DNA of 64,000 nucleotides, taken from positions 32,235 through 96,234 of IMG/VR virus record IMGVR_UViG_3300030118_003002. One strand, written 5' to 3'. The notes below the pieces were generated by a model. That model saw nothing but the letters and a program-made list of their open reading frames with translations, searched no databases and was not told the DNA's origin. The position numbers and the translations under genes are program-made. This DNA is from a virus. Shown piece by piece: positions 1 through 64,000 of the stretch (position 1 is the first letter of the stretch; the number at the start of each line of letters is the position of its first letter).

Positions 1-1
1 T

Positions 2-2863
2 TTTAATCAAATAGACCCCGAAAATATTCCATCTTCGGATAGAGCATTACCTTTCTTTACTTATGCTTCTTATGATTGGGATTTAATAACAGGCGGTTCG
101 GGCTATTGGACAAGTAGCACAAATAACCAAGTGCAAGTCGCTGATTATTCAGGTGCAACATTAACTGCTGATGTTGATTTAACACCATTAAGCCTAAAGG
201 AATTTGATATTATAGTTGACTCTAATGGGCGAATGTTAGGTAGGGTTAGTAGTGTAGGAGGGACAGGAAACAAAGTAATTACATTCAAATCGGATATTAA
301 AAAGACCAACCAAAACGCCTACTTTGTTGGTGATTTGTATAGAATAAAAGCATTAGAAGATGGCGGCTTCCCTACTGAAAATTCCGCTAGAATATTAGGT
401 CGTGGAAAGAAAACTAGTGCGTTTTTTGACAGCCCAATACATATGCTAAAGTCTATTGTAGTAAATGATGTTGATGAATATGGAAAATCAGGTTCTCCTT
501 GGCATGATTACCATAGCCATAGTTTAGACGCAGGTGCAGCAGACCATCACGAATTGAATACAATGCTTCCAATAGCGGTCTTTTTGAATAATGTAAATGA
601 AGACCAAAGCGGAAATCTCGCAGATGCAGATATTATTAGTGGAACGGCTCATACTAAACACCCATTTACTTTATTTGCGAATATGGATAACATGGATGAT
701 AATACCGCTACTGCTACTATTGATGTTGAAAGCGCACTATACAACGGTTTTCTTCCTTTATTTTTAGATGATTTTGATATTGAAAACGGAGGGGGTAAGA
801 AACAAAATCCAGCAGAAAAGGGTATGGTTGGACAACCTATTACTTCCACTACTAAGTATGAAATTGATGGAGGGCTTTCAGCAGGTGATATTGGTCTATT
901 CGGAATGAGAACATTCTTAAATTATGCTCATTTTGAAAATTCACGAAATGCCGGAAACGCTACAACAGGGCAACATAGTTCAGTAAATAAAGAAACGGCT
1001 CAAGGAGTTATGTTAAGTTTCAAACCTAGATTGTATTTTGATGAAACCGCTACGGCTGTCAATGCTGCTGGAAACACATCATTCTATCATTACATTATTG
1101 ATGTTGATGCTAATAAAACAGTAAATCATTTTGATGATTCAGATTCGGATGATTTAGTGGAGTTTTCAGGCGATTGGAAAAATTCCTATACTAAAAAATC
1201 TAGAGTTAATAGAATGAGTCTTAGACACATGAATGACTTAACAGGGTGTTATTTAGTTTCTGAAAAAGGCAAATATCTTGAAGAAGGTGCAGTTGTAACA
1301 AATAGCCTAGAAGTTGCTACTCCAATATCTTTAGATGAAGTTTCTCCTACCACAATAGCCTATGTTGTTTCTCACGAAGTTGAAACTACTAACACTAATT
1401 TAAGACATAATATAATTACCGATAAAGCCCTACCTAACGGGTTTTATAGAATAATGCAACCTAACCATACTTGTTTTTATGACTTTTCACCCAAAGAAAT
1501 AGTGCTTAATACTTTATCTTCAAAATATACAAAGAAAACGGGAGAAAATGCTTGCTATGCTGATATTAATTCTTACATAACAACAGGAGAAAAAGCCCCT
1601 AGACAAGTAGGTAATTTCAATAATACAGGAGGTAATGAAGCCGCATTATCTATGTATGTTGTTGCTGATATTGATAGGCAAAGTAGTAGTTCTAACCATG
1701 TAGTATTAAGAGAAGGAAATCATTTTGAAAGCATTTTAGAAACAAAGGCGCATGATATGTGTGTAGCAGACGGAAATACTCATTTTAGAACTTCAATAGA
1801 ATATATAGATAGCGGATTAGATATAGGGCATACTCTTAAATTTTCAGAAATGAAAGAACAATTAGGTGTAGTTTCTATTTCTGAAGTATTTGATTTGACT
1901 TTGGCTAAGGAACTAGATATAGATTTAGATAGGGCAACAATAGGAAGCACAGTTATTATCGGTAATGAATCGGAAGATTTAATAAATGATTTATTGGAAG
2001 AACAAGGAATTGTGTTCGAAAACACTACTCCAGAATATCCTATATTTGTTGCTCCTAATTATCAAGGGATTGACTTATTTTCAGCAATTAATTATCTATT
2101 AGATAAAAAAGAAAAGGTCATATTTCACGATAATGACAATTTTAAGATAAAAGCAAAAGAAGATTCATTCTTCGATACAGGAGTTTTTGTTAGCGATACT
2201 TCAGATGTTGAGTTATATGACTATGAAAAAAAGGAAGACTTATTTAATTTGAAAAATGAAATTGTAGTGTATGGTGCTAGACACAAAGCAGTTAGAAGCA
2301 ATTTCCAAAGCATAAAAGAAGATGGAAAGAAAACTTTAGAAATATATGATGACAAATTAACAACGCAAGAAGAAGTTAATACCAGAGCAGACCAAGAATT
2401 AGAATTACATACTACTTTGAATGAAAATATAACAATAGAAGTAGGACATAAACATTTATCACAGATAAGAGCAGGGGATTCGTTAGAATTAGAAATACCT
2501 AGAGAAAATATACCTAGAAATAAATACAAAGTAGTTCAAAATGAACATTTATTAACAGGAAATATGAGATTACAGTTAGGAAGATATAGTAAAATTTTAG
2601 AAGATAGATTTGCAGAATTAGCAATTGAGGCTAGAGAAATAAGAAGTTCTATTAGAGAAAAAAGATTTGATGAAAGTAGCGTAGGTTTTGTTGACAATAC
2701 TAAGGTTAAAATTAAACCTATCCGATTCATTATTAGAGAGAGAAGTAGCAGTGGTGGTGCAGTGTTAGGTTTTGGAACACATCTAAATACCAACACCCGA
2801 CCACTAGGACATGAGGATGGACAAGGCGTTACTCACACAATATTATTGGAGGAAGAGTTTTGA
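2..2863 (+). CDS. Tail baseplate hub-like protein (5' end outside window)
   Basis: The reading frame is open from base 2, so the true start lies upstream and the GTG at 131 is internal. More than 950 residues are visible. The last third has the look of tail hub/late-control (gp27/gpD-like) proteins: an acidic stretch, 'NEIVVYGARHKAV', then a helix rich in 'TTQEEVNTRADQELEL', then 'RAGDSLELEIP' and 'LQLGRYSK'. This is the usual order at the C-terminus of tail-associated hub proteins. The N-terminal two thirds are rich in Asp and Asn and were not recognised; they may be an insertion or virion decoration. The stop overlaps the next gene by TTGA. The family assignment is by pattern only. Confidence 0.55.
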   Translation, partial: FNQIDPENIPSSDRALPFFTYASYDWDLITGGSGYWTSSTNNQVQVADYSGATLTADVDLTPLSLKEFDIIVDSNGRMLGRVSSVGGTGNKVITFKSDIKKTNQNAYFVGDLYRIKALEDGGFPTENSARILGRGKKTSAFFDSPIHMLKSIVVNDVDEYGKSGSPWHDYHSHSLDAGAADHHELNTMLPIAVFLNNVNEDQSGNLADADIISGTAHTKHPFTLFANMDNMDDNTATATIDVESALYNGFLPLFLDDFDIENGGGKKQNPAEKGMVGQPITSTTKYEIDGGLSAGDIGLFGMRTFLNYAHFENSRNAGNATTGQHSSVNKETAQGVMLSFKPRLYFDETATAVNAAGNTSFYHYIIDVDANKTVNHFDDSDSDDLVEFSGDWKNSYTKKSRVNRMSLRHMNDLTGCYLVSEKGKYLEEGAVVTNSLEVATPISLDEVSPTTIAYVVSHEVETTNTNLRHNIITDKALPNGFYRIMQPNHTCFYDFSPKEIVLNTLSSKYTKKTGENACYADINSYITTGEKAPRQVGNFNNTGGNEAALSMYVVADIDRQSSSSNHVVLREGNHFESILETKAHDMCVADGNTHFRTSIEYIDSGLDIGHTLKFSEMKEQLGVVSISEVFDLTLAKELDIDLDRATIGSTVIIGNESEDLINDLLEEQGIVFENTTPEYPIFVAPNYQGIDLFSAINYLLDKKEKVIFHDNDNFKIKAKEDSFFDTGVFVSDTSDVELYDYEKKEDLFNLKNEIVVYGARHKAVRSNFQSIKEDGKKTLEIYDDKLTTQEEVNTRADQELELHTTLNENITIEVGHKHLSQIRAGDSLELEIPRENIPRNKYKVVQNEHLLTGNMRLQLGRYSKILEDRFAELAIEAREIRSSIREKRFDESSVGFVDNTKVKIKPIRFIIRERSSSGGAVLGFGTHLNTNTRPLGHEDGQGVTHTILLEEEF

Positions 2864-3213
2864 TAACAAATAAATTCAAATCATTAATGGCAGACCAATT
2901 AGTTACACTACTAAGTAATGCTAGAATAGGGCAGGGTGGTAATTCAACAAGCCCTGCCGCAACGGATTTAGATGTTGATATAGAGGCGGCTGATGGAGCA
3001 TATACTAAATCAGCAATTAAATCCGGTGAAAATACTGTTGAGTATAGTTTAAGAATAGCAGGTTCTAATACTAATTTAACAGGTAAAAGTATTAGAGAAG
3101 CAGCCTTTTTCGATTCAAATGATAATATGTTGGCTAGATTAAATTTTAATGCAATCGGGCCAATATCAAATACTAGTGATTTAGAAATATTTTTTATATT
3201 AGAGGTGGAATGA
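2860..3213 (+). CDS. Small tail/baseplate-associated protein
   Basis: 117 residues starting at TTG, which overlaps the previous stop (TTGA) and follows a GGAGGAAG ribosome site. The C-terminal half ('REAAFFDSNDNMLARLNFNAIGPIS', followed by an alternating hydrophobic strand) matches a pattern common in proteins next to tail fibres, where a beta-sandwich ends in a conserved 'IGPxxx' turn. It lies between the hub-like gene and the fibre gene, so it probably connects or caps the fibre. Function is inferred from position and pattern. Confidence 0.5.
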   Translation: MITNKFKSLMADQLVTLLSNARIGQGGNSTSPAATDLDVDIEAADGAYTKSAIKSGENTVEYSLRIAGSNTNLTGKSIREAAFFDSNDNMLARLNFNAIGPISNTSDLEIFFILEVE

Positions 3214-3214
3214 A

Positions 3215-5689
3215 ATGGCAATAGAAAACCCGCACCATTATAGCACTACATCAGGAGTAACTACAACAACGCAAATATCTGACGATATTGATTATCCGCA
3301 TTCTGGATTAATCAAAGCATTAAGTCAAGGTATTAGAGGAAACTATGCTATTAAGGGAAGTGCTACTGATTTTGATATTACATTAACTTCTAGCACTTAT
3401 ACACAAATAGCAGTAACAACAGGTAAAGCATATAGGGATGGTAAATTAGTTACAATAACACAATTAAGTGCTACTAATTTAACAGGTGTCCATGCAACAG
3501 AAGATGTTTACCAATTGTTAGTTGCTCAAGCAAATAATACAATGACATTAAGAGGTTCTAATTCAGTTACTAACAGAATACCAGATTTAACAGATGGCGA
3601 TATTCCTATTGCAGTGATTAAATTAGTTGCAGGTTCGGCTCAAGGTTCTAATGCTACTACTGATAGATTAGTGCAATTTTTAACTACAAGTAAAGTTAGT
3701 AATGATTTAAGCATTGGCTATGATAATTCGGGATATACTGAAATGTCTAAAATAAGTGCTGCTTCTGGCGGAACAACCGTTGAAGTCCCTACTGCTGGTG
3801 GAGATTTTATTATTGATAATACAGATGCGGATAAAAAAATTGTAGCGAGATTAGGAAGCGATACTTCCGCTACTGCTTTTGAAGTTAGAAATAATTCTGA
3901 TGCGGCTAAATTAACCGTTGGTGGAGATGGATTAGTAGCCACTGCTGGTAACATTAAAGTCGGTGGAAATGTAATTCAAGCATCTGACGGTGGTTCAACA
4001 ATTACAATGGACACTTCTGATAATGTGACTATTGGTGGTGGATTAACCACTACAACCACTGCTACTGTTGGAACTGATTTAACAGTTACAGGTGGAGATA
4101 TTAATTTAGGTAACGGGCAAGATGGAACAATAAATGTTAATGCTCTTGGTGCAGGTAATAATGCTAGAAACTTAACAATAACAAGCGGTAATGTTACTGC
4201 TGGTTCGGGAACTGCTGATAGAACAGGTGGTGATTTAACTTTATCTTCCGGTGCTGGTTCGGGAACAGGGACTTCATCAATGATATTCAAAACTGCAATA
4301 GCAGGTTCTAGCGGAACTTCTGCTACAACGCCAGCAGAAAGAATGAGAATACATACTAATGGTAATGTTGGTATTGGAACTGCTTCTCCTTCTGCGGAAT
4401 TACATATTGAAGCGGCTTCTAATCCTACATTAAGAATACAAGAAACAGGGCAAACAGGCTATTTAGAATCCACTTCGGTAGTTGATTCACAAGCAAGAAT
4501 AAAAGCAATTAATAATACTGCATCTGAACCTGTAACATTGGATATAAGCCCTGTTACGGCTTCAACAGGAACAGAACAAAATATAAGAGTATTTAGAGAT
4601 TCAGATGCAGCAGTTGATGGTAATTTTAGAATTCTTAGAGTCGGAACTACTGATTCTGTTGTTCATGTTTATTCTGATAAAGATGGAACGGCACATACTA
4701 TGACAGTGAACGGTGCAACAACAATTGAAACTGATTTGAAATTAAGCACTTCTTCTGATAATGCAATTATCGAAAATGTAACTCAAGATAAAGATATTAT
4801 ATTTCAAGTAAATGATGGGGGTTCTGCAAATACAGAAGTAATGAGAATTGATGGTTCGACTTCAAGCGTAGGTATTGGCGAAACTTCTCCCGATGCACCA
4901 CTTCATGTTACGCACTCAGGAACTACTAATTCAATGATTATTGAGTCAACAGACGGTAGTGCTACTTCTGCACCTGACTTAGTTTTGTATAGAAATAGTT
5001 CAACCGAGGCTGATAATGATGTATTAGGCGTTATAATTTTTAGAGGTAATGATTCTAACTCCGAAGAAGATTATGCGGCAATACAAACACAAGCAGCAGA
5101 TGTTACCGATGGTTCAACGGATGCAAGAATGAAGGTTTATCTTAAAAAGGGCGGGACTAGTAGCAATCATTCTTTTGAATTAGTAGGTCAAACACTTGGA
5201 ATTAGGGAAACTAGTTCTGTTGATTCTTTACAAGCCAATGCGGGACACGGCAGAATATGGGTAAAAAATGATAATCCTAATCATTTATATTTTACAAACG
5301 ATGCCGATGATGATATTAAACTATCAGAAGAAATTATTATTATTTCATTATCAGATGAAACAACTGCTTTGTCAACAGGAACAGGAAAAGCCTCTTTCCA
5401 TATGCCTTTTGCTATGGATTTAACCGCAGTTAAAGCATCTGTAAATACTGCATCAGCAGGTCAGACAATAACTGTTGATATTAACGAAGGCGGTTCAACA
5501 ATATTAAGCACTAAATTAACAATAGATGCGGGAGAAAAAACATCTTCAACTGCTGCTACGGCTGCGGTAATTAGCGATGCGGCTTTAGCCGATAATGCAG
5601 AAATTACTTTTGATATAGACCAAGTGGGAAGTTCTGGTAATGAAGGAAAAGGGCTTAAAGTTACATTGTATGGATATAGGACTTCGTGA
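3215..5689 (+). CDS. Long tail fibre/adhesin
   Basis: 824 residues, very rich in Thr, Ser, Gly and Asn, with alternating beta strands and a 'NGNVGIGTASPSAELHI' turn repeated in weaker form ('SSVGIGETSPDAPLHV'). This GIGTxSPxxxLHV motif is typical of trimeric tail fibres and spikes. The N-terminal 200 residues ('DVYQLLVAQANN', 'DGDIPIAVIKL') resemble fibre attachment domains; the last 120 residues form a separate beta-rich tip. It starts at ATG 3215 after AGGTGG and follows the small tail gene with a 1-base gap. Its likely role is host recognition. No chaperone/peptidase domain is obvious at the C-terminus. Confidence 0.75.
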   Translation: MAIENPHHYSTTSGVTTTTQISDDIDYPHSGLIKALSQGIRGNYAIKGSATDFDITLTSSTYTQIAVTTGKAYRDGKLVTITQLSATNLTGVHATEDVYQLLVAQANNTMTLRGSNSVTNRIPDLTDGDIPIAVIKLVAGSAQGSNATTDRLVQFLTTSKVSNDLSIGYDNSGYTEMSKISAASGGTTVEVPTAGGDFIIDNTDADKKIVARLGSDTSATAFEVRNNSDAAKLTVGGDGLVATAGNIKVGGNVIQASDGGSTITMDTSDNVTIGGGLTTTTTATVGTDLTVTGGDINLGNGQDGTINVNALGAGNNARNLTITSGNVTAGSGTADRTGGDLTLSSGAGSGTGTSSMIFKTAIAGSSGTSATTPAERMRIHTNGNVGIGTASPSAELHIEAASNPTLRIQETGQTGYLESTSVVDSQARIKAINNTASEPVTLDISPVTASTGTEQNIRVFRDSDAAVDGNFRILRVGTTDSVVHVYSDKDGTAHTMTVNGATTIETDLKLSTSSDNAIIENVTQDKDIIFQVNDGGSANTEVMRIDGSTSSVGIGETSPDAPLHVTHSGTTNSMIIESTDGSATSAPDLVLYRNSSTEADNDVLGVIIFRGNDSNSEEDYAAIQTQAADVTDGSTDARMKVYLKKGGTSSNHSFELVGQTLGIRETSSVDSLQANAGHGRIWVKNDNPNHLYFTNDADDDIKLSEEIIIISLSDETTALSTGTGKASFHMPFAMDLTAVKASVNTASAGQTITVDINEGGSTILSTKLTIDAGEKTSSTAATAAVISDAALADNAEITFDIDQVGSSGNEGKGLKVTLYGYRTS

Positions 5690-5693
5690 TAAA

Positions 5694-6116
5694 ATGGGAG
5701 TAATAATAATTAATTCTTATACAGGAGGAGGTTCAGCCCCTTTAGCGGTTTCTATTGATGAAGGTTCTATACAAGAATTAGCGGTAAATCCAGCACCAGC
5801 GACAGGTAGCCAAACTTCATTTACAACGGCTCAAGGAGATTTAAGTGCTACGGCAGTTGCAACAGGAGGAAGTGGAGTTTATACTTATACTTGGTCTGTT
5901 CTAAGAAAAGTCCTTGACACTTCCGGAAGTGGTTTTTCAGTTAATTCAACAGGAACTACAAATGCTGCAACATGGAATACTTTAACAATTGATGGTGTAA
6001 GACCCGCATCAGCAGGTGTTTTTGATGCAGTATTTGAAATTCAGTGTGTAGTGAATGATGGTTCTAGTAATGCTGCCGTTGTTAGAGACTTTATAGTTGT
6101 TGGAGAAGCATTGTGA
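5694..6116 (+). CDS. Ig/PKD-like virion surface protein
   Basis: About 140 residues with a single beta-sandwich: 'LSATAVATGGSGVYTYTWSV' followed by 'FEIQCVVNDGSSNAAVVRDFIVV', the alternation seen in PKD/Ig-like domains. I chose ATG 5694, just after the fibre stop, because the in-frame ATG at 5640 lies deep inside the fibre gene. It is the last gene of the tail module and is followed by a terminator. It probably decorates the fibre or virion surface. Confidence 0.6.
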   Translation: MGVIIINSYTGGGSAPLAVSIDEGSIQELAVNPAPATGSQTSFTTAQGDLSATAVATGGSGVYTYTWSVLRKVLDTSGSGFSVNSTGTTNAATWNTLTIDGVRPASAGVFDAVFEIQCVVNDGSSNAAVVRDFIVVGEAL

Positions 6117-6141
6117 ATACTCCAATTTAGAGTATTTTTTC
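6116..6141 (+). terminator. Terminator of the tail module
   Basis: A 7-bp stem AATACTC/GAGTATT with a 7-base loop starts at the last base of the stop codon and is followed by a run of T. Confidence 0.7.
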
Positions 6142-6156
6142 AAGAAAAAAAATGAC

Positions 6157-6198
6157 AAAAAAAATGGGGGAAGTAGCCTATTAAAGACTACCTCCCCC
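6157..6198 (-). terminator. Terminator of the minus-strand early block
   Basis: GGGGGAAGTAG (6166-6176) pairs with CTACCTCCCCC (6188-6198), 11 bp with one mismatch. On the minus strand it is followed by eight T. It overlaps the end of the last minus gene. With the plus terminator it separates the converging tail and early transcripts. Confidence 0.7.
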
Positions 6199-6339
6199 TT
6201 TAGTTTTGTTAGACCAAATGCCGCCACATTCTCGGCATTCCCACAATTTAATTTTATCATTAGAACCTATGTAAAATCCTAATATACGCTTCGCTAATGT
6301 AGGCGTATTACAATACTTACAAGTTTGCTTTAAACTCAT
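6181..6339 (-). CDS. 52-residue zinc-ribbon protein
   Basis: MSLKQTCKYCN... with CxxC near residues 7-10 and a second CxxC in 'WECRECGGIW'. The two knuckles make a small zinc ribbon of the kind found in DNA- or RNA-binding virus proteins. ATG overlaps the upstream stop (ATGA) and follows GGTGA. It is the last gene of the long minus-strand block. Partner and function unknown. Confidence 0.65.
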   Translation of the reverse strand: MSLKQTCKYCNTPTLAKRILGFYIGSNDKIKLWECRECGGIWSNKTKGGGSL

Positions 6340-6491
6340 TTATTGTTGTCACCTTCTTTTTCTCCTACTAATCTTCTCATATACTCTTCAACACTTTGGT
6401 CTGTAATATTATTACCACCAAAAGCAGCAAAGAACAATAATGTGATGACTACTAGGAAAATAAGTAGGCCAAACCATTCTGCTGTTGACAT
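6336..6491 (-). CDS. 51-residue single-span membrane protein
   Basis: MSTAEWFGLLIF... has a hydrophobic segment at about residues 6-24 followed by a charged tail ('VEEYMRRLVGEKEGD'). The start overlaps the upstream exonuclease stop (TAATG) and the stop overlaps the zinc-ribbon start (ATGA). The topology suggests a short N-terminal anchor with a cytoplasmic or external acidic tail. Small membrane proteins near the end of viral operons can be holin-like or host-takeover factors; nothing here decides which. Confidence 0.6.
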   Translation of the reverse strand: MSTAEWFGLLIFLVVITLLFFAAFGGNNITDQSVEEYMRRLVGEKEGDNNK

Positions 6492-7084
6492 TACCATTCC
6501 ACTCCTAATTCCACAAATTCTTCTTTTTCAATAGAAAACGCTTTAACAATACCATTATCCTGTCCATACTTCCAAAGGTCATATACTAATTGAGTATCTT
6601 TCATGCAATACTCAACGACTTCATCGTATCTTCCCATTTTCCATAATTTAGGTGCATCAGCACTTTCCATTAGTTTAGCATCATCTAAAGAACATTTTAC
6701 AAGGTTCTTTAATTGTATTCTTTCACCGTGTTCTTTGAGAATATATTTACTTGTATCAATATATTTTTCTTCATTTAGATATTTATGAATGCAATAAATA
6801 TCCATAGAGTCTCTAAGAATAGGTAAATCAAAGGCCACTATATTATGACCTAGCACACTTCCTCCTTTTTGCAAATGATTATCTAAATCATATTTTAATT
6901 CAGAAAGAGGTTTAATTACATGACCAGACTTAGCAAAAGAATCAACAGGTTCATCAACATAAACAGTGCCATTTGAACCATCCCAAGTGGCAACAGTTGA
7001 TACTTGAAACATGTGGGTATTACCAAACCCACCTATGTCATGTGACATATTCTTTGTTTCAATATCTAACGCTAATACAGACAT
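6491..7084 (-). CDS. DEDDy-type 3'-5' exonuclease
   Basis: About 197 residues of RNase H-like exonuclease fold. Exo I is 'LALDIET' near the N-terminus, Exo II is 'LGHNIVAFDLPIL', and Exo III is 'EYCMKDTQLVYDLW' with the YxxxD spacing of the DEDDy subgroup. All four acidic residues are present, so it should be active on DNA or RNA 3' ends. ATG 7084 follows GAGTGA; a GTG at 7093 is possible. PolB in this genome keeps its own exonuclease domain, so this is an additional nuclease for repair, recombination or host DNA breakdown. Confidence 0.8.
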   Translation of the reverse strand: MSVLALDIETKNMSHDIGGFGNTHMFQVSTVATWDGSNGTVYVDEPVDSFAKSGHVIKPLSELKYDLDNHLQKGGSVLGHNIVAFDLPILRDSMDIYCIHKYLNEEKYIDTSKYILKEHGERIQLKNLVKCSLDDAKLMESADAPKLWKMGRYDEVVEYCMKDTQLVYDLWKYGQDNGIVKAFSIEKEEFVELGVEW

Positions 7085-7089
7085 TATAA

Positions 7090-7320
7090 TCACTCAGAAC
7101 CATTAGACCACAGTTTAGAAATCTTCTTTGCTTCTGCATCTTCAACAGGTTCATTGTCGCCAATTCTTCTTTTTAGAAACGCAACAATGTTTGTCCCTGC
7201 AATACTTAGCATAGAACAGCATTCCCAGCCTTCATCTCCATATGTGTCTAAAGTCTCAATAATTACTTTTGGCCCTTTAGTTACATCAAACACTACATAT
7301 TGGTTTTCCCATTTTGTCAT
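7090..7320 (-). CDS. DUF4177-like small protein
   Basis: 76 residues: 'QYVVFDVTKG', then 'LDTYGDEGWECCSMLSIAGTN' and 'VAFLKRR'. The order strand, helix with 'GxEGWE', strand, strand ending in KRR is the DUF4177 pattern. Function of that family is unknown. It overlaps the upstream helicase-like gene by four bases and sits just before the exonuclease. Confidence 0.55.
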   Translation of the reverse strand: MTKWENQYVVFDVTKGPKVIIETLDTYGDEGWECCSMLSIAGTNIVAFLKRRIGDNEPVEDAEAKKISKLWSNGSE

Positions 7321-8855
7321 TTTTTACCCTCCTTTAATCTAATAAATACAGACCTTCCCATTTTATCTGTTTCAAAGTGATGTTCATTCTGATTCCACAA
7401 TTCATATATTCTAGCCTTTTTAAGACCTACTTTATTCATAAGAGTATCAAGGAATAGTTTTTTACTAACATAACCTTCTTCATCTTTATCCATTTCTGTG
7501 AATACTTTAATAAATTGAGGTTCTTGTGCTTTTTCAGCCATGCCCCTTCGCCTTACTCTTAGGCTTCGTTCTAACCAATCCACAAGTGTCATATAACATT
7601 GTCGCACGATGGTAGCGGCTTGACGGACATTATAGCCGGTCACTAGGAAACGGTCTTGTTCTTTAGCAATAGACCGGCTTTGCGCTACGCTACAAAGAAC
7701 AGACATTTTAATTAGAATTTTAAGCAAACGGGTAGTAAAATTAGATGCAATCTTTCTAACTTCGGGTGAAGCAGATTGAATATACAATTCCATACCTTCG
7801 TATTCTAATTCTAATACATCATTAAATTCAGGTGAAAACTTCATAACTTTAAGCCCGTTTTTATCCACAGACTCCCATCTTTCTTTTACCATACAATATA
7901 TCTTAAAGAACGCATTTGCGTGTTTTTCAATTGGCATGTCTGTATTCATAATTTTACCAGCATATGATATTTGCTTTCTTCTCATTTTATCTTGAATAAA
8001 GTGAGGAACATCCCAAATAAACAGAAGCATTCTTTGAAGAACACCTTTTTCTGTCATTACTGATTCTAATTCATGTGGTGGATAAGTCATAGCCAAAACA
8101 GAACGCTCGCAAAAACACATCATTGTATCGCCTTCTTTCAACTTTTTAGATACAACCCAATTTTCACCGTGTAATGTATTCATAAAAGTATTAAGCATTA
8201 CAATAGCATCTTGTTTATGCTGGCTTTCCTTAAACACACCAGAATATTCGAATTCATCCCAATGCGCTAAACCACTACCTTCTAATTCACCTGCAACTCT
8301 TTTTTGTCTAAACTCACCCTTAGTTTCGCTATCTTCTTCTCTATCTAACTCTTCTTTGTAATGCCCAATTAATGCAGCATCGGTATAAAGAGTGGTTGAA
8401 AAGACATTAAAATTCTTAGGTTTCTTAGGCACAAAATCACCTTCGTATTCAGCAGGTATCAATTCTGCTAAAGGGTGGCTATTAGTGTCATTAATCTGCT
8501 TAAATACTCTATTAGCAACAGGGCCAACAAAATTGTATAATGTTGATTTACCCGTTCCAGAAGTTTGAATTTGACAGAAATGAACTCTTGAATCTTCAAT
8601 ACTGAAACCATTAGGAATACTAATATAATCTTTACATATTTGCCCTAAGATTACAAAGTAGCAAATTGCCGCAGGTATTTCATTATAATGCGCTACATTA
8701 GTAGCATCTTTTTGAAACTCTTGAACAATTGCAGGTAATTGACCCGCAAAGAACTTTGTATTTTCTTCATACTGTTCCATGTATTTTTCTTCATTTTCGC
8801 CTTCATACATCAAGGCAGTTTTAACATCTTCAATTTTAATTATTTCATCATTCAT
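7317..8855 (-). CDS. AAA+ replicative helicase-like ATPase
   Basis: 512 residues. Walker A is 'QTSGTGKSTLYNF' near residue 95 and Walker B is 'LAHWDEFEYSG', whose DEF core recalls the MCM Walker B (IDEFDK). A likely sensor/arginine region 'LQRMLLFIWDVP' follows. The last 60 residues ('EEGYVSKKLFLDTLMNKVGLKKARIYELWN') look like a winged helix, as at the end of MCM. In its setting between primase, nuclease and polymerase genes it is the best candidate for the replicative helicase. It could also be a DUF3987-like primase-helicase partner. Confidence 0.6.
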   Translation of the reverse strand: MNDEIIKIEDVKTALMYEGENEEKYMEQYEENTKFFAGQLPAIVQEFQKDATNVAHYNEIPAAICYFVILGQICKDYISIPNGFSIEDSRVHFCQIQTSGTGKSTLYNFVGPVANRVFKQINDTNSHPLAELIPAEYEGDFVPKKPKNFNVFSTTLYTDAALIGHYKEELDREEDSETKGEFRQKRVAGELEGSGLAHWDEFEYSGVFKESQHKQDAIVMLNTFMNTLHGENWVVSKKLKEGDTMMCFCERSVLAMTYPPHELESVMTEKGVLQRMLLFIWDVPHFIQDKMRRKQISYAGKIMNTDMPIEKHANAFFKIYCMVKERWESVDKNGLKVMKFSPEFNDVLELEYEGMELYIQSASPEVRKIASNFTTRLLKILIKMSVLCSVAQSRSIAKEQDRFLVTGYNVRQAATIVRQCYMTLVDWLERSLRVRRRGMAEKAQEPQFIKVFTEMDKDEEGYVSKKLFLDTLMNKVGLKKARIYELWNQNEHHFETDKMGRSVFIRLKEGKK

Positions 8856-9547
8856 ATTTTCACCTTATCTTCACTGTTTAATGTGTCTAAAATTCTTTTA
8901 GCAGTTTTTTCTCCTATACCATCCATGTGACACAATTCATGGACAGACTGCTCTCCTATTTCCATAATACAACCATACTCTTTAATTAGAGCCTTTGCTT
9001 TTTTATAGGAAACACCTTTAATGCTTGTTAAAACATCTAATCTTAAATCATCGGTAGTGATTCTTTTGAATACTTCCGGCCTAATTACATCTCTAATAAT
9101 AGGTTTCATTTTACAAATAGCGGATATAATTAATGCCGCTTCTTCTTCAGAAGAAACCCAAAAAGCCTTTACATCAGTATCTAATGTAATTCTTCCTATT
9201 GCTCCTAGAAATTTATTATTTAACATTATTGTTCTAGCAGGTTCTTGAATCTTAGATTTTGTATGCCTTTTAACATTATAAATCGCTTCATCTAAAGAAC
9301 CATAAATAATGACTATATTTGTTTTGTAGTGTCTATCCATATTATCTATCTGAGTCCATATTCTTTTATTCATTACTGAACCTAAAAAATCTGTTGATGA
9401 TTTTGCTTCAAAACAAACATCATCAAAAACATAGTCTCCAATCTCAAGCCACTTTTTTTCTGTTTTGATTCCTAAACTCCTACATTTAGTCTCAACTAAA
9501 TGCACTAATTTAGAACCTTGTCTTTCTCGACTATCTATTATCAACAT
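8852..9547 (-). CDS. ERCC4/XPF-type structure-specific nuclease
   Basis: 231 residues. The N-terminal nuclease domain has 'IIDSRERQGSK', 'WLEIGDYVFDDVCFEAKSS' and 'DFLGSVMNKRIWTQI', the GDxn-ERKxxxD-type active-site layout of XPF nucleases. The C-terminus has two helix-hairpin-helix motifs ('TSIKGVSYKKAKALI', 'MDGIGEKTAKRIL'). Such enzymes cut flaps, forks and branched DNA in repair and recombination. ATG 9547 is chosen over an upstream TTG because GGAAGG lies at the right distance. It overlaps the upstream small gene by 17 bases. Confidence 0.88.
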   Translation of the reverse strand: MLIIDSRERQGSKLVHLVETKCRSLGIKTEKKWLEIGDYVFDDVCFEAKSSTDFLGSVMNKRIWTQIDNMDRHYKTNIVIIYGSLDEAIYNVKRHTKSKIQEPARTIMLNNKFLGAIGRITLDTDVKAFWVSSEEEAALIISAICKMKPIIRDVIRPEVFKRITTDDLRLDVLTSIKGVSYKKAKALIKEYGCIMEIGEQSVHELCHMDGIGEKTAKRILDTLNSEDKVKI

Positions 9548-9710
9548 AATTAACAACCTTCCTTATTTCTTCCATACATTCTTTAGCGATATAATATCTT
9601 TGTTTATAAGAATTAATAGTCTGTTTTCTATAATATTTAGAAATCTCTAAATCGTAAATATCAATGTATAATTTAATTTGCTCAAATGTTTTTTGAATAT
9701 CTTCTTTCAT
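9531..9710 (-). CDS. 59-residue helical protein, unknown
   Basis: MKEDIQKTFEQIKLYID... is entirely charged/aromatic helix with many Tyr and Lys. ATG 9710 follows AGGTGA seven bases upstream. It lies between primase and the ERCC4 nuclease and overlaps both, so it is probably co-translated with them. Not recognised. Confidence 0.55.
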   Translation of the reverse strand: MKEDIQKTFEQIKLYIDIYDLEISKYYRKQTINSYKQRYYIAKECMEEIRKVVNYVDNR

Positions 9711-9711
9711 A

Positions 9712-10755
9712 TTACTCACCTAAATAATCTGGGTATCTCCAACATTTACCAACACAATAACCATCAGAAATTAACTTATTACAGAAAGGAGTTTTATAAT
9801 TCCCAAACACTGTAAATTTAGCATGTTTTCTTGTAGTGGCTTCATCCCAATCTAACCATATTTCGTCATTAGATTCGGCCAACTGTTTTATTTCAGCAAC
9901 AACTAAGTCCAATACTTCTTGTTTTTCCTTTAAAGAATTGATAGGTCGTCTCCCTGTTAGCAAGTCTCTATACCAAGAAACAAGATATGCTCTAGCCATA
10001 TGCGAAGGATTCTCCGTCATAATAGCACTATGTAAGCAGGGCAATATAGGCAATTTACCTGTGTATTTTGCGACACTAATTTCGCCCTCGACTGTATCAA
10101 TAGGGGGTGCTTTTGGAAAAACTACCTTCTTATTGCCGCCCATCTGAAACCGTAAAAGGCGGGGTTTGGTTGCTAACTCAAGAATATGCTCAAGATTAAA
10201 AGAAAGGTCATCAATAATTAAAGGAATGCAATAATACGGATTACCTTCTTTATCAGAAGATGACATATTAACTGTGTTAGGAACTCTTCTCAATCTTGTT
10301 GGTTGTCCTACTCTATCATCTAAAGTATTCTTTCCGCTAAAAGATTGTTTAAGCACTTCTTTCATTCCTCTAAAGAATGTTTGAATATCTCTAATACTTT
10401 CTGTTGGCTCTCCAAATAAAAATAAATGGAAACCTCTCCCCGAAAAGAAGATAGTATGCTTCCAATCATTTTGGATAACCTTTTGCATTATCATTTGTAA
10501 ATCTCTCCATGCTAATTCTAAATCATTATCATGTCCGTCAAAATCTAAAAAAATCCTATCAAGAATAACTGATGATTCTATTTTTGCTGTTTCCGAAAAG
10601 TGTTCAAAGTCGTAAACGGTTGTATAAACATTTGTCCTATTATTTTGAGCATTAATAAACTTAACATATTCATTCCTCGATGAGACTACTTTTCTTTTCA
10701 TTTGTGGGGCGTTCTTTATGTGACTCCCCGCCCAAACTTCCCTCGGATATTTCAT
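9712..10755 (-). CDS. Archaeo-eukaryotic primase, PriS fused to a PriL-type Fe-S domain
   Basis: 347 residues. The catalytic AEP part shows 'RIFLDFDGHDND' (DxD), 'FFSGRGFHLFLFG' (the SGRGxH motif) and 'GQPTRLRRVPNT'. The C-terminal third has four spaced cysteines: 'LPCLHSAI', 'PFCNKLISDGYC' and 'GKCWRYP', the arrangement that holds the 4Fe-4S cluster of the PriL C-terminal domain. The virus has therefore merged the catalytic and iron-sulfur parts into one chain. ATG follows GGAGGT at seven bases. It should synthesise primers for PolB. Confidence 0.85.
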   Translation of the reverse strand: MKYPREVWAGSHIKNAPQMKRKVVSSRNEYVKFINAQNNRTNVYTTVYDFEHFSETAKIESSVILDRIFLDFDGHDNDLELAWRDLQMIMQKVIQNDWKHTIFFSGRGFHLFLFGEPTESIRDIQTFFRGMKEVLKQSFSGKNTLDDRVGQPTRLRRVPNTVNMSSSDKEGNPYYCIPLIIDDLSFNLEHILELATKPRLLRFQMGGNKKVVFPKAPPIDTVEGEISVAKYTGKLPILPCLHSAIMTENPSHMARAYLVSWYRDLLTGRRPINSLKEKQEVLDLVVAEIKQLAESNDEIWLDWDEATTRKHAKFTVFGNYKTPFCNKLISDGYCVGKCWRYPDYLGE

Positions 10756-11044
10756 TATTTTTACCTCCAAAATTCACTGTTGCCGTATTTAGCATATTTC
10801 TAATTACTCCGGCTATTTCACCAGATAGTTTAGCATAAATCGCTTCTCTCATTACATCTTCAAATGTATGACCTACGAAGTTTTCGTTTATTCTTACTTC
10901 TCTAACCAAATCAAATCTTTCAATTAGTTTTGATTCAGAATATATTTCATTACAAAGTTTATTGATAGTATCTTTTAGATTAGATATTTCTGTAAATGTC
11001 CAATTTCTTGACAATACTTTTTCTTTTATCATATCTTCATTCAT
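10670..11044 (-). CDS. 124-residue helical protein, unknown
   Basis: Mostly alpha-helical ('LKDTINKLCNEIYSESKLIERFDLV') with a polar C-terminal tail. It overlaps the primase start by 86 bases, which is long for this genome. ATG 11044 follows GGAGGGAA and overlaps the upstream stop. It may be a primase accessory factor by position only. Confidence 0.55.
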   Translation of the reverse strand: MNEDMIKEKVLSRNWTFTEISNLKDTINKLCNEIYSESKLIERFDLVREVRINENFVGHTFEDVMREAIYAKLSGEIAGVIRNMLNTATVNFGGKNNEISEGSLGGESHKERPTNEKKSSLIEE

Positions 11045-11223
11045 TCATTTCCCTCCTTGCGATTTAAATATTCTTGTATTCTTACAGGAATAACAATATT
11101 ACTATTGCATTTATCACAACATCTCCCATTTGTTACGGGTTGAGCATTATGTCCACTATCCCAATAAACTTCGCCATTATGGTATTTCTTTTCTATTTCT
11201 TCTTTACATATACTACATTTCAT
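11041..11223 (-). CDS. 60-residue zinc-finger protein
   Basis: 'MKCSICKEEI' and 'RCCDKCNSNIVIP' give two CxxC knuckles, with 'VYWDSGHNAQPV' between them. This pattern recurs in small proteins of many tailed phages and is of unknown function. It sits between the Cas4-like nuclease and the primase-associated gene. Confidence 0.7.
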   Translation of the reverse strand: MKCSICKEEIEKKYHNGEVYWDSGHNAQPVTNGRCCDKCNSNIVIPVRIQEYLNRKEGNE

Positions 11224-11227
11224 TTAA

Positions 11228-12133
11228 TCACACCCATGTATCAGTTTGTGCCGCATCACAAATACCAAAGAAAGAACAATGCGAACAAGTCTTATAGAAA
11301 AACTTTGCAGGGAAATGCGAGTTTTCATAAGACCAAATCAACTTAGCAATATTATTCATTACAGAAGTCATTGTTCTTTTCTTTACGCCTTCCGAAAATA
11401 CATAATTAGAAACCGGATAATACCAGCCCCAATGAGTTACTTTCTTATTGGGGTCTAATCCGTTTTTAATCAATACTTCATCTTCTGCGCTTTCAATAAG
11501 TAATTGATAGAATGCCATTTCCTTTCTCATGCTTGTTGATTTGTAGTCTTTCCAAGCACCGGTTTTGTATTCAAAAGGAATATACCCTCCATCTTCTTCA
11601 AAGATTCTATCAATAATACCTTGAATATGTATTTTGTAGTCTCGCTTTAGAGGAAACTTAGGGTTTGTATCTTTATCAATTGTTATATTGGCATCGAATT
11701 TTCCTTCGTTACAAACAGGTAAGTATTCATCAATCTTATTTGCATCCCTCGCTTCAATGAACCTCTCGGCTTCAAACGCTGATTGAGTAATTGAAATATC
11801 CAAGTAATCATCAATAGGATGAAGACTTTGACAATACTCATACAACTCATTAGCAGTCATTGATTCTGCTTTCTTAACATCAAAGTCATTGAAAAAATTC
11901 TCTCTTGAATTGTGGCAAATTGTTCCTTTCAACATAGCCTCCGTTTGGTCTTGAGGCAATCTTTGAATATAAGAAAAATCATACTTTTTAGCACACCAAT
12001 CAAAAGAACCTAAAGAAGATTTAGTTATTTTTAATATAGGTTTGCTAGGGTCATCATAATTTTCAGGCTTCCAATCATAAGTAAAATCCTGCATAGCAGA
12101 AATTATTGCATTATATTTTTCATCGTTATTCAT
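11228..12133 (-). CDS. PD-(D/E)XK nuclease with Fe-S cluster (Cas4/RecB-like)
   Basis: 301 residues. The nuclease core has 'TKSSLGSFDWCAKKYDF' near the N-terminus, 'GTICHNSRENFF', 'IHIQGIIDRIFEEDGGYIPFEYKTG' (D...ExK) and a following Q-rich helix 'KEMAFYQLLIE'. Cysteines at the start (FDWC) and the end ('KTCSHCSFFGIC') form the four-Cys iron-sulfur clasp of Cas4/AddB-type exonucleases. No CRISPR array was found, so a replication or recombination role is more likely than adaptation. The ATG at 12133 is chosen because it follows GGTGG. Confidence 0.82.
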   Translation of the reverse strand: MNNDEKYNAIISAMQDFTYDWKPENYDDPSKPILKITKSSLGSFDWCAKKYDFSYIQRLPQDQTEAMLKGTICHNSRENFFNDFDVKKAESMTANELYEYCQSLHPIDDYLDISITQSAFEAERFIEARDANKIDEYLPVCNEGKFDANITIDKDTNPKFPLKRDYKIHIQGIIDRIFEEDGGYIPFEYKTGAWKDYKSTSMRKEMAFYQLLIESAEDEVLIKNGLDPNKKVTHWGWYYPVSNYVFSEGVKKRTMTSVMNNIAKLIWSYENSHFPAKFFYKTCSHCSFFGICDAAQTDTWV

Positions 12134-12134
12134 A

Positions 12135-13016
12135 TTACCACCAATCATCTAATTTCTTTTGTATTTTACCTGTTCTAATACTCGACAAATCCCAATCCAT
12201 CGCCTTGTAAATAGGTTCGGCTTTCTTTATCACCTGTTCGGCATAATGTCGCCAATCGGGTTCATAACTTTCAAGGTCTGCATAAGTAGTTCCGGAAACA
12301 TATTCCGCTTGTCTTTTTTCTCCTGTTAGTGGATGAATGTATGTCTTATGCAAATTCCTTGCTTTCATAAATAAATATGAATCATCAAACTCAGCATTTG
12401 TGTTTTGCCAAGCATATAATATACCAGCAATACCCTCACCAAAAGAGGGTTTTGCATTGTCTAATGTTCTGAATAATTTACCTTCCACACCGCATTTTTT
12501 ACACCATTTAATGTGTTCTTTTATGCTATGCTTAGTTCCGCAATCCGGACATTTTACAGTAAGTCTATTGCTCTTTAGTCTAGACCTTTTAATAATAGAA
12601 TTAATAGGTATTTCGCCATTCAGAACAGAAGAATAAGTATTGTGTAAATACTTATTTATCTCGTCTTGAGTATTCTGATTCACCCACATTTTTAATACAG
12701 TAGTTTGAACTTCTTTTGCCATCTTAGTCTCACTAACTCTTTTAGCAGTAAAACCTGTCATGGTGAATTTGGGTTCATCTAACCATACTCCATCTTCCCA
12801 AGATACTAACCCTGCATTACGATTCTTTACCGTTCCTACACCTAAAGCAGAAAAATACTTTTCAAACTCTAACTGAACAGGGTGTTCATCTAAACCTAAT
12901 ACATTAGGAAAATGTTCTCTAACACTTGCTTCTATTTCTTTGATAGCAGTTTGAGCCTTTTCAACTGAATCAATCTGAACATAGATTGAATCCGTATGCC
13001 CATAAACTACTTTCAT
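12135..13016 (-). CDS. polB: DNA polymerase B, C-terminal part (motif C, thumb, PIP box)
   Basis: 293 residues starting exactly before motif C: 'VVYGHTDSIYV'. The usual YGDTDS carries His at the first acidic position and keeps the second, catalytic Asp. 'GFTAKRVSETKMAKEVQ' matches the KxxY/thumb region in position. Two features are unusual: a four-cysteine zinc ribbon (about residues 153-176, 'CPDCGTKHS...CKKCG') inside the thumb, and 'QKKLDDWW' at the very end, which fits the PIP-box spacing QxxLxxWW and should bind the clamp encoded nearby. The N-terminal part is a separate gene at 13910-15580. Confidence 0.88.
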   Translation of the reverse strand: MKVVYGHTDSIYVQIDSVEKAQTAIKEIEASVREHFPNVLGLDEHPVQLEFEKYFSALGVGTVKNRNAGLVSWEDGVWLDEPKFTMTGFTAKRVSETKMAKEVQTTVLKMWVNQNTQDEINKYLHNTYSSVLNGEIPINSIIKRSRLKSNRLTVKCPDCGTKHSIKEHIKWCKKCGVEGKLFRTLDNAKPSFGEGIAGILYAWQNTNAEFDDSYLFMKARNLHKTYIHPLTGEKRQAEYVSGTTYADLESYEPDWRHYAEQVIKKAEPIYKAMDWDLSSIRTGKIQKKLDDWW

Positions 13017-13297
13017 ACTCCGCCCACCTTATCGGGTGCATATATTAGATTATTGAATGTTAATTCGGGATGCAACTTTTGTAGGTCGTTTTGCATTTCG
13101 TGAATCGCTTTTGCTACATTGTATGTTTGCGAATCCTCATTATGTTGCCTATCCAACTCTATTTCCAATCTTTCAATTGTATTTTGCAATCTTTCAATCT
13201 TCTCATCCAATTCATCTATTCTATTAACAAGACCTTCATTTTCCATAGTCAGTCTTTTGATTTCTTCATTTAATTTATCTAATTCATATCTATTCAT
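13013..13297 (-). CDS. Coiled-coil protein inserted between the PolB halves
   Basis: 94 residues. Residues 5-50 are a heptad coiled coil ('EIKRLTMENEGLVNRIDELDEKI') and the remainder is a short globular tail. The stop overlaps the start of the PolB C-terminal piece (ATGA), so translation is coupled to it. It might tether or time assembly of the two PolB pieces; that is speculation from position. Confidence 0.6.
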   Translation of the reverse strand: MNRYELDKLNEEIKRLTMENEGLVNRIDELDEKIERLQNTIERLEIELDRQHNEDSQTYNVAKAIHEMQNDLQKLHPELTFNNLIYAPDKVGGV

Positions 13298-13425
13298 AAT
13301 ATCACCGTTACTATTGTTAAGATGGTTGCTATGTTCACGATATTTACCATCATCAATATCTTATTTGATTTTGCTATCATAGCCAGCAATTCTTCTAATA
13401 ATTCATTCGTCTTGTCCATCATCAT
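13294..13425 (-). CDS. 43-residue small membrane protein
   Basis: MMMDKTNELLEELLAMIAKSNK followed by a hydrophobic stretch to the end (residues 24-43, 'LMMVNIVNIATILTIVTVIL'). AAGGTG lies six bases upstream. The stop overlaps the next start (ATGA). A C-terminal membrane anchor is likely. Confidence 0.55.
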   Translation of the reverse strand: MMMDKTNELLEELLAMIAKSNKILMMVNIVNIATILTIVTVIL

Positions 13426-13573
13426 GGTTAACACCTTGTTCTATTTCGGTAATGATAGCATGACGCTTCAAGTTATTCATCATTTGAAATATCTCCTTTA
13501 CTTCTTGTAAAGTAATATTCCAAGTTTCTTCTGTATCATACGATACTTTTACAGTTACATATTTAGTTTTCAT
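13403..13573 (-). CDS. 56-residue protein, unknown
   Basis: MKTKYVTVKVSYDTEETWNI, then a helix and an acidic tail ending 'DDGQDE'. Starts TAATG against the upstream winged-helix gene. The strand-helix order could be a small alpha/beta domain. Not recognised. Confidence 0.55.
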   Translation of the reverse strand: MKTKYVTVKVSYDTEETWNITLQEVKEIFQMMNNLKRHAIITEIEQGVNHDDGQDE

Positions 13574-13782
13574 TATCTTTTCCTCCTAGAATAAAGATTT
13601 CTGCCATCATGCATTCCTATTACATCACAATTTCTTTTAAGAAAATTAGCAATAGAACCAGAACAAGGAACGCAGTTAGTTCCATGTTTATCAACAAGCC
13701 TCTCTCTTACATGAACCGCAGTAAAGGGTTCATCCCAAAATTCAATCAAATTCATTATCCATTTTTTACATCTTTGTTTCAT
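13573..13782 (-). CDS. 69-residue winged-helix-like protein
   Basis: 'EPFTAVHVRERLVDKHG', 'CSGSIANFLKRNCDVIG' and 'GRNLYSRRKR' match helix, recognition helix and beta wing of a small winged HTH. A basic tail supports DNA binding. It lies in the cluster separating the PolB halves and overlaps both neighbours. Confidence 0.5.
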   Translation of the reverse strand: MKQRCKKWIMNLIEFWDEPFTAVHVRERLVDKHGTNCVPCSGSIANFLKRNCDVIGMHDGRNLYSRRKR

Positions 13783-13913
13783 TCAAACAACTCCTTATGA
13801 CCGCAATTATTACATTGTAATTTTGCTTTATCTTTCATTAATCTATAACCTACTTTTGGTTTCTTATACCAAACTATTTCCATTTTACCCTTCTTACAAT
13901 AAATGCATTTCAT
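13779..13913 (-). CDS. 44-residue zinc-ribbon protein
   Basis: 'MKCIYCKKGKME' and 'LQCNNCGHKEL' form two CxxC knuckles. Its ATG overlaps the stop of the PolB N-terminal gene (ATGA), so it is the first gene of the inserted cluster. Function unknown. Confidence 0.6.
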   Translation of the reverse strand: MKCIYCKKGKMEIVWYKKPKVGYRLMKDKAKLQCNNCGHKELFE

Positions 13914-15580
13914 ATTTTCATCTCCTTTGCTTTGAAGGCAGCCAATCTAATTGCTTCTCTAGCACTAGCAGTAATACTAGCCGCTAAATCAGCATCAGCC
14001 CAACTAAAACCGGTATAGCCAATGATTCCGTAAAATGAAGCCATTAGTCTCTTTACTGCCATTTGATTGTTATACCACTTGATATAGTCACTGTTATTAT
14101 TGTTCTCTCTCGCCTCACGCATAAGTCGCTTATATTCATTTCGGAGTTGCTTTAACTCTAAAACAGATTGAGGTAATAAGCCTAGTTTATCAGTTTTATA
14201 GAATCTATAATCTGATTCAGTTACTTCCGAGAAATCTCTAGGAGTAAGAAGATTGACCGATAATTCAGTTACTTCATTAGATTTAGTCTCCCATGAAATG
14301 TTTCTAGCAATCATCATAGCAGGGTATAGACCTGCATAATCAAAAGCCGCCACATTAAGATGTAGTCCGTTAGTGTTTTCACTTAATGGGTCATAAATCA
14401 TAGCCCCTTGATAGGACTTCTTTTCTGCTTTCTTATTACCTGTTGGTGCTTTCCACCAAGCATTACGCATGAAGTAAATAGAACCCATATGACTTGCATA
14501 AAAACAAGCATCAAATGGTGCTTTCAGTAATCTTTGTAGTGCAATAATCGCTTCGCTACAATAATTAGTTTCATCTATTTCAACAATTAATTCAACATCT
14601 TTTAGAGCATACTGCAAATAAGTTTCAGTATCTTCTAACCAAGCCCTACGATAGAATTCGTTTGGGTCGGGAAACTTTTCTGAAACTAACTTCTTCTTGT
14701 TAAGTAAAGATTCAGATACATAGTCCAAAGATAAAGAAGGTAATGTTCCTCTTTGCGAGTCATTCCATTGTCTTTCAAAAGCCATGTCTAATGAGAGGGT
14801 TATGCGACCCCCTATGGGTTGTTCTATTGGTGAGAACCCCTTTTCACCTTTAGTATATTTGAAGCCCTTCTTAGTCTGTTTAACACCATCTATGCGGTTA
14901 ATCGGTGACATTCTATTAGGGTTAATTCCTAAAGCACAACACCTTTCAAGCAATTTAGGTATATCAGCAAAGTTACCGAACCAAGCAATTAGCATATCGG
15001 GGTCTTTGTCTATCATTGTATTAATGAAATCTTCAAGCATATGTTTTTCATTACGACAATAATATACATTATTTATCTCTAAAGAATTATCAAATATGTC
15101 TATTGGACATTTTTCAGTAGGAAACCATACCCATTGATGGTATTCTTCATCATAATTATCATACATTACAATAGTAGTAATTTCATTATGGTGTTCTCCT
15201 CCTTGTTGCCATTCCATATCCCAATACCATTTACGCATTTTATACTCCGGCATTTCCGAAATACAATCAACTGCATATCTAAATGTATATGGAACATCTG
15301 CTTCATATGTTTGCTTAAACATTTTTCTAGCAGAAAAAACATCAAAAGAGTTTTCAACATATACTCTCTTTAATCTATCACCATCTAGATTCACCCATTC
15401 TCCTCTTTCATATTCAAACTCTCGTTTGATATACTTAGAAGGAGAATATGTTGTATGTTCCTTTTCGTTTTCCTTCACATAAAAGTAGGGTCTAAATCTT
15501 TCCAATTCGAATTTTTTCTCGTTATTCTCTCTCCAAGATTTGTATATGTGTTTTCCATCTAAACACCTACTAATTATCAT
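13910..15580 (-). CDS. polB: DNA polymerase B, N-terminal part (exonuclease, motifs A and B)
   Basis: 556 residues. Exo I 'WYWDMEWQ', Exo II 'MLIAWFGNFADIP' and Exo III 'YALKDVELI' show an intact proofreading domain. Polymerase motif A is 'AAFDYAGLYPAMMIAR' and motif B is 'VKRLMASFYGIIGY'. The protein stops at 'KAKEMKI', just before where motif C should begin, and the missing part is found 0.9 kb downstream. Nothing seems lost at the junction. ATG 15580 directly abuts the clamp stop with AGGAGT seven bases upstream. Confidence 0.9.
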   Translation of the reverse strand: MIISRCLDGKHIYKSWRENNEKKFELERFRPYFYVKENEKEHTTYSPSKYIKREFEYERGEWVNLDGDRLKRVYVENSFDVFSARKMFKQTYEADVPYTFRYAVDCISEMPEYKMRKWYWDMEWQQGGEHHNEITTIVMYDNYDEEYHQWVWFPTEKCPIDIFDNSLEINNVYYCRNEKHMLEDFINTMIDKDPDMLIAWFGNFADIPKLLERCCALGINPNRMSPINRIDGVKQTKKGFKYTKGEKGFSPIEQPIGGRITLSLDMAFERQWNDSQRGTLPSLSLDYVSESLLNKKKLVSEKFPDPNEFYRRAWLEDTETYLQYALKDVELIVEIDETNYCSEAIIALQRLLKAPFDACFYASHMGSIYFMRNAWWKAPTGNKKAEKKSYQGAMIYDPLSENTNGLHLNVAAFDYAGLYPAMMIARNISWETKSNEVTELSVNLLTPRDFSEVTESDYRFYKTDKLGLLPQSVLELKQLRNEYKRLMREARENNNNSDYIKWYNNQMAVKRLMASFYGIIGYTGFSWADADLAASITASAREAIRLAAFKAKEMKI

Positions 15581-16375
15581 TCAGTCAACTCCTGTAAAGG
15601 GTGCTTTTACAATCATCTTATTTTCCCCAACAATCAAAAGAGGAAACTCATCCTTTACATAAAAGTTAAGCAATCCTTGTCCTCTCAAGAATCTATGAAG
15701 TGGACTTGAATACTGCAAAGTAGCAGCATCACCTATTGATTGAGTCGGGTGTAAAACCTGTTCATAACTATTAGCAGTTCCATTTTCACTGCTAATCTGA
15801 ACCGTAGCATGAACACCTGCGTCATTATCAACAGGTAAATAATTCAAAAGATAGACACCGCTTTTAACCAATTCACAACCACTAACTGCTTCATCAAATG
15901 ATATATCAGTTATTTGAAATGCACCTTCAAAGTTTGAAGAACCAAACTTCCATAGATTATTAATCACAGGTTCATATGTTACATCAGCAACCATTTGTTT
16001 GATTCTTTCAATAGCATCAATGTTAGGATGATTAACTGCGGCTGGAATAGAAGCGGATTTATTTCCGCCACTAACTCCCAAAAAGTCACCATAACTAAGA
16101 GTAATAATACCATTAAACTTCTTCAAGTAAGGTATAATCATAGCGGCATTACCAATAAATGTGCCTTCTTCTAATGTTTCTTCAACAGGCAAAGATACCG
16201 TTAACCCAAATGTAGTGTCACCATTCCATAGGGTTAAGGTATCGTTTGCCAATTCCATTAAAACATATTCTCCTAACTTAGAGTTAGTTAAACCACTGTC
16301 TCCTAAATACATTCCTTTTCCTTGTATATCTTCTAATCCTTTTATTAATATCTTTGGTGTTATTCTAAACTTCAA
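15581..16375 (-). CDS. PCNA-like sliding clamp
   Basis: 264 residues, the length of a two-domain PCNA. It shows alternating beta strands ('YVLMELANDTLTLWNGDTTFGLTVSLP', 'IITLSYGDFLGVSG') and ends 'LNFYVKDEFPLLIVGENKMIVKAPF', resembling the last strands of PCNA. The start is TTG, overlapping the previous stop (TTGA), after GGAGGG. It lies directly upstream of PolB and not far from RFC, so it is the processivity clamp. Confidence 0.7.
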   Translation of the reverse strand: MKFRITPKILIKGLEDIQGKGMYLGDSGLTNSKLGEYVLMELANDTLTLWNGDTTFGLTVSLPVEETLEEGTFIGNAAMIIPYLKKFNGIITLSYGDFLGVSGGNKSASIPAAVNHPNIDAIERIKQMVADVTYEPVINNLWKFGSSNFEGAFQITDISFDEAVSGCELVKSGVYLLNYLPVDNDAGVHATVQISSENGTANSYEQVLHPTQSIGDAATLQYSSPLHRFLRGQGLLNFYVKDEFPLLIVGENKMIVKAPFTGVD

Positions 16376-17181
16376 ATGTTACCCTCCTTTAATTCAGGAA
16401 TACCGTTCCAAACGATATTAGGCGGTGTGCCTTGTCTAATAGTCCAAGTAGTGCCAACCAAATTACCATTTGTTCGGCTACCAACTAATTCAGCCAAATA
16501 GTGCATTTCGCCTTTTATTTTCTTTCTTGAACAATGTATTTCTTGTTCTAGTTTTCCTCCCCAATCTTTCCAATTAGCAATCATACCAATCGGAGAGCCG
16601 TCTTGATACTTTTCTGTTTCATGAGTAATATAAATTACATCACAATCAAGAAGATATATCGAATCTAATAGGTGATAGAAAGTCTTGTTTCTAGCACCAT
16701 ACTGATACGGCATAACCTTTGTGACTAAAGTAGGATTAGGGTTAATTTTCAATATACATGAATCTAACCATGTATCAACACCGTCTAATACAAAAACGGG
16801 TCTTTCTCCTTCTTCAATCTTAGACCTAACATATTTGATAAACATATGCGAATTGTCTTCGCTCTTTGTTATATCAATTACATTGTCTTTATTCATTTCA
16901 ATGGGACAGAACACTTGTATGCGCTCAGTCGCTTCGTGATGTTCACGCCATGTTGATTCAACACCTTTATCCCAATCTAAAACATAAATTGGTCTATCGG
17001 GGAAATCTAAAGCAATTCCTGTCTTTCCTGTTTTGGGATGACCCCAAATACCTAATACTAATCTTGAATTAACTTGCTTTCTTTTTTCAGCCATCATTTG
17101 CTGAAACTTGTTGTTAAAATCTTCTTGCGCTTTTCCAAAACTCATATTACTAGCATTACCTTGTCTGTTCGTTAAACTCAT
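16372..17181 (-). CDS. Sak4/RecA-superfamily recombination ATPase
   Basis: About 269 residues. Walker A 'GIWGHPKTGKTGIAL', then 'DRPIYVLDWDKG', Walker B 'PVFVLDGVDTWLD', and 'CDVIYITHETEKY' as a RecA-type motif 3/4 region. The order and size match phage Sak4-like single-strand annealing/RecA-core proteins. ATG 17181 follows GGTGA. It should assist recombination or annealing during replication. Confidence 0.72.
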   Translation of the reverse strand: MSLTNRQGNASNMSFGKAQEDFNNKFQQMMAEKRKQVNSRLVLGIWGHPKTGKTGIALDFPDRPIYVLDWDKGVESTWREHHEATERIQVFCPIEMNKDNVIDITKSEDNSHMFIKYVRSKIEEGERPVFVLDGVDTWLDSCILKINPNPTLVTKVMPYQYGARNKTFYHLLDSIYLLDCDVIYITHETEKYQDGSPIGMIANWKDWGGKLEQEIHCSRKKIKGEMHYLAELVGSRTNGNLVGTTWTIRQGTPPNIVWNGIPELKEGNI

Positions 17182-17431
17182 CTTCTTCACCTAATTCATC
17201 TATATCTATTTCTATTTTATTTCCATGAACCTTAGTCCATTCTTCTATTATTACTTTAAGTTCTTCTCTAGAGCAAACATATCTTGCTTCTTTCGAACCT
17301 ATGTGCATCTTTAGCCAATAGGTTTCATATTCTGTTGCATTCTCTTTCCAAGTTAGGAAGTCAACATTTATCAAATCAATGATATAACTATTACCCTTGA
17401 TTAGAAACCTTCCTTCTAATATTCCATTCAT
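17156..17431 (-). CDS. 91-residue protein, unknown
   Basis: MNGILEGRFLIKG... contains beta strands then a helix ('SREELKVIIEEWTKV') and an acidic tail. ATG 17431 lies after GAGGT. It overlaps the Sak4-like gene. About 100 bases upstream, to 17531, contain no convincing gene. Confidence 0.55.
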   Translation of the reverse strand: MNGILEGRFLIKGNSYIIDLINVDFLTWKENATEYETYWLKMHIGSKEARYVCSREELKVIIEEWTKVHGNKIEIDIDELGEEDEFNEQTR

Positions 17432-17531
17432 TTTAATACCTCTTAAATCTAAACAGGGCTTCGCACCCATTTGAGCATCTATTTCTCCACAAGTTTATGC
17501 TTACACTTGTATGCCTCATTTGGAGTTAAAT

Positions 17532-18746
17532 TCAATAAGTTTCAAACCAATCAAAATCGGTTTCAACCGGTTGGTTCACTTCAACAGGTGAACCTCTCTT
17601 TTCTGTTACATATAGTCCGGTAACATTAATTGTTACAGGGTCAGCCCCTTCATCAGTTATTCGCTGTGAAGTTCTTCCTACAATAATAACAGAAGAACCA
17701 ATACCAAAGTCCAACTCAACATTAGACGGAATCCAACAAGTAGTCATATTGTTATCGTTATCATAGTCGAATTCAGCATTTAGGTCAGTTATATTCAAAA
17801 TACGATTACCATTCTTTGTAGGCATCATATTCATATTACAGACTGTTCCATCAGTAATAACGAAACGCTCACTAGTAGGTAGTGTCTGCCTAAGAATGTG
17901 CGCTCTATCAATTTCAACCAATGGTGTTAAATGGCTACCAAAGTTATTTGCTAGACATTCTTCGAAATCGTAATTATCCATATTTCTATAATCAGAATTG
18001 TCTGGATTTAAGTCAGCATTTCTAATTAGACTTGCTTTAGTCACATCAGTCATACCATACAAATTATTACCATCATCACTAGGAATTGCTACAAAGTGAA
18101 CAAAATCATAGGTATTTGGAGTAAAGTCAACTCCACCTTGATTCTTATATGAGAAATTATATTTCTTCATTTCTCCACCTTCAACACTTCCATAAAATAC
18201 CCCGCTTCTTCTAAATTGCTCCAAAGGAAGCGGCTTACCGTAGTTACGGTTTTCTCCGCCATTTTGGTATCTTTCTGTATTATCTAAAGGAATAACCCAT
18301 ACACCATCTTCCATTTCTTCAGCAGTGGCAGGTCTTTCAGTTACAGTCTTTTGTTGTAGTTCCCCTTTGTAGTAGCGGGTAATTTGCCAGCCCGTAGCAG
18401 TTTCTTCAACATTAGCAACAATACCTTCTTGCAAAGCATTATCGGCATCTCTCCTGTATTCTTCCTTAGCCTTATTTCTGTTCCAACTCATCATGTCTCT
18501 CGGTTCTTCAAGAGCCACAAAGAAACCAAATGCTTTCTTTACAAGTGAACCACTTGATGAATTGTTTGGTTTATTAGCCCTTTTACTTTGAGCAACATAA
18601 TTACGCCAAAGTCCCTTTGCCAAAGGGTCGTCTGTTCCTATTCCATTTTCTGCACAAATGCTTTCAAATTTAGCAATTGCATCTTCAACGCTCATATCAA
18701 TATATTGCACAGATTTTTCTATTTCATTCTTCATTTCTTCATTCAT
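17532..18746 (-). CDS. Putative OB-fold single-stranded DNA-binding protein
   Basis: 404 residues. After an N-terminal helical part ('VQYIDMSVEDAIAKFESIC') come beta-rich segments, notably 'GIVANVEETATGWQITRYYKG' and a final 'GSSVIIVGRTSQRI...VTINVTGLYVTEK' that reads like an OB fold. It ends in an acidic, aromatic tail 'ETDFDWFETY', typical of SSBs that recruit partners. It sits between RFC and the recombinase, where RPA-like proteins are expected. ATG 18746 follows GAGGG. The assignment rests on fold-like patterns and context. Confidence 0.5.
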   Translation of the reverse strand: MNEEMKNEIEKSVQYIDMSVEDAIAKFESICAENGIGTDDPLAKGLWRNYVAQSKRANKPNNSSSGSLVKKAFGFFVALEEPRDMMSWNRNKAKEEYRRDADNALQEGIVANVEETATGWQITRYYKGELQQKTVTERPATAEEMEDGVWVIPLDNTERYQNGGENRNYGKPLPLEQFRRSGVFYGSVEGGEMKKYNFSYKNQGGVDFTPNTYDFVHFVAIPSDDGNNLYGMTDVTKASLIRNADLNPDNSDYRNMDNYDFEECLANNFGSHLTPLVEIDRAHILRQTLPTSERFVITDGTVCNMNMMPTKNGNRILNITDLNAEFDYDNDNNMTTCWIPSNVELDFGIGSSVIIVGRTSQRITDEGADPVTINVTGLYVTEKRGSPVEVNQPVETDFDWFETY

Positions 18747-18766
18747 ATTTTTCCCTCTTTTTTTTC

Positions 18767-19681
18767 TCAAATTAATTGTCCTACCATCCAAGATAATATT
18801 ACCTTTGGTGTCATGGTAGTGGAACGCCATTCGCTTTCTCCTATTGTTCTTAGTAACTTAAATTTAGTTAGATTATCTAATCCTTCTGAATTAATTATTG
18901 TATCGTGAATACCAACACAAATCTCTTTTACTGTTCTTCCTTCATAAATTAAATTATGAAGTAATGTAAGAGATTCATTTGGTTTTTTATCTAGTATTAG
19001 CATTAGTATTTTGTTATATTCTTGTAGTGAATTTTCTATTTGCTTTGTTAATGAAAAGCCGGATGATTTAGCCGCTTGTAATTCCGTAATCGCCCTACGC
19101 ATATCACCGTCTAAGGAGGCTATAAAGGGAGTCAACTCATCATCCGAAAAACTAGTCACCTGTTCATTTCGAAGTATTTCCTTGATTACTTCTAATACTA
19201 CTTCATTAGATAGTGGCTTAAAATGATAGTTAGCACACCGGCTTTGTAGTGGGTGAATAATCTTGCTTTTATCATTACAAGTAATAATGAAACGAATATT
19301 ACCAGAATATCTTTCCATGATTCTTTTCAAAGCATTTTGAGCATCCTTTGTCATACCATCCATTTCATCTAATAGACAAATCCTAAAGGGAACATCTCCA
19401 ATAGTTCCGCTTTGAGCAACCCTTTTGATAGTGGTTCTAATTACTTCTAGTCGCCTATCATCAGAAGCATTTACTTCAACAAAATTATCTTTAGCATTTT
19501 CACCTAAGATACTTTTTGCCAAAGCCAAACCTGCTCCTGTTTTACCTGTCCCAGCATTACCATAAAGTAATACATTAGGCATATTTCTTTCTTCAACCCA
19601 TACTTCCGCATCTAAAACAAAATGCTCTTGTCCTTTGATATTTCGCAAAGTCTTAGGTCTATATTTTTCAGTCCACAACAT
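18767..19681 (-). CDS. rfcS: Replication factor C small subunit (clamp loader)
   Basis: 304 residues. 'MLWTEKYRPKTLRNIKGQ' is the RFC box, Walker A is 'YGNAGTGKTGAG', Walker B 'CLLDEMDGM', sensor 1 'FIITCNDKSKII' and the SRC motif 'LQSRCANYHF'. Length fits archaeal RfcS. ATG 19681 follows GGAGG at seven bases. It loads the viral clamp. A classical large subunit is not visible; the neighbouring AAA gene may fill that role. Confidence 0.93.
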   Translation of the reverse strand: MLWTEKYRPKTLRNIKGQEHFVLDAEVWVEERNMPNVLLYGNAGTGKTGAGLALAKSILGENAKDNFVEVNASDDRRLEVIRTTIKRVAQSGTIGDVPFRICLLDEMDGMTKDAQNALKRIMERYSGNIRFIITCNDKSKIIHPLQSRCANYHFKPLSNEVVLEVIKEILRNEQVTSFSDDELTPFIASLDGDMRRAITELQAAKSSGFSLTKQIENSLQEYNKILMLILDKKPNESLTLLHNLIYEGRTVKEICVGIHDTIINSEGLDNLTKFKLLRTIGESEWRSTTMTPKVILSWMVGQLI

Positions 19682-19961
19682 TTCTCTTCCTCCAATTTGG
19701 TAATACTGTTCCGCCAACTTCTCTCTTTACATCTATGTATTCGTAAGAAGGATTTGTTTTCCAAAGAGTTACTTTGGCATTTTTCCTTGACTTCACAAAT
19801 AACTTATTCTTAGAAAGAATACAAGCGATTTGTTGAGTAGTAAAAGACCTACCCCTACTACTATGACCGTATTCTTTCAATTCATGTATAATTTCTCCAA
19901 CTCCTAATTCTCTATCTTGTAAGACATAAAACAAGGAATTTACTAACTGTTTATTTCTCAT
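19668..19961 (-). CDS. 97-residue winged-helix-like protein
   Basis: 'QLVNSLFYVLQDRELGVGEII', 'FTTQQIACILSKNKLFVKS' and 'KVTLWKTN' fit the helix-helix-wing order of a winged HTH. A basic C-terminus follows. It overlaps rfcS by 14 bases and the AAA gene upstream by 4. A transcriptional or DNA-binding role is plausible. Confidence 0.5.
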   Translation of the reverse strand: MRNKQLVNSLFYVLQDRELGVGEIIHELKEYGHSSRGRSFTTQQIACILSKNKLFVKSRKNAKVTLWKTNPSYEYIDVKREVGGTVLPNWRKRNVVD

Positions 19962-20809
19962 AAATATTCCTCCAATGTATTCATTTTTACTTTTATTTTT
20001 TCCGTTCTTTTTCTTCTTTTCTTTTCACCTAAGTTAAGAATCCTACAATCAGCATTGTTAAACTTAGTTTTAACATACTTTACAAATTCTTCATCATTTT
20101 TCATCTGCGTAAAGATTCTTTTATCTCCATTCTTGATACCTATTCTTTTTAGAAGTCTAGGTATCTTAGAATAACTACCTCTTGATGGCATATTGATTCT
20201 TCCATAGACATTACCGCTATGGCAATAAGCCAACATCTCATAGAAATAGTTTTGACTCCATCTTCTTTTTACTACACCATCAATAAATAATATCTTATTA
20301 GGGTGAATGTTTTCAACAAGCCAAGACATAATCTGTGTGTCGGCTGGTTTATTGTGTTTCAATACTTCCGAAACAATGTCTCTATCAGTTTCTTTTAGAT
20401 AGAACATAACCAAAGAGTAGGTGTCCATATCTAAAGCAAACGGTTCTTGACAATGCGGTGCTAATTCTTTGATTGATTCTGCTAAATAGTTATGAGAACC
20501 TGCTCTTTTGATTTGGCACTTAGCCTTGATTTCCTTTGGAACATCTTTCTCATTTATCGAAGTTAAAACTATTTCACCTCTATACCTTCTAATAACATTG
20601 AGAATAGAATCTTTATTAGGTTTGTAATGCACATCTTCTATAATAATACCATTCTCTTTAGGTAAAGAACCTAAATCTTGAATGTTCATTTCGTTTGCAT
20701 ATACAACTAAAGCGTTGGGTAACATACCTTTTGCCTTTGTTGTTTTTCCTGTTCCTGTTTTTCCTGTTATTAGTATTGGTCTATTGTTATTCAAATTACT
20801 CATACCCAT
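19958..20809 (-). CDS. P-loop AAA ATPase, possible clamp-loader partner
   Basis: 283 residues. Walker A 'ILITGKTGTGKTTKA' and Walker B 'GIIIEDVHY', then 'GEIVLTSINEKDV' as sensor 1. The middle ('VSEVLKHNKPADTQIMSWLVENI') recalls the helical collar of clamp loaders. The C-terminus is basic. Adjacent to rfcS, it could be a reduced RFC large subunit; an unrelated ATPase cannot be excluded. TAATG overlap with the upstream gene. Confidence 0.55.
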   Translation of the reverse strand: MGMSNLNNNRPILITGKTGTGKTTKAKGMLPNALVVYANEMNIQDLGSLPKENGIIIEDVHYKPNKDSILNVIRRYRGEIVLTSINEKDVPKEIKAKCQIKRAGSHNYLAESIKELAPHCQEPFALDMDTYSLVMFYLKETDRDIVSEVLKHNKPADTQIMSWLVENIHPNKILFIDGVVKRRWSQNYFYEMLAYCHSGNVYGRINMPSRGSYSKIPRLLKRIGIKNGDKRIFTQMKNDEEFVKYVKTKFNNADCRILNLGEKKRRKRTEKIKVKMNTLEEYL

Positions 20810-21207
20810 TATATCAATCCCTTTATACGGAATAATTCTTCCATACCTTCTAGCGTTAAGTGTTTATTATCTGAAACTATTCCTACTGCTTTCCTAAACG
20901 GAGTCCATAGGTCATTCTTATCAATAAGATGAGGATGGATTAAAACCATCAATCTATACATATTTTTAATGCCACCAATTTTTAGTATTGGTGCAGGTCT
21001 TGATTTAGATTCCTGTTGTATTACAGAAGATTTTATTTCGTGTTGAAGAAGCGTTCTCGACACTGCTTCAACAAACTTCTCTCTTCCTCTTAACTTAACC
21101 ATCAATCTAACTCTATAACCTATGTTAGAATTATCATCTCTTATGATTTGTATTTCAGGTTTTCCTACACTTAACATAATTCCTACTATCATATCTTTAC
21201 TATACAT
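20809..21207 (-). CDS. Degenerate LAGLIDADG-like domain protein
   Basis: 132 residues. The body matches single-motif LAGLIDADG proteins: 'GYRVRLMVKLRGREKFVEAV', 'PAPILKIGGIKNMYRLMVLI', 'KNDLWTPFRKAVGIV' and 'KHLTLEGMEELFRIKGLI'. The LAGLIDADG helix itself ('MIVGIMLSVGK') has lost its catalytic acid, so DNA binding without cleavage is expected. It may be a domesticated homing endonuclease used as a regulator. ATG 21207 is favoured by GGGAG; ATG 21213 is possible. Confidence 0.6.
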   Translation of the reverse strand: MYSKDMIVGIMLSVGKPEIQIIRDDNSNIGYRVRLMVKLRGREKFVEAVSRTLLQHEIKSSVIQQESKSRPAPILKIGGIKNMYRLMVLIHPHLIDKNDLWTPFRKAVGIVSDNKHLTLEGMEELFRIKGLI

Positions 21208-21556
21208 ATTCATTCGCTCCCATAACTCCTATGAAGTCATGCTTTAATCTCAAATATTCTAATCCTTCTGAAATTGTTGAAGTTATTAATTCTTCAACAT
21301 CTGAATTGTCTCCTCGAAAAACGACATTGATTTGCGTTCCTCTATATTGCCCTAAAGCATTTGCTAATTCCTCATTAATATATTCTTCAATCATTAACAT
21401 TACATGGTCATGGCCTTTATGCACTAACCTAAGAGTTAGTCCTTGTTGAATCATCATTAAATCTCTATTATCAACTTCTCCATAAACAAGATAAGTATAG
21501 GAAGTAACCCCTCCATACTCTTTAATCCATTCTTGGATATGTTCATCTTGAAGCAA
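21200..21556 (-). CDS. 118-residue protein, unknown
   Basis: Alpha/beta pattern: 'YLVYGEVDNRDLMMIQQGLTLRLVHKGHDHVMLMIEEYI' and 'TQINVVFRGDNSDVEEL'. Starts TTG after AAGGTGA and overlaps the LAGLIDADG-like gene. Not recognised. Confidence 0.55.
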   Translation of the reverse strand: MLQDEHIQEWIKEYGGVTSYTYLVYGEVDNRDLMMIQQGLTLRLVHKGHDHVMLMIEEYINEELANALGQYRGTQINVVFRGDNSDVEELITSTISEGLEYLRLKHDFIGVMGANEYV

Positions 21557-21560
21557 ATAA

Positions 21561-22007
21561 TCACCTTTCCTTTACATAATCTTCCTGTGAAGGCCAATGC
21601 CCGTTAGGTTCTTGGGTGTGACTCAACTCCCACCAATACAAATGTTGCGCTGAAATCCTTTGGTGATTTTTAGCATTCGCATTATCTTCAGCCCACACTA
21701 CCATATCGGAAATAGCACTTTCTAACCATTCAGACAATAAACTAACAAAAGACCTACTGACCGGCATTTCAGTGCTATTATTAATCAATTGTTTAAGACT
21801 GATTCTAGAAGAGTATTTCTTCTTCTCCGGTTGTTTAGGTTCTATAAACTCACCATCTTCTGTAAAGTATGGAACAAGATGTTGAAGCATCTTTTTTGGT
21901 CTGCCTTGTTCGTGAAGAACATTTTTCAAATAAGCATATCCATCCTTTACATCAATGCAAGTATATGTCTCCATATCAATAACTGTCAATTGTCCTTTCT
22001 GTATCAT
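21561..22007 (-). CDS. Candidate histone-fold protein
   Basis: 148 residues. After a beta-rich N-terminus, residues 70-128 read as a histone fold: short helix 'SLKQLINNS', loop 'TEMPVS', long helix 'RSFVSLLSEWLESAISDMV' continuing to 'AEDNANAKN', then 'HQRISAQHLYWW', equivalent to the archaeal 'RKTIKAEDI' loop and third helix. The conserved Arg and hydrophobic spacing are kept. If real, it would bend or compact DNA or act as a TAF-like adaptor. The tail is hydrophilic. ATG 22007 follows AAGGAGTGA. Confidence 0.5.
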   Translation of the reverse strand: MIQKGQLTVIDMETYTCIDVKDGYAYLKNVLHEQGRPKKMLQHLVPYFTEDGEFIEPKQPEKKKYSSRISLKQLINNSTEMPVSRSFVSLLSEWLESAISDMVVWAEDNANAKNHQRISAQHLYWWELSHTQEPNGHWPSQEDYVKER

Positions 22008-22438
22008 TCGGGTTCACTCCTTTGTGTTTGTTTTAACAGGTTCAAAATCAAATCATGGTCTGCACCATTTTCTAATTGAACAATAGCCATGTTAACAAAT
22101 GTCTTATGTCTAAGGATTTCTTGATGTTGTATATCTGCCTCTTTTATTTTAGCATGAATATTACGAAGGTCATCGTTCAATACAAAACCAGCCTCTTTAC
22201 TAATCTTCTTATCTATTTTTGCCCTTTGGAATGCAGCATCTTTGGGATATTTTTTGCCTATAATATCATATATTCTATGATGTAAATGTCTTAGTTTATT
22301 AATAGAAATCTTCATTCGTTTCTTGTATAACTCCAACATTCTTTCAGTTTGCCTTTTGTTTAACTGTTCTATTGAAAATATATTTCCCTTTTCATCTGCA
22401 ACATATTTATCATGCGGCTTTGCATATTCATCACCCAT
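22004..22438 (-). CDS. 144-residue helical protein, unknown
   Basis: A long basic helical protein ('QLNKRQTERMLELYKKRMK', 'LRNIHAKIKEADIQHQEIL'). ATG 22438 overlaps the ligase stop (TGATG), after GGAG. It may bind nucleic acid by charge. Not recognised. Confidence 0.6.
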   Translation of the reverse strand: MGDEYAKPHDKYVADEKGNIFSIEQLNKRQTERMLELYKKRMKISINKLRHLHHRIYDIIGKKYPKDAAFQRAKIDKKISKEAGFVLNDDLRNIHAKIKEADIQHQEILRHKTFVNMAIVQLENGADHDLILNLLKQTQRSEPE

Positions 22439-23967
22439 CACACCATCTCCATTAAATCATCAAATGTATTAATATCTGCTACAAACTTATCATCTCTAAT
22501 TCTAACTAGTCTTGGAAACCTTAATCCCCAATTACCTTGAGCATCTTGTGAAATTAAATCAGCAGTTACTTCAAGGACAATTCTTGGAATAAAGTGATAA
22601 GTGCCATTAGAATGACTATCAATATTTCTTCTTAAATCATTTGTCAATCTAACTAACTGCGAATCACTGAAACCACTACCAATAGAACCTAAAGGAACAT
22701 AATCACCATGTTCACTTCTAACTCCCATAGCGAATGAAGCAAATACATTTGCCCTTCTTCCTTCACCATACTTTGCACTAAGAACAACTACATCTAGATT
22801 AATTCTAGGGGGTTTGTATTTAGCCCAACCAACGCTTCTTTTACCGGATTCATAAGGCAAAGAGGCATCCTTAACTATAATACCTTCAAAGCCGTCATTG
22901 ATTGCTCTATTGTAAAATGCTAAGGTATCTGTTCCTGTCATTCTATGTGCTTGGTCGGGTAATGTTTTAATCGCTATTAATCTATCAGAATACGGCAAGT
23001 CCATAATGGTGTCCTTACCAAACTTTAGACAATCGAAAATAACCCATTTTACTTTGACCCTTTCTCTTGCTTCTTCGTGATTCTTAGAATGGACTCTTGT
23101 TCCCATTAGTTTATGTTCAGCAGGTGAACCATCTTCATTGATAGGATATATTTCCCCATCAAGAATACAAGTGTGAACATTGTATTTTCTAACTTGTTCG
23201 ACTACATCTTGAAACTGCGGAGTAACAATATTTCCTTTGCGATTAAAGATAATTACACTATCTCCTTCTTTGTGAATCTGATACCTATTACCATCATATT
23301 TGTAATCAACGATTCTATTAACAGGCCATTTGTTCATAGGTATTTCTTTTGCTAACATAGGTGCTACAAAAGAACCATGTTCTAGATTAGTAGGTGGTTC
23401 AGAATTAGATTCATAATATCTTACCACATCAGAAATATTGTTAAAGTTACAATGCTTCTTAACTTCTGATACCTTCTTGTTGTAGTGCTTTGCTATTACT
23501 TTCTTAACAATACCACTGTTGATTCCGTTGCGTGGTGTCTTTAACCAATAACGGATAAACCAACGACATTCTAATGCGCTCATATTAATAATAGCGTGTT
23601 GTATAGTTTTGAAAGATTCAGTTTTGATACCATCACAATCCATAGAAAGCAAACTCAATACACTTGATAGCGGAGTTTGTTCTTTTGTTTCTGCTGATAT
23701 ATCCAAGTAATAGATAGCATCTCCTAAATCATCATGTGCTTTGTATTCGCTTTCTATTTCATCTTCAAAAACATCGTATATCTTAGCCATCCACTTTTTT
23801 GCTCTTGATAATCCTATGTTATTATTAGGATATTCTCTAGCCAAAATTGCGAATAGTGCTGGTTTATTCTTGAATGTTCCCACTTGTTCCGTTATCATCG
23901 AAACTTGTTGTGTTGGTGTTTTCTGGTCTGTGCTTTCTAATAGTCTCGCTAGTCTGTTCATTGTCAT
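22438..23967 (-). CDS. lig: ATP-dependent DNA ligase
   Basis: 509 residues, close to archaeal Lig1 in length. Motif I is 'DYKYDGNRYQI' with the AMP-accepting Lys, motif III 'LDGEIYPI', motif IV 'FEGIIVKD', motif V 'GWAKYKPPR'. The N-terminal 200 residues are the DNA-binding domain ('IRYWLKTPRNGINSGIVKKVI'). It joins Okazaki fragments. ATG 23967 with GGAG ten bases upstream. It overlaps the small gene upstream by about 100 bases. Confidence 0.92.
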   Translation of the reverse strand: MTMNRLARLLESTDQKTPTQQVSMITEQVGTFKNKPALFAILAREYPNNNIGLSRAKKWMAKIYDVFEDEIESEYKAHDDLGDAIYYLDISAETKEQTPLSSVLSLLSMDCDGIKTESFKTIQHAIINMSALECRWFIRYWLKTPRNGINSGIVKKVIAKHYNKKVSEVKKHCNFNNISDVVRYYESNSEPPTNLEHGSFVAPMLAKEIPMNKWPVNRIVDYKYDGNRYQIHKEGDSVIIFNRKGNIVTPQFQDVVEQVRKYNVHTCILDGEIYPINEDGSPAEHKLMGTRVHSKNHEEARERVKVKWVIFDCLKFGKDTIMDLPYSDRLIAIKTLPDQAHRMTGTDTLAFYNRAINDGFEGIIVKDASLPYESGKRSVGWAKYKPPRINLDVVVLSAKYGEGRRANVFASFAMGVRSEHGDYVPLGSIGSGFSDSQLVRLTNDLRRNIDSHSNGTYHFIPRIVLEVTADLISQDAQGNWGLRFPRLVRIRDDKFVADINTFDDLMEMV

Positions 23968-24097
23968 TTATAATCATCTCCATATTTTTATTTACTGTCT
24001 TAACCAATTCTTTTAGAAGGCGGCTAATTTTACCTTCGTGCTTTTCAGCATAAGTCCACATAGCATTTGCTAAGTAAATCCATTCATTCTTCTTCAT
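23864..24097 (-). CDS. 77-residue protein overlapping the ligase start
   Basis: MKKNEWIYLANAMWTYAEKHEGK..., helical N-terminal half then a low-complexity polar tail that lies inside the ligase gene in another frame. ATG follows AAGGGG. The long overlap makes the tail suspect, but the first half fills an otherwise empty stretch. Confidence 0.45.
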   Translation of the reverse strand: MKKNEWIYLANAMWTYAEKHEGKISRLLKELVKTVNKNMEMIINDNEQTSETIRKHRPENTNTTSFDDNGTSGNIQE

Positions 24098-24452
24098 CAG
24101 AAGCCGCCCCTTGTTCTATACTATTCATCATTCTAACATAATTAATCATCATAGTCTGCATTACTGCTGACTCTTCATTTTTATTTTGTTCCATTAAACG
24201 ATGTAGCATATGAATCATCGAGGCTTGACTGATAGCAGGTGCTAATCTAGCCAAATTGTCGGAATTAAACATTTCCCAATACATCACAAATGATGCTCTT
24301 GGTAAGAACATACCATTCCTAACTACGGCATAATTGCTCTCAAAATGACCCAATGCCGCAGGGTTGTTCTTAATTTTCTTTTTCATGGCTTTTGCCCATT
24401 CAATAAATCTTTTATCATTCGTTACATCTAAAAATATCTTATTCAAATTCAT
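24084..24452 (-). CDS. 122-residue helical protein, unknown
   Basis: MNLNKIFLDVTNDKRFIEWAKAMKK..., all helical with many Met ('AVMQTMMINYVRMMNSI') and a C-terminal 'DEEE' encoded by the ribosome-site sequence of the next gene. Function unknown. Confidence 0.6.
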   Translation of the reverse strand: MNLNKIFLDVTNDKRFIEWAKAMKKKIKNNPAALGHFESNYAVVRNGMFLPRASFVMYWEMFNSDNLARLAPAISQASMIHMLHRLMEQNKNEESAVMQTMMINYVRMMNSIEQGAASDEEE

Positions 24453-24730
24453 TCTTCTTCATCTCCAAATAGTCTATTCAATAATAATAATTTCAACATA
24501 TGTCCTTGAAACTTACTCCAAGATTTATCAATATGTTCCTTAGTTACTCTCGAACCCCTTCCTTCACCCGCACCAACGGGCATTTCTAATTCTATGAATG
24601 CAGACCATAAATCAATCAATTCAGTTGAATATCTTCTATGTCTATCTAAAGCACCCATTTCAAATTGCCTATGCTTATTCGCTTTTCTAACGCTCGCTTT
24701 CGCTTGCACTTCACTAATTCTAAATTTCAT
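24449..24730 (-). CDS. 93-residue basic helical protein, unknown
   Basis: 'VQAKASVRKANKHRQFEMGALDRHRR' is a basic helical start, then 'LIDLWSAFIELEMPVGAGEGRG' and a C-terminal 'GDEEE'. Overlaps both neighbours by four bases. Confidence 0.6.
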   Translation of the reverse strand: MKFRISEVQAKASVRKANKHRQFEMGALDRHRRYSTELIDLWSAFIELEMPVGAGEGRGSRVTKEHIDKSWSKFQGHMLKLLLLNRLFGDEEE

Positions 24731-24924
24731 TCTAATTCCCTCTTTAATATGTTCAGTAATGTTTTGGCTTCCTCTATATTTAGACGAATACCTTTTGTTG
24801 GTTTGTCATTCTTATACCATCTAATATCCATAACTTCTATGTTCCAATAAATTCCTCTTTTAACAAGAACTTCATCATTGGCATTTCTAACAATTCTTCC
24901 TTTTATTTCCATTGGTTCACTCAC
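24727..24924 (-). CDS. PC4-like single-stranded DNA-binding protein
   Basis: 65 residues. 'VMDIRWYKNDKPTKGIRLNIEEAKTLLNIL' fits the PC4/p15 core (IRxxYxxxGxxxPTxKGIxLxxxEWxxL). PC4 proteins bind single-stranded DNA as dimers and act in transcription and repair. The start is GTG 24924, eight bases after GGAGGG; ATG 24912 is the alternative. Confidence 0.45.
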   Translation of the reverse strand: MSEPMEIKGRIVRNANDEVLVKRGIYWNIEVMDIRWYKNDKPTKGIRLNIEEAKTLLNILKRELE

Positions 24925-25318
24925 TAAACCATCCCTCCTTGAATTTCTCTAACTCCTTTCTTGAAGTAAAGTATCTCGGTGTATCTAATTCATCTAAACG
25001 ATTAACAACCCAACAAGCACCACCTAAAGATGATACCTGAACTATTTCATATTGGCCTTCATTTATTTCAATGACCTCGATAGTATTCACTTCGGGAACT
25101 AAGCCATAATTTCTAGTTATTTCGTTAGCAACATCATGTATATTCTCAATGACATATTTGATAATATGCGCTCTTTGAATCGGTATCTTTGGTGCTACTT
25201 GAATAGATAACTTTCCGGTCATTTTACAAACCTTACACTTATTACCTTCACAAATAGGACATTTAACCTCTGCCGCATGAGGAGCAGGTAAAGTTACAGT
25301 TACGGCTCTTTTCTTCAT
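24917..25318 (-). CDS. Zinc-knuckle protein, unknown
   Basis: 133 residues. 'VKCPICEGNKCKVCKMTGKL' holds four Cys as in DnaJ-type zinc repeats. The rest is alpha/beta. ATG 25318 is preferred by spacing to GAGAGG. It follows groEL, so a DnaJ-like cofactor role is tempting but unsupported by other motifs. Confidence 0.6.
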   Translation of the reverse strand: MKKRAVTVTLPAPHAAEVKCPICEGNKCKVCKMTGKLSIQVAPKIPIQRAHIIKYVIENIHDVANEITRNYGLVPEVNTIEVIEINEGQYEIVQVSSLGGACWVVNRLDELDTPRYFTSRKELEKFKEGWFSE

Positions 25319-25320
25319 AT

Positions 25321-26838
25321 TCATTCCTCTCTCAAAACTGCTACTTCGGTAGTTAGGAAAAGTTTTGCTATTGACATAGCCGCAAGGAAACTGTTTCTAG
25401 TTACCTTTACAGGGTCAACAATACCCAATTCAAACATATTTCCCACTTCACCTGTCATAGCATTTATTGATTCATTTGTTTCTAAAGGAAGATAATGCAA
25501 ATCATCAACACTACTGTTATCACATAAAGTAATAAACGGTGCAATTAACGATTCATACACTACATGATGACCCTTCTTTGCTACATCTAAAGAATCTCTA
25601 GCATTAAGAAGTGCCTTACCTCCACCAATAACAATACCTTCGTCAAGTGCTGCTTTAGTAGCATTAAGCGCATCATCTAATCTTTCTTTAGTTTCACGCA
25701 TTTCCATTTGTGAAGATGCACCAACTTGAATAGTAGCAATACCGCCATTCAATCTTGCTATCCGCTTTTTGTATCGCATCTTGTCATACTTGTCATCTGT
25801 TGATTCATACAACTCTTTCAATGAAAATACTTTGTGCTTCTTAGAATCTGAATCAGCATTACCTCCACCGATGATAACTGTATTATCTTTTGAAATAATT
25901 ACTCTATCAGCAGTTCCCAATTCATCTAAAGTAGCCATTGAAGGTTCATCTTCGCTTTCTTCGTTAAACATTTTACCGCCACAAACAGTTACAATATCGT
26001 CTAACTCATCTAATTGAGCATCACCGAAGTTTGGTGCTTTTACCACTGCTACTTCAATTGTCTTTTGAAGAACATTCATAATTACATTACTTAGTGCAGT
26101 GCCTTCCATACCACGACAAATGATTACCAATGGTTTCTTATTCTTAGCACATAATTCTAGCAACGGAAGTATTTCTTGAAAGTGTCTAATGTTCAGGTTA
26201 GATGAAAAGATAACGGGATTATCAAAGGTTACTTTGCCGTCTTCTCCATTACACATCATATGACTTAGATAGCCTTCATCAAACTCTAAACCGCTTCTTG
26301 TGACTATTTGTGTTTTATGAGTTTTAGATTCTTCAACAGTGATGATACCATCACGCCCTACCGCACTGATAGCCTCTTGAATTAGAGAACCTAACTCATC
26401 ATCATTATTAGCCGCAATAGTAGCAACATTCAGAATATCATCATCAAGAATAGGTATTGCGTTATCTATTAGATAAGAAGCAATAATTTCTTGAGCCTCT
26501 TGTAATTCATTTTGAAGCACTCTAATGTTATAATTCTCTTGTTTCTGAATATTCTCAACAAGTGCTTGAGCAATAATACAAGCAGTTGTTGTTCCATCGC
26601 CAGAATTATCTTGTGCTTTGCTTGCTAAGTTTTGCACCATTTGGACTCCCATTTGAACATAAGGGTCATTACTTGATACATACTTAGTAATTGTAACTCC
26701 GTCATTAATTATAACAGGAGGATTACCTTGCAAAATAACTGTTTTTGCTTGTGGCCCTAATGTTGGTTTAACGGTATTTGCTACTAAATCAATTCCTTCT
26801 TTCAATTTCTGTTTTACTTCTTCTCCATTAATTATCAT
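25321..26838 (-). CDS. groEL: Group I chaperonin (GroEL/Cpn60)
   Basis: 505 residues. 'VANTVKPTLGPQAKTVIL' and 'ITKYVSSNDPYVQMGVQMV' followed by 'DNSGDGTTTACIIAQALV' are the ATP-binding signatures of group I chaperonins. The apical domain ('RSGLEFDEGYLSHMMCN') and 'LDDALNATKAALDEGIVIGGGKALL' near the C-terminus are also present. It lacks the GGM tail and is about 40 residues shorter than GroEL. It is separated from groES by one small gene. Probably folds viral structural proteins. Start ATG after GGAGAG. Confidence 0.93.
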   Translation of the reverse strand: MIINGEEVKQKLKEGIDLVANTVKPTLGPQAKTVILQGNPPVIINDGVTITKYVSSNDPYVQMGVQMVQNLASKAQDNSGDGTTTACIIAQALVENIQKQENYNIRVLQNELQEAQEIIASYLIDNAIPILDDDILNVATIAANNDDELGSLIQEAISAVGRDGIITVEESKTHKTQIVTRSGLEFDEGYLSHMMCNGEDGKVTFDNPVIFSSNLNIRHFQEILPLLELCAKNKKPLVIICRGMEGTALSNVIMNVLQKTIEVAVVKAPNFGDAQLDELDDIVTVCGGKMFNEESEDEPSMATLDELGTADRVIISKDNTVIIGGGNADSDSKKHKVFSLKELYESTDDKYDKMRYKKRIARLNGGIATIQVGASSQMEMRETKERLDDALNATKAALDEGIVIGGGKALLNARDSLDVAKKGHHVVYESLIAPFITLCDNSSVDDLHYLPLETNESINAMTGEVGNMFELGIVDPVKVTRNSFLAAMSIAKLFLTTEVAVLREE

Positions 26839-26984
26839 TATAATCTCTCCAATCCATAATATCCTTCTTCTTGAACAGGCATAGCATTAAAGTTAGCCCA
26901 GCATTTTTCGCTACAAAAATATCTCCAACCGGTAGCACCAAACGCTTTGTATCTAATTGCACTTTGTCCACAATTATCACACAT
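26838..26984 (-). CDS. 48-residue zinc-finger protein between groES and groEL
   Basis: 'MCDNCGQSAIRYKAFGATGWRYF' then 'CSEKCWANF' gives CxxC and CxxxC, a treble-clef-like small finger. TAATG overlaps on both sides place it tightly between groES and groEL. Confidence 0.65.
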   Translation of the reverse strand: MCDNCGQSAIRYKAFGATGWRYFCSEKCWANFNAMPVQEEGYYGLERL

Positions 26985-27199
26985 TATACCACCGCCAAAA
27001 TAAACTCATAGGGAATAAACAGAATATCGTTCTGCCTTGTATATTCTCTTTTATCATTAAAAAGAACAACCTTATCTCTAAGGCTGGTATCAACCTTACA
27101 ATCTATTACTCTCCCTTGATTAGCGGCTTTAGTCAAAATACCGCTTTCGCTTTTTGTTTCTTCTATTTTCACAATTACATATTCTCCTACTGCTTTCAT
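26984..27199 (-). CDS. groES: Short GroES-like co-chaperonin
   Basis: 71 residues versus about 97 in bacteria. 'AVGEYVIVKIEETKSESGIL' matches the GroES start and the beginning of the mobile loop. 'GRVIDCKVDTSLRDKVVLFND' and 'DILFIPYEFILAVV' match the barrel strands. The roof loop is absent. It lies upstream of groEL on the same strand. Confidence 0.82.
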   Translation of the reverse strand: MKAVGEYVIVKIEETKSESGILTKAANQGRVIDCKVDTSLRDKVVLFNDKREYTRQNDILFIPYEFILAVV

Positions 27200-27375
27200 T
27201 CCGCATCACCTAAAGGGGTTATTTCAAATGGCAACTGCCAAATTGTTTTTGTTCTGTTATTTAGCAAAAACTGAATAGCGTCATATTCATCTTGATGATG
27301 TTGACTATTCTCTCTCATAATATCCAAATAACTTATTATTTCATCTAATACTTCTGCCTTTATTTTTGTATTCAT
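27196..27375 (-). CDS. 59-residue helical protein, unknown
   Basis: MNTKIKAEVLDEIISYLDIMRENS... then 'TIWQLPFEITPLGDAE'. Start overlaps the upstream EEE stop; stop overlaps groES start (ATGA). Confidence 0.6.
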   Translation of the reverse strand: MNTKIKAEVLDEIISYLDIMRENSQHHQDEYDAIQFLLNNRTKTIWQLPFEITPLGDAE

Positions 27376-27644
27376 TCTTCTTCACCTTTGAATTTATTAT
27401 TTCTCGCCACTTGGCAACATACTCTAATTTTCTGTGTTGACTGCAATCCCCAAAAAGAACCTTCATCCCAGCCGAACTTAAATTCAACATAATTACATAA
27501 TTCTCTTCTTGTCATTCTTTGAAAATCATCATCAATCTTAATACCTAAGATTTTATCATTATCTTCATACTTTACAAACTTGTCTAATGTAACATAAACA
27601 AGACCCATAAACCATATTGTCTTTTTAAGCATCCATTGTATCAT
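27372..27644 (-). CDS. 90-residue protein, unknown
   Basis: A hydrophobic N-terminus ('MLKKTIWFMGLVYVTL') is followed by 'RMTRRELCNYVEFKFGW' and ends 'KGEEE'. Possibly membrane-associated. Not recognised. Confidence 0.6.
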   Translation of the reverse strand: MIQWMLKKTIWFMGLVYVTLDKFVKYEDNDKILGIKIDDDFQRMTRRELCNYVEFKFGWDEGSFWGLQSTQKIRVCCQVARNNKFKGEEE

Positions 27645-27955
27645 TCTTCTTCACCACTGATGTTAACCCATCCCTTATTCATATCAGCATCAATATATGT
27701 CCAAATATGATTCTTATGGAATTCCATTAAGTCTTTGTAAGAATTACCTTTCTTACCCCAATAAACTCCCTTCTTTGGATTAGTAGTATTTTTATCATTA
27801 GGGTGTTTTGACATATGCCTTCGCTTTCTTTCACTTAGAGTTATTCTAGTGACTGCCTTAGCATCCGATTCGCCATATTGTGTTTCTTTATTGAACGGCT
27901 TTCCTTTGTATTGTCTAATTGCATTATTTCCACTTTTAATTTTTCTAAATCTCAT
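27641..27955 (-). CDS. 104-residue basic protein, unknown
   Basis: Very rich in Lys, Arg and Asn ('TLSERKRRHMSKHPNDK', 'KKGVYWGKKGNSYKDL'), ending 'SGEEE'. Possibly nucleic-acid binding. Not recognised. Confidence 0.6.
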   Translation of the reverse strand: MRFRKIKSGNNAIRQYKGKPFNKETQYGESDAKAVTRITLSERKRRHMSKHPNDKNTTNPKKGVYWGKKGNSYKDLMEFHKNHIWTYIDADMNKGWVNISGEEE

Positions 27956-28497
27956 TCTTCTTCATCTCCTTTTCTAACCCAAACTTGGGTTCTTTCATAT
28001 TCATGGTTACGGTATATATCTAATAGATAAGGTTCTTTTTGACTCCAAGAACCATAATGCCCATCTCCACCTAACACATAAGCAGTCTTCATTAATGGTT
28101 GCCAAATACTAACTGTTCTAATATCAGTTCCACTGAAATAAGCACTACCGAATGGGTGTGTGTGAATCCAGCACTTAATCGGCAATTTCATTCCAACAGG
28201 GTCAATTTGAAAATCAACATAACCGGCTGAACCTGACGAAATATGAATAGCATCATTAGAATCAATAACAACTTGAACCTCTAAACCATTCAGTATTTCT
28301 GTTGAAGCAAACCAAATATGTTCAAATAAATCTTTTATTTCCATACCTTGTTTATAATAAGCATCAATATGATTCTCCGCTTCTGCTCTTGCTATTTCTA
28401 AATCAGTTTCTAAATCAACCTTACAATCACACTTACCACCATAATATACTAAATTACCACAATCCATGCACTGTTCCGCACTCCAATTTTTTCCCAT
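27952..28497 (-). CDS. JAB/MPN (JAMM) metalloprotease
   Basis: 181 residues. An N-terminal zinc knuckle ('QCMDCGNLVYYGGKCDC') precedes a JAB domain with the complete signature 'WIHTHPFGSAYFSGTD' (HxHPx6-8SxxD) near residues 110-125 and an upstream Glu in the 'HIWFASTEI' helix. JAMM enzymes cleave isopeptide or C-terminal peptide bonds after Gly-Gly, removing ubiquitin-like proteins. An E1-like gene follows two genes upstream and a Gly-Gly-ending Ubl is encoded 7.5 kb away on the same strand. It directly abuts the Myb-like gene (TAAATG). Confidence 0.85.
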   Translation of the reverse strand: MGKNWSAEQCMDCGNLVYYGGKCDCKVDLETDLEIARAEAENHIDAYYKQGMEIKDLFEHIWFASTEILNGLEVQVVIDSNDAIHISSGSAGYVDFQIDPVGMKLPIKCWIHTHPFGSAYFSGTDIRTVSIWQPLMKTAYVLGGDGHYGSWSQKEPYLLDIYRNHEYERTQVWVRKGDEEE

Positions 28498-29580
28498 TTA
28501 TTTCATCTCCATTTTCTTTAATTTTCTTTGGGTCTTTGCTAATTTCTTCTCTAACCGCTTTTGCTTTTTAGCGTTTCTCTTATCTCTCCAACGCTTCCTA
28601 AGCGAAGGTTTTCTTTCTGCTAACTTATTAGCCTCTAACTGTTTCTTGATACCTGCGGCCTCCATAAGCAACGATTTACTTTCAGCATATGTAAAGTCAA
28701 AATGCTTCTCGATATGTTTTGCTATTACCCAATATGGGCGACCAAACTTTTCTCTCGCATCATCAATTGACATAGAATGCCACATTACCAACGCTTCTAA
28801 TGATTCATCATATGTCCAAGGTTTGTTAGTATTAGGATATTCAATACTTTCATTATTCAAGCGAGTCCAATTTTTAGGTAATTTTCTTGTCGCTGACTCA
28901 GGTGCTTCGTGAGAGAATAATGTTCTCTCCGTAGGTATTTCATTTTGAAGAGTATATGTGCCATTCTTTCTAACTGTCTTAATAGAAGGCGTTAGATGTT
29001 TTAGGCTTCTTAACCATCTTTCACGACACGCTCTATGTGTTCTATTCAAATTAGGAGGAAAGCCTTGTTCTCCATCTTTATGTTCATTCATCCAATTAAC
29101 CAAAAGAGCATCTTCTTTTGGAGTCCAACGGGTTGAATTACCACTGTATAACAAGTTGGTATTATTCTTCGCTTTAACATTAAAAGATTGAGTCTCTAAT
29201 AGTGTAGTCTCTAATAGTTTAATCTGCTCATTAGCGGCCTCTTTATCGAATTCGCCACGCTTTGAGGCTTCTATTAACTCATTTGTTAATTTAGTAATTT
29301 CGCTAGTTTTAGCGTCAGGCAGTGTCATAGAAGCAATATACTTGCATTGTTTTCTTGTGGCAGGGTCACTTCTCCAATCACTTGTTTTAGGTTCATCATC
29401 AAAAGATATGTTATATTGATTGATACATCTTCTAATAGTAGCACCATAATTATCCACTGTTCTATCAGGATAGCCTTCTTTATCCATTTGAGCCTTAATT
29501 TCAGGCCAAGTTCTTTTTTCCACTAAACGCAAATATGCGCCTCTCATTATTTGTTCTGTTGTCCATTTCTCTCCTTTCAT
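28498..29580 (-). CDS. Multi-repeat Myb/SANT-like DNA-binding protein
   Basis: 360 residues with three Trp-anchored helical repeats: 'EKWTTEQIMRGAYLRLVEKR', 'TRWTPKEDALLVNWMNEHKD' ending 'RACRERWLRSLKHL', and 'KPWTYDESLEALVMWHSMS'. The second is a good Myb/SANT match. The last 50 residues are strongly basic. It probably binds viral or host promoters. It lies between the JAB and E1-like genes. Confidence 0.65.
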   Translation of the reverse strand: MKGEKWTTEQIMRGAYLRLVEKRTWPEIKAQMDKEGYPDRTVDNYGATIRRCINQYNISFDDEPKTSDWRSDPATRKQCKYIASMTLPDAKTSEITKLTNELIEASKRGEFDKEAANEQIKLLETTLLETQSFNVKAKNNTNLLYSGNSTRWTPKEDALLVNWMNEHKDGEQGFPPNLNRTHRACRERWLRSLKHLTPSIKTVRKNGTYTLQNEIPTERTLFSHEAPESATRKLPKNWTRLNNESIEYPNTNKPWTYDESLEALVMWHSMSIDDAREKFGRPYWVIAKHIEKHFDFTYAESKSLLMEAAGIKKQLEANKLAERKPSLRKRWRDKRNAKKQKRLEKKLAKTQRKLKKMEMK

Positions 29581-29591
29581 TTTTATTCCTC

Positions 29592-30152
29592 CTATACATT
29601 AATTACCATAAAGGATTTTACATCTTCTTTGTTAAACCATCTTTGAATCCATTGTGCGCCAATACCTGCAATAACAACTTGCATGAAATGAACGCCACTA
29701 TTACTTCCATCCCATGAATCTCCTTGACAAGAAAATGAACCATCTGGCCCTGCTAATAAAGAATCATACATTTTAGGGTCTGCATCAGAAGTAACAAAAG
29801 CCCCATTACGACCTTGCGCTCTTAAATCCAACCATTTAATATTTGAATTATACAATGTTCTTCTAACTGATAAATTATCAACACAACATACAACTAAATC
29901 ATATCCTTGCATTTGTTTAGCAGTTAGGATAGGAAACTTGCTTGCATTATTAACACTATTATATCGAGCATTCATCCTACTTACTTTGTGAAAATTAACA
30001 TCTTCTTCTGTAAAGTTTTGATATGTTAAATTCTTAGTTTCGACCTTATCGGGGTCTGCTACTGAAATATCATACATTCCTACTTTATCTAATAGTGGCA
30101 CTAGGAAACTCCCAATACCACCTACTCCTATAATCAATATTTTTCTTTTCAT
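29592..30152 (-). CDS. ThiF/E1-like adenylating enzyme
   Basis: 187 residues, a minimal Rossmann domain. 'ILIIGVGGIGSFLVPLLDKVG' is the nucleotide-binding loop, 'SVADPDKVETKNLTYQNF' gives the D and N/R residues that hold ATP, and 'DLVVCCVDNLSVRRTLY' is the CxDN-type segment. 'SCQGDSWDGSNSG' may carry the active Cys. E1/ThiF enzymes adenylate the C-terminal Gly of Ubl/ThiS proteins. ATG 30152 follows GGAGAG and overlaps the upstream stop (ATGA). Confidence 0.82.
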   Translation of the reverse strand: MKRKILIIGVGGIGSFLVPLLDKVGMYDISVADPDKVETKNLTYQNFTEEDVNFHKVSRMNARYNSVNNASKFPILTAKQMQGYDLVVCCVDNLSVRRTLYNSNIKWLDLRAQGRNGAFVTSDADPKMYDSLLAGPDGSFSCQGDSWDGSNSGVHFMQVVIAGIGAQWIQRWFNKEDVKSFMVINV

Positions 30153-30784
30153 TCTAATCTCTCCAATTTTGCATTCCATTTTTTATTATAATTATCTATT
30201 TCTTCGTTGTATTTGTTTTTGTAGTGGTCTTTAGGCCACCACTTTGGCATTCTTTTTGCCCTCCATTCAGCAAACCTCCATTTACCTTGAAGGTAATAGT
30301 GTCTGTAACTATTAATTACGAAGTCCCAATCGGGAATCCTGTTATCTTTAACTAATCTATACTTATCATCCATAGCAATAGTTACAGGTGTAGCAAACGA
30401 CCAATTAGAATCTTCATCAATCGTATATGCTATATCTAGTATTCTAGATTGCGAACCATGAACCTTACCGTAGCGATAGGTATATTCTTCACATAATGCT
30501 TTACCATGTTCATATAACCATCGAGTATTATGAGGGTTCTGTCTAGCCCATATTGTTGAAGGATGATTCAACATAGCAGGTTTCATTAGTCTTGAATTAA
30601 TATCTCTATGAAACTGCTTTACTTGTGCTAAAGTAGGTTCTTCACCATAATGTTCAATGTAGTCAAAATACAAAACATTTGTATGTAACATTTGACAAGT
30701 TTCCGTTGGCATTTTAACTATGTGTTTGTCTAACATTTCTAGTGCCGCTTCTTGCGGATTTCTTGATAGTGCAAATATATTCAC
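30149..30784 (-). CDS. Conserved phage-type protein, unknown
   Basis: 211 residues. 'MLDKHIVKMPTETCQMLHTN', 'MLNHPSTIWARQNPHNTRWLYEHG', 'LCEEYTYRYGKVHGS' and 'KWRFAEWRAKRMPKWW' form a pattern I recall from many T4-like and marine phages, sometimes annotated as pyrimidine-dimer glycosylase-like. The start is GTG, overlapping TGA, after GGAGG. Confidence 0.65.
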   Translation of the reverse strand: MNIFALSRNPQEAALEMLDKHIVKMPTETCQMLHTNVLYFDYIEHYGEEPTLAQVKQFHRDINSRLMKPAMLNHPSTIWARQNPHNTRWLYEHGKALCEEYTYRYGKVHGSQSRILDIAYTIDEDSNWSFATPVTIAMDDKYRLVKDNRIPDWDFVINSYRHYYLQGKWRFAEWRAKRMPKWWPKDHYKNKYNEEIDNYNKKWNAKLERLE

Positions 30785-30960
30785 TTAAATTTCCTCCTTG
30801 CTTCTTCAAATATATTATAGTGGTCTTTACGACCAGAAATAATTTGCTTTTTGCAATATTCCTTTCTTTTATTATTAGTAGTCACATAAGTATTTAGAAA
30901 ATCCTTTTTCCAATATCTATGCTCGCTTGTCGGTATTACATCTCTCATTCTTATTGTCAT
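30781..30960 (-). CDS. 59-residue basic protein
   Basis: MTIRMRDVIPTSEHRYWKKDFLNTY..., rich in Lys, Arg and Tyr. It overlaps the TFB gene end by 44 bases and has GTGA coupling to the next gene. Unknown. Confidence 0.5.
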   Translation of the reverse strand: MTIRMRDVIPTSEHRYWKKDFLNTYVTTNNKRKEYCKKQIISGRKDHYNIFEEARRKFK

Positions 30961-31816
30961 TTATATCACCATATTCTATTATATCTCGCCCTTTAATTTC
31001 GGACATTCTATTAAATCCTAACATTTGGATTAATTTTTTACTTGTCTTTCCTATTGCTGATAAGGAAATATCTGTGCTTTCAGAAATATCATTCTTAGTT
31101 ACACCATAATATCTAAACATATTTGTCGCCACCCAGCATACACTTGCGTAATATGCCTTTGATTTATGATAACAATGGTCTTCTATGATAGGTTCTAACT
31201 TTAACATCAAATCCATAGCATTAGAATAAAACATCACATCATCTGTTATTCTAGAACAGGTCTGCTTTAACATAAAAGAAGGGTCTGCTCCGTAAAGTAT
31301 ATTCTTACTCTTAAAGTGGTGAATCATTTTACGCACTAATCTATTCACTACTTTAGTTGAACATGAATATTCAGAACATAATTCTTTCATAGGAACAGGT
31401 GTTCTATTTTCTTTCAGAACATAAAAGACAACAGCAGTGCATCTAGCCTCTAGTTTGATTTTACCAAACAAACCTTTCTTCTGTGCTTCTAAGTAACATT
31501 CCTTAACTCTATCTTTAAGAGGGTGGTTTATTTGAATAGAAGATAGAATCATATTACAGGTCTGCAAACCAGCAGTAATATGTCTAGGAATAACATTATT
31601 GTTTCCTCTCCTATTAAACTTAAATGAACCCTTTCCTGTTATTATAGAACCCAATTCTCCTCTTTCAGCAGAATGAACAACCTTTCCGTCATCTATCATT
31701 CTGACACTTTCTTCAAACAAATCTGTTACGACCACTAATCCGCAATCGCTACATTCTGTTTCTCCTAGTCTTTCATTATAATTAAAGACTAAACAACCAC
31801 ATTCACCGCATTTCAT
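30917..31816 (-). CDS. tfb: Transcription initiation factor B (TFB/TFIIB-like)
   Basis: 299 residues. The N-terminal zinc ribbon is 'MKCGECGCLVFNY...ECSDCGLVV' (CxxC...CxxC). A B-reader/linker-like region follows ('GELGSIITGKGSFKFNRRG'), then two cyclin-like repeats ('LEARCTAVVFYVLKENRTPVPMKELC' and 'KSKAYYASVCWVATNMFRYYGVTKNDIS'). Archaeal TFB binds TBP-TATA and recruits RNA polymerase. A viral copy implies takeover of host promoter selection and agrees with the TATA promoters in the window. Confidence 0.88.
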   Translation of the reverse strand: MKCGECGCLVFNYNERLGETECSDCGLVVVTDLFEESVRMIDDGKVVHSAERGELGSIITGKGSFKFNRRGNNNVIPRHITAGLQTCNMILSSIQINHPLKDRVKECYLEAQKKGLFGKIKLEARCTAVVFYVLKENRTPVPMKELCSEYSCSTKVVNRLVRKMIHHFKSKNILYGADPSFMLKQTCSRITDDVMFYSNAMDLMLKLEPIIEDHCYHKSKAYYASVCWVATNMFRYYGVTKNDISESTDISLSAIGKTSKKLIQMLGFNRMSEIKGRDIIEYGDINDNKNERCNTDKRA

Positions 31817-33053
31817 CAAAATCAACTCTTATACTATTTTCATTATTACATATATACCTTTTAATCGTGCTAACTATTTTTACTGTTAAAGTATCATTAA
31901 GAAGTGCTAATGCTCTTGCTACAAATTGGTCGCCTAAAGAAGAACCGCCAGACATATTATCAATACAAATTGGTCCTTTCCATTGAGGTTCATTAGTTGG
32001 TTTTGGCGGTAATTTAATTTCTTCTTCAGAACCATTATTAATAGCATCAATATTAATTCCAAAACATTCTTCTTCCCACTTCTCAATTTTTTGTGCGAAG
32101 TGTTCATCAGTATCGGGTGTTGAATAAACAAATGTCGAAACCATCTGAATATCTGATTTGAATTTAGTGTTCGTAAGTTTCCAATCCCAGCCTTTTCCAC
32201 GAACATACATGGCTGATACTTCTTTATCATCATCGTAAATGACTTTGATTCTATCAGGATATTTTTCTTCTGTTTCTTTAACTAATAACTTAGCCCTATC
32301 TTCAACAATATCCTGTTGTCTATTTTGTTTTAGAAATTCAATCATTAGTTTTCTATCTGAAACTTTTGGTTTAACTCCTACTGTTCTTTCATAAAGAATT
32401 TCAGGAGAACAAAACATCCATTTTTTACTTCTCTTTTTACCATGAAGATAAAAAGCGCAAAAGGATTCTAATTCTTTATTAGTCATAGTTCCCCAAACTC
32501 CATCACTAACCTCAATCGCAACTTCATTATCGCTAATTTGCTGACAATTCAATCTAACATTAGTTTTCTGAAAATCATCGAAGAAATGGAATGGCACTCT
32601 ATTCTCTAAACAATACTTTACATCTTCGGGAATACTTAGAGTAGCATACAATCCTTTCATTAGTTTAGCCACATCTTTTTCAAAACATGACTTGAAAGTA
32701 ACTCTAGCCAAAGCAGAAGCAATAGTATGCAAACTTTCTGTTTTACCATTAAGAGTATATCTGCTACCCTTTTTTCCTAATGCTATCAAACAACCTCCAA
32801 TATCAATAACTTCGTTAAAGTCCCTTGAAGGTAAGTTCATATATCTATAATGTCTAGTATAATATCCTCGTCTTGAGGATTTTAAGTTGCTAGAAAAGAA
32901 AGCCGTAATAGCCGAATGAACGGGGTCTTTTGCATTTCTATTAGATTGAATAGAAACATCGTGTGGCGTTTTAATCAAATTACTTCTAATCGTTGTTCTC
33001 CAATGTTGTTGGGAATCATCAGGTCTTTTTATTCTTATTTTTAATTCATTCAT
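31803..33053 (-). CDS. 416-residue protein, unknown
   Basis: Not recognised. An N-terminal basic segment ('LKIRIKRPDDSQQHWR') precedes a globular alpha/beta body and a region with 'GKGWDWKLTNTKFKSDIQMVSTFVY'. The C-terminal part holds 'QWKGPICIDNMSGGSSLGDQF' then a hydrophobic helix. An E2-like fold was considered because E1, JAB and Ubl genes are near, but no catalytic-Cys pattern is convincing. It overlaps tfb by 14 bases. Confidence 0.7.
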   Translation of the reverse strand: MNELKIRIKRPDDSQQHWRTTIRSNLIKTPHDVSIQSNRNAKDPVHSAITAFFSSNLKSSRRGYYTRHYRYMNLPSRDFNEVIDIGGCLIALGKKGSRYTLNGKTESLHTIASALARVTFKSCFEKDVAKLMKGLYATLSIPEDVKYCLENRVPFHFFDDFQKTNVRLNCQQISDNEVAIEVSDGVWGTMTNKELESFCAFYLHGKKRSKKWMFCSPEILYERTVGVKPKVSDRKLMIEFLKQNRQQDIVEDRAKLLVKETEEKYPDRIKVIYDDDKEVSAMYVRGKGWDWKLTNTKFKSDIQMVSTFVYSTPDTDEHFAQKIEKWEEECFGINIDAINNGSEEEIKLPPKPTNEPQWKGPICIDNMSGGSSLGDQFVARALALLNDTLTVKIVSTIKRYICNNENSIRVDFDEMR

Positions 33054-33057
33054 TTTA

Positions 33058-33225
33058 TCACATCATATAACTATTATCATTTATATTATTAACACATTCT
33101 TTGTGAATTTCTTTTTTCATATCTTCCGGTAAAAGTAATTGGCCTCCACAAATCCTACATTTAGTAGCGACTCTTTTTTTATACGACCAATTACTCTTTG
33201 TATATTCAGGGTCTTTTTCTTTCAT
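33058..33225 (-). CDS. 55-residue zinc-binding protein
   Basis: 'VATKCRICGGQLLLPEDMKKEIHKEC' gives a C2HC knuckle. ATGA overlap with the upstream gene. Confidence 0.6.
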   Translation of the reverse strand: MKEKDPEYTKSNWSYKKRVATKCRICGGQLLLPEDMKKEIHKECVNNINDNSYMM

Positions 33226-33566
33226 TTATACCACCCTTTCATCATATTATAAATATAATTATTATAGAAATCGGTTTGGTTTTTATTATGGTATTGCAGG
33301 GCTTCATGTCTTTCTGTGAATGCTTTTCTGGCATAGTCAGTAAAGCCTGTTTCCACCGCTTCTTCTATTTCCCATAGTATTATTTTAACAGTTTGCCAAA
33401 GTCTATACTTTTTATCTGTTTCATCTTCCAAACCTGCACAAGCGTCAAGTGCTAATTTAATTTTATTTTTCGCAGAATTAGACCATACATCATCATAAGA
33501 AATAATGACTCTTACAAAGTCATTAAAACTCAAATGACGGATAGGCCGAATCCTACGAGTTTTCAT
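33222..33566 (-). CDS. 114-residue helical protein, unknown
   Basis: All-helical, starting 'MKTRRIRPIRHLSFNDFVRV' with 'KNKIKLALDACAGLEDETDKKYRLWQTV' in the middle. Between the ribonucleotide reductase and a zinc-binding gene. Confidence 0.6.
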   Translation of the reverse strand: MKTRRIRPIRHLSFNDFVRVIISYDDVWSNSAKNKIKLALDACAGLEDETDKKYRLWQTVKIILWEIEEAVETGFTDYARKAFTERHEALQYHNKNQTDFYNNYIYNMMKGWYK

Positions 33567-33574
33567 CTAATCAC

Positions 33575-35437
33575 CTAGATTTCACAAGCCCCGCCAGCAC
33601 AAGCCAATTCACCTGTTAAGTTAGTATCGTCTTGTTCTTCGGTAATTTTAGTCAAATCAATCTTAGTTAAGGTTAACATCATTTCATCATATGTCTCCTT
33701 ATCTATTGTTTCAAATGGTGCTTGTTTGTATGTTCCTCCATCATAAGGCAATACAGACAAACCATTGTAGTAGTGTCTATTCATCCATAGCCATTCACCA
33801 ACATCATCCCATTCATCATCTTTTACAGATATTGTTGCTGATACATTATGGCTATTCAAACCATCAACATGGCCTGTTCTAACCCAACGGATGCTGAAAT
33901 TCTTAACACGCTCTAATAAATCAAATACTGATTCATGTCGTGTAATGGCATCATCGGGAGACTTTTGAGGAATAGAAATAACTGCCTGTTCCTCCGGATT
34001 AAAGTATTCATCTTCAACCAATTCAGGATGATTAGATGATAGATAAGAATAGATTGCTTCATTTTTACCTACTCTAATTCTTCGAATGTAATAATTATCG
34101 TGCCAAGCATGAATACCGCTACTTGTTCCTAAAACAAGAGAAGTAGTTCCAGCAGGTTTTACACAAGTAATTCTAGCCGCAGGTTTTACACCAATGATTT
34201 TAGAAATCCTCTTGTTTTCCTGTTTAGCAGCAAACGAAGCCATTTCCAAATCTAAAGGTTCAACAACATTAGAAGCAATACCTGTCATAGATACACCGAG
34301 CAAAGAATCCTTTTCAGTATTCTTTTTCCATATTTCTCTAAGGTAATGGAAATCAGTATAACCTGCTTGAAGCGTTCCTATGAATGAAGCCGCTTTTACT
34401 CTTGCTTCTAAATCTGCTTGGTCTGTAATATCAGAAGCATTCACCTCTGTTAGATTACAAAATTGATAAGGCCGTAAAGCAATTTCACAACAAGGATTTG
34501 TTCCCCAATCTTTGTCATTACTAAAATAAACTGCTGGTTCACCACTACCACTATGTTGTATTCTTTCCCATAGACCCATAAAGAAATCTTTAGTTACTCT
34601 ATGTCTAAGAATAACTGCTGAATTATTTGCACGACCTCTTTGTGGATTATTTTCCCACCAATTACCGGACTTACAACTAATCATTTTAGAATCATCTGCA
34701 CTAAATAAACTAATCATGGCGGCTCTCCTAATACCACCTGCTAATACTGCATCTGCTAAATAACACATAATATCATGTGCTTCAATTGAATCTAATTTAG
34801 AGCCATTATTTTTATTTTGGAGCATTCCTTCTATTTTAACTAAACATTCTCTTAATGGCTGAAAACCGGGTGCTTTTCCACCACTAGTTCTTAATAGGCT
34901 TCCTTTTGGTCTAATATCAGAATAATCAAAAATAGGACTACTACTCCTAATTCCGGTATAACACTCCAAAAGGATTTTAATTGAATCAGCCCATCCTTCA
35001 ATAGAATCGCTAATAAGATACCTGCGTTTTCTTTCGGAATTAGGCTGAATGATTTCCGGTAATTGCTCAATATGATGCCGTTGAACCGAATATCCAACCC
35101 CCGTTCCACCGAGAAGTAAGAACATAGCCTCGCTAAAAGATAAAAGGGAATCAATAGGCATATAAGCACAATTATAAACCCTATTTGGACTAATTTCGAT
35201 AGGTTTGCCCCCAAATTGCATAGAGCGCATTGAAGGGAGAATTTTCTTTGTTTTGACGAATTTTTCATAAATTTCACCTATTTCTTCTGTTAATTCTGGA
35301 TATTTTTTAATATGCATATTTCTGTTTCTTTCGACTATTTCATTCCAAGTTTCTCTTCTTTTCTTTGCTGGTAAATACCTTGCATATTTCATATGCACTG
35401 TAATATCAGACAATGTTTCTATTGCTGTATTTGACAT
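33575..35437 (-). CDS. nrdJ: Class II (adenosylcobalamin-dependent) ribonucleotide reductase
   Basis: 620 residues. 'RVYNCAYMPIDSLLSFSEAMFLLLGGTGVGYSVQ' holds the first redox Cys and the GxGxG turn, 'NPCCEIALRPYQFCNLTEVN' carries the active-site Cys region, and 'GELACAGGACEI' is the C-terminal thiol pair. 'AGTTSLVLGTSSGIHAW' is the phosphate-binding PxGxTS-like part. The single-chain architecture and lack of a small subunit or glycyl-radical site point to class II. It makes deoxynucleotides for viral replication. ATG 35437 after AGGTGT. Confidence 0.9.
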   Translation of the reverse strand: MSNTAIETLSDITVHMKYARYLPAKKRRETWNEIVERNRNMHIKKYPELTEEIGEIYEKFVKTKKILPSMRSMQFGGKPIEISPNRVYNCAYMPIDSLLSFSEAMFLLLGGTGVGYSVQRHHIEQLPEIIQPNSERKRRYLISDSIEGWADSIKILLECYTGIRSSSPIFDYSDIRPKGSLLRTSGGKAPGFQPLRECLVKIEGMLQNKNNGSKLDSIEAHDIMCYLADAVLAGGIRRAAMISLFSADDSKMISCKSGNWWENNPQRGRANNSAVILRHRVTKDFFMGLWERIQHSGSGEPAVYFSNDKDWGTNPCCEIALRPYQFCNLTEVNASDITDQADLEARVKAASFIGTLQAGYTDFHYLREIWKKNTEKDSLLGVSMTGIASNVVEPLDLEMASFAAKQENKRISKIIGVKPAARITCVKPAGTTSLVLGTSSGIHAWHDNYYIRRIRVGKNEAIYSYLSSNHPELVEDEYFNPEEQAVISIPQKSPDDAITRHESVFDLLERVKNFSIRWVRTGHVDGLNSHNVSATISVKDDEWDDVGEWLWMNRHYYNGLSVLPYDGGTYKQAPFETIDKETYDEMMLTLTKIDLTKITEEQDDTNLTGELACAGGACEI

Positions 35438-35439
35438 CT

Positions 35440-35811
35440 TTAACACCTATATTTGCTGGCTTTAGGTAATTCAAATAGAGTCGAAAAGGATGAAAGCCAC
35501 TCACCTTTTTTGCTAATTACCCACTCTTTCTCAATGACAAATTCCCATTCGTCAAAGTTATTAACTGCGAAAGGATATTCTTCTAATAAAATACTTACAG
35601 AAGAATATTCCTTATCCTTGAATAGAATCTTTGTTTCACCCGAAGCGTATATTTGGCCGTATTTACCACGACCAATAACATAACCTTCGGGATAGAAGTC
35701 CGGTGTAAAAACCGCTACTTCATCACGGATGAATGGTTTTGTCAAGTTCCAACCATTCAGTTCAAATAAAATTTTAAGAGCATCGGGAGACATAAAATGT
35801 TTCAAATTCAT
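35440..35811 (-). CDS. 123-residue protein upstream of nrdJ, unknown
   Basis: Alpha/beta protein: 'PEGYVIGRGKYGQIYASGETKILFKDKEY' then 'PFAVNNFDEWEFVIEKEWVISKKGEW'. ATG 35811 is used; an in-frame GTG at 35820 is possible. It is the first gene after the hairpin terminator. Confidence 0.6.
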   Translation of the reverse strand: MNLKHFMSPDALKILFELNGWNLTKPFIRDEVAVFTPDFYPEGYVIGRGKYGQIYASGETKILFKDKEYSSVSILLEEYPFAVNNFDEWEFVIEKEWVISKKGEWLSSFSTLFELPKASKYRC

Positions 35812-35825
35812 ATTAACCACACTGC

Positions 35826-35867
35826 AAAAAGGGGAGAGAACAAGGCACTAAGCCTCATTCTCCCCCC
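35826..35867 (-). terminator. Strong hairpin terminator or attenuator after the Ubl gene
   Basis: On the minus strand GGGGAGAATGAGGC and GCCTTGTTCTCTCCCC form a long stem with a short loop, followed by five T. It lies between the ubiquitin-like gene and the nrdJ gene pair. As these genes otherwise have no visible promoter, it may act as an attenuator. Confidence 0.75.
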
Positions 35868-35898
35868 AAATGTCGCAAATATAGTCGGGTTAATAAAA

Positions 35899-36099
35899 TC
35901 AACCGCCAACGATTGCTGGCGTTAAATCAACTGACTCAACAGTGTCCCAATTGATACCTGCTATTTCTTCTCTAGCCATCATTTCACCATTGATGAAAAC
36001 CCAATGTGTAGGGTGTGTATCAATTTGCTCAATGACTTCTTCGGAAGCCATAACTAGTTCTGTGTGTCCTGTTTCGTTCAAAATTGTTAACTTAATCAT
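35899..36099 (-). CDS. Ubiquitin/ThiS-like beta-grasp protein ending in Gly-Gly
   Basis: 66 residues: 'MIKLTILNETGHTELVMA' (two strands), helix 'SEEVIEQIDTHP', 'THWVFINGEMMAREEI' (the NGE turn as in ThiS/MoaD), and 'VESVDLTPAIVGG' directly followed by the stop. A final Gly-Gly at the end of a beta-grasp domain is the hallmark of a protein activated by an E1/ThiF. It has its own TATA promoter about 40 bases upstream and a strong terminator downstream, unlike its neighbours. The JAB and E1-like genes are in the same block. Confidence 0.7.
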   Translation of the reverse strand: MIKLTILNETGHTELVMASEEVIEQIDTHPTHWVFINGEMMAREEIAGINWDTVESVDLTPAIVGG

Positions 36100-36137
36100 T
36101 CTATCATCTCCGTCTTATTCTTTCCATGTGCTGACTG

Positions 36138-36154
36138 CATATAAAGGGAGTCAT
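36138..36154 (-). promoter_or_regulatory. TATA promoter of the Ubl gene
   Basis: Minus-strand GACTCCCTTTATATG has a good archaeal TATA box (TTTATATG) with a C-rich upstream side. It lies about 40 bases before the Ubl ATG. The same 16 bases (plus strand CATATAAAGGGAGTCA) recur at 42882. Confidence 0.7.
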
Positions 36155-36261
36155 TCTCCATTCTCGTCTCCCCCTATTGCTAAAGCGGCCAAAGGCCAAA
36201 TCATTGTTGAAGCCGCTACTACGGCTATTGTTCCTACTACTAATTCTTTCAATAATCCCAT
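36151..36261 (-). CDS. 36-residue small membrane peptide
   Basis: MGLLKELVVGTIAVVAASTMIWPLAALAIGGDENGE: one hydrophobic span (residues 7-29) and an acidic tail. GAGGAATGAAT provides the ribosome site; an ATG six bases earlier overlaps the upstream stop. Ends at the next gene's promoter. Confidence 0.55.
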   Translation of the reverse strand: MGLLKELVVGTIAVVAASTMIWPLAALAIGGDENGE

Positions 36262-36263
36262 AT

Positions 36264-37535
36264 TCATTCCTCTTTCATTCTTTCTATTTCATTACTTGCC
36301 TCTTTTCGGGTTAATCCCGTTCTCCATTCCGAATTTTCTTCGGGGCAATAGCCCAAATCTTCTAAGTATTTGATTTGGGCTGGAGTTATCATTTTATCAC
36401 AAATTCCCTTTAATGAAGATAATTGACTTCCTGTTAATTCTCTTCTTTCAGACAATTGTGTTTTAACGCTGGATAAGAATTTATATTCCCAAGTCGTTTC
36501 TGCCAAAGATACATCAAAAGGTCTTAAACCATAATACATACACATTTGCATAAATGTTTCATTTGCTGATGTGCTTAGTATTAGTTTAGCCTTTTCGGTT
36601 GCTTTTCTTTCATGTTCAAGCCTTTGTGCTTCTCTCCTTTGTCTATTTATTTCGGCTTGACGCTCTCTTTCTTCCCTTCCGGCTTCCCATGCCCTTTGTT
36701 TTTCTTCGGCTTCTAATCGCATTTGTTCTTGTCTTTGTCTTCTTATTGCCTGTTGTCTAAGATAATTGTCTGTTCTTTCTTGAGCATGATTCATTAAACT
36801 ATCAAACCTTTCTTTATGTTTAATAGTGAACATAGCATCAAAAATAATCATGTCTTGCCACAACTTATCTGTTGGATAGCCTCTTGTTCTTGATTGCGCC
36901 CTTTTGTTATTAGGGTGTTCCCAACGCCAAACAATAGAAGCCATTTGATAATACCTATCTGTTGGTGAACCAACTCCTTTCTTTCTAAGAGCAGAAGTAT
37001 ATCTGTAACGATTATCCCCACTATCCCAAAACAAATTAGGTTGTCCTTTAACATTAATTAGAATGTCAGCCTCTTTGATTTTTTCATATATCATATTAAA
37101 CTGTTCACCGTTTTGGTGCATCCATGCTTTAGCCATCATTGTTTTTGTTCGCTCTTGAATCCAAGTATCAATTTCACCTTCTGTAATATCTTCAATATCT
37201 CTTCCGGTTCTGTTAGCAATTTCTTTCATAATTAGATAAGTATTGATATGGTCTGAACCAACACATTCAACAATACCGTTTTCAGTATTAACAATTTCAA
37301 AGTGATATACTACACTATGACCGCAAAGACATTTACCTCTCCCCATTTGTGAGTTTCTAACCCAATCGGGAGCATCTTCATCACCGCCCCACCAAACTGA
37401 ACCTGTGGCAATCCATTCTTCTTTTGCTTCTTCATAATTATCAGCAACAGATAATTCAACCATTCTTTCCATTAGTTTTCTATCCCAACGGCCTTGTCCT
37501 AAACTTCTCTTTGCTACTATTGTTTCAACCATCAT
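36264..37535 (-). CDS. 423-residue coiled-coil protein with zinc-like motif
   Basis: The N-terminal third has 'GRGKCLCGHSVVYHFEIVNTENGIVECVGSDHI', a CxCGH...C arrangement I recall from phage proteins of unknown role. The middle (about residues 255-325) is a charged coiled coil ('RQEQMRLEAEEKQRAWEAGR'). The end has 'SSLKGICDKMITPAQIKYLEDLGY'. Function unknown. Confidence 0.65.
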   Translation of the reverse strand: MMVETIVAKRSLGQGRWDRKLMERMVELSVADNYEEAKEEWIATGSVWWGGDEDAPDWVRNSQMGRGKCLCGHSVVYHFEIVNTENGIVECVGSDHINTYLIMKEIANRTGRDIEDITEGEIDTWIQERTKTMMAKAWMHQNGEQFNMIYEKIKEADILINVKGQPNLFWDSGDNRYRYTSALRKKGVGSPTDRYYQMASIVWRWEHPNNKRAQSRTRGYPTDKLWQDMIIFDAMFTIKHKERFDSLMNHAQERTDNYLRQQAIRRQRQEQMRLEAEEKQRAWEAGREERERQAEINRQRREAQRLEHERKATEKAKLILSTSANETFMQMCMYYGLRPFDVSLAETTWEYKFLSSVKTQLSERRELTGSQLSSLKGICDKMITPAQIKYLEDLGYCPEENSEWRTGLTRKEASNEIERMKEE

Positions 37536-37776
37536 TCATCATCTCTAAATCGTCTTTTTCAAACTGTCTTTGTTCTTGAAGATAGCCTGTTAGTATCATA
37601 TCTATCTTCTCCGGTAAGTTATCTATAATACCTGCAATAATCTTTCTATTAAGACTAATCCATATTCTATGATAGGTATTCAATACAACTTTCGGCTCAT
37701 CATTTTCATTCTGTGAAATTACAATCGGTGGTAATTCACTTGTATTTACTATTCTAAATTCAACATTCGTTTTCAT
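37525..37776 (-). CDS. 83-residue protein, unknown
   Basis: 'EFRIVNTSELPPIVISQNEND', then helix 'LNRKIIAGIIDNLPEKIDM'. Ends 'DLEMMNDG', overlapping the next gene. Confidence 0.55.
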   Translation of the reverse strand: MKTNVEFRIVNTSELPPIVISQNENDEPKVVLNTYHRIWISLNRKIIAGIIDNLPEKIDMILTGYLQEQRQFEKDDLEMMNDG

Positions 37777-38082
37777 TCAAATTCCTCCCGCTAATGCAAA
37801 CAAGTTACTTACATTCTTATGAGCAATATAATTCTCAATATCATGCAAGAAATCTTGTGAGTTACTAATATATTTGCTATGATTAACCAATAGACTAGCC
37901 ACTGTTTGCGCTAGTTTCTGATTGCTCAAGCCACTAATCAACTTTGCCATTTCAAAGGCTAAGTGTTCTCTATAATTATCATCCATCATGCAAGTTATAC
38001 ATTCTCTCTTAATCATACAATCGTGCTGATGGTCGGGTTCGATAACATACCCTTTACCTTGACATTCTAAACATTCACTCAT
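37777..38082 (-). CDS. 101-residue zinc-finger protein
   Basis: 'MSECLECQGKGYVIEPDHQHDC' and 'RECITCMMDDNYREHLAF' carry CxxC pairs (DnaJ-like CxxCxGxG spacing in the first). A helical tail follows. Overlaps the upstream gene by four bases. Confidence 0.62.
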   Translation of the reverse strand: MSECLECQGKGYVIEPDHQHDCMIKRECITCMMDDNYREHLAFEMAKLISGLSNQKLAQTVASLLVNHSKYISNSQDFLHDIENYIAHKNVSNLFALAGGI

Positions 38083-38300
38083 TCTTCTTCACGCCCTGCT
38101 TCCATAAAAAACTCTTTTGAATCGACCCATACTTGATGAGTGATTACTAAACCTTTCAAATCAGCCTTCCAATCACCTTCATCTGTTCTAATTACCCAAA
38201 ATTGTTCTAAGTCATTCAGTGTGTCGAAATGAAACTTAGTGTATCTTGCTATCTTATTATTACTGTATATTGTATTTCCATATTCTATTTCTATATTCAT
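38079..38300 (-). CDS. 73-residue protein, unknown
   Basis: MNIEIEYGNTIYSNNKIARYTKFHFDTLND..., beta-rich with 'WKADLKGLVITHQVWV', ending 'GREEE'. ATG 38300 follows AAGGAGGAAT. Confidence 0.6.
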   Translation of the reverse strand: MNIEIEYGNTIYSNNKIARYTKFHFDTLNDLEQFWVIRTDEGDWKADLKGLVITHQVWVDSKEFFMEAGREEE

Positions 38301-38302
38301 TT

Positions 38303-38524
38303 TTATTCCTCCTTTTTTGTTATGGGTGGTGGAATCCACCTCGAATTATATTTTGCGTTGTATTCTTCTAAACAACTTTCGCATAGTTTGAATTCGATAA
38401 CTTCTCCGCTATGCACGAAAGAAGTCATCATTTCGTAGGATGATGCTAAACCACACCTACTACATTTAGGAACAGGTATTACCGGTTCTTTTCTTAATCT
38501 TCTAAAAAAATCTATTATTTTCAT
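38303..38524 (-). CDS. 73-residue zinc-ribbon protein
   Basis: 'VPKCSRCGLASSYEMM' and 'FKLCESCLEEYNAKY' are two CxxC knuckles; the tail 'SRWIPPPITKKEE' is basic. ATG 38524 follows AGGTGAT. Confidence 0.65.
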   Translation of the reverse strand: MKIIDFFRRLRKEPVIPVPKCSRCGLASSYEMMTSFVHSGEVIEFKLCESCLEEYNAKYNSRWIPPPITKKEE

Positions 38525-38539
38525 TAATATCACCTAAAG

Positions 38540-38830
38540 GCGCAGGGAACAAGTCATGGTTAAAAAACAAAAACCCTAAGGATTTCACCACTATCTAGTC
38601 AGAGTTAAACTTCTTGTTATTACCTAGAAAACCTGCTATTTGGGGAAAAGAAGATTGTGTTGCTTATACGGCTAGAGTCGGTTTCAGTAAAACCATTTGA
38701 CTAAACTCCTTCATCAACTATTAAATGAAAAACATCGCTAAATGTCTTCTTTTTATTAGCAAACCCCCTGTGACCTTATTCTCTCATATTACTATCCGCC
38801 CACCGAACATAAGTCCGAGAGAATATGGAC
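38540..38830 (-). other. Non-coding stretch with several possible hairpins
   Basis: No open frame with a ribosome site was found here. On the minus strand CTCTC/GAGAG encloses about 30 bases near the upstream end, GGTTT/AAACC nests inside GAGT/ACTC in the middle, and the end is T-rich (GGGTTTTTGTTTTTT). This could be a 3' UTR structure or a small RNA. Confidence 0.35.
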
Positions 38831-38974
38831 TCATATTTTTTGATAGGTAATAATACCCACCAATTTACCGCCCACACTTATTCTTATAACATCACCTTTT
38901 ATTTCTAAATTAGTAACATCATCAATATATTGTGAAGCCCATTCAATTAGATATTCTTTGTGTAATTTATGCAT
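38831..38974 (-). CDS. 47-residue protein, unknown
   Basis: MHKLHKEYLIEWASQYIDDVTN..., then strands 'LEIKGDVIRISVGGKLVGIITY'. GAGGTGAT lies upstream of ATG 38974. Confidence 0.6.
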   Translation of the reverse strand: MHKLHKEYLIEWASQYIDDVTNLEIKGDVIRISVGGKLVGIITYQKI

Positions 38975-38983
38975 AATATCACC

Positions 38984-39322
38984 TCAAAAAGTTTTACCAT
39001 GCATAAATTCACGGCTTTCGTTATATTCCATCTTAGCAAGAATAGCACCTGCAATATCTAAGTCTTTACCAAAAGCATAATCCATAATTCGAATTACTGC
39101 GTCTGCTAATTCTTCTTCAAGATTACTAAACTCCATAATCTTATTTGAAGAAGGATTACCTTCACGCAAAGCCTCTAATGCTTCTGAAATTTCAGCATGA
39201 ATCAATGCCATTCTTTCACCATCATTTACTTCATCTTTCCAAAAACCATGATTAACTGCGTTCTTGTAAATCCTCTTTGCTTTCTTATTCCATTCTTTTT
39301 CAAAACTCAAATTGCTCACCAT
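38984..39322 (-). CDS. MazG-like nucleotide pyrophosphohydrolase
   Basis: 112 residues. 'ERMALIHAEISEALEALREG' and 'FSNLEEELADAVIRIMDYAFG' give the ExxE...ExxD metal-binding pattern of all-alpha NTP pyrophosphatases. Such enzymes clean unusual NTPs or lower ppGpp-type signals. The first codons overlap the upstream zinc gene and the exact start is uncertain. Confidence 0.75.
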   Translation of the reverse strand: MVSNLSFEKEWNKKAKRIYKNAVNHGFWKDEVNDGERMALIHAEISEALEALREGNPSSNKIMEFSNLEEELADAVIRIMDYAFGKDLDIAGAILAKMEYNESREFMHGKTF

Positions 39323-39548
39323 CCTCCGGATTAAATAAGCCTCTCTTAATTGCTAAGGCTTCCATCTTCTTTTTGTGACTTCTTGGTGCATGTTTTCTTG
39401 CATACACAATAACTTCTGCACCATTAGGCACTATTGCCGAATGCTTTGAGCATATTGGCGTTCCTGTTTTATCACAATCTGTTACTGACTGTATTTTACA
39501 ATAAGCACATGTTGGTCTTTTACTTTCCATATTCCATAATCCTACCAT
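39300..39548 (-). CDS. 82-residue zinc-binding protein
   Basis: 'RPTCAYCKIQSVTDCDKTGTPICSKH' has CxxC plus CxxH, a small C2CH finger. A basic tail follows ('ARKHAPRSHKKK'). ATG 39548 after GGAGGAAT. Confidence 0.62.
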   Translation of the reverse strand: MVGLWNMESKRPTCAYCKIQSVTDCDKTGTPICSKHSAIVPNGAEVIVYARKHAPRSHKKKMEALAIKRGLFNPEDGEQFEF

Positions 39549-39550
39549 AT

Positions 39551-39991
39551 TTATTCCTCCTTATTTACCGGACAATCAACATTTAATGTTTGATGGTCTA
39601 GGTTGTTACATATACAGATTTCTTCATCTGTTAAAAAATTAGCACTGAATTTAGCATATCTATGAATAGTTAAACCATAGTCATAAGGATAACCGAATGT
39701 TTCAACATCATCCCATTCCTCTCCTATTCTAACGAATCCATAACTTTCTTCATCTTCAATACGACCAATTGCAGACATAATATCATCAACTGTTTTATAT
39801 CCATCATACCATTTAACATAATCGCATTGAACATACAAAACTTCAGCCTTATCTCCATTATACATTTTGATAGTGCCTTCTTCGAATATATCCCACAAAT
39901 CCTTGTCTTGCTCGTATTCTGCTTTTAACATGTCATACAATTCTTTATTGTCTTTTCTTGTTACTATATTTACTTCGCTTCTATATCCCAT
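39551..39991 (-). CDS. 146-residue acidic protein, unknown
   Basis: 'MGYRSEVNIVTRKDNKELYDML' then a strongly acidic, Tyr/Trp-rich body ('EDEESYGFVRIGEEWDDVET'), similar in style to phage proteins whose start MGYRSEV recurs. Function unknown. Confidence 0.65.
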   Translation of the reverse strand: MGYRSEVNIVTRKDNKELYDMLKAEYEQDKDLWDIFEEGTIKMYNGDKAEVLYVQCDYVKWYDGYKTVDDIMSAIGRIEDEESYGFVRIGEEWDDVETFGYPYDYGLTIHRYAKFSANFLTDEEICICNNLDHQTLNVDCPVNKEE

Positions 39992-39993
39992 AT

Positions 39994-40134
39994 TTATTCC
40001 TCCTCACAAGTGCATTTTGCTTTCAAAACACGACTAGCATCAACAAAATCGACACTACTATGAATATTGTATTTTGCCGTTGCTTCGCACCCTTTACAAG
40101 TCATAAGCATTATTCTTACTTCCCTTCCATTCAT
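39994..40134 (-). CDS. 46-residue zinc-ribbon protein
   Basis: 'LMTCKGCEATAKYN' and 'KAKCTCEEE' give C-x2-C and CxC. Start overlaps the upstream stop (ATGA). Confidence 0.58.
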   Translation of the reverse strand: MNGREVRIMLMTCKGCEATAKYNIHSSVDFVDASRVLKAKCTCEEE

Positions 40135-40331
40135 CTTAAATCACCGTTCATAAACTTCCCAGCCCAATCTGCAAAACTAGTATATGCTACTACATTACTA
40201 ACATCAATCTTAGAAATGTCAGTGGTTTCGTCTGTCAAAAAGATTACTCTTTTCTTCAGACTATCCCACAACACCTCCTTTGTTATACTCCATTCATCTA
40301 GTGCTTTTGTCATTATTCTATATTTACTCAT
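40131..40331 (-). CDS. 66-residue protein, unknown
   Basis: MSKYRIMTKALDEWSITKEVLW..., alpha/beta, basic then polar. GGTGAAT precedes the ATG. Confidence 0.58.
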   Translation of the reverse strand: MSKYRIMTKALDEWSITKEVLWDSLKKRVIFLTDETTDISKIDVSNVVAYTSFADWAGKFMNGDLR

Positions 40332-40342
40332 TTTTATTCACC

Positions 40343-41776
40343 TCAATTTTTTGGTTTTGGTCCACAATAAAACAAATTTCTTTTGGCTCTTGTAATTGCT
40401 ACATAGCAAATGTTTCTTTCTTCTCTAGGATTAGATGCCTTTGGATGAGGCATTCTGTCCGTAGCCAAGATATATACATTATCAGCCTCAAGACCTTTAG
40501 CCTTGTGAACAGTGGAAAGCATAATCTCTCCTTCTTCATTATTATCGAATACTCTCTTGATTTCATTTACAATTCCACCAACAGTAGTAGCCATAGAAGC
40601 AAAAATCTTCAAACATTCATACTTATCTTCAAGGTTGTTTGCTTGATTGACTTTATCAGCCGCAATCAACTTATCATAAGTAAATTTGAAGTCTTGTGCT
40701 AGTAATTCAGAAAACTCTTCTGAACCCATATTATCATTCTTAGTAATTTTTCTAACTGCATTAATCAGTCCTTTAGTCATATCACGACCTAGAACATAGG
40801 CAGATTTGCCCTGTAAAATTAAATCGTAAAACGCTGAAACCAAAGGTGCATTATATCTGCATAGAACCATATCGTTTGCTTGTGGATTAAACGGTGCATT
40901 CTCAACAACCATTCCATCTATTGCATCAGAACGGCAAGTAAAATTCTTGACATATCTGTTTGCTTCTGCAACGACTGTTTTAGGGCATCTCCAAGTCAAA
41001 CTCAAAGAAAAACGCTTGATTTCTCTATCACCTTTTTCTAGCCTTCTGACAAACATATCCATTGAATTTGAATCTGCTCCTCGGAAACCATAAATTGCTT
41101 GATTTGGGTCGCCCACAATAATACATCTGCCATTTGCAACACATCTAGAAATCAATTCTCTTTGCATTTCATTGAAATCTTGCGCCTCATCAACATATAA
41201 TGTATCAAAAATAGGTAATGGCATATCTAATACTAAAGGTAGCCAAATCATGTCATCAAAATCAATCATAGCAGTATTTCTCTTGCATTGATTAAGAATG
41301 GCTGGAATACTATCAATAGCGATTAACTCTTCACGGTCTGATTTGAATTCAATATTGTATTCATCAATCAATCTGTAAATAGACTTCTTATCATCACCTT
41401 CAACCATTGAACCTTTAATCAAACTAATTAGTTTAGTTAATGGTTGTGCGTAAAAATCACGACCAAGCATATCATCAATAATATTTCTCAATTTGAAATT
41501 ATTGACCTTAGTTCTAATTCCAGCACTTCTTAATGCAGCAAAACCTAATGCATGAAAAGTCTTTGCTTCAACATCATCTGGTAGTCTTTCTGCTAATTCT
41601 TTCTGAATGGATTTATTAAAGCACAAAAATGCTTTCTTCTGTCCATCGTCTCTATTTGCTCCTTCAACAATTGTAAATGTTTTACCAACACCTGCACCTG
41701 CGTCAACAATAATGTGACTTGTGCCATTTGCTATTTCATTCCAAATTGCTTCTTGCTCTTTTGTTCCTGTTATCAT
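40343..41776 (-). CDS. UvrD/Rep-type superfamily 1 DNA helicase
   Basis: 477 residues. Motif I 'VDAGAGVGKTFTIV', motif Ia 'AKTFHALGFAAL', motif II 'TLYVDEAQDFN', motif III 'IIVGDPNQAIYGFRGAD', motif IV 'LSLTWRCP', motif V 'STVHKAKGLEADNVYIL' and motif VI 'YVAITRAKRNLFYCG' are complete. It unwinds DNA 3' to 5' in replication, repair or displacement of proteins. First gene of the long minus-strand block, with AGGAGG upstream. Confidence 0.92.
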   Translation of the reverse strand: MITGTKEQEAIWNEIANGTSHIIVDAGAGVGKTFTIVEGANRDDGQKKAFLCFNKSIQKELAERLPDDVEAKTFHALGFAALRSAGIRTKVNNFKLRNIIDDMLGRDFYAQPLTKLISLIKGSMVEGDDKKSIYRLIDEYNIEFKSDREELIAIDSIPAILNQCKRNTAMIDFDDMIWLPLVLDMPLPIFDTLYVDEAQDFNEMQRELISRCVANGRCIIVGDPNQAIYGFRGADSNSMDMFVRRLEKGDREIKRFSLSLTWRCPKTVVAEANRYVKNFTCRSDAIDGMVVENAPFNPQANDMVLCRYNAPLVSAFYDLILQGKSAYVLGRDMTKGLINAVRKITKNDNMGSEEFSELLAQDFKFTYDKLIAADKVNQANNLEDKYECLKIFASMATTVGGIVNEIKRVFDNNEEGEIMLSTVHKAKGLEADNVYILATDRMPHPKASNPREERNICYVAITRAKRNLFYCGPKPKN

Positions 41777-41809
41777 TTTTATTTCCTCCTATTATTATTT
41801 TTAGGGAAT

Positions 41810-41860
41810 GTGAAAACGCCCAATTTCTTAGGCGGTGAAAATGTGTAAAAATTTACACTT
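41810..41860. terminator. Paired hairpins between the tRNA and the helicase
   Basis: CGCC (41817-41820)/GGCG (41831-41834) and GTGTAAA/TTTACAC (41843-41858). On the minus strand the second hairpin directly follows the tRNA and is followed by TTTTC. They probably end or process the tRNA transcript. Confidence 0.5.
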
Positions 41861-41867
41861 GAATAAG

Positions 41868-42029
41868 CGGGCTATGTGGGGTTCGAACCCACGACCAACG
41901 GGTATCTTTTGAGGAAAATGAGTTATGAGAAAGTATAACACATAATCGAAAATTGAGCAAGACCCCATTTATTACTTCGATAAAACCTCATTAAAAGCCC
42001 GTTGCGCTACCTGACTGCGCCAATAGCCC
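41868..42029 (-). tRNA. trnK: tRNA-Lys(UUU) with an 88-base bulge-helix-bulge intron
   Basis: Acceptor stem GGGCTAT/ATAGCCC, D stem GCGC/GCGC, anticodon stem ACGGG/CCCGT, loop CTTTTAA with anticodon TTT, T arm GTGGG-TTCGAAC-CCCAC, discriminator G, no encoded CCA. The anticodon loop is interrupted between positions 37 and 38 by 41904-41991. At the junction CTTT/AAAG form the 4-bp helix, the bulges are TAA and ATA, and TGAGG/CCTCA is the intron helix: a strict archaeal BHB. Mature length is 74. Confidence 0.95.
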
Positions 42030-42165
42030 AAAGCGGAAGAAGGAGAGACAATCTGATAAATCAGACATATTCTCCTAAAGCCCCATGTCTCTCAACTTCT
42101 TCCATAATGAAAGAATGTCACACAATCGCTTGTCAAGGGCGACTAATGTGACAATACTTTTCACC
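42030..42165 (-). ncRNA. Structured RNA candidate co-transcribed with tRNA-Lys
   Basis: Two strong hairpins and no gene. 42036-42050 pairs with 42086-42102 as GAAGAAG/CTTCTTC plus GAGAGACA/TGTCTCTC (15 bp, AA bulge) with an inner CTGAT/ATCAG. 42116-42153 pairs TGTCACA/TGTGACA and TCGC/GCGA around an internal loop. A TATA box is placed so that transcription would start near 42166. It could be a guide-type or regulatory RNA, or the leader of the tRNA precursor. Confidence 0.6.
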
Positions 42166-42186
42166 GGAGTCTAGGGTGGCTGGACT

Positions 42187-42194
42187 ACTTATAG
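42187..42194 (-). promoter_or_regulatory. TATA box of the ncRNA-tRNA unit
   Basis: Minus-strand CTATAAGT within CCCTATAAGTAG, about 24 bases upstream of the first hairpin-bearing RNA sequence. Confidence 0.5.
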
Positions 42195-42264
42195 GGTGAC
42201 CCAAGTCATCCCCCCCTCCCTTTTTAATAAATTAATACAAATCTATTGCCTCTTAACATACAAT

Positions 42265-42303
42265 AAAAAAAGCCCCCCACAAGAGCGAACTCCTGTGAGG
42301 GGC
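42265..42303 (-). terminator. Terminator of the 42351-42827 gene
   Basis: GCCCC(C)CACA(A)GAG pairs with CTC(C)TGTGAGGGGC around a GAA-type loop; seven T follow on the minus strand. Confidence 0.85.
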
Positions 42304-42350
42304 AAAAGACCCATTAGGGTTAAACCAAATCTTTCAGAATTAAATCAAAT

Positions 42351-42827
42351 TCATTCTTCAGAAGATTCACTTGACAAAAGCGACTCAACGCTCCCATCCC
42401 AAGTTTGTTCTTTGAACATTTTACTTAGTTGGGTTCGTGCTTTCTTTGCCTGTGCCTTTGCATAATCTTCAGCAGATTCATATTGTCCTCCACCGGATTT
42501 AGCATGACGAAGACAAAGAGCCGCCATAATTCCATCATGGTTGTAGTAGTTAACTGCCGCTTCTTCAACGACACCGCAAATGCGGTCAATTACTACTCTA
42601 ACACTTGTTGGAACTGCGCTCTTTGCACCTTTGCGGCCAAATGGTGAACCATCACGGCCTTTCAATAGTGCCTTTAGCGCATTTGCCGCAGCATCTCTTT
42701 CATTCGGGTTATTTTGACCGACTTCAAGGTGTAGTTGAACCACTTGTTTCAACGCACCATCAATCGCATCTGTTTCTAGGTATTCATTCGTTTCAATAAC
42801 GATACTGTCCCACTTTACATCATCCAT
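42351..42827 (-). CDS. Paralogue 1 of a three-member regulatory-island family
   Basis: 158 residues. Shares with the genes at 45887 and 46697 the order: helical start ('IETNEYLETDAIDGALKQVVQLHLEVG'), 'RDAAANALKALLKGRDGSPFGRKG', a middle helix, 'AALCLRHAKSGGGQYESAEDYA', 'KEQTWDGSVESLL' and an acidic Ser/Glu tail. The family was not recognised. It is a single-gene unit with its own TATA promoter and terminator, suggesting strong separate expression. ATG 42827 follows AGGATATG. Confidence 0.7.
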   Translation of the reverse strand: MDDVKWDSIVIETNEYLETDAIDGALKQVVQLHLEVGQNNPNERDAAANALKALLKGRDGSPFGRKGAKSAVPTSVRVVIDRICGVVEEAAVNYYNHDGIMAALCLRHAKSGGGQYESAEDYAKAQAKKARTQLSKMFKEQTWDGSVESLLSSESSEE

Positions 42828-42881
42828 ATTATCATATCCTACCCCGCCTATTTTGGGGGCAGACTCTCCATATGCTAACAC

Positions 42882-42897
42882 CATATAAAGGGAGTCA
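42882..42897 (-). promoter_or_regulatory. TATA promoter of paralogue 1
   Basis: The 16 bases CATATAAAGGGAGTCA (plus) are identical to the Ubl promoter at 36138. On the minus strand this is CCCTTTATATG, 55 bases before the ATG. Confidence 0.72.
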
Positions 42898-43017
42898 ATT
42901 ATCTGTATTTTCGGCTACTTGCGAACCTGTTCAGAATTAGTGTTTAATAAGTAATAATTGATTTTCACTCAAATACATTATTCCACCGGAAAATTATTCG
43001 GAAAAATAATGGAATTA

Positions 43018-43054
43018 GAAACTTCAAGGTTATGTTGCACAGCCCTTGAGTTTC
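43018..43054. repeat. Hairpin 1 with conserved TATGTTGCACA loop
   Basis: GAAACT(T)CAAGG pairs with CCTTGAGTTTC, 11 bp with one bulged T. The loop contains TTATGTTGCACA, repeated in the hairpin at 43192. Confidence 0.7.
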
Positions 43055-43191
43055 TGAAGGGTTTGGCATTATTCCATTATTCCACCCGAAACGGGGGGTC
43101 ACTATCTCATAGAGAGAGTAAATCAAAGAGAGAGGGGGGAAATTGTGTATGTATGGTATGGAATAATGGAATAATAGAATAATATTAATTT

Positions 43192-43220
43192 CTTAGGGGT
43201 TATGTTGCACAACCCCTAAG
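43192..43220. repeat. Hairpin 2 with conserved TATGTTGCACA loop
   Basis: CTTAGGGGTT and AACCCCTAAG pair perfectly (10 bp) around ATGTTGCAC. Stem differs from hairpin 1, loop is the same. Confidence 0.75.
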
Positions 43221-43469
43221 TTTCTTAAATTTTATTTCCGATTCTGGTTGGAAAAATGAGTGGAAACATTTTTTGCATCATATATTATATGGTATTTCAT
43301 ATGAGTATTTTATGATATACATATTTCTTATACGGTCAATTGAAAACAATACAGAATAATATGTTAATATTTTAGAATCAATAAATCACCTTCAACCAAT
43401 CGCTCTCTAATACTATCTTTCTTGGTGATAGTGGGACTTTGGGGTAACGAAGTGAAGAACGAGAACCCT

Positions 43470-43523
43470 AAAAAAATGGTGCGGGATGCCGAATCCGGAG
43501 AAAACAACTAAACTCCGGATTCG
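43470..43523 (-). terminator. Terminator of the 43550-43813 gene
   Basis: CGAATCCGGAG (43490-43500) and CTCCGGATTCG (43513-43523) pair perfectly; the minus strand then reads ATTTTTTTAGGG. Confidence 0.82.
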
Positions 43524-43549
43524 ACACCCCTAATTCTTGATTTCACGAC

Positions 43550-43813
43550 TCAATCTTTGTTGTAATGTGCAAACATTTTGTCGTGGAAACGGGAGAATCT
43601 ATTCAACTGTGTTGAGTTCCAAACTCCGTATATCCTAATCTTAGTATAGCCGAAATCCATTTGGCTAATATGTAGGCTTCTATTCTTCTTCAATTCACTA
43701 GCCAAAAACCGTAGGATTTCTGGTTGGTATTTTTGTGCGGCTTCACAGGCATTCATGGTGAGTGTTCCTCTCCACTGCCCGTTCTCTAATTCAATGTCTA
43801 TGTTTAATCCCAT
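43550..43813 (-). CDS. 87-residue protein, unknown
   Basis: MGLNIDIELENGQWRGTLTMNACEAAQKY..., helix 'PEILRFLASELKKN' then 'IRIYGVWNSTQLNRFSRF'. It has its own TATA box about 30 bases upstream, so the mRNA is nearly leaderless, and a strong terminator. Transcribed divergently from the 43937 gene. Confidence 0.65.
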   Translation of the reverse strand: MGLNIDIELENGQWRGTLTMNACEAAQKYQPEILRFLASELKKNRSLHISQMDFGYTKIRIYGVWNSTQLNRFSRFHDKMFAHYNKD

Positions 43814-43841
43814 AAGAACCAATACTATGAATTACACTATT

Positions 43842-43849
43842 TCATATAG
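43842..43849 (-). promoter_or_regulatory. TATA box of the 43550-43813 gene
   Basis: Minus-strand CCCTATATGAAA, about 30 bases before ATG 43813. Confidence 0.6.
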
Positions 43850-43877
43850 GGTTGGCTTCGCTAATCCTCAAAGTTAC

Positions 43878-43918
43878 AACCATATGGTATGTCTTTTGAA
43901 CATACCTTATGATAAAGT
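43878..43918 (+). promoter_or_regulatory. CATATG/inverted-repeat promoter element, copy a
   Basis: AACCATATGGTA (43878-43889) merges into GGTATGT (43886-43892), loop CTTTTGA, ACATACC (43900-43906), then TTATGATAAAG as the TATA box. The 43937 ATG is about 25 bases beyond the TATA box, so the mRNA should be leaderless. Confidence 0.7.
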
Positions 43919-43936
43919 AATTAAATTGATATTAAT

Positions 43937-44326
43937 ATGACATGGGTAAATATATCATGCAAGAATAACTGTGGAGAAACAATATCAGTAGGCCACTATG
44001 GACTAGGTGATTATGAAGATGAATATGCAGATTATGAAATCATCGCTACCTGTGGTGAATGTAATCGTGCAGAACAGGGTATTCCAAGCAAATACGAAGA
44101 AGAACGAACATATGAGGAATCTATGACCGATTTCAAAACTAGAGTTATGAACGAAGGAATTGATAATGTGATTGATTATCGGATTGTGTATGAAGGCAAT
44201 CTGAATGATGTAGTCCAATTTACTGTTAGTTTGTGGAAGGAACAATCACATCCTAGATATTTAGAGGCAATTTGGGGATTGTTGAAAACACTACCTAGTA
44301 ATGGATTAATGGTGGTGGCCGAGTAA
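43937..44326 (+). CDS. 129-residue zinc-binding protein
   Basis: MTWVNISCKNNCGETISVG... has CxxxC near residues 8-12 and 'IATCGECNRAEQG' (CxxC), then acidic helices. Predicted leaderless, monocistronic, with a strong terminator. The start MTW recalls the late tag, but the next residues do not fit it. Function unknown. Confidence 0.65.
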   Translation: MTWVNISCKNNCGETISVGHYGLGDYEDEYADYEIIATCGECNRAEQGIPSKYEEERTYEESMTDFKTRVMNEGIDNVIDYRIVYEGNLNDVVQFTVSLWKEQSHPRYLEAIWGLLKTLPSNGLMVVAE

Positions 44327-44350
44327 AAATCGGCCATCACCTATTTTTTT
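44314..44350 (+). terminator. Terminator of the 43937 gene
   Basis: GGTGGCCGA pairs with TCGGCCATCACC, with the stop codon in the loop, and is followed by TATTTTTTT. Confidence 0.85.
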
Positions 44351-44384
44351 ATGGTCTGTGCCGTTGCTCAAAAGAACACTTCCA

Positions 44385-44427
44385 AACCATATGGTTGAGT
44401 CTTTTGAATAAACCCTAGATAAAGTAT
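44385..44427 (+). promoter_or_regulatory. CATATG promoter element, copy b (drives ncRNA)
   Basis: AACCATATGGTT (44385-44396), then GAGTCTTTTGAATA, AACC and CTAGATAAAGTAT as the TATA box. The arm pairing is weaker here (GGTT/AACC) than in the other copies. No gene follows for 490 bases; a structured RNA does. Confidence 0.6.
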
Positions 44428-44446
44428 TGATAAACATAGTATTGTT

Positions 44447-44822
44447 CAGCAAGGGTTCGCTACCTTTGTTGGATAGTCAGTGGCCGAATACACTAGTAGC
44501 GGTGTAAGGCACTTCTTAACCGTGTGGTGCGGGTTTCACCCATTATCGGAAGTCCTATTGGATAGTATGATAGTGGTTCTTGAAGCGTATGTTCCTCAAA
44601 AGGGCATCAATTACCAATTGATGAATACATGAGAAGGTAGTGCGACCCTCAATTGAACAAAAGCAGTAAATTGAGTTACAAACTTAGTGGTGCAAGATAA
44701 TCCACTCCACTTCCTAGAACCAGAAATGGTATCTTCTAGGCTGACACCCTTTAGAATTCAGCGAGAGAGTCGAAAACTAAGCCGGTGGCTATCTCTCTCG
44801 CTGGATTCGCCTAAATTTTTTT
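44447..44822 (+). ncRNA. About 375-base structured non-coding RNA
   Basis: No credible open frame, higher GC than flanks, own promoter (copy b) and a terminator. Successive hairpins can be drawn: CAAGGGT/ACCTTTG, CAC/GTG, GGTG/CACC, CATCAATT/AATTGATG, CTCAATT/AATTGAG, CCTAGAA/TTCTAGG, and the final 16-bp GAATTCAGCGAGAGAG/CTCTCTCGCTGGATTC (44754-44769 with 44793-44808) followed by seven T. RNase P, SRP and group I/II motifs were looked for and not seen. TSS estimated from the TATA box. Confidence 0.65.
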
Positions 44823-44857
44823 ATGGTTTATCCATTAATTCAAAAGAACCATTACTC

Positions 44858-44895
44858 AACCATATGGTTTGAACTTTGTCAAACCTTACATATAG
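44858..44895 (+). promoter_or_regulatory. CATATG/inverted-repeat promoter element, copy c
   Basis: AACCATATGGTT (44858-44869), arms GGTTTGA (44866-44872)/TCAAACC (44879-44885) with loop ACTTTG, then TTACATATAG as the TATA box. ATG 44915 lies about 23 bases downstream: leaderless. Confidence 0.72.
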
Positions 44896-44914
44896 TCGTT
44901 TAATTTATAACAAC

Positions 44915-45151
44915 ATGGAAACCAAAGTAAAATGGGGAACAACAGTCCATCCGGACAATACAATACTAAAGCAAGTAATTAGCAAGTTTGAAGACGAAGA
45001 AACAATGTTTCATATTTGGAATAGAGCAGTTGCTAATGATGATTTACCTAAAATGAAGCATTTTATGGATATTGAAGCATTAACTATTACTTCTCAAGCG
45101 TTTGTATCTTTTAACGAATACTTAGAATATATGGGAGATGAAGAAGAATGA
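44915..45151 (+). CDS. 78-residue helical protein, unknown
   Basis: METKVKWGTTVHPDNTILKQVISKF..., ends 'GDEEE'. First gene of a four-gene leaderless operon. An earlier in-frame ATG at 44876 lies inside the promoter and is rejected. Confidence 0.65.
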   Translation: METKVKWGTTVHPDNTILKQVISKFEDEETMFHIWNRAVANDDLPKMKHFMDIEALTITSQAFVSFNEYLEYMGDEEE

Positions 45152-45294
45152 ATGATTATGAAATGATGAAGAAAATAATATTCAACTTGGCTGAATACCT
45201 AAATTGTCCTAATGAAGAATTAGAGAAAATGATAGGTGTTAGTTGGATGCGATTTCATAGTTTAGTAGCAAGATTGGAGGGAGAAGAAGAATGA
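45148..45294 (+). CDS. 48-residue helical protein
   Basis: MNDYEMMKKIIFNLAEYLNCPNEELEKMIG... reads like a short HTH-type helix bundle ('NLAEYLNCPNEELEKMIGVSW'). Starts ATGA against the previous gene, ends 'GEEE'. Confidence 0.55.
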   Translation: MNDYEMMKKIIFNLAEYLNCPNEELEKMIGVSWMRFHSLVARLEGEEE

Positions 45295-45440
45295 GTTGTT
45301 ATGATTGTGGAAGTAATAAATTAGAGATGGAAGAAAGTTATACAGGCACTTGGTTCATTTGCTGTAAAGAATGTGAATGGGTCGAGATATACGATTTGTA
45401 TAAAGCAGATAATGAACCGGAAAATTATGGAGATGATTAA
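45291..45440 (+). CDS. 49-residue zinc-ribbon protein
   Basis: 'MSCYDCGSNKLEM' and 'WFICCKECEWVEIY' supply two CxxC knuckles. ATGA overlap with the gene before. Confidence 0.65.
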   Translation: MSCYDCGSNKLEMEESYTGTWFICCKECEWVEIYDLYKADNEPENYGDD

Positions 45441-45602
45441 ATGGATAGAATAGAAAAGATGAGAAAAAGAGTTGCTGAAGGTGAAGCATGGTGGGCAGAT
45501 TATGTCGCTAAAATAAATGAGCAGAATGCAGATAAAGTTGCTATTGGTTGTGTTTTGAATCCAGATAAGCCTTTAACATCTGAAAGAAGATATGTTGATT
45601 AA
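45441..45602 (+). CDS. 53-residue protein, unknown
   Basis: MDRIEKMRKRVAEGEAWWADYVAK..., helical, ending 'TSERRYVD'. Adjacent (TAAATG) to the zinc-ribbon gene and followed by a terminator. Confidence 0.58.
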   Translation: MDRIEKMRKRVAEGEAWWADYVAKINEQNADKVAIGCVLNPDKPLTSERRYVD

Positions 45603-45603
45603 A

Positions 45604-45637
45604 GGGGATTGGGGCGAAAGCCCCATCCTCTTTTTTT
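45604..45637 (+). terminator. Terminator of the 44915-45602 operon
   Basis: AGGGGAT-TGGGGC pairs with GCCCCA-TCCTCT around GAAA, then seven T. Confidence 0.82.
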
Positions 45638-45641
45638 AACA

Positions 45642-45712
45642 GATAAGGTAGCACAAAGTCGCTACCATATGGTTGTGTCACACTTTGGTAATACGGAGTA
45701 TTTGACACAACC
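45642..45712. promoter_or_regulatory. CATATG element, copy d, with arms on both sides
   Basis: Centre ACCATATGGT (45664-45673). To the left GGTAGC/GCTACC (45647-45652 with 45661-45666) leads on the minus strand to CCTTATCTG. To the right GGTTGTGTCA and TGACACAACC (10 bp) flank a 22-base loop with CACTTTGGTAAT. No gene follows on the minus side. Confidence 0.55.
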
Positions 45713-45717
45713 CTATT

Positions 45718-45787
45718 AAAAAAAATAGTGGGCGGAAGGGGAAACAGCGAGTGTCCTTTGGTTTTCTCACTGTTTCCCCCTTCCTAC
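45718..45787 (-). terminator. Terminator of paralogue 2
   Basis: GGAAGGGGAAACAG(C)GAG pairs with CTC(A)CTGTTTCC-CCCTTCC; the minus strand ends in eight T. Confidence 0.82.
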
Positions 45788-45861
45788 TCTTCCGCATTGA
45801 CCTATGTTCAGATTCAATTGTAATTTTAACAGGTGTTACCGGATGCCCGTAGGAATCGTAT

Positions 45862-45887
45862 GGGGCTTAAAGGGATTGAATCGGTAT
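45862..45887 (-). repeat. 3' trailer complementary to the leader of paralogue 2
   Basis: Plus-strand GGGGCTTAAAGGGATTGAATC plus GGTAT begins at the stop codon of the 45887 gene. It repeats the leader at 46447-46472 in inverted orientation, so the two ends of the mRNA can pair. Confidence 0.7.
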
Positions 45888-46417
45888 CACACGGCATCCT
45901 CCTCTTGGGATTCTTCCGTTTCTTCCTCGTCTGAGGAATTGGACTTCATAGGCGGAGTCATGCCTGTTAGTCCACTATCGCTCATAGTTCCATCCCAGCG
46001 ACCATCTTTCAATGCCGCTTTTAGAACTCTTACAGCCTTTGTTGCCATATCAGAAGCCAATGCTTCAATGTCAGCGTATGCGCCACCTGTTTTACCATGT
46101 GGCAGCATTACTTCAAGTAGCAAGTCAGCGTCTGAAATTGTGACAAATGCATTTTGAATGCGATTGCTCACAGAATCCACAACTGCCTGAATTGCTGGGT
46201 CTAGCGTTGAGCCACGACCTTTCTTTATTGGCGAGTTTGGGAGGGTCTTGCATAATGCCCGAACTGCTTCCCAAAAACGATTTCTGTCATCATCAGATGC
46301 GGCTGAATCGCCAGCATCTAGATTTACTGTTATTACTGCTCCCATAGCCCCTGCATCATTATGCTCAAGCCATGCTCTAATTTCGTTAGACTTTGTTATC
46401 CACTTTTCTTGTTCCAT
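45887..46417 (-). CDS. Paralogue 2 of the regulatory-island family
   Basis: 176 residues, MEQEKWITKSNEIRAWLEHNDAG... Near-identical blocks with paralogue 3 include 'DRNRFWEAVRALCKTLPNSP' and 'IKKGRGSTL'. Shared with both paralogues are the 'HGKTGGA' loop and 'WDG(T/S)'. The tail is Ser/Glu-rich. ATG 46417 is chosen by alignment with paralogue 3 and follows AGGAGATG. Own promoter (copy e) and terminator. Function not recognised; an abundant regulatory or DNA-binding protein is possible. Confidence 0.72.
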   Translation of the reverse strand: MEQEKWITKSNEIRAWLEHNDAGAMGAVITVNLDAGDSAASDDDRNRFWEAVRALCKTLPNSPIKKGRGSTLDPAIQAVVDSVSNRIQNAFVTISDADLLLEVMLPHGKTGGAYADIEALASDMATKAVRVLKAALKDGRWDGTMSDSGLTGMTPPMKSNSSDEEETEESQEEDAV

Positions 46418-46446
46418 TCTTTTCATCTCCTGTATTGACTCCATCA

Positions 46447-46472
46447 ATACCGACTCAATCCCTTTGAGCCAC
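46447..46472 (-). repeat. 5' leader repeat of paralogue 2
   Basis: Minus-strand GTGGCTCAAAGGGATTGAGTC plus GGTAT, starting about where transcription should begin (23 bases from the TATA box). Complementary to the trailer at 45862-45887 with one mismatch and one G-U. Confidence 0.7.
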
Positions 46473-46490
46473 TACTATCCAATAACCTAC

Positions 46491-46526
46491 TTTATGTAAG
46501 GTTGCTCAAAGATGCAACCATATGGT
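46491..46526 (-). promoter_or_regulatory. CATATG/inverted-repeat promoter element, copy e
   Basis: Minus strand: ACCATATGGT, arms GGTTGC/GCAACC (46500-46505 with 46514-46519) around ATCTTTGA, then TTACATAAA (46491-46499) as the TATA box. Confidence 0.72.
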
Positions 46527-46573
46527 AATAAATATTCATGTAATGAATACACTTTGGTTTTACTACCCTAAAA

Positions 46574-46661
46574 TAAAAAAATAAGGCATAACCCGCATAG
46601 GCTGATTAATCATACAGATAATAGATATAAGAATCGGAATTATCAGTCCTATGCGGGTTAT
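46574..46661 (-). terminator. Terminator of paralogue 3
   Basis: ATAACCCGCATAGG (46588-46601) pairs perfectly with CCTATGCGGGTTAT (46648-46661), extended by CTGAT/ATCAG; T-run on the minus strand at 46574-46581. Confidence 0.85.
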
Positions 46662-46672
46662 TTGGTGAATCT

Positions 46673-46698
46673 GGGGCTTGGGGATTAAAGCATCAATC
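46673..46698 (-). repeat. 3' trailer complementary to the leader of paralogue 3
   Basis: Plus-strand GGGGCTTGGGGATTAAAGC plus ATCAATC, starting at the stop codon. Inverted copy of the leader at 47212-47238; the changes relative to it are mostly G-U compatible. Confidence 0.7.
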
Positions 46699-47185
46699 AT
46701 TCTTCCTCGTCAACCTCCTCAACGGGGAATGCTTGGGTTAATAGCCCTTGACGACTACCATCCCAAATTTGCTCTTTGTATCTCTTCTTGAGAGAATTAA
46801 CTACTGTTTGTGACATATATGCAGAATACTCGTCAGCAGTGAATAAACCACCACCACTCTTTCCATGCTTCAATAGAAGCATATTCATGTCACCAATAGC
46901 AAAAAAATCACTAGCGGCTTGAGCGACTTCATCAGATATTGAATCTAAAACCGCTTGGACTTCATTAGGTAGTGTTGAACCACGACCTTTCTTAATAGGG
47001 CTATTTGGAAGTGTTTTACACAAGGCTCTAACTGCCTCCCAAAATCTATTCCTATCTTCATCTGTTTGTGCTTCATTACCGGCTTCAATATTAACTTGAA
47101 TAACCTGTCCCATAGCACCTGCGTCATTTTCCTTTAACCATGCAATAATCATGGCAACTTTATCATTCCATTTTTCTATTTCCAT
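46697..47185 (-). CDS. Paralogue 3 of the regulatory-island family
   Basis: 162 residues, MEIEKWNDKVAMIIAWLKENDAGAMGQ... Same blocks as paralogue 2 ('EDRNRFWEAVRALCKTLPNS'), plus 'LLLKHGKSGGGLFTADEYSAYM' and 'KEQIWDGSRQGLL' shared with paralogue 1. Acidic end 'EEVDEEE'. Ribosome site AGGAGTTGATT upstream. Own promoter and terminator. Confidence 0.72.
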   Translation of the reverse strand: MEIEKWNDKVAMIIAWLKENDAGAMGQVIQVNIEAGNEAQTDEDRNRFWEAVRALCKTLPNSPIKKGRGSTLPNEVQAVLDSISDEVAQAASDFFAIGDMNMLLLKHGKSGGGLFTADEYSAYMSQTVVNSLKKRYKEQIWDGSRQGLLTQAFPVEEVDEEE

Positions 47186-47211
47186 TCTTAATCAACTCCT
47201 AAAATGTGTTA

Positions 47212-47238
47212 GATTAATGCTTCAATCCCCGAAGCCAC
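47212..47238 (-). repeat. 5' leader repeat of paralogue 3
   Basis: Minus-strand GTGGCTTCGGGGATTGAAGC plus ATTAATC, at the predicted transcription start. Can also fold locally as GCTTC/GAAGC around GGGGATT. Confidence 0.7.
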
Positions 47239-47256
47239 TACTATTTGACCTCGGAC

Positions 47257-47308
47257 TTCATATAAGGTAGCCATTCGTGCCTCATTACCAAAGTTGCTAC
47301 CATATGCT
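47257..47308 (-). promoter_or_regulatory. CATATG/inverted-repeat promoter element, copy f
   Basis: Minus strand: CATATGGTAGC, then a longer loop with AACTTTGGT, then GCTACC and the TATA box CTTATATGA (47257-47265). The arms GGTAGC/GCTACC are the same as in copy d. Confidence 0.65.
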
Positions 47309-47310
47309 TT

Positions 47311-47502
47311 TAACATTAATTGGCTGATATTATTATTTATACAACCATATGGCTTTGTCCAAATTTTTTATTTTTTATATTAACATTAAAATGCCTGTAT
47401 TTAACGGTTAATTAACCAATATTAACATTTGAAGGTTAATTATTTCGCCATTAAACCGGCATTATTATATGTTTTACAGCCCTCGCCTAATCCGAGATAT
47501 AC
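47311..47502 (+). promoter_or_regulatory. Late-side control region
   Basis: Holds a shortened CATATG copy (AACCATATGGC at 47343-47353), the palindrome GGTTAATTAACC (47406-47417), repeated ATTAACATT words, and a TATA box TTATATG (47465-47471) about 35 bases before the first late gene. It probably controls the switch to the late block. Confidence 0.45.
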
Positions 47503-47727
47503 ATGTCTAGTGCAGATGACATAGAAAGCATGATACAAGGTATTAATCAACAATTAACAGAAATAGTTTCGGATATTAAATCAAATACAAGTAAAAAGAA
47601 CATTACAACCCCTGAAGATAATAAGATTAAGTTAAGAAAAATAGCAAAGAAACTTAAAGAGATTAAATCTAAATTAACAGATGTTTATTCACCAAATACA
47701 CGGCAAACTACATTAAATATTGAATGA
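47503..47727 (+). CDS. 74-residue helical protein, first late gene
   Basis: MSSADDIESMIQGINQQLTEIVSDIK..., coiled-coil-like with a basic second half. TATA box at 47465; short leader without a clear ribosome site. Unlike the genes that follow, it lacks the W-x-x-I-L-K tag. Confidence 0.6.
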   Translation: MSSADDIESMIQGINQQLTEIVSDIKSNTSKKNITTPEDNKIKLRKIAKKLKEIKSKLTDVYSPNTRQTTLNIE

Positions 47728-47864
47728 TTATATTAAATGATTAAGATTTTATTCTGGGAATACATTAATTAATAAAAAAATGCTGACGCTAGTGCCAAAA
47801 AAATTCCGCCACATTTTTTGAAAAATCGTTTTTATTTTAAGCAATAAACAGGAAAAGGATTATT

Positions 47865-48218
47865 ATGACATGGAAAAATATACTAAAAGAAGATGAAGAA
47901 GATTACTATGAATCTGATACAAAAGAAGTAATTAAGGATTTTAACATCGCTAAAAATAACATGGAAGAGATGAAAAAGAGATTTGAAGAAATTGAATCTG
48001 TAGTTGAAGAATATGCAGATTTAGTGCTTAAATTTGATGAAGAAGTTATGAAATTGACAACGCTTCATGATAGGTTGGGATATGAAGGCAAATCTGCTAA
48101 TGAGTTCCGTGATAATGTATTTGAAAAATACAGATATGAAGCGTATGATAATTCTAAAAAGATAAATGCGCCTGTGGAAAAGATAGCAGAAAAATTGTTT
48201 AAACATAGAAGATTTTAA
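47865..48218 (+). CDS. Tagged late protein (MTWKNILK), helical
   Basis: 117 residues. Begins with the shared tag MTWKNILKEDEED, then a long coiled coil ('NMEEMKKRFEEIESVVEEYADLVLKF'). AGGAAAAGG precedes the ATG; a T-rich TATA-like TTTTATTTTAAG lies about 25 bases before it. See the finding on the tag family. Confidence 0.68.
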   Translation: MTWKNILKEDEEDYYESDTKEVIKDFNIAKNNMEEMKKRFEEIESVVEEYADLVLKFDEEVMKLTTLHDRLGYEGKSANEFRDNVFEKYRYEAYDNSKKINAPVEKIAEKLFKHRRF

Positions 48219-48230
48219 GGAGAGATTGAC

Positions 48231-48608
48231 ATGACATGGAAAGAAGTATTAAAATTAGACAGGGCTAAATTAAAGCGAAGGCGAGAAGAAGGAATGAAGT
48301 CAATAGAAGAATTAACTCAACTTCCCGAAGAAGATAGAGCATATATGAGAGGGGCTTTAGCGTCAGATATTGCGGCTGAAGAAATGGTTCATGCTGATGC
48401 TAGAAGGGAAAAAAGAAAGAGAACAGGTCTTTCAACAAAATATGACCAACCTTCGGGAACTCCAAGAAAAAATAGGCCACATAGAATGAAAGAAGAAGAT
48501 AAGCCAAAACCAAGAAAAAGGGCAAGCGAAGAAAGGTTGAGAGAACTAATTCGAAGAAATAAGCCACCTAAAATGGGGAGTAAAGGGTCAGGTTTTAGGG
48601 GACATTGA
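48231..48608 (+). CDS. Tagged late basic protein (MTWKEVLK)
   Basis: 125 residues, very basic ('GTPRKNRPHRMKEEDKPKPR', 'EERLRELIRRNKPPKM'). After the tag it looks disordered with short helices. The charge suggests DNA contact inside the virion. AAGGAGAGAT upstream. Confidence 0.65.
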   Translation: MTWKEVLKLDRAKLKRRREEGMKSIEELTQLPEEDRAYMRGALASDIAAEEMVHADARREKRKRTGLSTKYDQPSGTPRKNRPHRMKEEDKPKPRKRASEERLRELIRRNKPPKMGSKGSGFRGH

Positions 48609-48609
48609 T

Positions 48610-48717
48610 ATGACAAGATGCAAACTACTAGATTCATGGTTAGATGCTAAGTCTAAAGAATTAGACAAGGCAGAAAAGAAAGCAGGTAAGGATTTGTTTA
48701 CAGGTGAGAAGAAATGA
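48610..48717 (+). CDS. 35-residue Lys-rich peptide
   Basis: MTRCKLLDSWLDAKSKELDKAEKKAGKDLFTGEKK: amphipathic, helical, 12 Lys/Arg. Ends in ATGA overlap with the next tagged gene. Confidence 0.5.
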   Translation: MTRCKLLDSWLDAKSKELDKAEKKAGKDLFTGEKK

Positions 48718-48983
48718 GTTGGAAAGACGAGATTAAAAAAGATGTGCCTGAATTTGGCTATCCCAATACTAAAGTTATGCACAGTCCAATGGCAAAAGAC
48801 GCTGATAGAGTATCAGATTTGCTTTCTGAAGCATATAATAGATTGTATGATAATAAAGAATTACAAGAAAAATTCTTACTACTTCATAAAAGTGGCTCAG
48901 ATGGTTTAGATAAAGAAGAAGCAAAAAAGGATTTTGATGAAGGATTCAAAGCACTTGGTATATTCTTGAGTAATTTTAGGTGA
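48714..48983 (+). CDS. Tagged late protein (MSWKDEIK)
   Basis: 89 residues. The tag is followed by an extended stretch and helices 'RVSDLLSEAYNRLYDNKEL', 'DEGFKALGIFLSNF'. Unknown. Confidence 0.65.
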   Translation: MSWKDEIKKDVPEFGYPNTKVMHSPMAKDADRVSDLLSEAYNRLYDNKELQEKFLLLHKSGSDGLDKEEAKKDFDEGFKALGIFLSNFR

Positions 48984-48989
48984 GAAGAA

Positions 48990-49271
48990 ATGAATTGGGA
49001 AGATATAATAAAAAGAAGAAAGATTTCTGATAATGAAAGAAACATAGACCCTAAATCGTTTAGAGAATATGGCATGAGTCCTTCTTATGAAGAACCAACA
49101 TCAGCAAAGGATGATTATTCCACAAGGTCGCCCGAACTACAAAAAGGGGCGCATACCTATCAACAAGGAATAGAAAAAATAGGCAGGTTGTTTATGAAAG
49201 GTAAAATTGATACCAAAAGATATGAACAATTGCGTGATGAATTAAAAGAAATATTTGGGATGGATGATTGA
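48990..49271 (+). CDS. Tagged late protein (MNWEDIIK)
   Basis: 93 residues. After the tag comes a polar segment and a C-terminal helical domain resembling a short SHOCT-like bundle ('GIEKIGRLFMKGKIDTKRYEQLRDELKEIF'). GAGAAGAA upstream. Confidence 0.62.
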   Translation: MNWEDIIKRRKISDNERNIDPKSFREYGMSPSYEEPTSAKDDYSTRSPELQKGAHTYQQGIEKIGRLFMKGKIDTKRYEQLRDELKEIFGMDD

Positions 49272-49272
49272 T

Positions 49273-49635
49273 ATGTCATGGGAAAATATCATCAAAAAAG
49301 ACAATATGTTGACTAATGTTGCTGATGCAACAGAACTAACCGCTATTTATCTTGGAGATGAACTCAATTATGATTATGATGGTAAATTTGCAGGTATGGG
49401 TTTTAGACGACACGCACTGAATTTAATCGCTGATGCTATGAGAGAAGGTAAATCAGATAAAGAAATTAGAGAAATGTTAAATGATGAAATACCGGATAGA
49501 TTAGAAAGGGATGAAAGATTCACAAAAAGACTTGAATTACATAGATTTAATTTCAAAGATATTAATTTCCCAGAAGCAATCAAAGATGCTTTAGACCCCG
49601 AAATAGAATATTTATCACATTTGAGAGATGATTAA
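49273..49635 (+). CDS. Tagged late protein (MSWENIIK)
   Basis: 120 residues; ATG 49273 is chosen so that the tag is N-terminal. Helical: 'ALNLIADAMREGKSDKEIREMLNDEI', then 'EAIKDALDPEIEYL'. Unknown. Confidence 0.65.
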   Translation: MSWENIIKKDNMLTNVADATELTAIYLGDELNYDYDGKFAGMGFRRHALNLIADAMREGKSDKEIREMLNDEIPDRLERDERFTKRLELHRFNFKDINFPEAIKDALDPEIEYLSHLRDD

Positions 49636-49636
49636 A

Positions 49637-49954
49637 ATGAGTTGGTTTGATATTGTAAAAAAGGATTATGAATCCATAACAGAAGAAATATTAGAAGCAG
49701 GGGAGCATTTAGAAAAGTTGAGAAATGAAACTGAAAGTATCAGTCTTAAATTAGGTTTGATGACAAGAGGAAGAACTTATAATATGTTATCAGATGAAGA
49801 AAAGAATGAATGGAGTAAGTTAACTGCTAAATTAAAAAACACTTCTAAAGAATTTCAAAAAACTGCTAGGCTTGCTTTAGAGTTAGTCGAAAGAGCGCAA
49901 ATGTTTTCTGGAAACCCTGATGCTAGCGTTAAATTTATTGATGAAAATATTTGA
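49637..49954 (+). CDS. Tagged late protein (MSWFDIVK)
   Basis: 105 residues; tag then a two-helix coiled coil ('EEILEAGEHLEKLRNETESI', 'LTAKLKNTSKEFQKTARLAL'). ATG 49637. Confidence 0.65.
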   Translation: MSWFDIVKKDYESITEEILEAGEHLEKLRNETESISLKLGLMTRGRTYNMLSDEEKNEWSKLTAKLKNTSKEFQKTARLALELVERAQMFSGNPDASVKFIDENI

Positions 49955-49963
49955 GGGAAACCT

Positions 49964-50260
49964 ATGACATGGCAAACCATTCTGAAAAAGGAAATTACTA
50001 GTTTTTCAGGAATGGCTAGATTAACAGATGTATTAGAAGACCACGAAGAAATACAGAATTCGCTAAGTCATATCCGTAGGAAATTAACAGGCATATTACA
50101 TTCTATAGATAATATAGCCGGAGATACAGAAATTAATGAAACAATTAATGATTTATTAGGTTCTATAAAAGATTTGAAAACTACTATTCAAATGATGGAT
50201 GATTCATACCAAGAAGAACAGGGAATGGCTTGGGGAATGTTACAGGAGGACAATGAATGA
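49964..50260 (+). CDS. Tagged late protein (MTWQTILK)
   Basis: 98 residues; tag then helices 'LTDVLEDHEEIQNSLSHIRR' and 'ETINDLLGSIKDLKTTIQMM'. ATGA overlap with the next gene. Confidence 0.65.
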   Translation: MTWQTILKKEITSFSGMARLTDVLEDHEEIQNSLSHIRRKLTGILHSIDNIAGDTEINETINDLLGSIKDLKTTIQMMDDSYQEEQGMAWGMLQEDNE

Positions 50261-50628
50261 ATTGGTTTAACATTCTCAAAATGATGACTCCTAGAGAGTT
50301 TCTAGAAGCATTAGGTTTAGAAGGTGACATTAAAGGCGGTGTCGGCAAAGGCGGAACTAATATGTCTTTGCACCATGATACAGGATATGTCAAGGTTCGT
50401 CAGAAAGGCGGAGGTAAATACTTCGTTACTGTTGATGGCAAAAAAACCCTTGAAGCATATAGTCTAGGTGAACTATTACAACAGGTAATGTCAGAAATTA
50501 AAAAGCAAGAATCTTCTTATACCGATGTTCTTCTAAGAGAAGCAGGGGCGGTTAGCACTGCTACACCCAACATAATAAATTTAAGATATTCACACAAAAA
50601 GAAGGAGGAAGATGAAGATGCCGAGTAA
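50257..50628 (+). CDS. Tagged late protein (MNWFNILK), beta-rich
   Basis: 123 residues. Tag, 'MTPREFLEALGLEG', then a Gly-rich beta region ('TGYVKVRQKGGGKYFVTVDG') and a Lys/Glu tail. AGGAGGAC upstream. Confidence 0.62.
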   Translation: MNWFNILKMMTPREFLEALGLEGDIKGGVGKGGTNMSLHHDTGYVKVRQKGGGKYFVTVDGKKTLEAYSLGELLQQVMSEIKKQESSYTDVLLREAGAVSTATPNIINLRYSHKKKEEDEDAE

Positions 50629-51736
50629 GAAGAAAGCACGAACAAGTGATGGTTTCGGTAATACTGTTGATAGTCCTACATTAGATTTTATTGCTGATTA
50701 CATAGCATGGGAAACTAAATGTAAGGGAATTAGCGATAAAGATATACAATCAGAAGGAAGAAAAACAAAACAAGGAAAAAGAGCAGTTCCTAATACTTTA
50801 TTCGGTCAATTAGAACAACATGTTACTTCTGCGTATAGGCGGCCTAATTCTCGTAATAAAGGAGATAAAGGAATATTTGAAGTTTTGAAAGATATTGCTA
50901 AGGCTATTAAAGGAAAGAAGGTTTTAACAAAAGACAATCTTGAAGACTTGGAAAAAATACAAGATAAATTAGCAATCTTTGAACAGGCTGGAAGTAAATT
51001 AAATCCTAGAAATATTCTTTTCCATACTCCTGTTTCTTTTGATGAAGTTAAAAGAGGAGGGAAAAAGGTTGTTATTGCGAGCGATGATGAAGAACCTATT
51101 TACGGACATTATGTTGATAAATACTTTGTTGCTAAATATCCAGAAAAGAACTATGAAGTTAAACCTAATTGGTCTAATAAAGCGAAAAATAAAGCAAATC
51201 CTCCATTAGCACAGGCATTATTTGGTGGTGGAGATTTAGGAATTGAGAAAGGTCTTATTGATATTGTTGATGGTGCTATTGAAGAGTTGAAAAAAGAAGG
51301 TATTGACCTATACACTATTGGAGTTAGAAGGGCTAGTGCATTAGCATTGATGGGAGGAGTTAGAAAATGGGTAACTAATAATATAAAGAACCCTAGATTC
51401 TATCCGGAGAATAGTGGTAAAATAAATCTTGGAGCAATAGCAAATGCACTAAGAGCAGAAACATTCACAGTTGCTAGTGAGAAAGAACAAAAATTACTTA
51501 TCTATGCGGCTACAAATAAAAAGATGGAATTTGCTCAAGATATTAAAGAATATAGAATAGGTCAAATAAGCAATCAAGTTATGGGAACTCTCATTAAAGA
51601 AGTAATCGCAAGAGGTCGCCAAGAAAACATTAAAGTTAGAAATGGTTACTATTTGAGATTGAGGGGATTATCAGACCCTCCTTCTGATACATGGAAAGAT
51701 ATTAAAAAATCATGGCAAGACATTTTGAGGTGGTAA
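50618..51736 (+). CDS. 372-residue late protein with a C-terminal copy of the tag
   Basis: MPSKKKARTSDGFGNTVDSP... A mixed alpha/beta protein with a strongly basic start. It ends 'DTWKDIKKSWQDILRW', which repeats the late tag pattern (S-W-Q-D-I-L) at the extreme C-terminus. ATG 50618 is preferred because GGAGG is then eight bases away. Domain not recognised; capsid-related or packaged enzyme are both possible. Confidence 0.6.
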   Translation: MPSKKKARTSDGFGNTVDSPTLDFIADYIAWETKCKGISDKDIQSEGRKTKQGKRAVPNTLFGQLEQHVTSAYRRPNSRNKGDKGIFEVLKDIAKAIKGKKVLTKDNLEDLEKIQDKLAIFEQAGSKLNPRNILFHTPVSFDEVKRGGKKVVIASDDEEPIYGHYVDKYFVAKYPEKNYEVKPNWSNKAKNKANPPLAQALFGGGDLGIEKGLIDIVDGAIEELKKEGIDLYTIGVRRASALALMGGVRKWVTNNIKNPRFYPENSGKINLGAIANALRAETFTVASEKEQKLLIYAATNKKMEFAQDIKEYRIGQISNQVMGTLIKEVIARGRQENIKVRNGYYLRLRGLSDPPSDTWKDIKKSWQDILRW

Positions 51737-51737
51737 A

Positions 51738-52103
51738 ATGAGTTGGGAAGATATAATTAAGATTGGGTATATTCCATCAGATGCAAGAAAAAGAAGCGCA
51801 CCTACTATTAATTGGTTAGATGCTTTTGATAAATTTGGGTTTGATGACGGGGCAGAAAATAAAGGACAAACAGAAGATATTGTTGATTTTTTAGAGGATA
51901 ATAAATATAAATCACATTTAACTTATGCCGGAGGACATAATACTTACATTTCTCGAATAGAAGATTTTGATGGAGAGAAAGTATATCCAATAGAAGGAGA
52001 GAGTTCTCGTTATGGGAAAAGACGATTTTTCCCGCCTAAACTTCTAAAACTGTTAGATGGTAAATATGGTAAATCAACGAAGTCAGAACACATTAAGAGT
52101 TGA
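51738..52103 (+). CDS. Tagged late protein (MSWEDIIK)
   Basis: 121 residues; tag, then 'TINWLDAFDKFGFDDG', 'EDIVDFLEDNKYKSHLTYAGG' and a basic end. Possibly an alpha/beta DNA- or nucleotide-binding domain. Starts one base after the previous stop. Confidence 0.62.
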   Translation: MSWEDIIKIGYIPSDARKRSAPTINWLDAFDKFGFDDGAENKGQTEDIVDFLEDNKYKSHLTYAGGHNTYISRIEDFDGEKVYPIEGESSRYGKRRFFPPKLLKLLDGKYGKSTKSEHIKS

Positions 52104-52108
52104 TTAAA

Positions 52109-52765
52109 ATGATAACCCGTAAACGATGTTCTGTTTGTCAACATGACGATAGAGAAGAAATTGAAGCCGCATTAGAAGGTGGATTTACTTCTTGTGATGA
52201 TATGGATAAAAGATATAATTGGCGAAGCGGTTCATCAGCCCAACACATGAGAAATCATATGGGAGATTATACCAACAGTAGTAATCCAAAATGTAAATTA
52301 TGCACAGACCCAATGAGGAAGCATTACGAACAGGCACTTTCAGAAGGTAATATTACCGTTGAGGGAGTTTCACAGGCTCTTGAAGTTACTAAAGAGCAGG
52401 TGCAAAGGCACATGAAGCACCACTTAGCACCATTGGTTCAGCAATCTGCTGCCACAATGATAGCGAAAAAAGAAGTAAATGAGATTGATTTGCTAAGTGC
52501 TAACATACAAAGATTAGATTCCAAGTTAGACGAGTTGTTCAGAAATACAGAACTAGAACCAAGAGAGATAGATAGTTTGACTAAACTCGCAAAAGAAGTT
52601 AGAGAGTCTTTGAGGTATCTTTTAGAATTTAAAGGCAAACTTGTTCACAAGAGACAAGACACAATTATTGTCGCACAAATGCAGATTGTTCAAGAAGTCT
52701 TAGCACAGAATAATCCTGAGATTTGGCTTGAAATTAAAAAGAAAATGCAGGAGAAATTACAATGA
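52109..52765 (+). CDS. Zinc-finger protein, candidate small terminase
   Basis: 219 residues. Two similar finger units: 'RCSVCQHDDREEIEAALEGG...HMRNHMGDY' and 'KCKLCTDPMRKHYEQALSEG...QRHMKHHLAPL', each CxxC with His pairs and an HTH-like helix between. The C-terminal half is a coiled coil followed by 'AQMQIVQEVLAQNNPEIWLEIKK'. DNA binding plus an oligomerisation coil and location in the packaging module suit a small terminase. Not proven. No tag. Confidence 0.5.
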   Translation: MITRKRCSVCQHDDREEIEAALEGGFTSCDDMDKRYNWRSGSSAQHMRNHMGDYTNSSNPKCKLCTDPMRKHYEQALSEGNITVEGVSQALEVTKEQVQRHMKHHLAPLVQQSAATMIAKKEVNEIDLLSANIQRLDSKLDELFRNTELEPREIDSLTKLAKEVRESLRYLLEFKGKLVHKRQDTIIVAQMQIVQEVLAQNNPEIWLEIKKKMQEKLQ

Positions 52766-52989
52766 GTTGGAAAGATATATTAAAAGAAGAAATAAAACAC
52801 TATAACAAATTACCAAACGATATGCCCGAAGCAACGAAGTATGATTTTGCCGTTGATAAAGGAGAAGAGAAAGCAAGATTGGCTTTTGCTAAAGAAATAC
52901 TTGAAGAAGAATTTAGCAGTAAAACCCATAAAATAATAAGTTATAATGACCCTTACGACCAAATGTTTTACAGGATTGTTGAAAGATAA
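52762..52989 (+). CDS. Tagged late protein (MSWKDILK)
   Basis: 75 residues; tag, then 'EKARLAFAKEILEEEFSSKTHKI'. ATGA overlap with the zinc-finger gene. GGAGAAATTACAATG start cassette. Confidence 0.62.
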   Translation: MSWKDILKEEIKHYNKLPNDMPEATKYDFAVDKGEEKARLAFAKEILEEEFSSKTHKIISYNDPYDQMFYRIVER

Positions 52990-53001
52990 GGAGGAATTAC
53001 A

Positions 53002-53427
53002 ATGAGTTGGAAAGAAATAGTAAAAGCACCTACGCCAAACTATCAAAAGAAAAGGTTTATTAGAAGGGGCGAGTCAAAGTATAGTGTAATTGATGGTAGT
53101 TTAATGGCAGAGATAGTTAAAGGATTAGGACTACCCGAAAAAGACGAAGATGGGGATAAGATTCAATATGAAGAAGATTATGATTATTTAGACTTAGATA
53201 TTTCCGCAGATATTGATTCCCCTGACATTACTATCACAGTTAAACCTAAAGGAAAAATTAGTATTTATAAATCCGAAGACACTATCACTCCGGTATATAC
53301 TTTCAAGGAAGATGAAATAATCATGGATGATGCTATTGATATTCCGGTAGGTGAAAAAGTGACTCTAGACTTTGAAATTGTGGATTTTCATAATGGGAAA
53401 TTGTATTTAGAATTGACGGGAAAATAA
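53002..53427 (+). CDS. Tagged late protein (MSWKEIVK), beta-rich
   Basis: 141 residues; tag, basic linker, then a beta-sandwich-like body ('YLDLDISADIDSPDITITVKPKGKI', 'VTLDFEIVDFHNGKLYLEL'). Could be a virion decoration protein. Confidence 0.62.
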   Translation: MSWKEIVKAPTPNYQKKRFIRRGESKYSVIDGSLMAEIVKGLGLPEKDEDGDKIQYEEDYDYLDLDISADIDSPDITITVKPKGKISIYKSEDTITPVYTFKEDEIIMDDAIDIPVGEKVTLDFEIVDFHNGKLYLELTGK

Positions 53428-53445
53428 TACAGGAGGTGAATTACA

Positions 53446-53637
53446 ATGAAAAAAGACATGAATGTGAACAGATATGAAAAAGAAATTATCGCTACGATTG
53501 ATACTTTGAAAGAATTAGTTAGGTCTAAAAATATGCGTATGATAAACAGGGCTTTGTATAAGACAATAGATGATATTACTGCTTTAATAAAATTATACAA
53601 AGAGGCGATAGAGGATGAATTAACGCCTCCCAAATAA
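53446..53637 (+). CDS. 63-residue helical protein (untagged)
   Basis: MKKDMNVNRYEKEIIATIDTLKELV..., two helices. GGAGGTGAATTACAATG start cassette like its tagged neighbours. Confidence 0.58.
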   Translation: MKKDMNVNRYEKEIIATIDTLKELVRSKNMRMINRALYKTIDDITALIKLYKEAIEDELTPPK

Positions 53638-53652
53638 GAAGGAGAGATTACA

Positions 53653-54150
53653 ATGAGTTGGGAAGATATATTGAAAAGAAGCATATTAAATAATCAATTC
53701 TATGCTTTCCAAGAATATTTACAATATGATGCCGAGCCTCCGTTTATAGATTATGAAAATATTAAAGCAAAAGAAGGCGATACTTTAGGAAATCGTTTTA
53801 CTATAAAAGTGAGAAAACCATTGACTAAAAAAATTGAAGTTCAAGAAAGAAAACCCTATCAAGAATCAGTTGCGGAGGCTATTGGAAGAAAGGACTATTA
53901 TTATGAAGAAGGAAAATTATATATTAATAATATTGAAATAGCAGATTATTTTATAGAAGGTGGAGATGAGGGAATAAATATGAGTAAAACTTTATCTGAT
54001 AGTGATATACAAAAAGTGTTTGATTATTTTGTAAATAATATTAGTGAATCTGATTTAAAACAATATAAAGAATACTTACCAGAAGCCTTTGAAGAAGCAC
54101 GAAATATGAGTCAATCACAAGATTTTTGGAGTAGGGCATTTAGAAATTAA
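53653..54150 (+). CDS. Tagged late protein (MSWEDILK)
   Basis: 165 residues; tag, then 'GDTLGNRFTIKVRKPLTKKI' and 'YYYEEGKLYINNIEIADYFIEGG', ending in helices. Alpha/beta. Unknown. Confidence 0.63.
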   Translation: MSWEDILKRSILNNQFYAFQEYLQYDAEPPFIDYENIKAKEGDTLGNRFTIKVRKPLTKKIEVQERKPYQESVAEAIGRKDYYYEEGKLYINNIEIADYFIEGGDEGINMSKTLSDSDIQKVFDYFVNNISESDLKQYKEYLPEAFEEARNMSQSQDFWSRAFRN

Positions 54151-54162
54151 GGAGAAATTACA

Positions 54163-54369
54163 ATGAGTTGGAAAAGCATTATCAAACAGGATTGGAAAGA
54201 TACGGCAAGGGGCGACCTAGATGCTGATGAATCCTTAATTGCTTTTCAACAATCATTGTTTTACATGGAAAAGGTATTAGAAGAATTGAAAAAACCTAAT
54301 CCTAATATTCCGGAATTGATAGAGTTTATCGAATATAATATTCAAACAATAAAGGAGGAGTTAAAATGA
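54163..54369 (+). CDS. Tagged late protein (MSWKSIIK)
   Basis: 68 residues; tag then two helices ('LIAFQQSLFYMEKVLEELKK', 'ELIEFIEYNIQTIKEEL'). Overlaps the next gene. Confidence 0.62.
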   Translation: MSWKSIIKQDWKDTARGDLDADESLIAFQQSLFYMEKVLEELKKPNPNIPELIEFIEYNIQTIKEELK

Positions 54370-54584
54370 GAGAACACCCAAATATTGCTAGAATGAAAAG
54401 AGTTAGAGCGAGAAGAAAACATAAGGAAAATCTTCCTAACCTTATTGAAGAGTATAAAGGACTAATAGAAATGGTAAGGGAAATGAGAAAACAACCCGAA
54501 TACGCTGATAAAAAAGAAAATCTGAATAGAGTCCTAGATACTTTTTCAGAAGGTCTTAAAAAACTAAAAAAGGAATTACAATGA
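54366..54584 (+). CDS. 72-residue basic coiled-coil protein (untagged)
   Basis: MREHPNIARMKRVRARRKHKEN... then helices 'LIEEYKGLIEMVREMRKQP' and 'RVLDTFSEGLKKLKKEL'. Ribosome site GGAGGAG in the end of the previous gene. Confidence 0.58.
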   Translation: MREHPNIARMKRVRARRKHKENLPNLIEEYKGLIEMVREMRKQPEYADKKENLNRVLDTFSEGLKKLKKELQ

Positions 54585-54593
54585 GGTGGTCTA

Positions 54594-56645
54594 ATGAAAG
54601 CCTTCCCTGCTGATTTTCTTACTCTCTTTCAGATGCTTTCAGACGATACAACGGCAGAAATTTTGTTTAATATTAAAAGCACTAATAGAAAAATTACTAA
54701 TCCTAACTTTGATGAAATGGTAAATCATTTCAAAGAACAGGAAATTGATATAAGTTCTGTTTATGAGTTTATGGAAGAAAAGAATCTTATTACTAATCTT
54801 CTTCGTAATAAAACAAAAGCAGAAAAAATAGAAATAAGACAAAATATTGCTAAGAATTTAGAAAAACTTATTGAAGGTTTAGGTCAGAGAAAATCTAGAG
54901 ATAAGACACAAAGACTTCTAAACGGAATTTTAGCAGATGATTCCCAATCTAGGGCTAATATTGTTGCCTTGAATGTTTTTCTAAAGGATTCGACTGATAA
55001 AAAACTTAAACATATAAAAACAAGATACTTAAATCCTGAAAATAGAGCAAAATTAATAGAAGTTATTGAGAAAAAAGAGTCTAAAAAGAGAAATTTTACT
55101 CCAAAAGACTTCTATAATGAGAAATTAATCAATTTAACTAGAGTTTTAGTTGAAATTCGTGCAGTTTCAGGCGAAGTTGATGAAAATTTGTTGGATGATG
55201 AGGCTAAAGAGTCTAATTGGCAGACTGAAATGAGTGGAAATTTAGTAATTTTGAGAAAAATAGTTAAATTTCAACGAAAAATAACACAAGGCGACATTAA
55301 AAAGTTAATTAAAGATGAATTACCATCATTATTCGCTTTAGCATCAACGGAAGATGTTAAAATGCGTAGTATTTCTCCTGATTTAAGAAGATTATTGTAT
55401 GAAACTGACTCATCTTTCGTAAATATAGGCAGTGCTTCAAGAATAAAAGCATTAGCGACTAAATTACTAGAAAGTTTTGGTAATGTTGAAAGAGAAGAAA
55501 TAGAAAATTGGTTCAAATTGGTGATGGAAGGTGCAAAAACCGGAGATTCTAGAGATACTAATTTTATGAAAGAAATTACTAATTTTAAGATTAATGGTAA
55601 GTCTATGTATCAAAGAATTTTAAGTGGAAAAGAGAATTCTAGCAAACATACTCCTTCTTTTTACATTCGCAAACTGTTAGAAACACCTACGGACAGTAAT
55701 TTGTTTGAAAATGTTATGAAAGAAATGGCGGCTGAAACTATCCTTACTAGAAAAGATTGGTTAGCATGGAAGAAACAGTCTGCCAGCACCAAAGAGGAAA
55801 AGGAAAACATTGAGTTAGACTCCAAAAAGGCACTCACTACGGAAGAAAGAAAAGCCTTTGAAAAAGAATATTTTAATGCTACGACCAATACTGTTCCGGC
55901 AATATTTATTGCTTATATGAAAGACGAAGGTGATTTGGAAATAACAGATGAGGACTATACTATTGTAAATCCTACTCAAGCAGAAGAATCCCAAAAGGCT
56001 ATTGTTATGAAAGAGGAAGCCAGCAAGGAGATACAGAAAGAACTCGGACAAGTATTAGAAGAAGAAGCAGCAGTTAGAGACTACAAAGAATGGTTGAAGG
56101 AAAATGGCTATTCCTATGATACGAATTTTTATGCTAAACAAAAACTAACTGCTCAAACTAGTGATGCTGAATTGCAAAATGAATCACAGTTAGTCAAGAC
56201 AATATTTTCTGTAATAAGTTCTCAAACGGAGACAAAAGGAGAAGAGACAGTTATTATAGAAGACCCGCTAAGAAATTTTTTCATAGACAATTCTCTCAAA
56301 GTTGTATTGGATAAAAAATCTAAGAATATCAAAGATGGGTTAGCCGTCTTTTATCACATAAGTAATTCTATGGCGAGTCCGTTAGTTGCCGAAGCGCAAA
56401 AAATAGACAAGGAAGTTAAGAAAGGTTTAACAGTTAAAAACAAAACCTTGCTCCGAGCAGTTAGGGGCTTTGCGGATAAGATTGAAGTAAACCTTAAATT
56501 ATTCAAGAGTAATTTCGAAAAGGCATTAACTGATAGATTACAAGATATTGGAGAAAATCCTATTAATTATCCTACTATTTATGATTCACCTAATTACACT
56601 AATAAATTAGTTAGTTATGCATTAATGAAAAGGCGAGAACTATGA
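54594..56645 (+). CDS. 683-residue all-helical late protein, unknown
   Basis: MKAFPADFLTLFQMLSDDTTAEIL..., almost entirely charged helix, Lys/Glu-rich, with no catalytic signature. Size and position before the terminase suggest a structural or ejection protein, portal-associated factor or scaffold. ATGA overlap with the next large gene suggests the pair acts together. Confidence 0.65.
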   Translation: MKAFPADFLTLFQMLSDDTTAEILFNIKSTNRKITNPNFDEMVNHFKEQEIDISSVYEFMEEKNLITNLLRNKTKAEKIEIRQNIAKNLEKLIEGLGQRKSRDKTQRLLNGILADDSQSRANIVALNVFLKDSTDKKLKHIKTRYLNPENRAKLIEVIEKKESKKRNFTPKDFYNEKLINLTRVLVEIRAVSGEVDENLLDDEAKESNWQTEMSGNLVILRKIVKFQRKITQGDIKKLIKDELPSLFALASTEDVKMRSISPDLRRLLYETDSSFVNIGSASRIKALATKLLESFGNVEREEIENWFKLVMEGAKTGDSRDTNFMKEITNFKINGKSMYQRILSGKENSSKHTPSFYIRKLLETPTDSNLFENVMKEMAAETILTRKDWLAWKKQSASTKEEKENIELDSKKALTTEERKAFEKEYFNATTNTVPAIFIAYMKDEGDLEITDEDYTIVNPTQAEESQKAIVMKEEASKEIQKELGQVLEEEAAVRDYKEWLKENGYSYDTNFYAKQKLTAQTSDAELQNESQLVKTIFSVISSQTETKGEETVIIEDPLRNFFIDNSLKVVLDKKSKNIKDGLAVFYHISNSMASPLVAEAQKIDKEVKKGLTVKNKTLLRAVRGFADKIEVNLKLFKSNFEKALTDRLQDIGENPINYPTIYDSPNYTNKLVSYALMKRREL

Positions 56646-59293
56646 CAGAAAAAATGAATAAATATTTGAAACCTAAAGTTGTTTCGACTATCCTAAATGC
56701 TTCCGAAAAAGAGTTTAGAAGCGTTGTTCGTGGCGGAGGAAAAACTGCTAAAAAACAGGCGGTTGCTAAAATAGACGATTTCATTAGAGATAAAGTTAGA
56801 GAATACAGAAAGGCTATTAGTTCTGCTTATTTAGAACAAAACAATCAAAAATTATCAATGGGAGAAAGACGAAACCTTCTCTCAGAAATTGGAGAAGAAG
56901 TAAAGGCTCATTTAATGACATTAGAAACAAAAAAGGTTGAAAGAGATGTTACACAAGAAAGCGGTCTTAAAGAACATTTAATGGACAGTATTACTGATGT
57001 TCTGTATGATGTAAAACATATTAGATATGACAATAGGAAATTAAGAACAGAAGATATTTTATCAACTGATTTTTCTTCTGACCTTATTACTTTAACAGAA
57101 GGAAAAAAAGTAAATGCTGATGAAATAGAATCTGAAATCAGATTAAATGTTTTAATTGAGGGTATGCCTGTTCCTAAGAATATTAAAAATAATCTTATGT
57201 CTATGACTGCCAGAATTAAAGAACTATCTAAAAGAACTACTGCTCGTTTCAAAATACACAGACATGAAATTCATCTAAAGAAGATTTTTGGCAGCGATAC
57301 GCAGCGAGCGAGAGATGCTAAACAAAGAAGGGCAACATATCGGTTTTGGAAAGGTGTAGCAAAAGAACAGGATAGCATGATTAAAAATTTAGAAGTGCTG
57401 GTGCAGAAACTAGATAAGGCAAACCCCGATAAAGATAAGGCCGATAAAGATGTAGCAGAATTTATTAGATTTATGAAAGGCGACCCCCAATTAGAATATG
57501 TATTTCCTTTTGAAAGCAAATCTTTAGGGTTTGCTGATTTGAATGCTAGGTCATACAAGTTCCTACTTAAATTTTTGAAGTTGTTCAATTACGATGTTAA
57601 TTTTAGAGGAAAGGGTATTGAACAAGAAGAAGTTGATGAGGAATCACCCGTAAAAGATAGTGTTGACGCTCTTGAAGATGCTTATGCTCAAGCCGTTACA
57701 GGTGAAGAAGAAGAAACTGATGAAGGGACAACAACTGATGCGGCAGTAAGCGAAAGGCAATCACAAGCCTCTCGATTAACAATACAAGACAAAACATTGA
57801 GAGATATTTTTGATGATGCCGATGTTAAGGAACTTATAGAGGATGCAGAAAAGATGGACTACGACCCTCTAGGTATTCTAGTGATTAAAGATGACTTAGA
57901 CGGATTAATGCCTCTATTTGGAGAAATAGAAGAAATTGAGGACTACCTAAAAGAAAAGTTGACCTTCTTAGACATTGATGAGGATGATGAAGAATCGCTT
58001 TTCAAGACATTTATGGAAGATTTAGAAAGAATAGACAGTTTAGCAGACTCTCAGAAAAAATTCCATCTTCCTATTTTTGCCGCAAATAACGCAGCATTAA
58101 GGACAATATATCCAGAATTAAAATCAAAGGCAGGTAAAATGTCAACTGATATTGACAGATTTTTAGAATTATTTGCTAATCTATTGCAGAAAGAAAAGGG
58201 AACTTTACCTGCTACTTTAAGATTAGATATGACAGGTGCGGGAACAGGTGGAGCGCAAAGTTTTATGCAAGGAGATAAAGAAATTGATATGGCTAAAATA
58301 AGATATTTCAAATATGCCACAACAATTCCATCTAGAAGGGGTTCTCCTAGAAAATCTTTCACAGAAGCAAAGAGTAAAAATAGTGCAATAGAAACTCAAA
58401 TTAATAAAGTAGTAAAGGACATGGCGGAGGTTTTTATTGCTCCTCAACAAAGTCACCTAGATGCGGGAATATCGTTACCGTTCAAAAATAATTATGCCAT
58501 GAGATATATTGCAGCAAATAAAAAACTAGATTCTAAGTTTGCCATATATTCTGCTATCAATAAAAAATTCATGGAAACAGGAGAGGCATTTATTGATGAG
58601 GAAGATGTTAGTAGTTTAACAACATTCCCTAGATTGTTAAGGACAGGAGATGCAATAAAGTCTTTTGAAAAGATAAAATCTGCTGGCGTTAAATTTGCTA
58701 GAGCATTATATGATGTTGCCGAGAGTTTAGACCGTAAAGAAAAGACTTTGAATAACAAAATAAAAGAAAGCATACAAAAAGATGTTGCTGCTATATTAGG
58801 TTCTATTCGAAGTATTACAGGAAGAAGAGAAGAATTCTTTATGAATGATGAATGGGGTAATAATATCGGTATTATGGAATCTTACAGAAATTCTAAAAAA
58901 GATAGTTTTGAAGACATTACCGTTCTTAAAACTATTGTTGATTTATTAGAGAGTAAACATGGAGAAACAGCAATTCCTGATGAAAACCAAAGAAAGAAAC
59001 TTTTAGAAAACTTAAAAGAAATTAAGAAGAGTGAAATTCAAAGAAAGATTTTGAGTGTCCATGATGCTATAAGACTAATTAAAAATCAACCTGTATTTTA
59101 TTCTAGAAAAAGAATTGACAATATAGAACATATGGAAGAAATGATTAACAAAATGGAAAGGGAATATCATTTAGATATTAGCGCAAGTGAAATGTCTAGC
59201 ATAGTTAATGATATAGATTCTTTTGACTCAATCAGTAAATCCTATGGAATAAGCACTGAACATATTTATGTCATTAAAGCAAACTTTAGGTGA
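56642..59293 (+). CDS. 883-residue all-helical late protein, unknown
   Basis: MTEKMNKYLKPKVVSTILNASEKEF... A long helical N-terminus, an acidic linker around residues 335-375 ('TGEEEETDEGTTTDAAVSER'), then a second helical part ('MTGAGTGGAQSFMQGDKEIDM'). No known motif. It resembles its neighbour in composition. Internal virion or portal function is possible, but neither was shown. Confidence 0.65.
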   Translation: MTEKMNKYLKPKVVSTILNASEKEFRSVVRGGGKTAKKQAVAKIDDFIRDKVREYRKAISSAYLEQNNQKLSMGERRNLLSEIGEEVKAHLMTLETKKVERDVTQESGLKEHLMDSITDVLYDVKHIRYDNRKLRTEDILSTDFSSDLITLTEGKKVNADEIESEIRLNVLIEGMPVPKNIKNNLMSMTARIKELSKRTTARFKIHRHEIHLKKIFGSDTQRARDAKQRRATYRFWKGVAKEQDSMIKNLEVLVQKLDKANPDKDKADKDVAEFIRFMKGDPQLEYVFPFESKSLGFADLNARSYKFLLKFLKLFNYDVNFRGKGIEQEEVDEESPVKDSVDALEDAYAQAVTGEEEETDEGTTTDAAVSERQSQASRLTIQDKTLRDIFDDADVKELIEDAEKMDYDPLGILVIKDDLDGLMPLFGEIEEIEDYLKEKLTFLDIDEDDEESLFKTFMEDLERIDSLADSQKKFHLPIFAANNAALRTIYPELKSKAGKMSTDIDRFLELFANLLQKEKGTLPATLRLDMTGAGTGGAQSFMQGDKEIDMAKIRYFKYATTIPSRRGSPRKSFTEAKSKNSAIETQINKVVKDMAEVFIAPQQSHLDAGISLPFKNNYAMRYIAANKKLDSKFAIYSAINKKFMETGEAFIDEEDVSSLTTFPRLLRTGDAIKSFEKIKSAGVKFARALYDVAESLDRKEKTLNNKIKESIQKDVAAILGSIRSITGRREEFFMNDEWGNNIGIMESYRNSKKDSFEDITVLKTIVDLLESKHGETAIPDENQRKKLLENLKEIKKSEIQRKILSVHDAIRLIKNQPVFYSRKRIDNIEHMEEMINKMEREYHLDISASEMSSIVNDIDSFDSISKSYGISTEHIYVIKANFR

Positions 59294-59298
59294 TTTAT

Positions 59299-59820
59299 TT
59301 GACTAAACGCTTTGAATACACTATTAGCGATAGAAGTTTTAGTGAAAGCGAGACAAAGAAAATATTTGCTGATGCTGGAATTGATTGGCCTACAAGAGCA
59401 GAAAGATATGAACAACTAAAAGGAACTATATTTCAAGAAGTGGATGGTGAATGGTGGATTTCATATTTAGATGGAAAACCCGTTGGTTCATATGGAATTG
59501 CTAAGTTTGAAGGAGTTTATTTATCTTTAGGTGCAAGAAGTTATTCTGCTGGTGCAGGTGAATTTGCATCAAGATATGTTGTGAATAAACATGGTGATAA
59601 ACCAATTTTAGCGAATGGTGCAACTCAAGATGGAGTAAAACTATTGAATAAATTAAAATTTAAACCGATAGAAGTGAAGAATGGATTAATTCAAGGTAAT
59701 GAAGATGTGCCAACAGAAGTAAAATCTGCTTTAGAAGCCGCTAAAGATAGAGGCGGAACAATAGTCAGAAAAATATATTTGAAAAATTCAGACACATGGT
59801 TTGTTTTATTGAGGAATTAA
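59299..59820 (+). CDS. GNAT-like acetyltransferase-fold protein
   Basis: 173 residues. 'GEWWISYLDGKPVGSYGIAKFEGVYLSLGA' (strands 2-4), 'EFASRYVVNKHGDKPILANGATQDGVKLLNKLKFKPIE' and a closing strand fit a GNAT-like fold; the acyl-CoA loop is atypical. Starts TTG after AGGTGA; a GTG at 59290 is possible. Sits just upstream of terL, where such proteins occur in some marine viruses. Confidence 0.5.
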   Translation: MTKRFEYTISDRSFSESETKKIFADAGIDWPTRAERYEQLKGTIFQEVDGEWWISYLDGKPVGSYGIAKFEGVYLSLGARSYSAGAGEFASRYVVNKHGDKPILANGATQDGVKLLNKLKFKPIEVKNGLIQGNEDVPTEVKSALEAAKDRGGTIVRKIYLKNSDTWFVLLRN

Positions 59821-59821
59821 T

Positions 59822-61252
59822 ATGGAAGTTGAACCGTTTAATTTTGAACATCAGATGGATATGGAGTTATCCAAAAACTCTTTTCCATACTTCTTTCAGA
59901 ATGTATTAGGTTTTGACTTTCCTTCTTATATCAGTGAATGGCATGACCTAATGAATGAAACTCAAAGAACAGTTATTATTTGTAGTCGTGACCACGGAAA
60001 ATCTGTATTTATGCACAGTTGGGTTGTTTGGAAATTAATTTTCGAAGAGCCACCATATCAAATGCTTTACATTTCATCTAACCAAAAACAGACATTGGTT
60101 CACATGAGAGATATTGACAAGATGTTTAACCATCCCATGTTAAAGAAATACAAACCTGCTAGGGGATGGGCTATTGGAAACATTACACTAACTAATGGTA
60201 ATCAAATCTTAGAGCGTTCAGTAGGTTCACAGATTCGTGGATTGCACCCTCAAGAAATAGTAATTGACGACCCTTTGAAAGAGTTTAGTATGACAGGTAT
60301 TCAGAAGGTTACAGATTGGTTTTATGGTGATATGATTCCGACACTTCACCACACCGCTTCTCTAAGAGTAATTGGAACTCCATTTAGTTATACAGATATT
60401 TACCAACAGTTATCAGAAAACGATGCTTATACTGTTAGAACATACCCATGTCTTAATTCTTTGAATGAACCGTTATGGCCGGAGAGATGGAATTATGATG
60501 CACTAATGGCGAGAAAGGCGGAAGTAGGTTCGCTTATGTTCACAAGAGAATATATGTGTGTGCCTATTTCAACAGGAACTTCTCTATTCAATCCGGATTA
60601 TTTAGAGAAAGCCAAGAACAAAGATTATGTTTTGAAGCCTCAAAGACGAGAGGGATTCAAGTATTATGTTGGAGTTGACCCTGCTATTTCAACAGATGGC
60701 GACTACAATGTAATTACTGTATTAGAAGTTGATGAACATGACAATAAGACAATAGTATTTGTTGACCGTTCAAAGAATGTTGAGTTTAGAGAGAACATAG
60801 AAAAGGTTCGTCTAATAGGAAAAATGTTCCATCCCGAAGTAGTCCTTTTTGAAACAAACACCTTTGCTAAATCATTTACACAGGAGTTAAGGAATGTGTC
60901 TGATTTGAATGTGCATGATTTCAATACCACTAGAAAACGAAAGGAGGAAATTATTCTTAGCCTTCAAATGAATTTTGAAAATGAGAAGATTAGACTACCT
61001 TATGGTAATGAAGAAAGTCGGAGAGTTACTATGACACTGATAGAAGAATTGTCAATGTTTGCTATTACTGATAAAGGAAAGTTTGAGGGTATTGGAGCGC
61101 ATGACGATATGGTGATGAGCCTAGCATTAGCAAATGCCGCAACACATACTATGAGTGAAACATTCATACTATTGGATGACTTGGGCTTATTTGAGCCGGT
61201 TAAAACTAACAAGTATGCGAAGACTAACGGCTTTTTGGGAATGAACTTTTGA
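59822..61252 (+). CDS. terL: Terminase large subunit
   Basis: 476 residues. The ATPase domain has 'RTVIICSRDHGKSVFMHSW' (Walker A variant), 'RGLHPQEIVIDDPLKEF' (Walker B) and 'ASLRVIGTPFSYTDIY' (coupling motif). The nuclease domain has 'YYVGVDPAISTDGDYNVI', 'PEVVLFETNTFAKSF' and 'GAHDDMVMSLALA' with the catalytic Asp residues. It packages DNA into procapsids. Confidence 0.92.
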   Translation: MEVEPFNFEHQMDMELSKNSFPYFFQNVLGFDFPSYISEWHDLMNETQRTVIICSRDHGKSVFMHSWVVWKLIFEEPPYQMLYISSNQKQTLVHMRDIDKMFNHPMLKKYKPARGWAIGNITLTNGNQILERSVGSQIRGLHPQEIVIDDPLKEFSMTGIQKVTDWFYGDMIPTLHHTASLRVIGTPFSYTDIYQQLSENDAYTVRTYPCLNSLNEPLWPERWNYDALMARKAEVGSLMFTREYMCVPISTGTSLFNPDYLEKAKNKDYVLKPQRREGFKYYVGVDPAISTDGDYNVITVLEVDEHDNKTIVFVDRSKNVEFRENIEKVRLIGKMFHPEVVLFETNTFAKSFTQELRNVSDLNVHDFNTTRKRKEEIILSLQMNFENEKIRLPYGNEESRRVTMTLIEELSMFAITDKGKFEGIGAHDDMVMSLALANAATHTMSETFILLDDLGLFEPVKTNKYAKTNGFLGMNF

Positions 61253-61261
61253 GGTGGTTAT

Positions 61262-62911
61262 ATGACTGAACCAGAACAAAAAGAAGAAGCGGCAGAGGAA
61301 CTTAAAGAATCTGCTAAACTCCAAAGAGAATCTAAGAAAAAATTAGAACAAGTTCAAGCCGATTTAGGAACTAAATTAGCAGGTGTTTCTGATTATGTCA
61401 TGTCAGATTATGAAGCGGTGACTACTCTTTCAAAGAATCTGAATATAAACGCCACTGATGCTAGAAAAAGGTTATCCACCTTCCCGTCTGAATATGTTGT
61501 TGATGGACAAAACATTCCAGATTTAGTTAGAAAGATGCGTAAAGCAAGAAGGAAATTAAAAGGTGATTCTAGAATTAGAATGTCTGAAGCGATTGATACC
61601 GTTATTGATGGTTATGCAGACCACATCAATAAATGCATTGATTCTATTTATTGGATTAAACCTTACAAAGTTCCGCTATTAAAGATGAGATTCAACGAAA
61701 AAGATTTATCTAAATTAAATAAAATTTCAGAAGTTAAAGAGAGAAGAGTTGTTGTTGACTCTCTTTGTAAATTATGGGAAATTGATTTGAAAAAGGAAGG
61801 AATGGCTTTTAGTTCTGAATACGCTAAATTAGAGAAAGAATCTAGATTAGCAAAGAAACAGTTTAGAGAAGAATTAAAAAAGGTTAGTGACCAATCTTTA
61901 GTTAAATCAAAGAAAGAAAGAACATTAGACTTTATTATGAAAGCAATATGTGAAAATCCGGGAATTGGTCTATTAAGCATACATGATAAAATGCCAAATC
62001 AATTACACAAAATGAATTCATCAAACACTATTTCTAAGATGATTAAAAAATTAGAAGTGGGTCATTATGATGGGTCATATTACAAATTACCTAATGAATT
62101 AAAGAAAAATGTATGGGCTTATACTGCCGCATTTATTGATTCAGACGGCTACATTACTATGGATAGAAACCATAATCCAAGAGTAGGTTTAGTGGCAACA
62201 GGAGAAAGAGGTAAAGTGTTTATGAATGAAATGCACAAGTCTATTGGTTTTGGTAAGTTACACTTAGACCAAAAATCCCCACAAGATACAAGACCTGTAA
62301 ATCGCCTTAACTTTTATTCGCAAGATGATGTGTATAATCTATTGACAAAGTGCTTGCCACACTTTAGAATGAAGAAGGGTAATGCTGAATTGTTGCTAGA
62401 ATTAATACGCATGAAGAAGTCATACAAGAAGGCTGATTGGTATAAGGGCAGGTGTGAAGAAATATTCAAACTGATGAAGTGGGAGAACCACAAAGACCAT
62501 GTTGGGTTTGACTTTTCCAAAGAGGGAATATATGTTGATGATATTTCTAAATTACAAGGCAATTGTAAAATGAGCCTTATGGATGAGTTAGAAGGCATCG
62601 GAGGAATTATTGCTAAACAACAAGTAAAGACATTTGTAATTACAGAAGTTGATTGGGATGATGCAGAATATATCGAAGGTGAATCTGTTAGATTAGATGA
62701 AAGCGATTTACCAACATACATGGCCGTTCCTATTGCTGATTTGGGCTTTCCCGATGATTGGGCTATGACACAAGAATACATAGATGATGCAATAAATAAC
62801 TTTTTAGAAGATGAAACAGGCTACACTGCTAAAGGATTTATGTGGCACTATGTTGATGAGAATGGTAAAGTAATGCAACCGGAAGATTTTCCGGAATATG
62901 AGGAGGAATAA
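61262..62911 (+). CDS. Large protein with an intact LAGLIDADG domain
   Basis: 549 residues. The N-terminal 200 are coiled coil and helical; residues 215-275 resemble a winged HTH ('NPGIGLLSIHDKMPNQLHKM'). At about 285-298 is 'YTAAFIDSDGYITMD', a LAGLIDADG helix with its catalytic Asp, followed by 'PRVGLVATGERGKVFMNEM', 'PVNRLNFYSQDDVYNLL' and 'KGNAELLLELIRMKKSY'. The C-terminal 150 residues are acidic. It follows terL. It could be a homing-type nuclease, a packaging-site or cos-cutting partner, or a domesticated DNA-binding protein. Confidence 0.65.
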   Translation: MTEPEQKEEAAEELKESAKLQRESKKKLEQVQADLGTKLAGVSDYVMSDYEAVTTLSKNLNINATDARKRLSTFPSEYVVDGQNIPDLVRKMRKARRKLKGDSRIRMSEAIDTVIDGYADHINKCIDSIYWIKPYKVPLLKMRFNEKDLSKLNKISEVKERRVVVDSLCKLWEIDLKKEGMAFSSEYAKLEKESRLAKKQFREELKKVSDQSLVKSKKERTLDFIMKAICENPGIGLLSIHDKMPNQLHKMNSSNTISKMIKKLEVGHYDGSYYKLPNELKKNVWAYTAAFIDSDGYITMDRNHNPRVGLVATGERGKVFMNEMHKSIGFGKLHLDQKSPQDTRPVNRLNFYSQDDVYNLLTKCLPHFRMKKGNAELLLELIRMKKSYKKADWYKGRCEEIFKLMKWENHKDHVGFDFSKEGIYVDDISKLQGNCKMSLMDELEGIGGIIAKQQVKTFVITEVDWDDAEYIEGESVRLDESDLPTYMAVPIADLGFPDDWAMTQEYIDDAINNFLEDETGYTAKGFMWHYVDENGKVMQPEDFPEYEEE

Positions 62912-62913
62912 TT

Positions 62914-63120
62914 ATGACATGGGAAGAAGTATTGAAAAAGAAAAAGAAAAAATCAACTGTTAATCAAGCAGGTAATTATACTAAACCTAAAATGAGAAAG
63001 AGAATATTCAACAGAATTAAAGCGGGAACAAAAGGCGGTGCTGCGGGTCAATGGTCTGCAAGAAAAGCACAAATGTTGGCTCAAGCATACAAAAAGGCTG
63101 GTGGTGGCTATCGGGATTAA
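62914..63120 (+). CDS. Tagged small basic protein (MTWEEVLK)
   Basis: 68 residues. After the tag and a Lys run, 'GTKGGAAGQWSARKAQMLAQAYKKAGGGY' matches a small basic protein family common in marine phages (I recall DUF5872-like). Here that domain is fused to the tag. GGAGGAAT upstream. Confidence 0.65.
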   Translation: MTWEEVLKKKKKKSTVNQAGNYTKPKMRKRIFNRIKAGTKGGAAGQWSARKAQMLAQAYKKAGGGYRD

Positions 63121-63385
63121 TTGGCGTGATGTTCTCAAAGCCAAATCAAAAAGGCAACAGGACTTAACCACTTGGACTCAAGAAGAATGGGGAAGTCAAG
63201 AACAACACCGAGCGAAAGCAAAAGGGAAAAAAGCACCATCTAAAACTAAAGGTAGGTATATGCCGAAAGCAACTTATCAAAGAACAGATAAAAAGACATT
63301 AGATTATCAAGATTCCAAGAAAAGAAAGGGGCGAAAAAAGGGTAGGCAACACATACCAACAGGAAAGAAGTTTAGTCAGAAGTGA
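63116..63385 (+). CDS. Tagged basic protein with probable ATT start
   Basis: 89 residues if translation starts at ATT 63116: (M)NWRDVLKAKSKRQQD, a good tag. No ATG/GTG/TTG gives an N-terminal tag. GGTGGTGG lies about 10 bases upstream. The body ('TTWTQEEWGSQEQHR', 'GRYMPKATYQRT') resembles small phage basic proteins seen with the preceding family. A longer product starting at 63038 would overlap the previous gene by 83 bases. Confidence 0.55.
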   Translation: MNWRDVLKAKSKRQQDLTTWTQEEWGSQEQHRAKAKGKKAPSKTKGRYMPKATYQRTDKKTLDYQDSKKRKGRKKGRQHIPTGKKFSQK

Positions 63386-63389
63386 TAAT

Positions 63390-63731
63390 ATGAAATGGCA
63401 AACTCTTCTAAAAAAAGACCCCAAGAAAGGAACGGGTAAAAAACCAAAAGGTTCTGATAGAAGATTATACACTGACGAAAACCCAAAAGACACTGTTCCC
63501 GTTAAGTTTAAGACCGCAGATGATGTGAAAGAAACATTCAGTAGTTCGGCATTCAAGAACAGGTCACATAAAAGACAGTCACAAATAATTAATTTAGTTG
63601 AACAAAGAGCAAGAGTAGCGGCTAAAAGAGCAAAAAATCCAGAAACAAAAAAGAGATTAAATGCTGCACACAAAGTCGCTTTAGCAAGAAAAGAATCTAG
63701 TAAAGAAAAAACAAAGAGGATGAGAGAATGA
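63390..63731 (+). CDS. Tagged basic protein (MKWQTLLK)
   Basis: 113 residues; tag, Lys-rich linker, 'SDRRLYTDENPKDTVPVKF', then a basic helix ('RARVAAKRAKNPETKKRL'). The basic nature suggests binding to packaged DNA. Confidence 0.62.
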   Translation: MKWQTLLKKDPKKGTGKKPKGSDRRLYTDENPKDTVPVKFKTADDVKETFSSSAFKNRSHKRQSQIINLVEQRARVAAKRAKNPETKKRLNAAHKVALARKESSKEKTKRMRE

Positions 63732-64000
63732 GTTGGAAAGATATATTAAAAACAGAAAAAGCACACTGCGGTTCAGAAAAATTAGATGATGAAGAAGAAC
63801 CTTTTGAAAAATTAACAGGAAACCAAGATAGAATTGATGCTAATAAAGATGGTAAAATTAGCGGAGAGGATTTCAAATTACTTAGGGATAAAAAGGTCGC
63901 TAAGAAAATGAAATCTGATTCTCAAATAGAAAAGGAGATACTTGCAGAAATTAAAAAAGAAGGTGGGGCATTAGGAATGAAAAACCTAAAAGCAATTGCA
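63728..64000 (+). CDS. Tagged EF-hand-like protein (3' end outside window)
   Basis: At least 91 residues. MSWKDILKTEKAHCG..., then 'DRIDANKDGKISGEDFKLL', a calcium-binding EF-hand loop with Asp/Asn/Asp/Lys/Ser/Glu at the expected positions, then a Lys-rich part. Continues beyond the window. Confidence 0.65.
   Translation, partial: MSWKDILKTEKAHCGSEKLDDEEEPFEKLTGNQDRIDANKDGKISGEDFKLLRDKKVAKKMKSDSQIEKEILAEIKKEGGALGMKNLKAIA

Follow-up and report, generated by a model that had tools for sequence, protein, structure and literature searches.

The central finding of this analysis is a gene for a manA-class RNA, standing free of any neighboring gene, in a magrovirus-like virus that is probably archaeal. 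The RNA lies at positions 44447-44822 (376 nt, + strand) of the window, as we call the whole 64,000-nt stretch analyzed here, itself part of a 96-kb virus record. The structured RNA at this place is real. To judge from its model matches and helices, it is no RNA of unknown kind but a homologue of manA (RF01745), longer and divergent, and should be treated as such or as a new subfamily, outside the existing Rfam entry. The kind of virus that carries it is unexpected. New here is that viruses which are probably archaeal carry manA-class RNA, that it stands free in them, and that there is evidence against calling it a riboswitch. To our knowledge, manA has been a riboswitch candidate for more than 10 years, with no ligand. 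Its predicted lone transcription in viruses with probable archaeal hosts and the position of phage copies between tRNAs suggest looking for partners in trans rather than for ligands, and the cis-regulatory label of manA should be revised. It would be a rare structured RNA common to viruses of two domains of life, an idea that is testable at once in cultured cyanophages.

The virus owes its placement to its gene set. The clamp loader is of archaeal type, with RFC small subunits as its best solved relatives, and the chaperonin is closest to GroEL. An SF1 helicase, a terminase, and, as read from the ORFs, a family-B polymerase in split form are encoded as well. The product of 30917-31825 resembles a TFB-like zinc-ribbon protein on visual inspection, with no significant match in a profile search. 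This set agrees with that of the magrovirus family Aoguangviridae, which includes TFB, RFC-S, PCNA, PolB-NTD/CTD, and GroEL (PMC10768690), so that the virus is probably magrovirus-like and archaeal, and we infer that its hosts are Poseidoniales archaea.

The settings of manA in phages are varied. In several phages it is wedged among tRNA genes with gaps of ~0 to 8 nt: in S-CREM1 it fills the space between tRNA-Leu and tRNA-Asn exactly; in L121-L125 it lies 5 and 1 nt from the flanking tRNAs (5 and 2 nt in L119); in L063/L066 it has tRNA-Thr and tRNA-Asn on its two sides; and a tRNA-Gly stands on its 3' side in S-SSM7 and S-SSM6a and before it in L060-L062. Elsewhere (L056-L059 and L065), manA starts downstream of a terminator and a -10-like box, and a terminator of its own ends it. 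An ORF lies 12 to 26 nt after it in P-TIM40 (where the gene is talC), L055, and L060, and a gene on the opposite strand follows it in P-TIM68. The tRNA-wedged, own-terminator, and ORF-adjacent settings are all explained by an RNA that has defined ends and acts in trans; a riboswitch explains only the last.

We consider it reasonably probable that the window holds an autonomous noncoding RNA gene of a magrovirus-like virus whose product, a divergent manA homologue, acts in trans in infection, with translation as its most likely arena. A leaderless-type viral promoter would set the 5' end of the RNA at hairpin H0, and the transcript, which would not be joined to the following gene, would fold into the manA architecture of H0, P1, P2 with its GAA/A loop, a branched P3 domain bearing the GUGGUG-loop hairpin, P5, and P6; these steps can be read from the DNA itself. 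The RNA would be transcribed, released with defined ends, and active in trans during infection. Its target may, more speculatively, lie in the translation machinery (the ribosome or tRNA handling), a process common to bacterial and archaeal hosts. Translation is proposed from the phage neighborhood only, where the same RNA sits directly between tRNA genes; against it, the tRNA of the window itself is 2.4 kb from the element. A wider generalization is possible, though short of probable: manA may be a trans-acting RNA rather than a riboswitch, carried by tailed viruses of bacteria and archaea and directed at a shared machine, likeliest the ribosome/tRNA pathway, with the magrovirus gene as its free-standing archaeal form.

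A trans-acting manA-class RNA could instead serve outside translation, as a decoy for an RNA-targeting defense or nuclease, as a packaging RNA, or as an assembling RNA scaffold. An autonomous transcript with a rigid fold would suit such roles, and the structured phage RNAs ROOL and GOLLD form RNA cages and are also often near phage tRNA islands (PMC12286853). Yet both are much larger than the window RNA and unrelated to it in sequence and fold, and Rfam 15 at gathering scores matched only a tRNA in the window, with GOLLD, ROOL, OLE, and all other families unmatched. As no specific evidence points to a decoy, packaging, or scaffold role, we regard this reading as unlikely, if worth keeping in mind.

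It is more doubtful still that the RNA is a cis-regulatory leader controlling the next gene. Rfam assigns manA the type Cis-reg, the literature describes it in 5' UTRs as maybe a riboswitch (PMC2864571; PMC7657543), with Weinberg et al. 2010 placing it in potential 5' UTRs (PMC2864571), and the ORF-adjacent copies in P-TIM40, L055, and L060 agree with such a role. The organization of the window argues otherwise. A CCATATGG palindrome (44387-44394, + strand), followed by a TATA-like ACCCTAGATAAAGTA (44412-44426, + strand), forms the core of the RNA's own promoter and stands 52 nt before the first hairpin, a spacing as in leaderless genes: in the window and its relatives, the ATGs of such genes lie most commonly 45 to 51 nt from the palindrome, and in six magroviruses the first hairpin of the RNA is found at +49, +52, +52, +52, +52, and +59. 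The sequence-only reading had given the RNA a leaderless-type promoter of its own, and the palindrome and its spacing, which match those of neighboring leaderless genes, uphold this. The window has six copies of CCATATGG against 0.65 expected, all within 43880-47345, and these palindromes are probably a promoter class of the viruses concerned. Clusters of CCATATGG in a small-gene stretch, with starts ~45 to 51 nt downstream, are seen at window positions 43880-47345 and also in L004, L006-L012, and L014.

In magroviruses the gene after the RNA is served by a separate promoter; in the window, where its ATG is at 44915, this is a CCATATGG promoter at 44860, which puts the ATG at +47. This second palindrome and the promoter spacing of the RNA itself mark the RNA as a separate unit. 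Downstream of the magrovirus copies stand differing genes at differing distances. In L006, the RNA and its neighboring gene keep their place and order (window 43937-44326; L006 7587-7952), yet each has the opposite orientation with respect to the helicase, which argues against coupling of the RNA to one gene. A 5' UTR position was looked for and found neither for the window RNA nor for many of the phage copies, which lie between tRNAs, before a terminator, or, in P-TIM68, before the opposite-strand gene.

The wcaG RNA (RF01761) was observed amid manA-bearing, tRNA-rich stretches in L121 (6646-6748), L122 (6340-6442), and S-CREM1 (9745-9842). Like manA, it is a marine phage RNA labeled cis-regulatory; it differs from the window RNA in its fold and in its length of ~98 nt, and no copy turned up in the window. 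The label given to it may call for a similar review.

The identification with manA came from the search of RNA families that the sequence-only reading had proposed, and it overturned the view taken there, that none of the known large RNAs tried fits. In a permissive Rfam search, the manA model matched end to end, with all 192 of its positions covered, a score of 25.8 bits, and E = 1.2e-4 for 621 nt, and the window RNA (25.8 and 26.2 bits) stayed below the gathering cut-off of 55.2 bits. Searched against whole genomes, the manA model matched at the element in G000 and G001 (28.3 bits in G001) and at the homologous place beside the helicase in G009 (24.4 bits), G008 (21.5 bits), and G007 (14.5 bits); the controls in this search gave only noise, none above the cut-off. 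ARAGORN and Rfam found no tRNA or tmRNA at the element, and a blastn search with the RNA as query returned no match among 50,697 annotated phages. A pattern taken from magroviruses only (CCGAAT..GTAAGGYA..TGTGGTG) retrieved seven viral contigs, three of which are manA by Rfam (71.1, 71.1, and 132.6 bits). A model built from the magroviruses without G003, termed R1, scored G003 at 42.8 bits as an independent test, L050 at 46.9 bits, and cyanophage manA RNAs at ~15 to 32 bits; L050-L066 were picked by the sequence pattern, so that their R1 match is partly circular; neither the Rfam model nor the P1 covariation has this circularity. A looser DNA pattern was discarded, its hits being mostly coding-sequence false positives. 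Ten matches in genome_contigs look like chance, and the only one to reach 20.7 bits with R1, a weak match to the 5' core model in a Hydrogenophilus thiooxidans contig (L078, 2955-3014, - strand, E = 0.018), is probably chance too.

The resemblance to manA extends through the molecule. Both RNAs start at a 5' hairpin, have P1 directly before TGRCYGAA and an AC after P1, and contain a CCC/GGG hairpin. In the window RNA, P1 surrounds the whole RNA and is kept by compensatory change; the P2 stem has the GAA..UAA internal loop of manA; the short GUGGUG-loop hairpin lies in a branched domain, whose enclosing P3 helix was recognized by hand only; and P6 has the 11-nt loop ending UAAU in the window, G001, and G003, its loop being different and shorter in the G007/G008 group. 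The magrovirus RNAs differ from manA in a P1 span of 242 to 270 nt versus 170 to 188 nt, in additional hairpins both inside the P3 domain and upstream of the P1 3' strand, in scores of 14.5 to 28.3 bits with the RF01745 model (cut-off 55.2 bits), and in their context, namely, a probable archaeal virus, an archaeal-type promoter, and no downstream gene in the unit. The low Rfam score is mainly due to the extra hairpins that magroviruses carry inside P1, that at 44713-44740 being a main reason. The score below the cut-off, the ~100 nt of additional length, and the differing P6 of one magrovirus group are what might be expected of a real RNA unrelated to manA that converged on short motifs. We think this very improbable given the end-to-end manA matches in five magrovirus genomes, the manA-like helix order and conserved loops, the P1 covariation continuous with phage manA, and the retrieval of true manA by the magrovirus pattern.

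On the + strand, the RNA is predicted to start at 44442-44447, at hairpin H0 (44447-44471); in phage manA RNAs a hairpin occupies the corresponding position, immediately downstream of either a -10-like box or a tRNA. The closing helix P1, supported by de novo RNAalifold, pair counts, and nine covarying versions, pairs GTCAG (44476-44480) with CTGAC, which is followed by a conserved ACCC tail (44741-44749 together). Next come the P2a/P2 stem-loop (44483-44510) with its conserved GAA/A internal loop (GCC GAA U... UA A GGC) and the P3 domain (44512-44636), in which CTTCT (44512-44516) pairs with AGAAG (44632-44636) around the branches, a helix derived from hand comparison of folds and weaker in G003. 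The branches are the P3a hairpin CCG[UGUGGUG]CGG with its invariant GUGGUG loop (44520-44532), the P4 stem-loop (44532-44586), a CCUCAAAAGGG hairpin (44594-44604) positioned as the CCC-CGACCA-GGG of manA, and an extra magrovirus hairpin (44605-44623), which covaries by pair counts (helix 8). The P5 hairpin (44648-44675), the P6 hairpin (44686-44706; AGTGG/CCACT, AGTGA/TCACT in G003), and the inserted hairpin (44713-44740) ahead of the P1 3' strand complete the fold. We considered whether the GUGGUG loop might touch the CACC tail at the 3' end and dropped the idea, as the tail varies (CAC, CACC, CAT) with no covariation.

The conserved RNA proper ends at ~44749, and the downstream part is a terminator region. 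Here the 16-bp terminator of the sequence-only reading stands in part: the hairpin is present at 44754-44808, but it is common only to the window and G001, and the T7 run (44816-44822), a probable archaeal transcription stop, starts 7 nt after it. Some relatives have T-runs after the ACCC tail.

The fold is conserved among relatives by compensatory changes, which had been set beforehand as a test of the element. Given seven magrovirus RNAs and no knowledge of manA, RNAalifold returned the manA plan, with P1 closing ~270 nt, P2a/P2 around the GAA/A internal loop, and the P3a hairpin with its invariant GUGGUG. In this fold, 92.9% of cells are paired, compared with 76% in shuffled and 38 to 44% in slid alignments; 23 of 41 pairs show changes on both sides, and covariation is 0.584 versus 0.261. 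For the 5' core in 23 RNAs from magroviruses and phages, the corresponding values are 96.4% paired, 77% shuffled, and 27 to 40% slid, with covariation of 0.52 versus 0.14. Nine forms of P1 occur, in common with true manA RNAs, and each is fully complementary (GTCAG/CTGAC, GTTGG/CCAAC, GACAT/ATGTC, GGGAT/ATCCC, GTGGG/CCCAC, GAGAG/CTCTC, GGGAG/CTCCC, GGGTG/CACCC, and GGATG/CATCC); the 3' strand was located by complementarity in this comparison, the independent test being the magrovirus-only RNAalifold.

The element folds at -120.7 kcal/mol, whereas its shuffled versions average -95.4 (z = -4.74); none of 100 shuffles folds as well, and the opposite strand is clearly weaker (z = -2.97). GC content is 43.6% inside the element versus 37.1% and 34.7% in the 1-kb flanks. 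All six frames are broken by 4 to 11 stops each, the longest open run being 51 codons, and G001, a relative of 95% identity, differs inside the element by a 1-nt insertion and a 2-nt deletion, so that no frame is kept and the element is noncoding; a protein-coding reading was rejected on account of these indels between close relatives. The description of a large structured noncoding RNA with GC above its surroundings and no reading frame, made from the sequence alone, is thus confirmed on each point. A mere long intergenic terminator, or a DNA element that folds by chance, would fit the strong hairpin and T7 run within the element and is scarcely credible against the fold z of -4.7, nine helices with compensatory changes, and a dedicated promoter in six viruses.

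Eight magrovirus contigs carry the RNA (the window, G001, G003, G007, G008, G009, G011, and L049), with G003 found by blastn and G011 by model R1. The model detected no copy in G004-G006, and several other contigs stop before its expected place. L007, L008, and L009, close magroviruses with helicases 73 to 76% identical, have no manA-like RNA. Just after the RNA, G008, G009, and G011 (L011, L012, and L014) share a conserved stretch in which a small ORF (MPLSxxKAMIEA) is possible, though its frame is not kept. The window also has a tRNA gene with a ~90-nt intron (41868-42029, - strand), 2.4 kb from the RNA element, which Rfam found and ARAGORN missed; several relatives have the gene too, in forms that keep or lack the intron.
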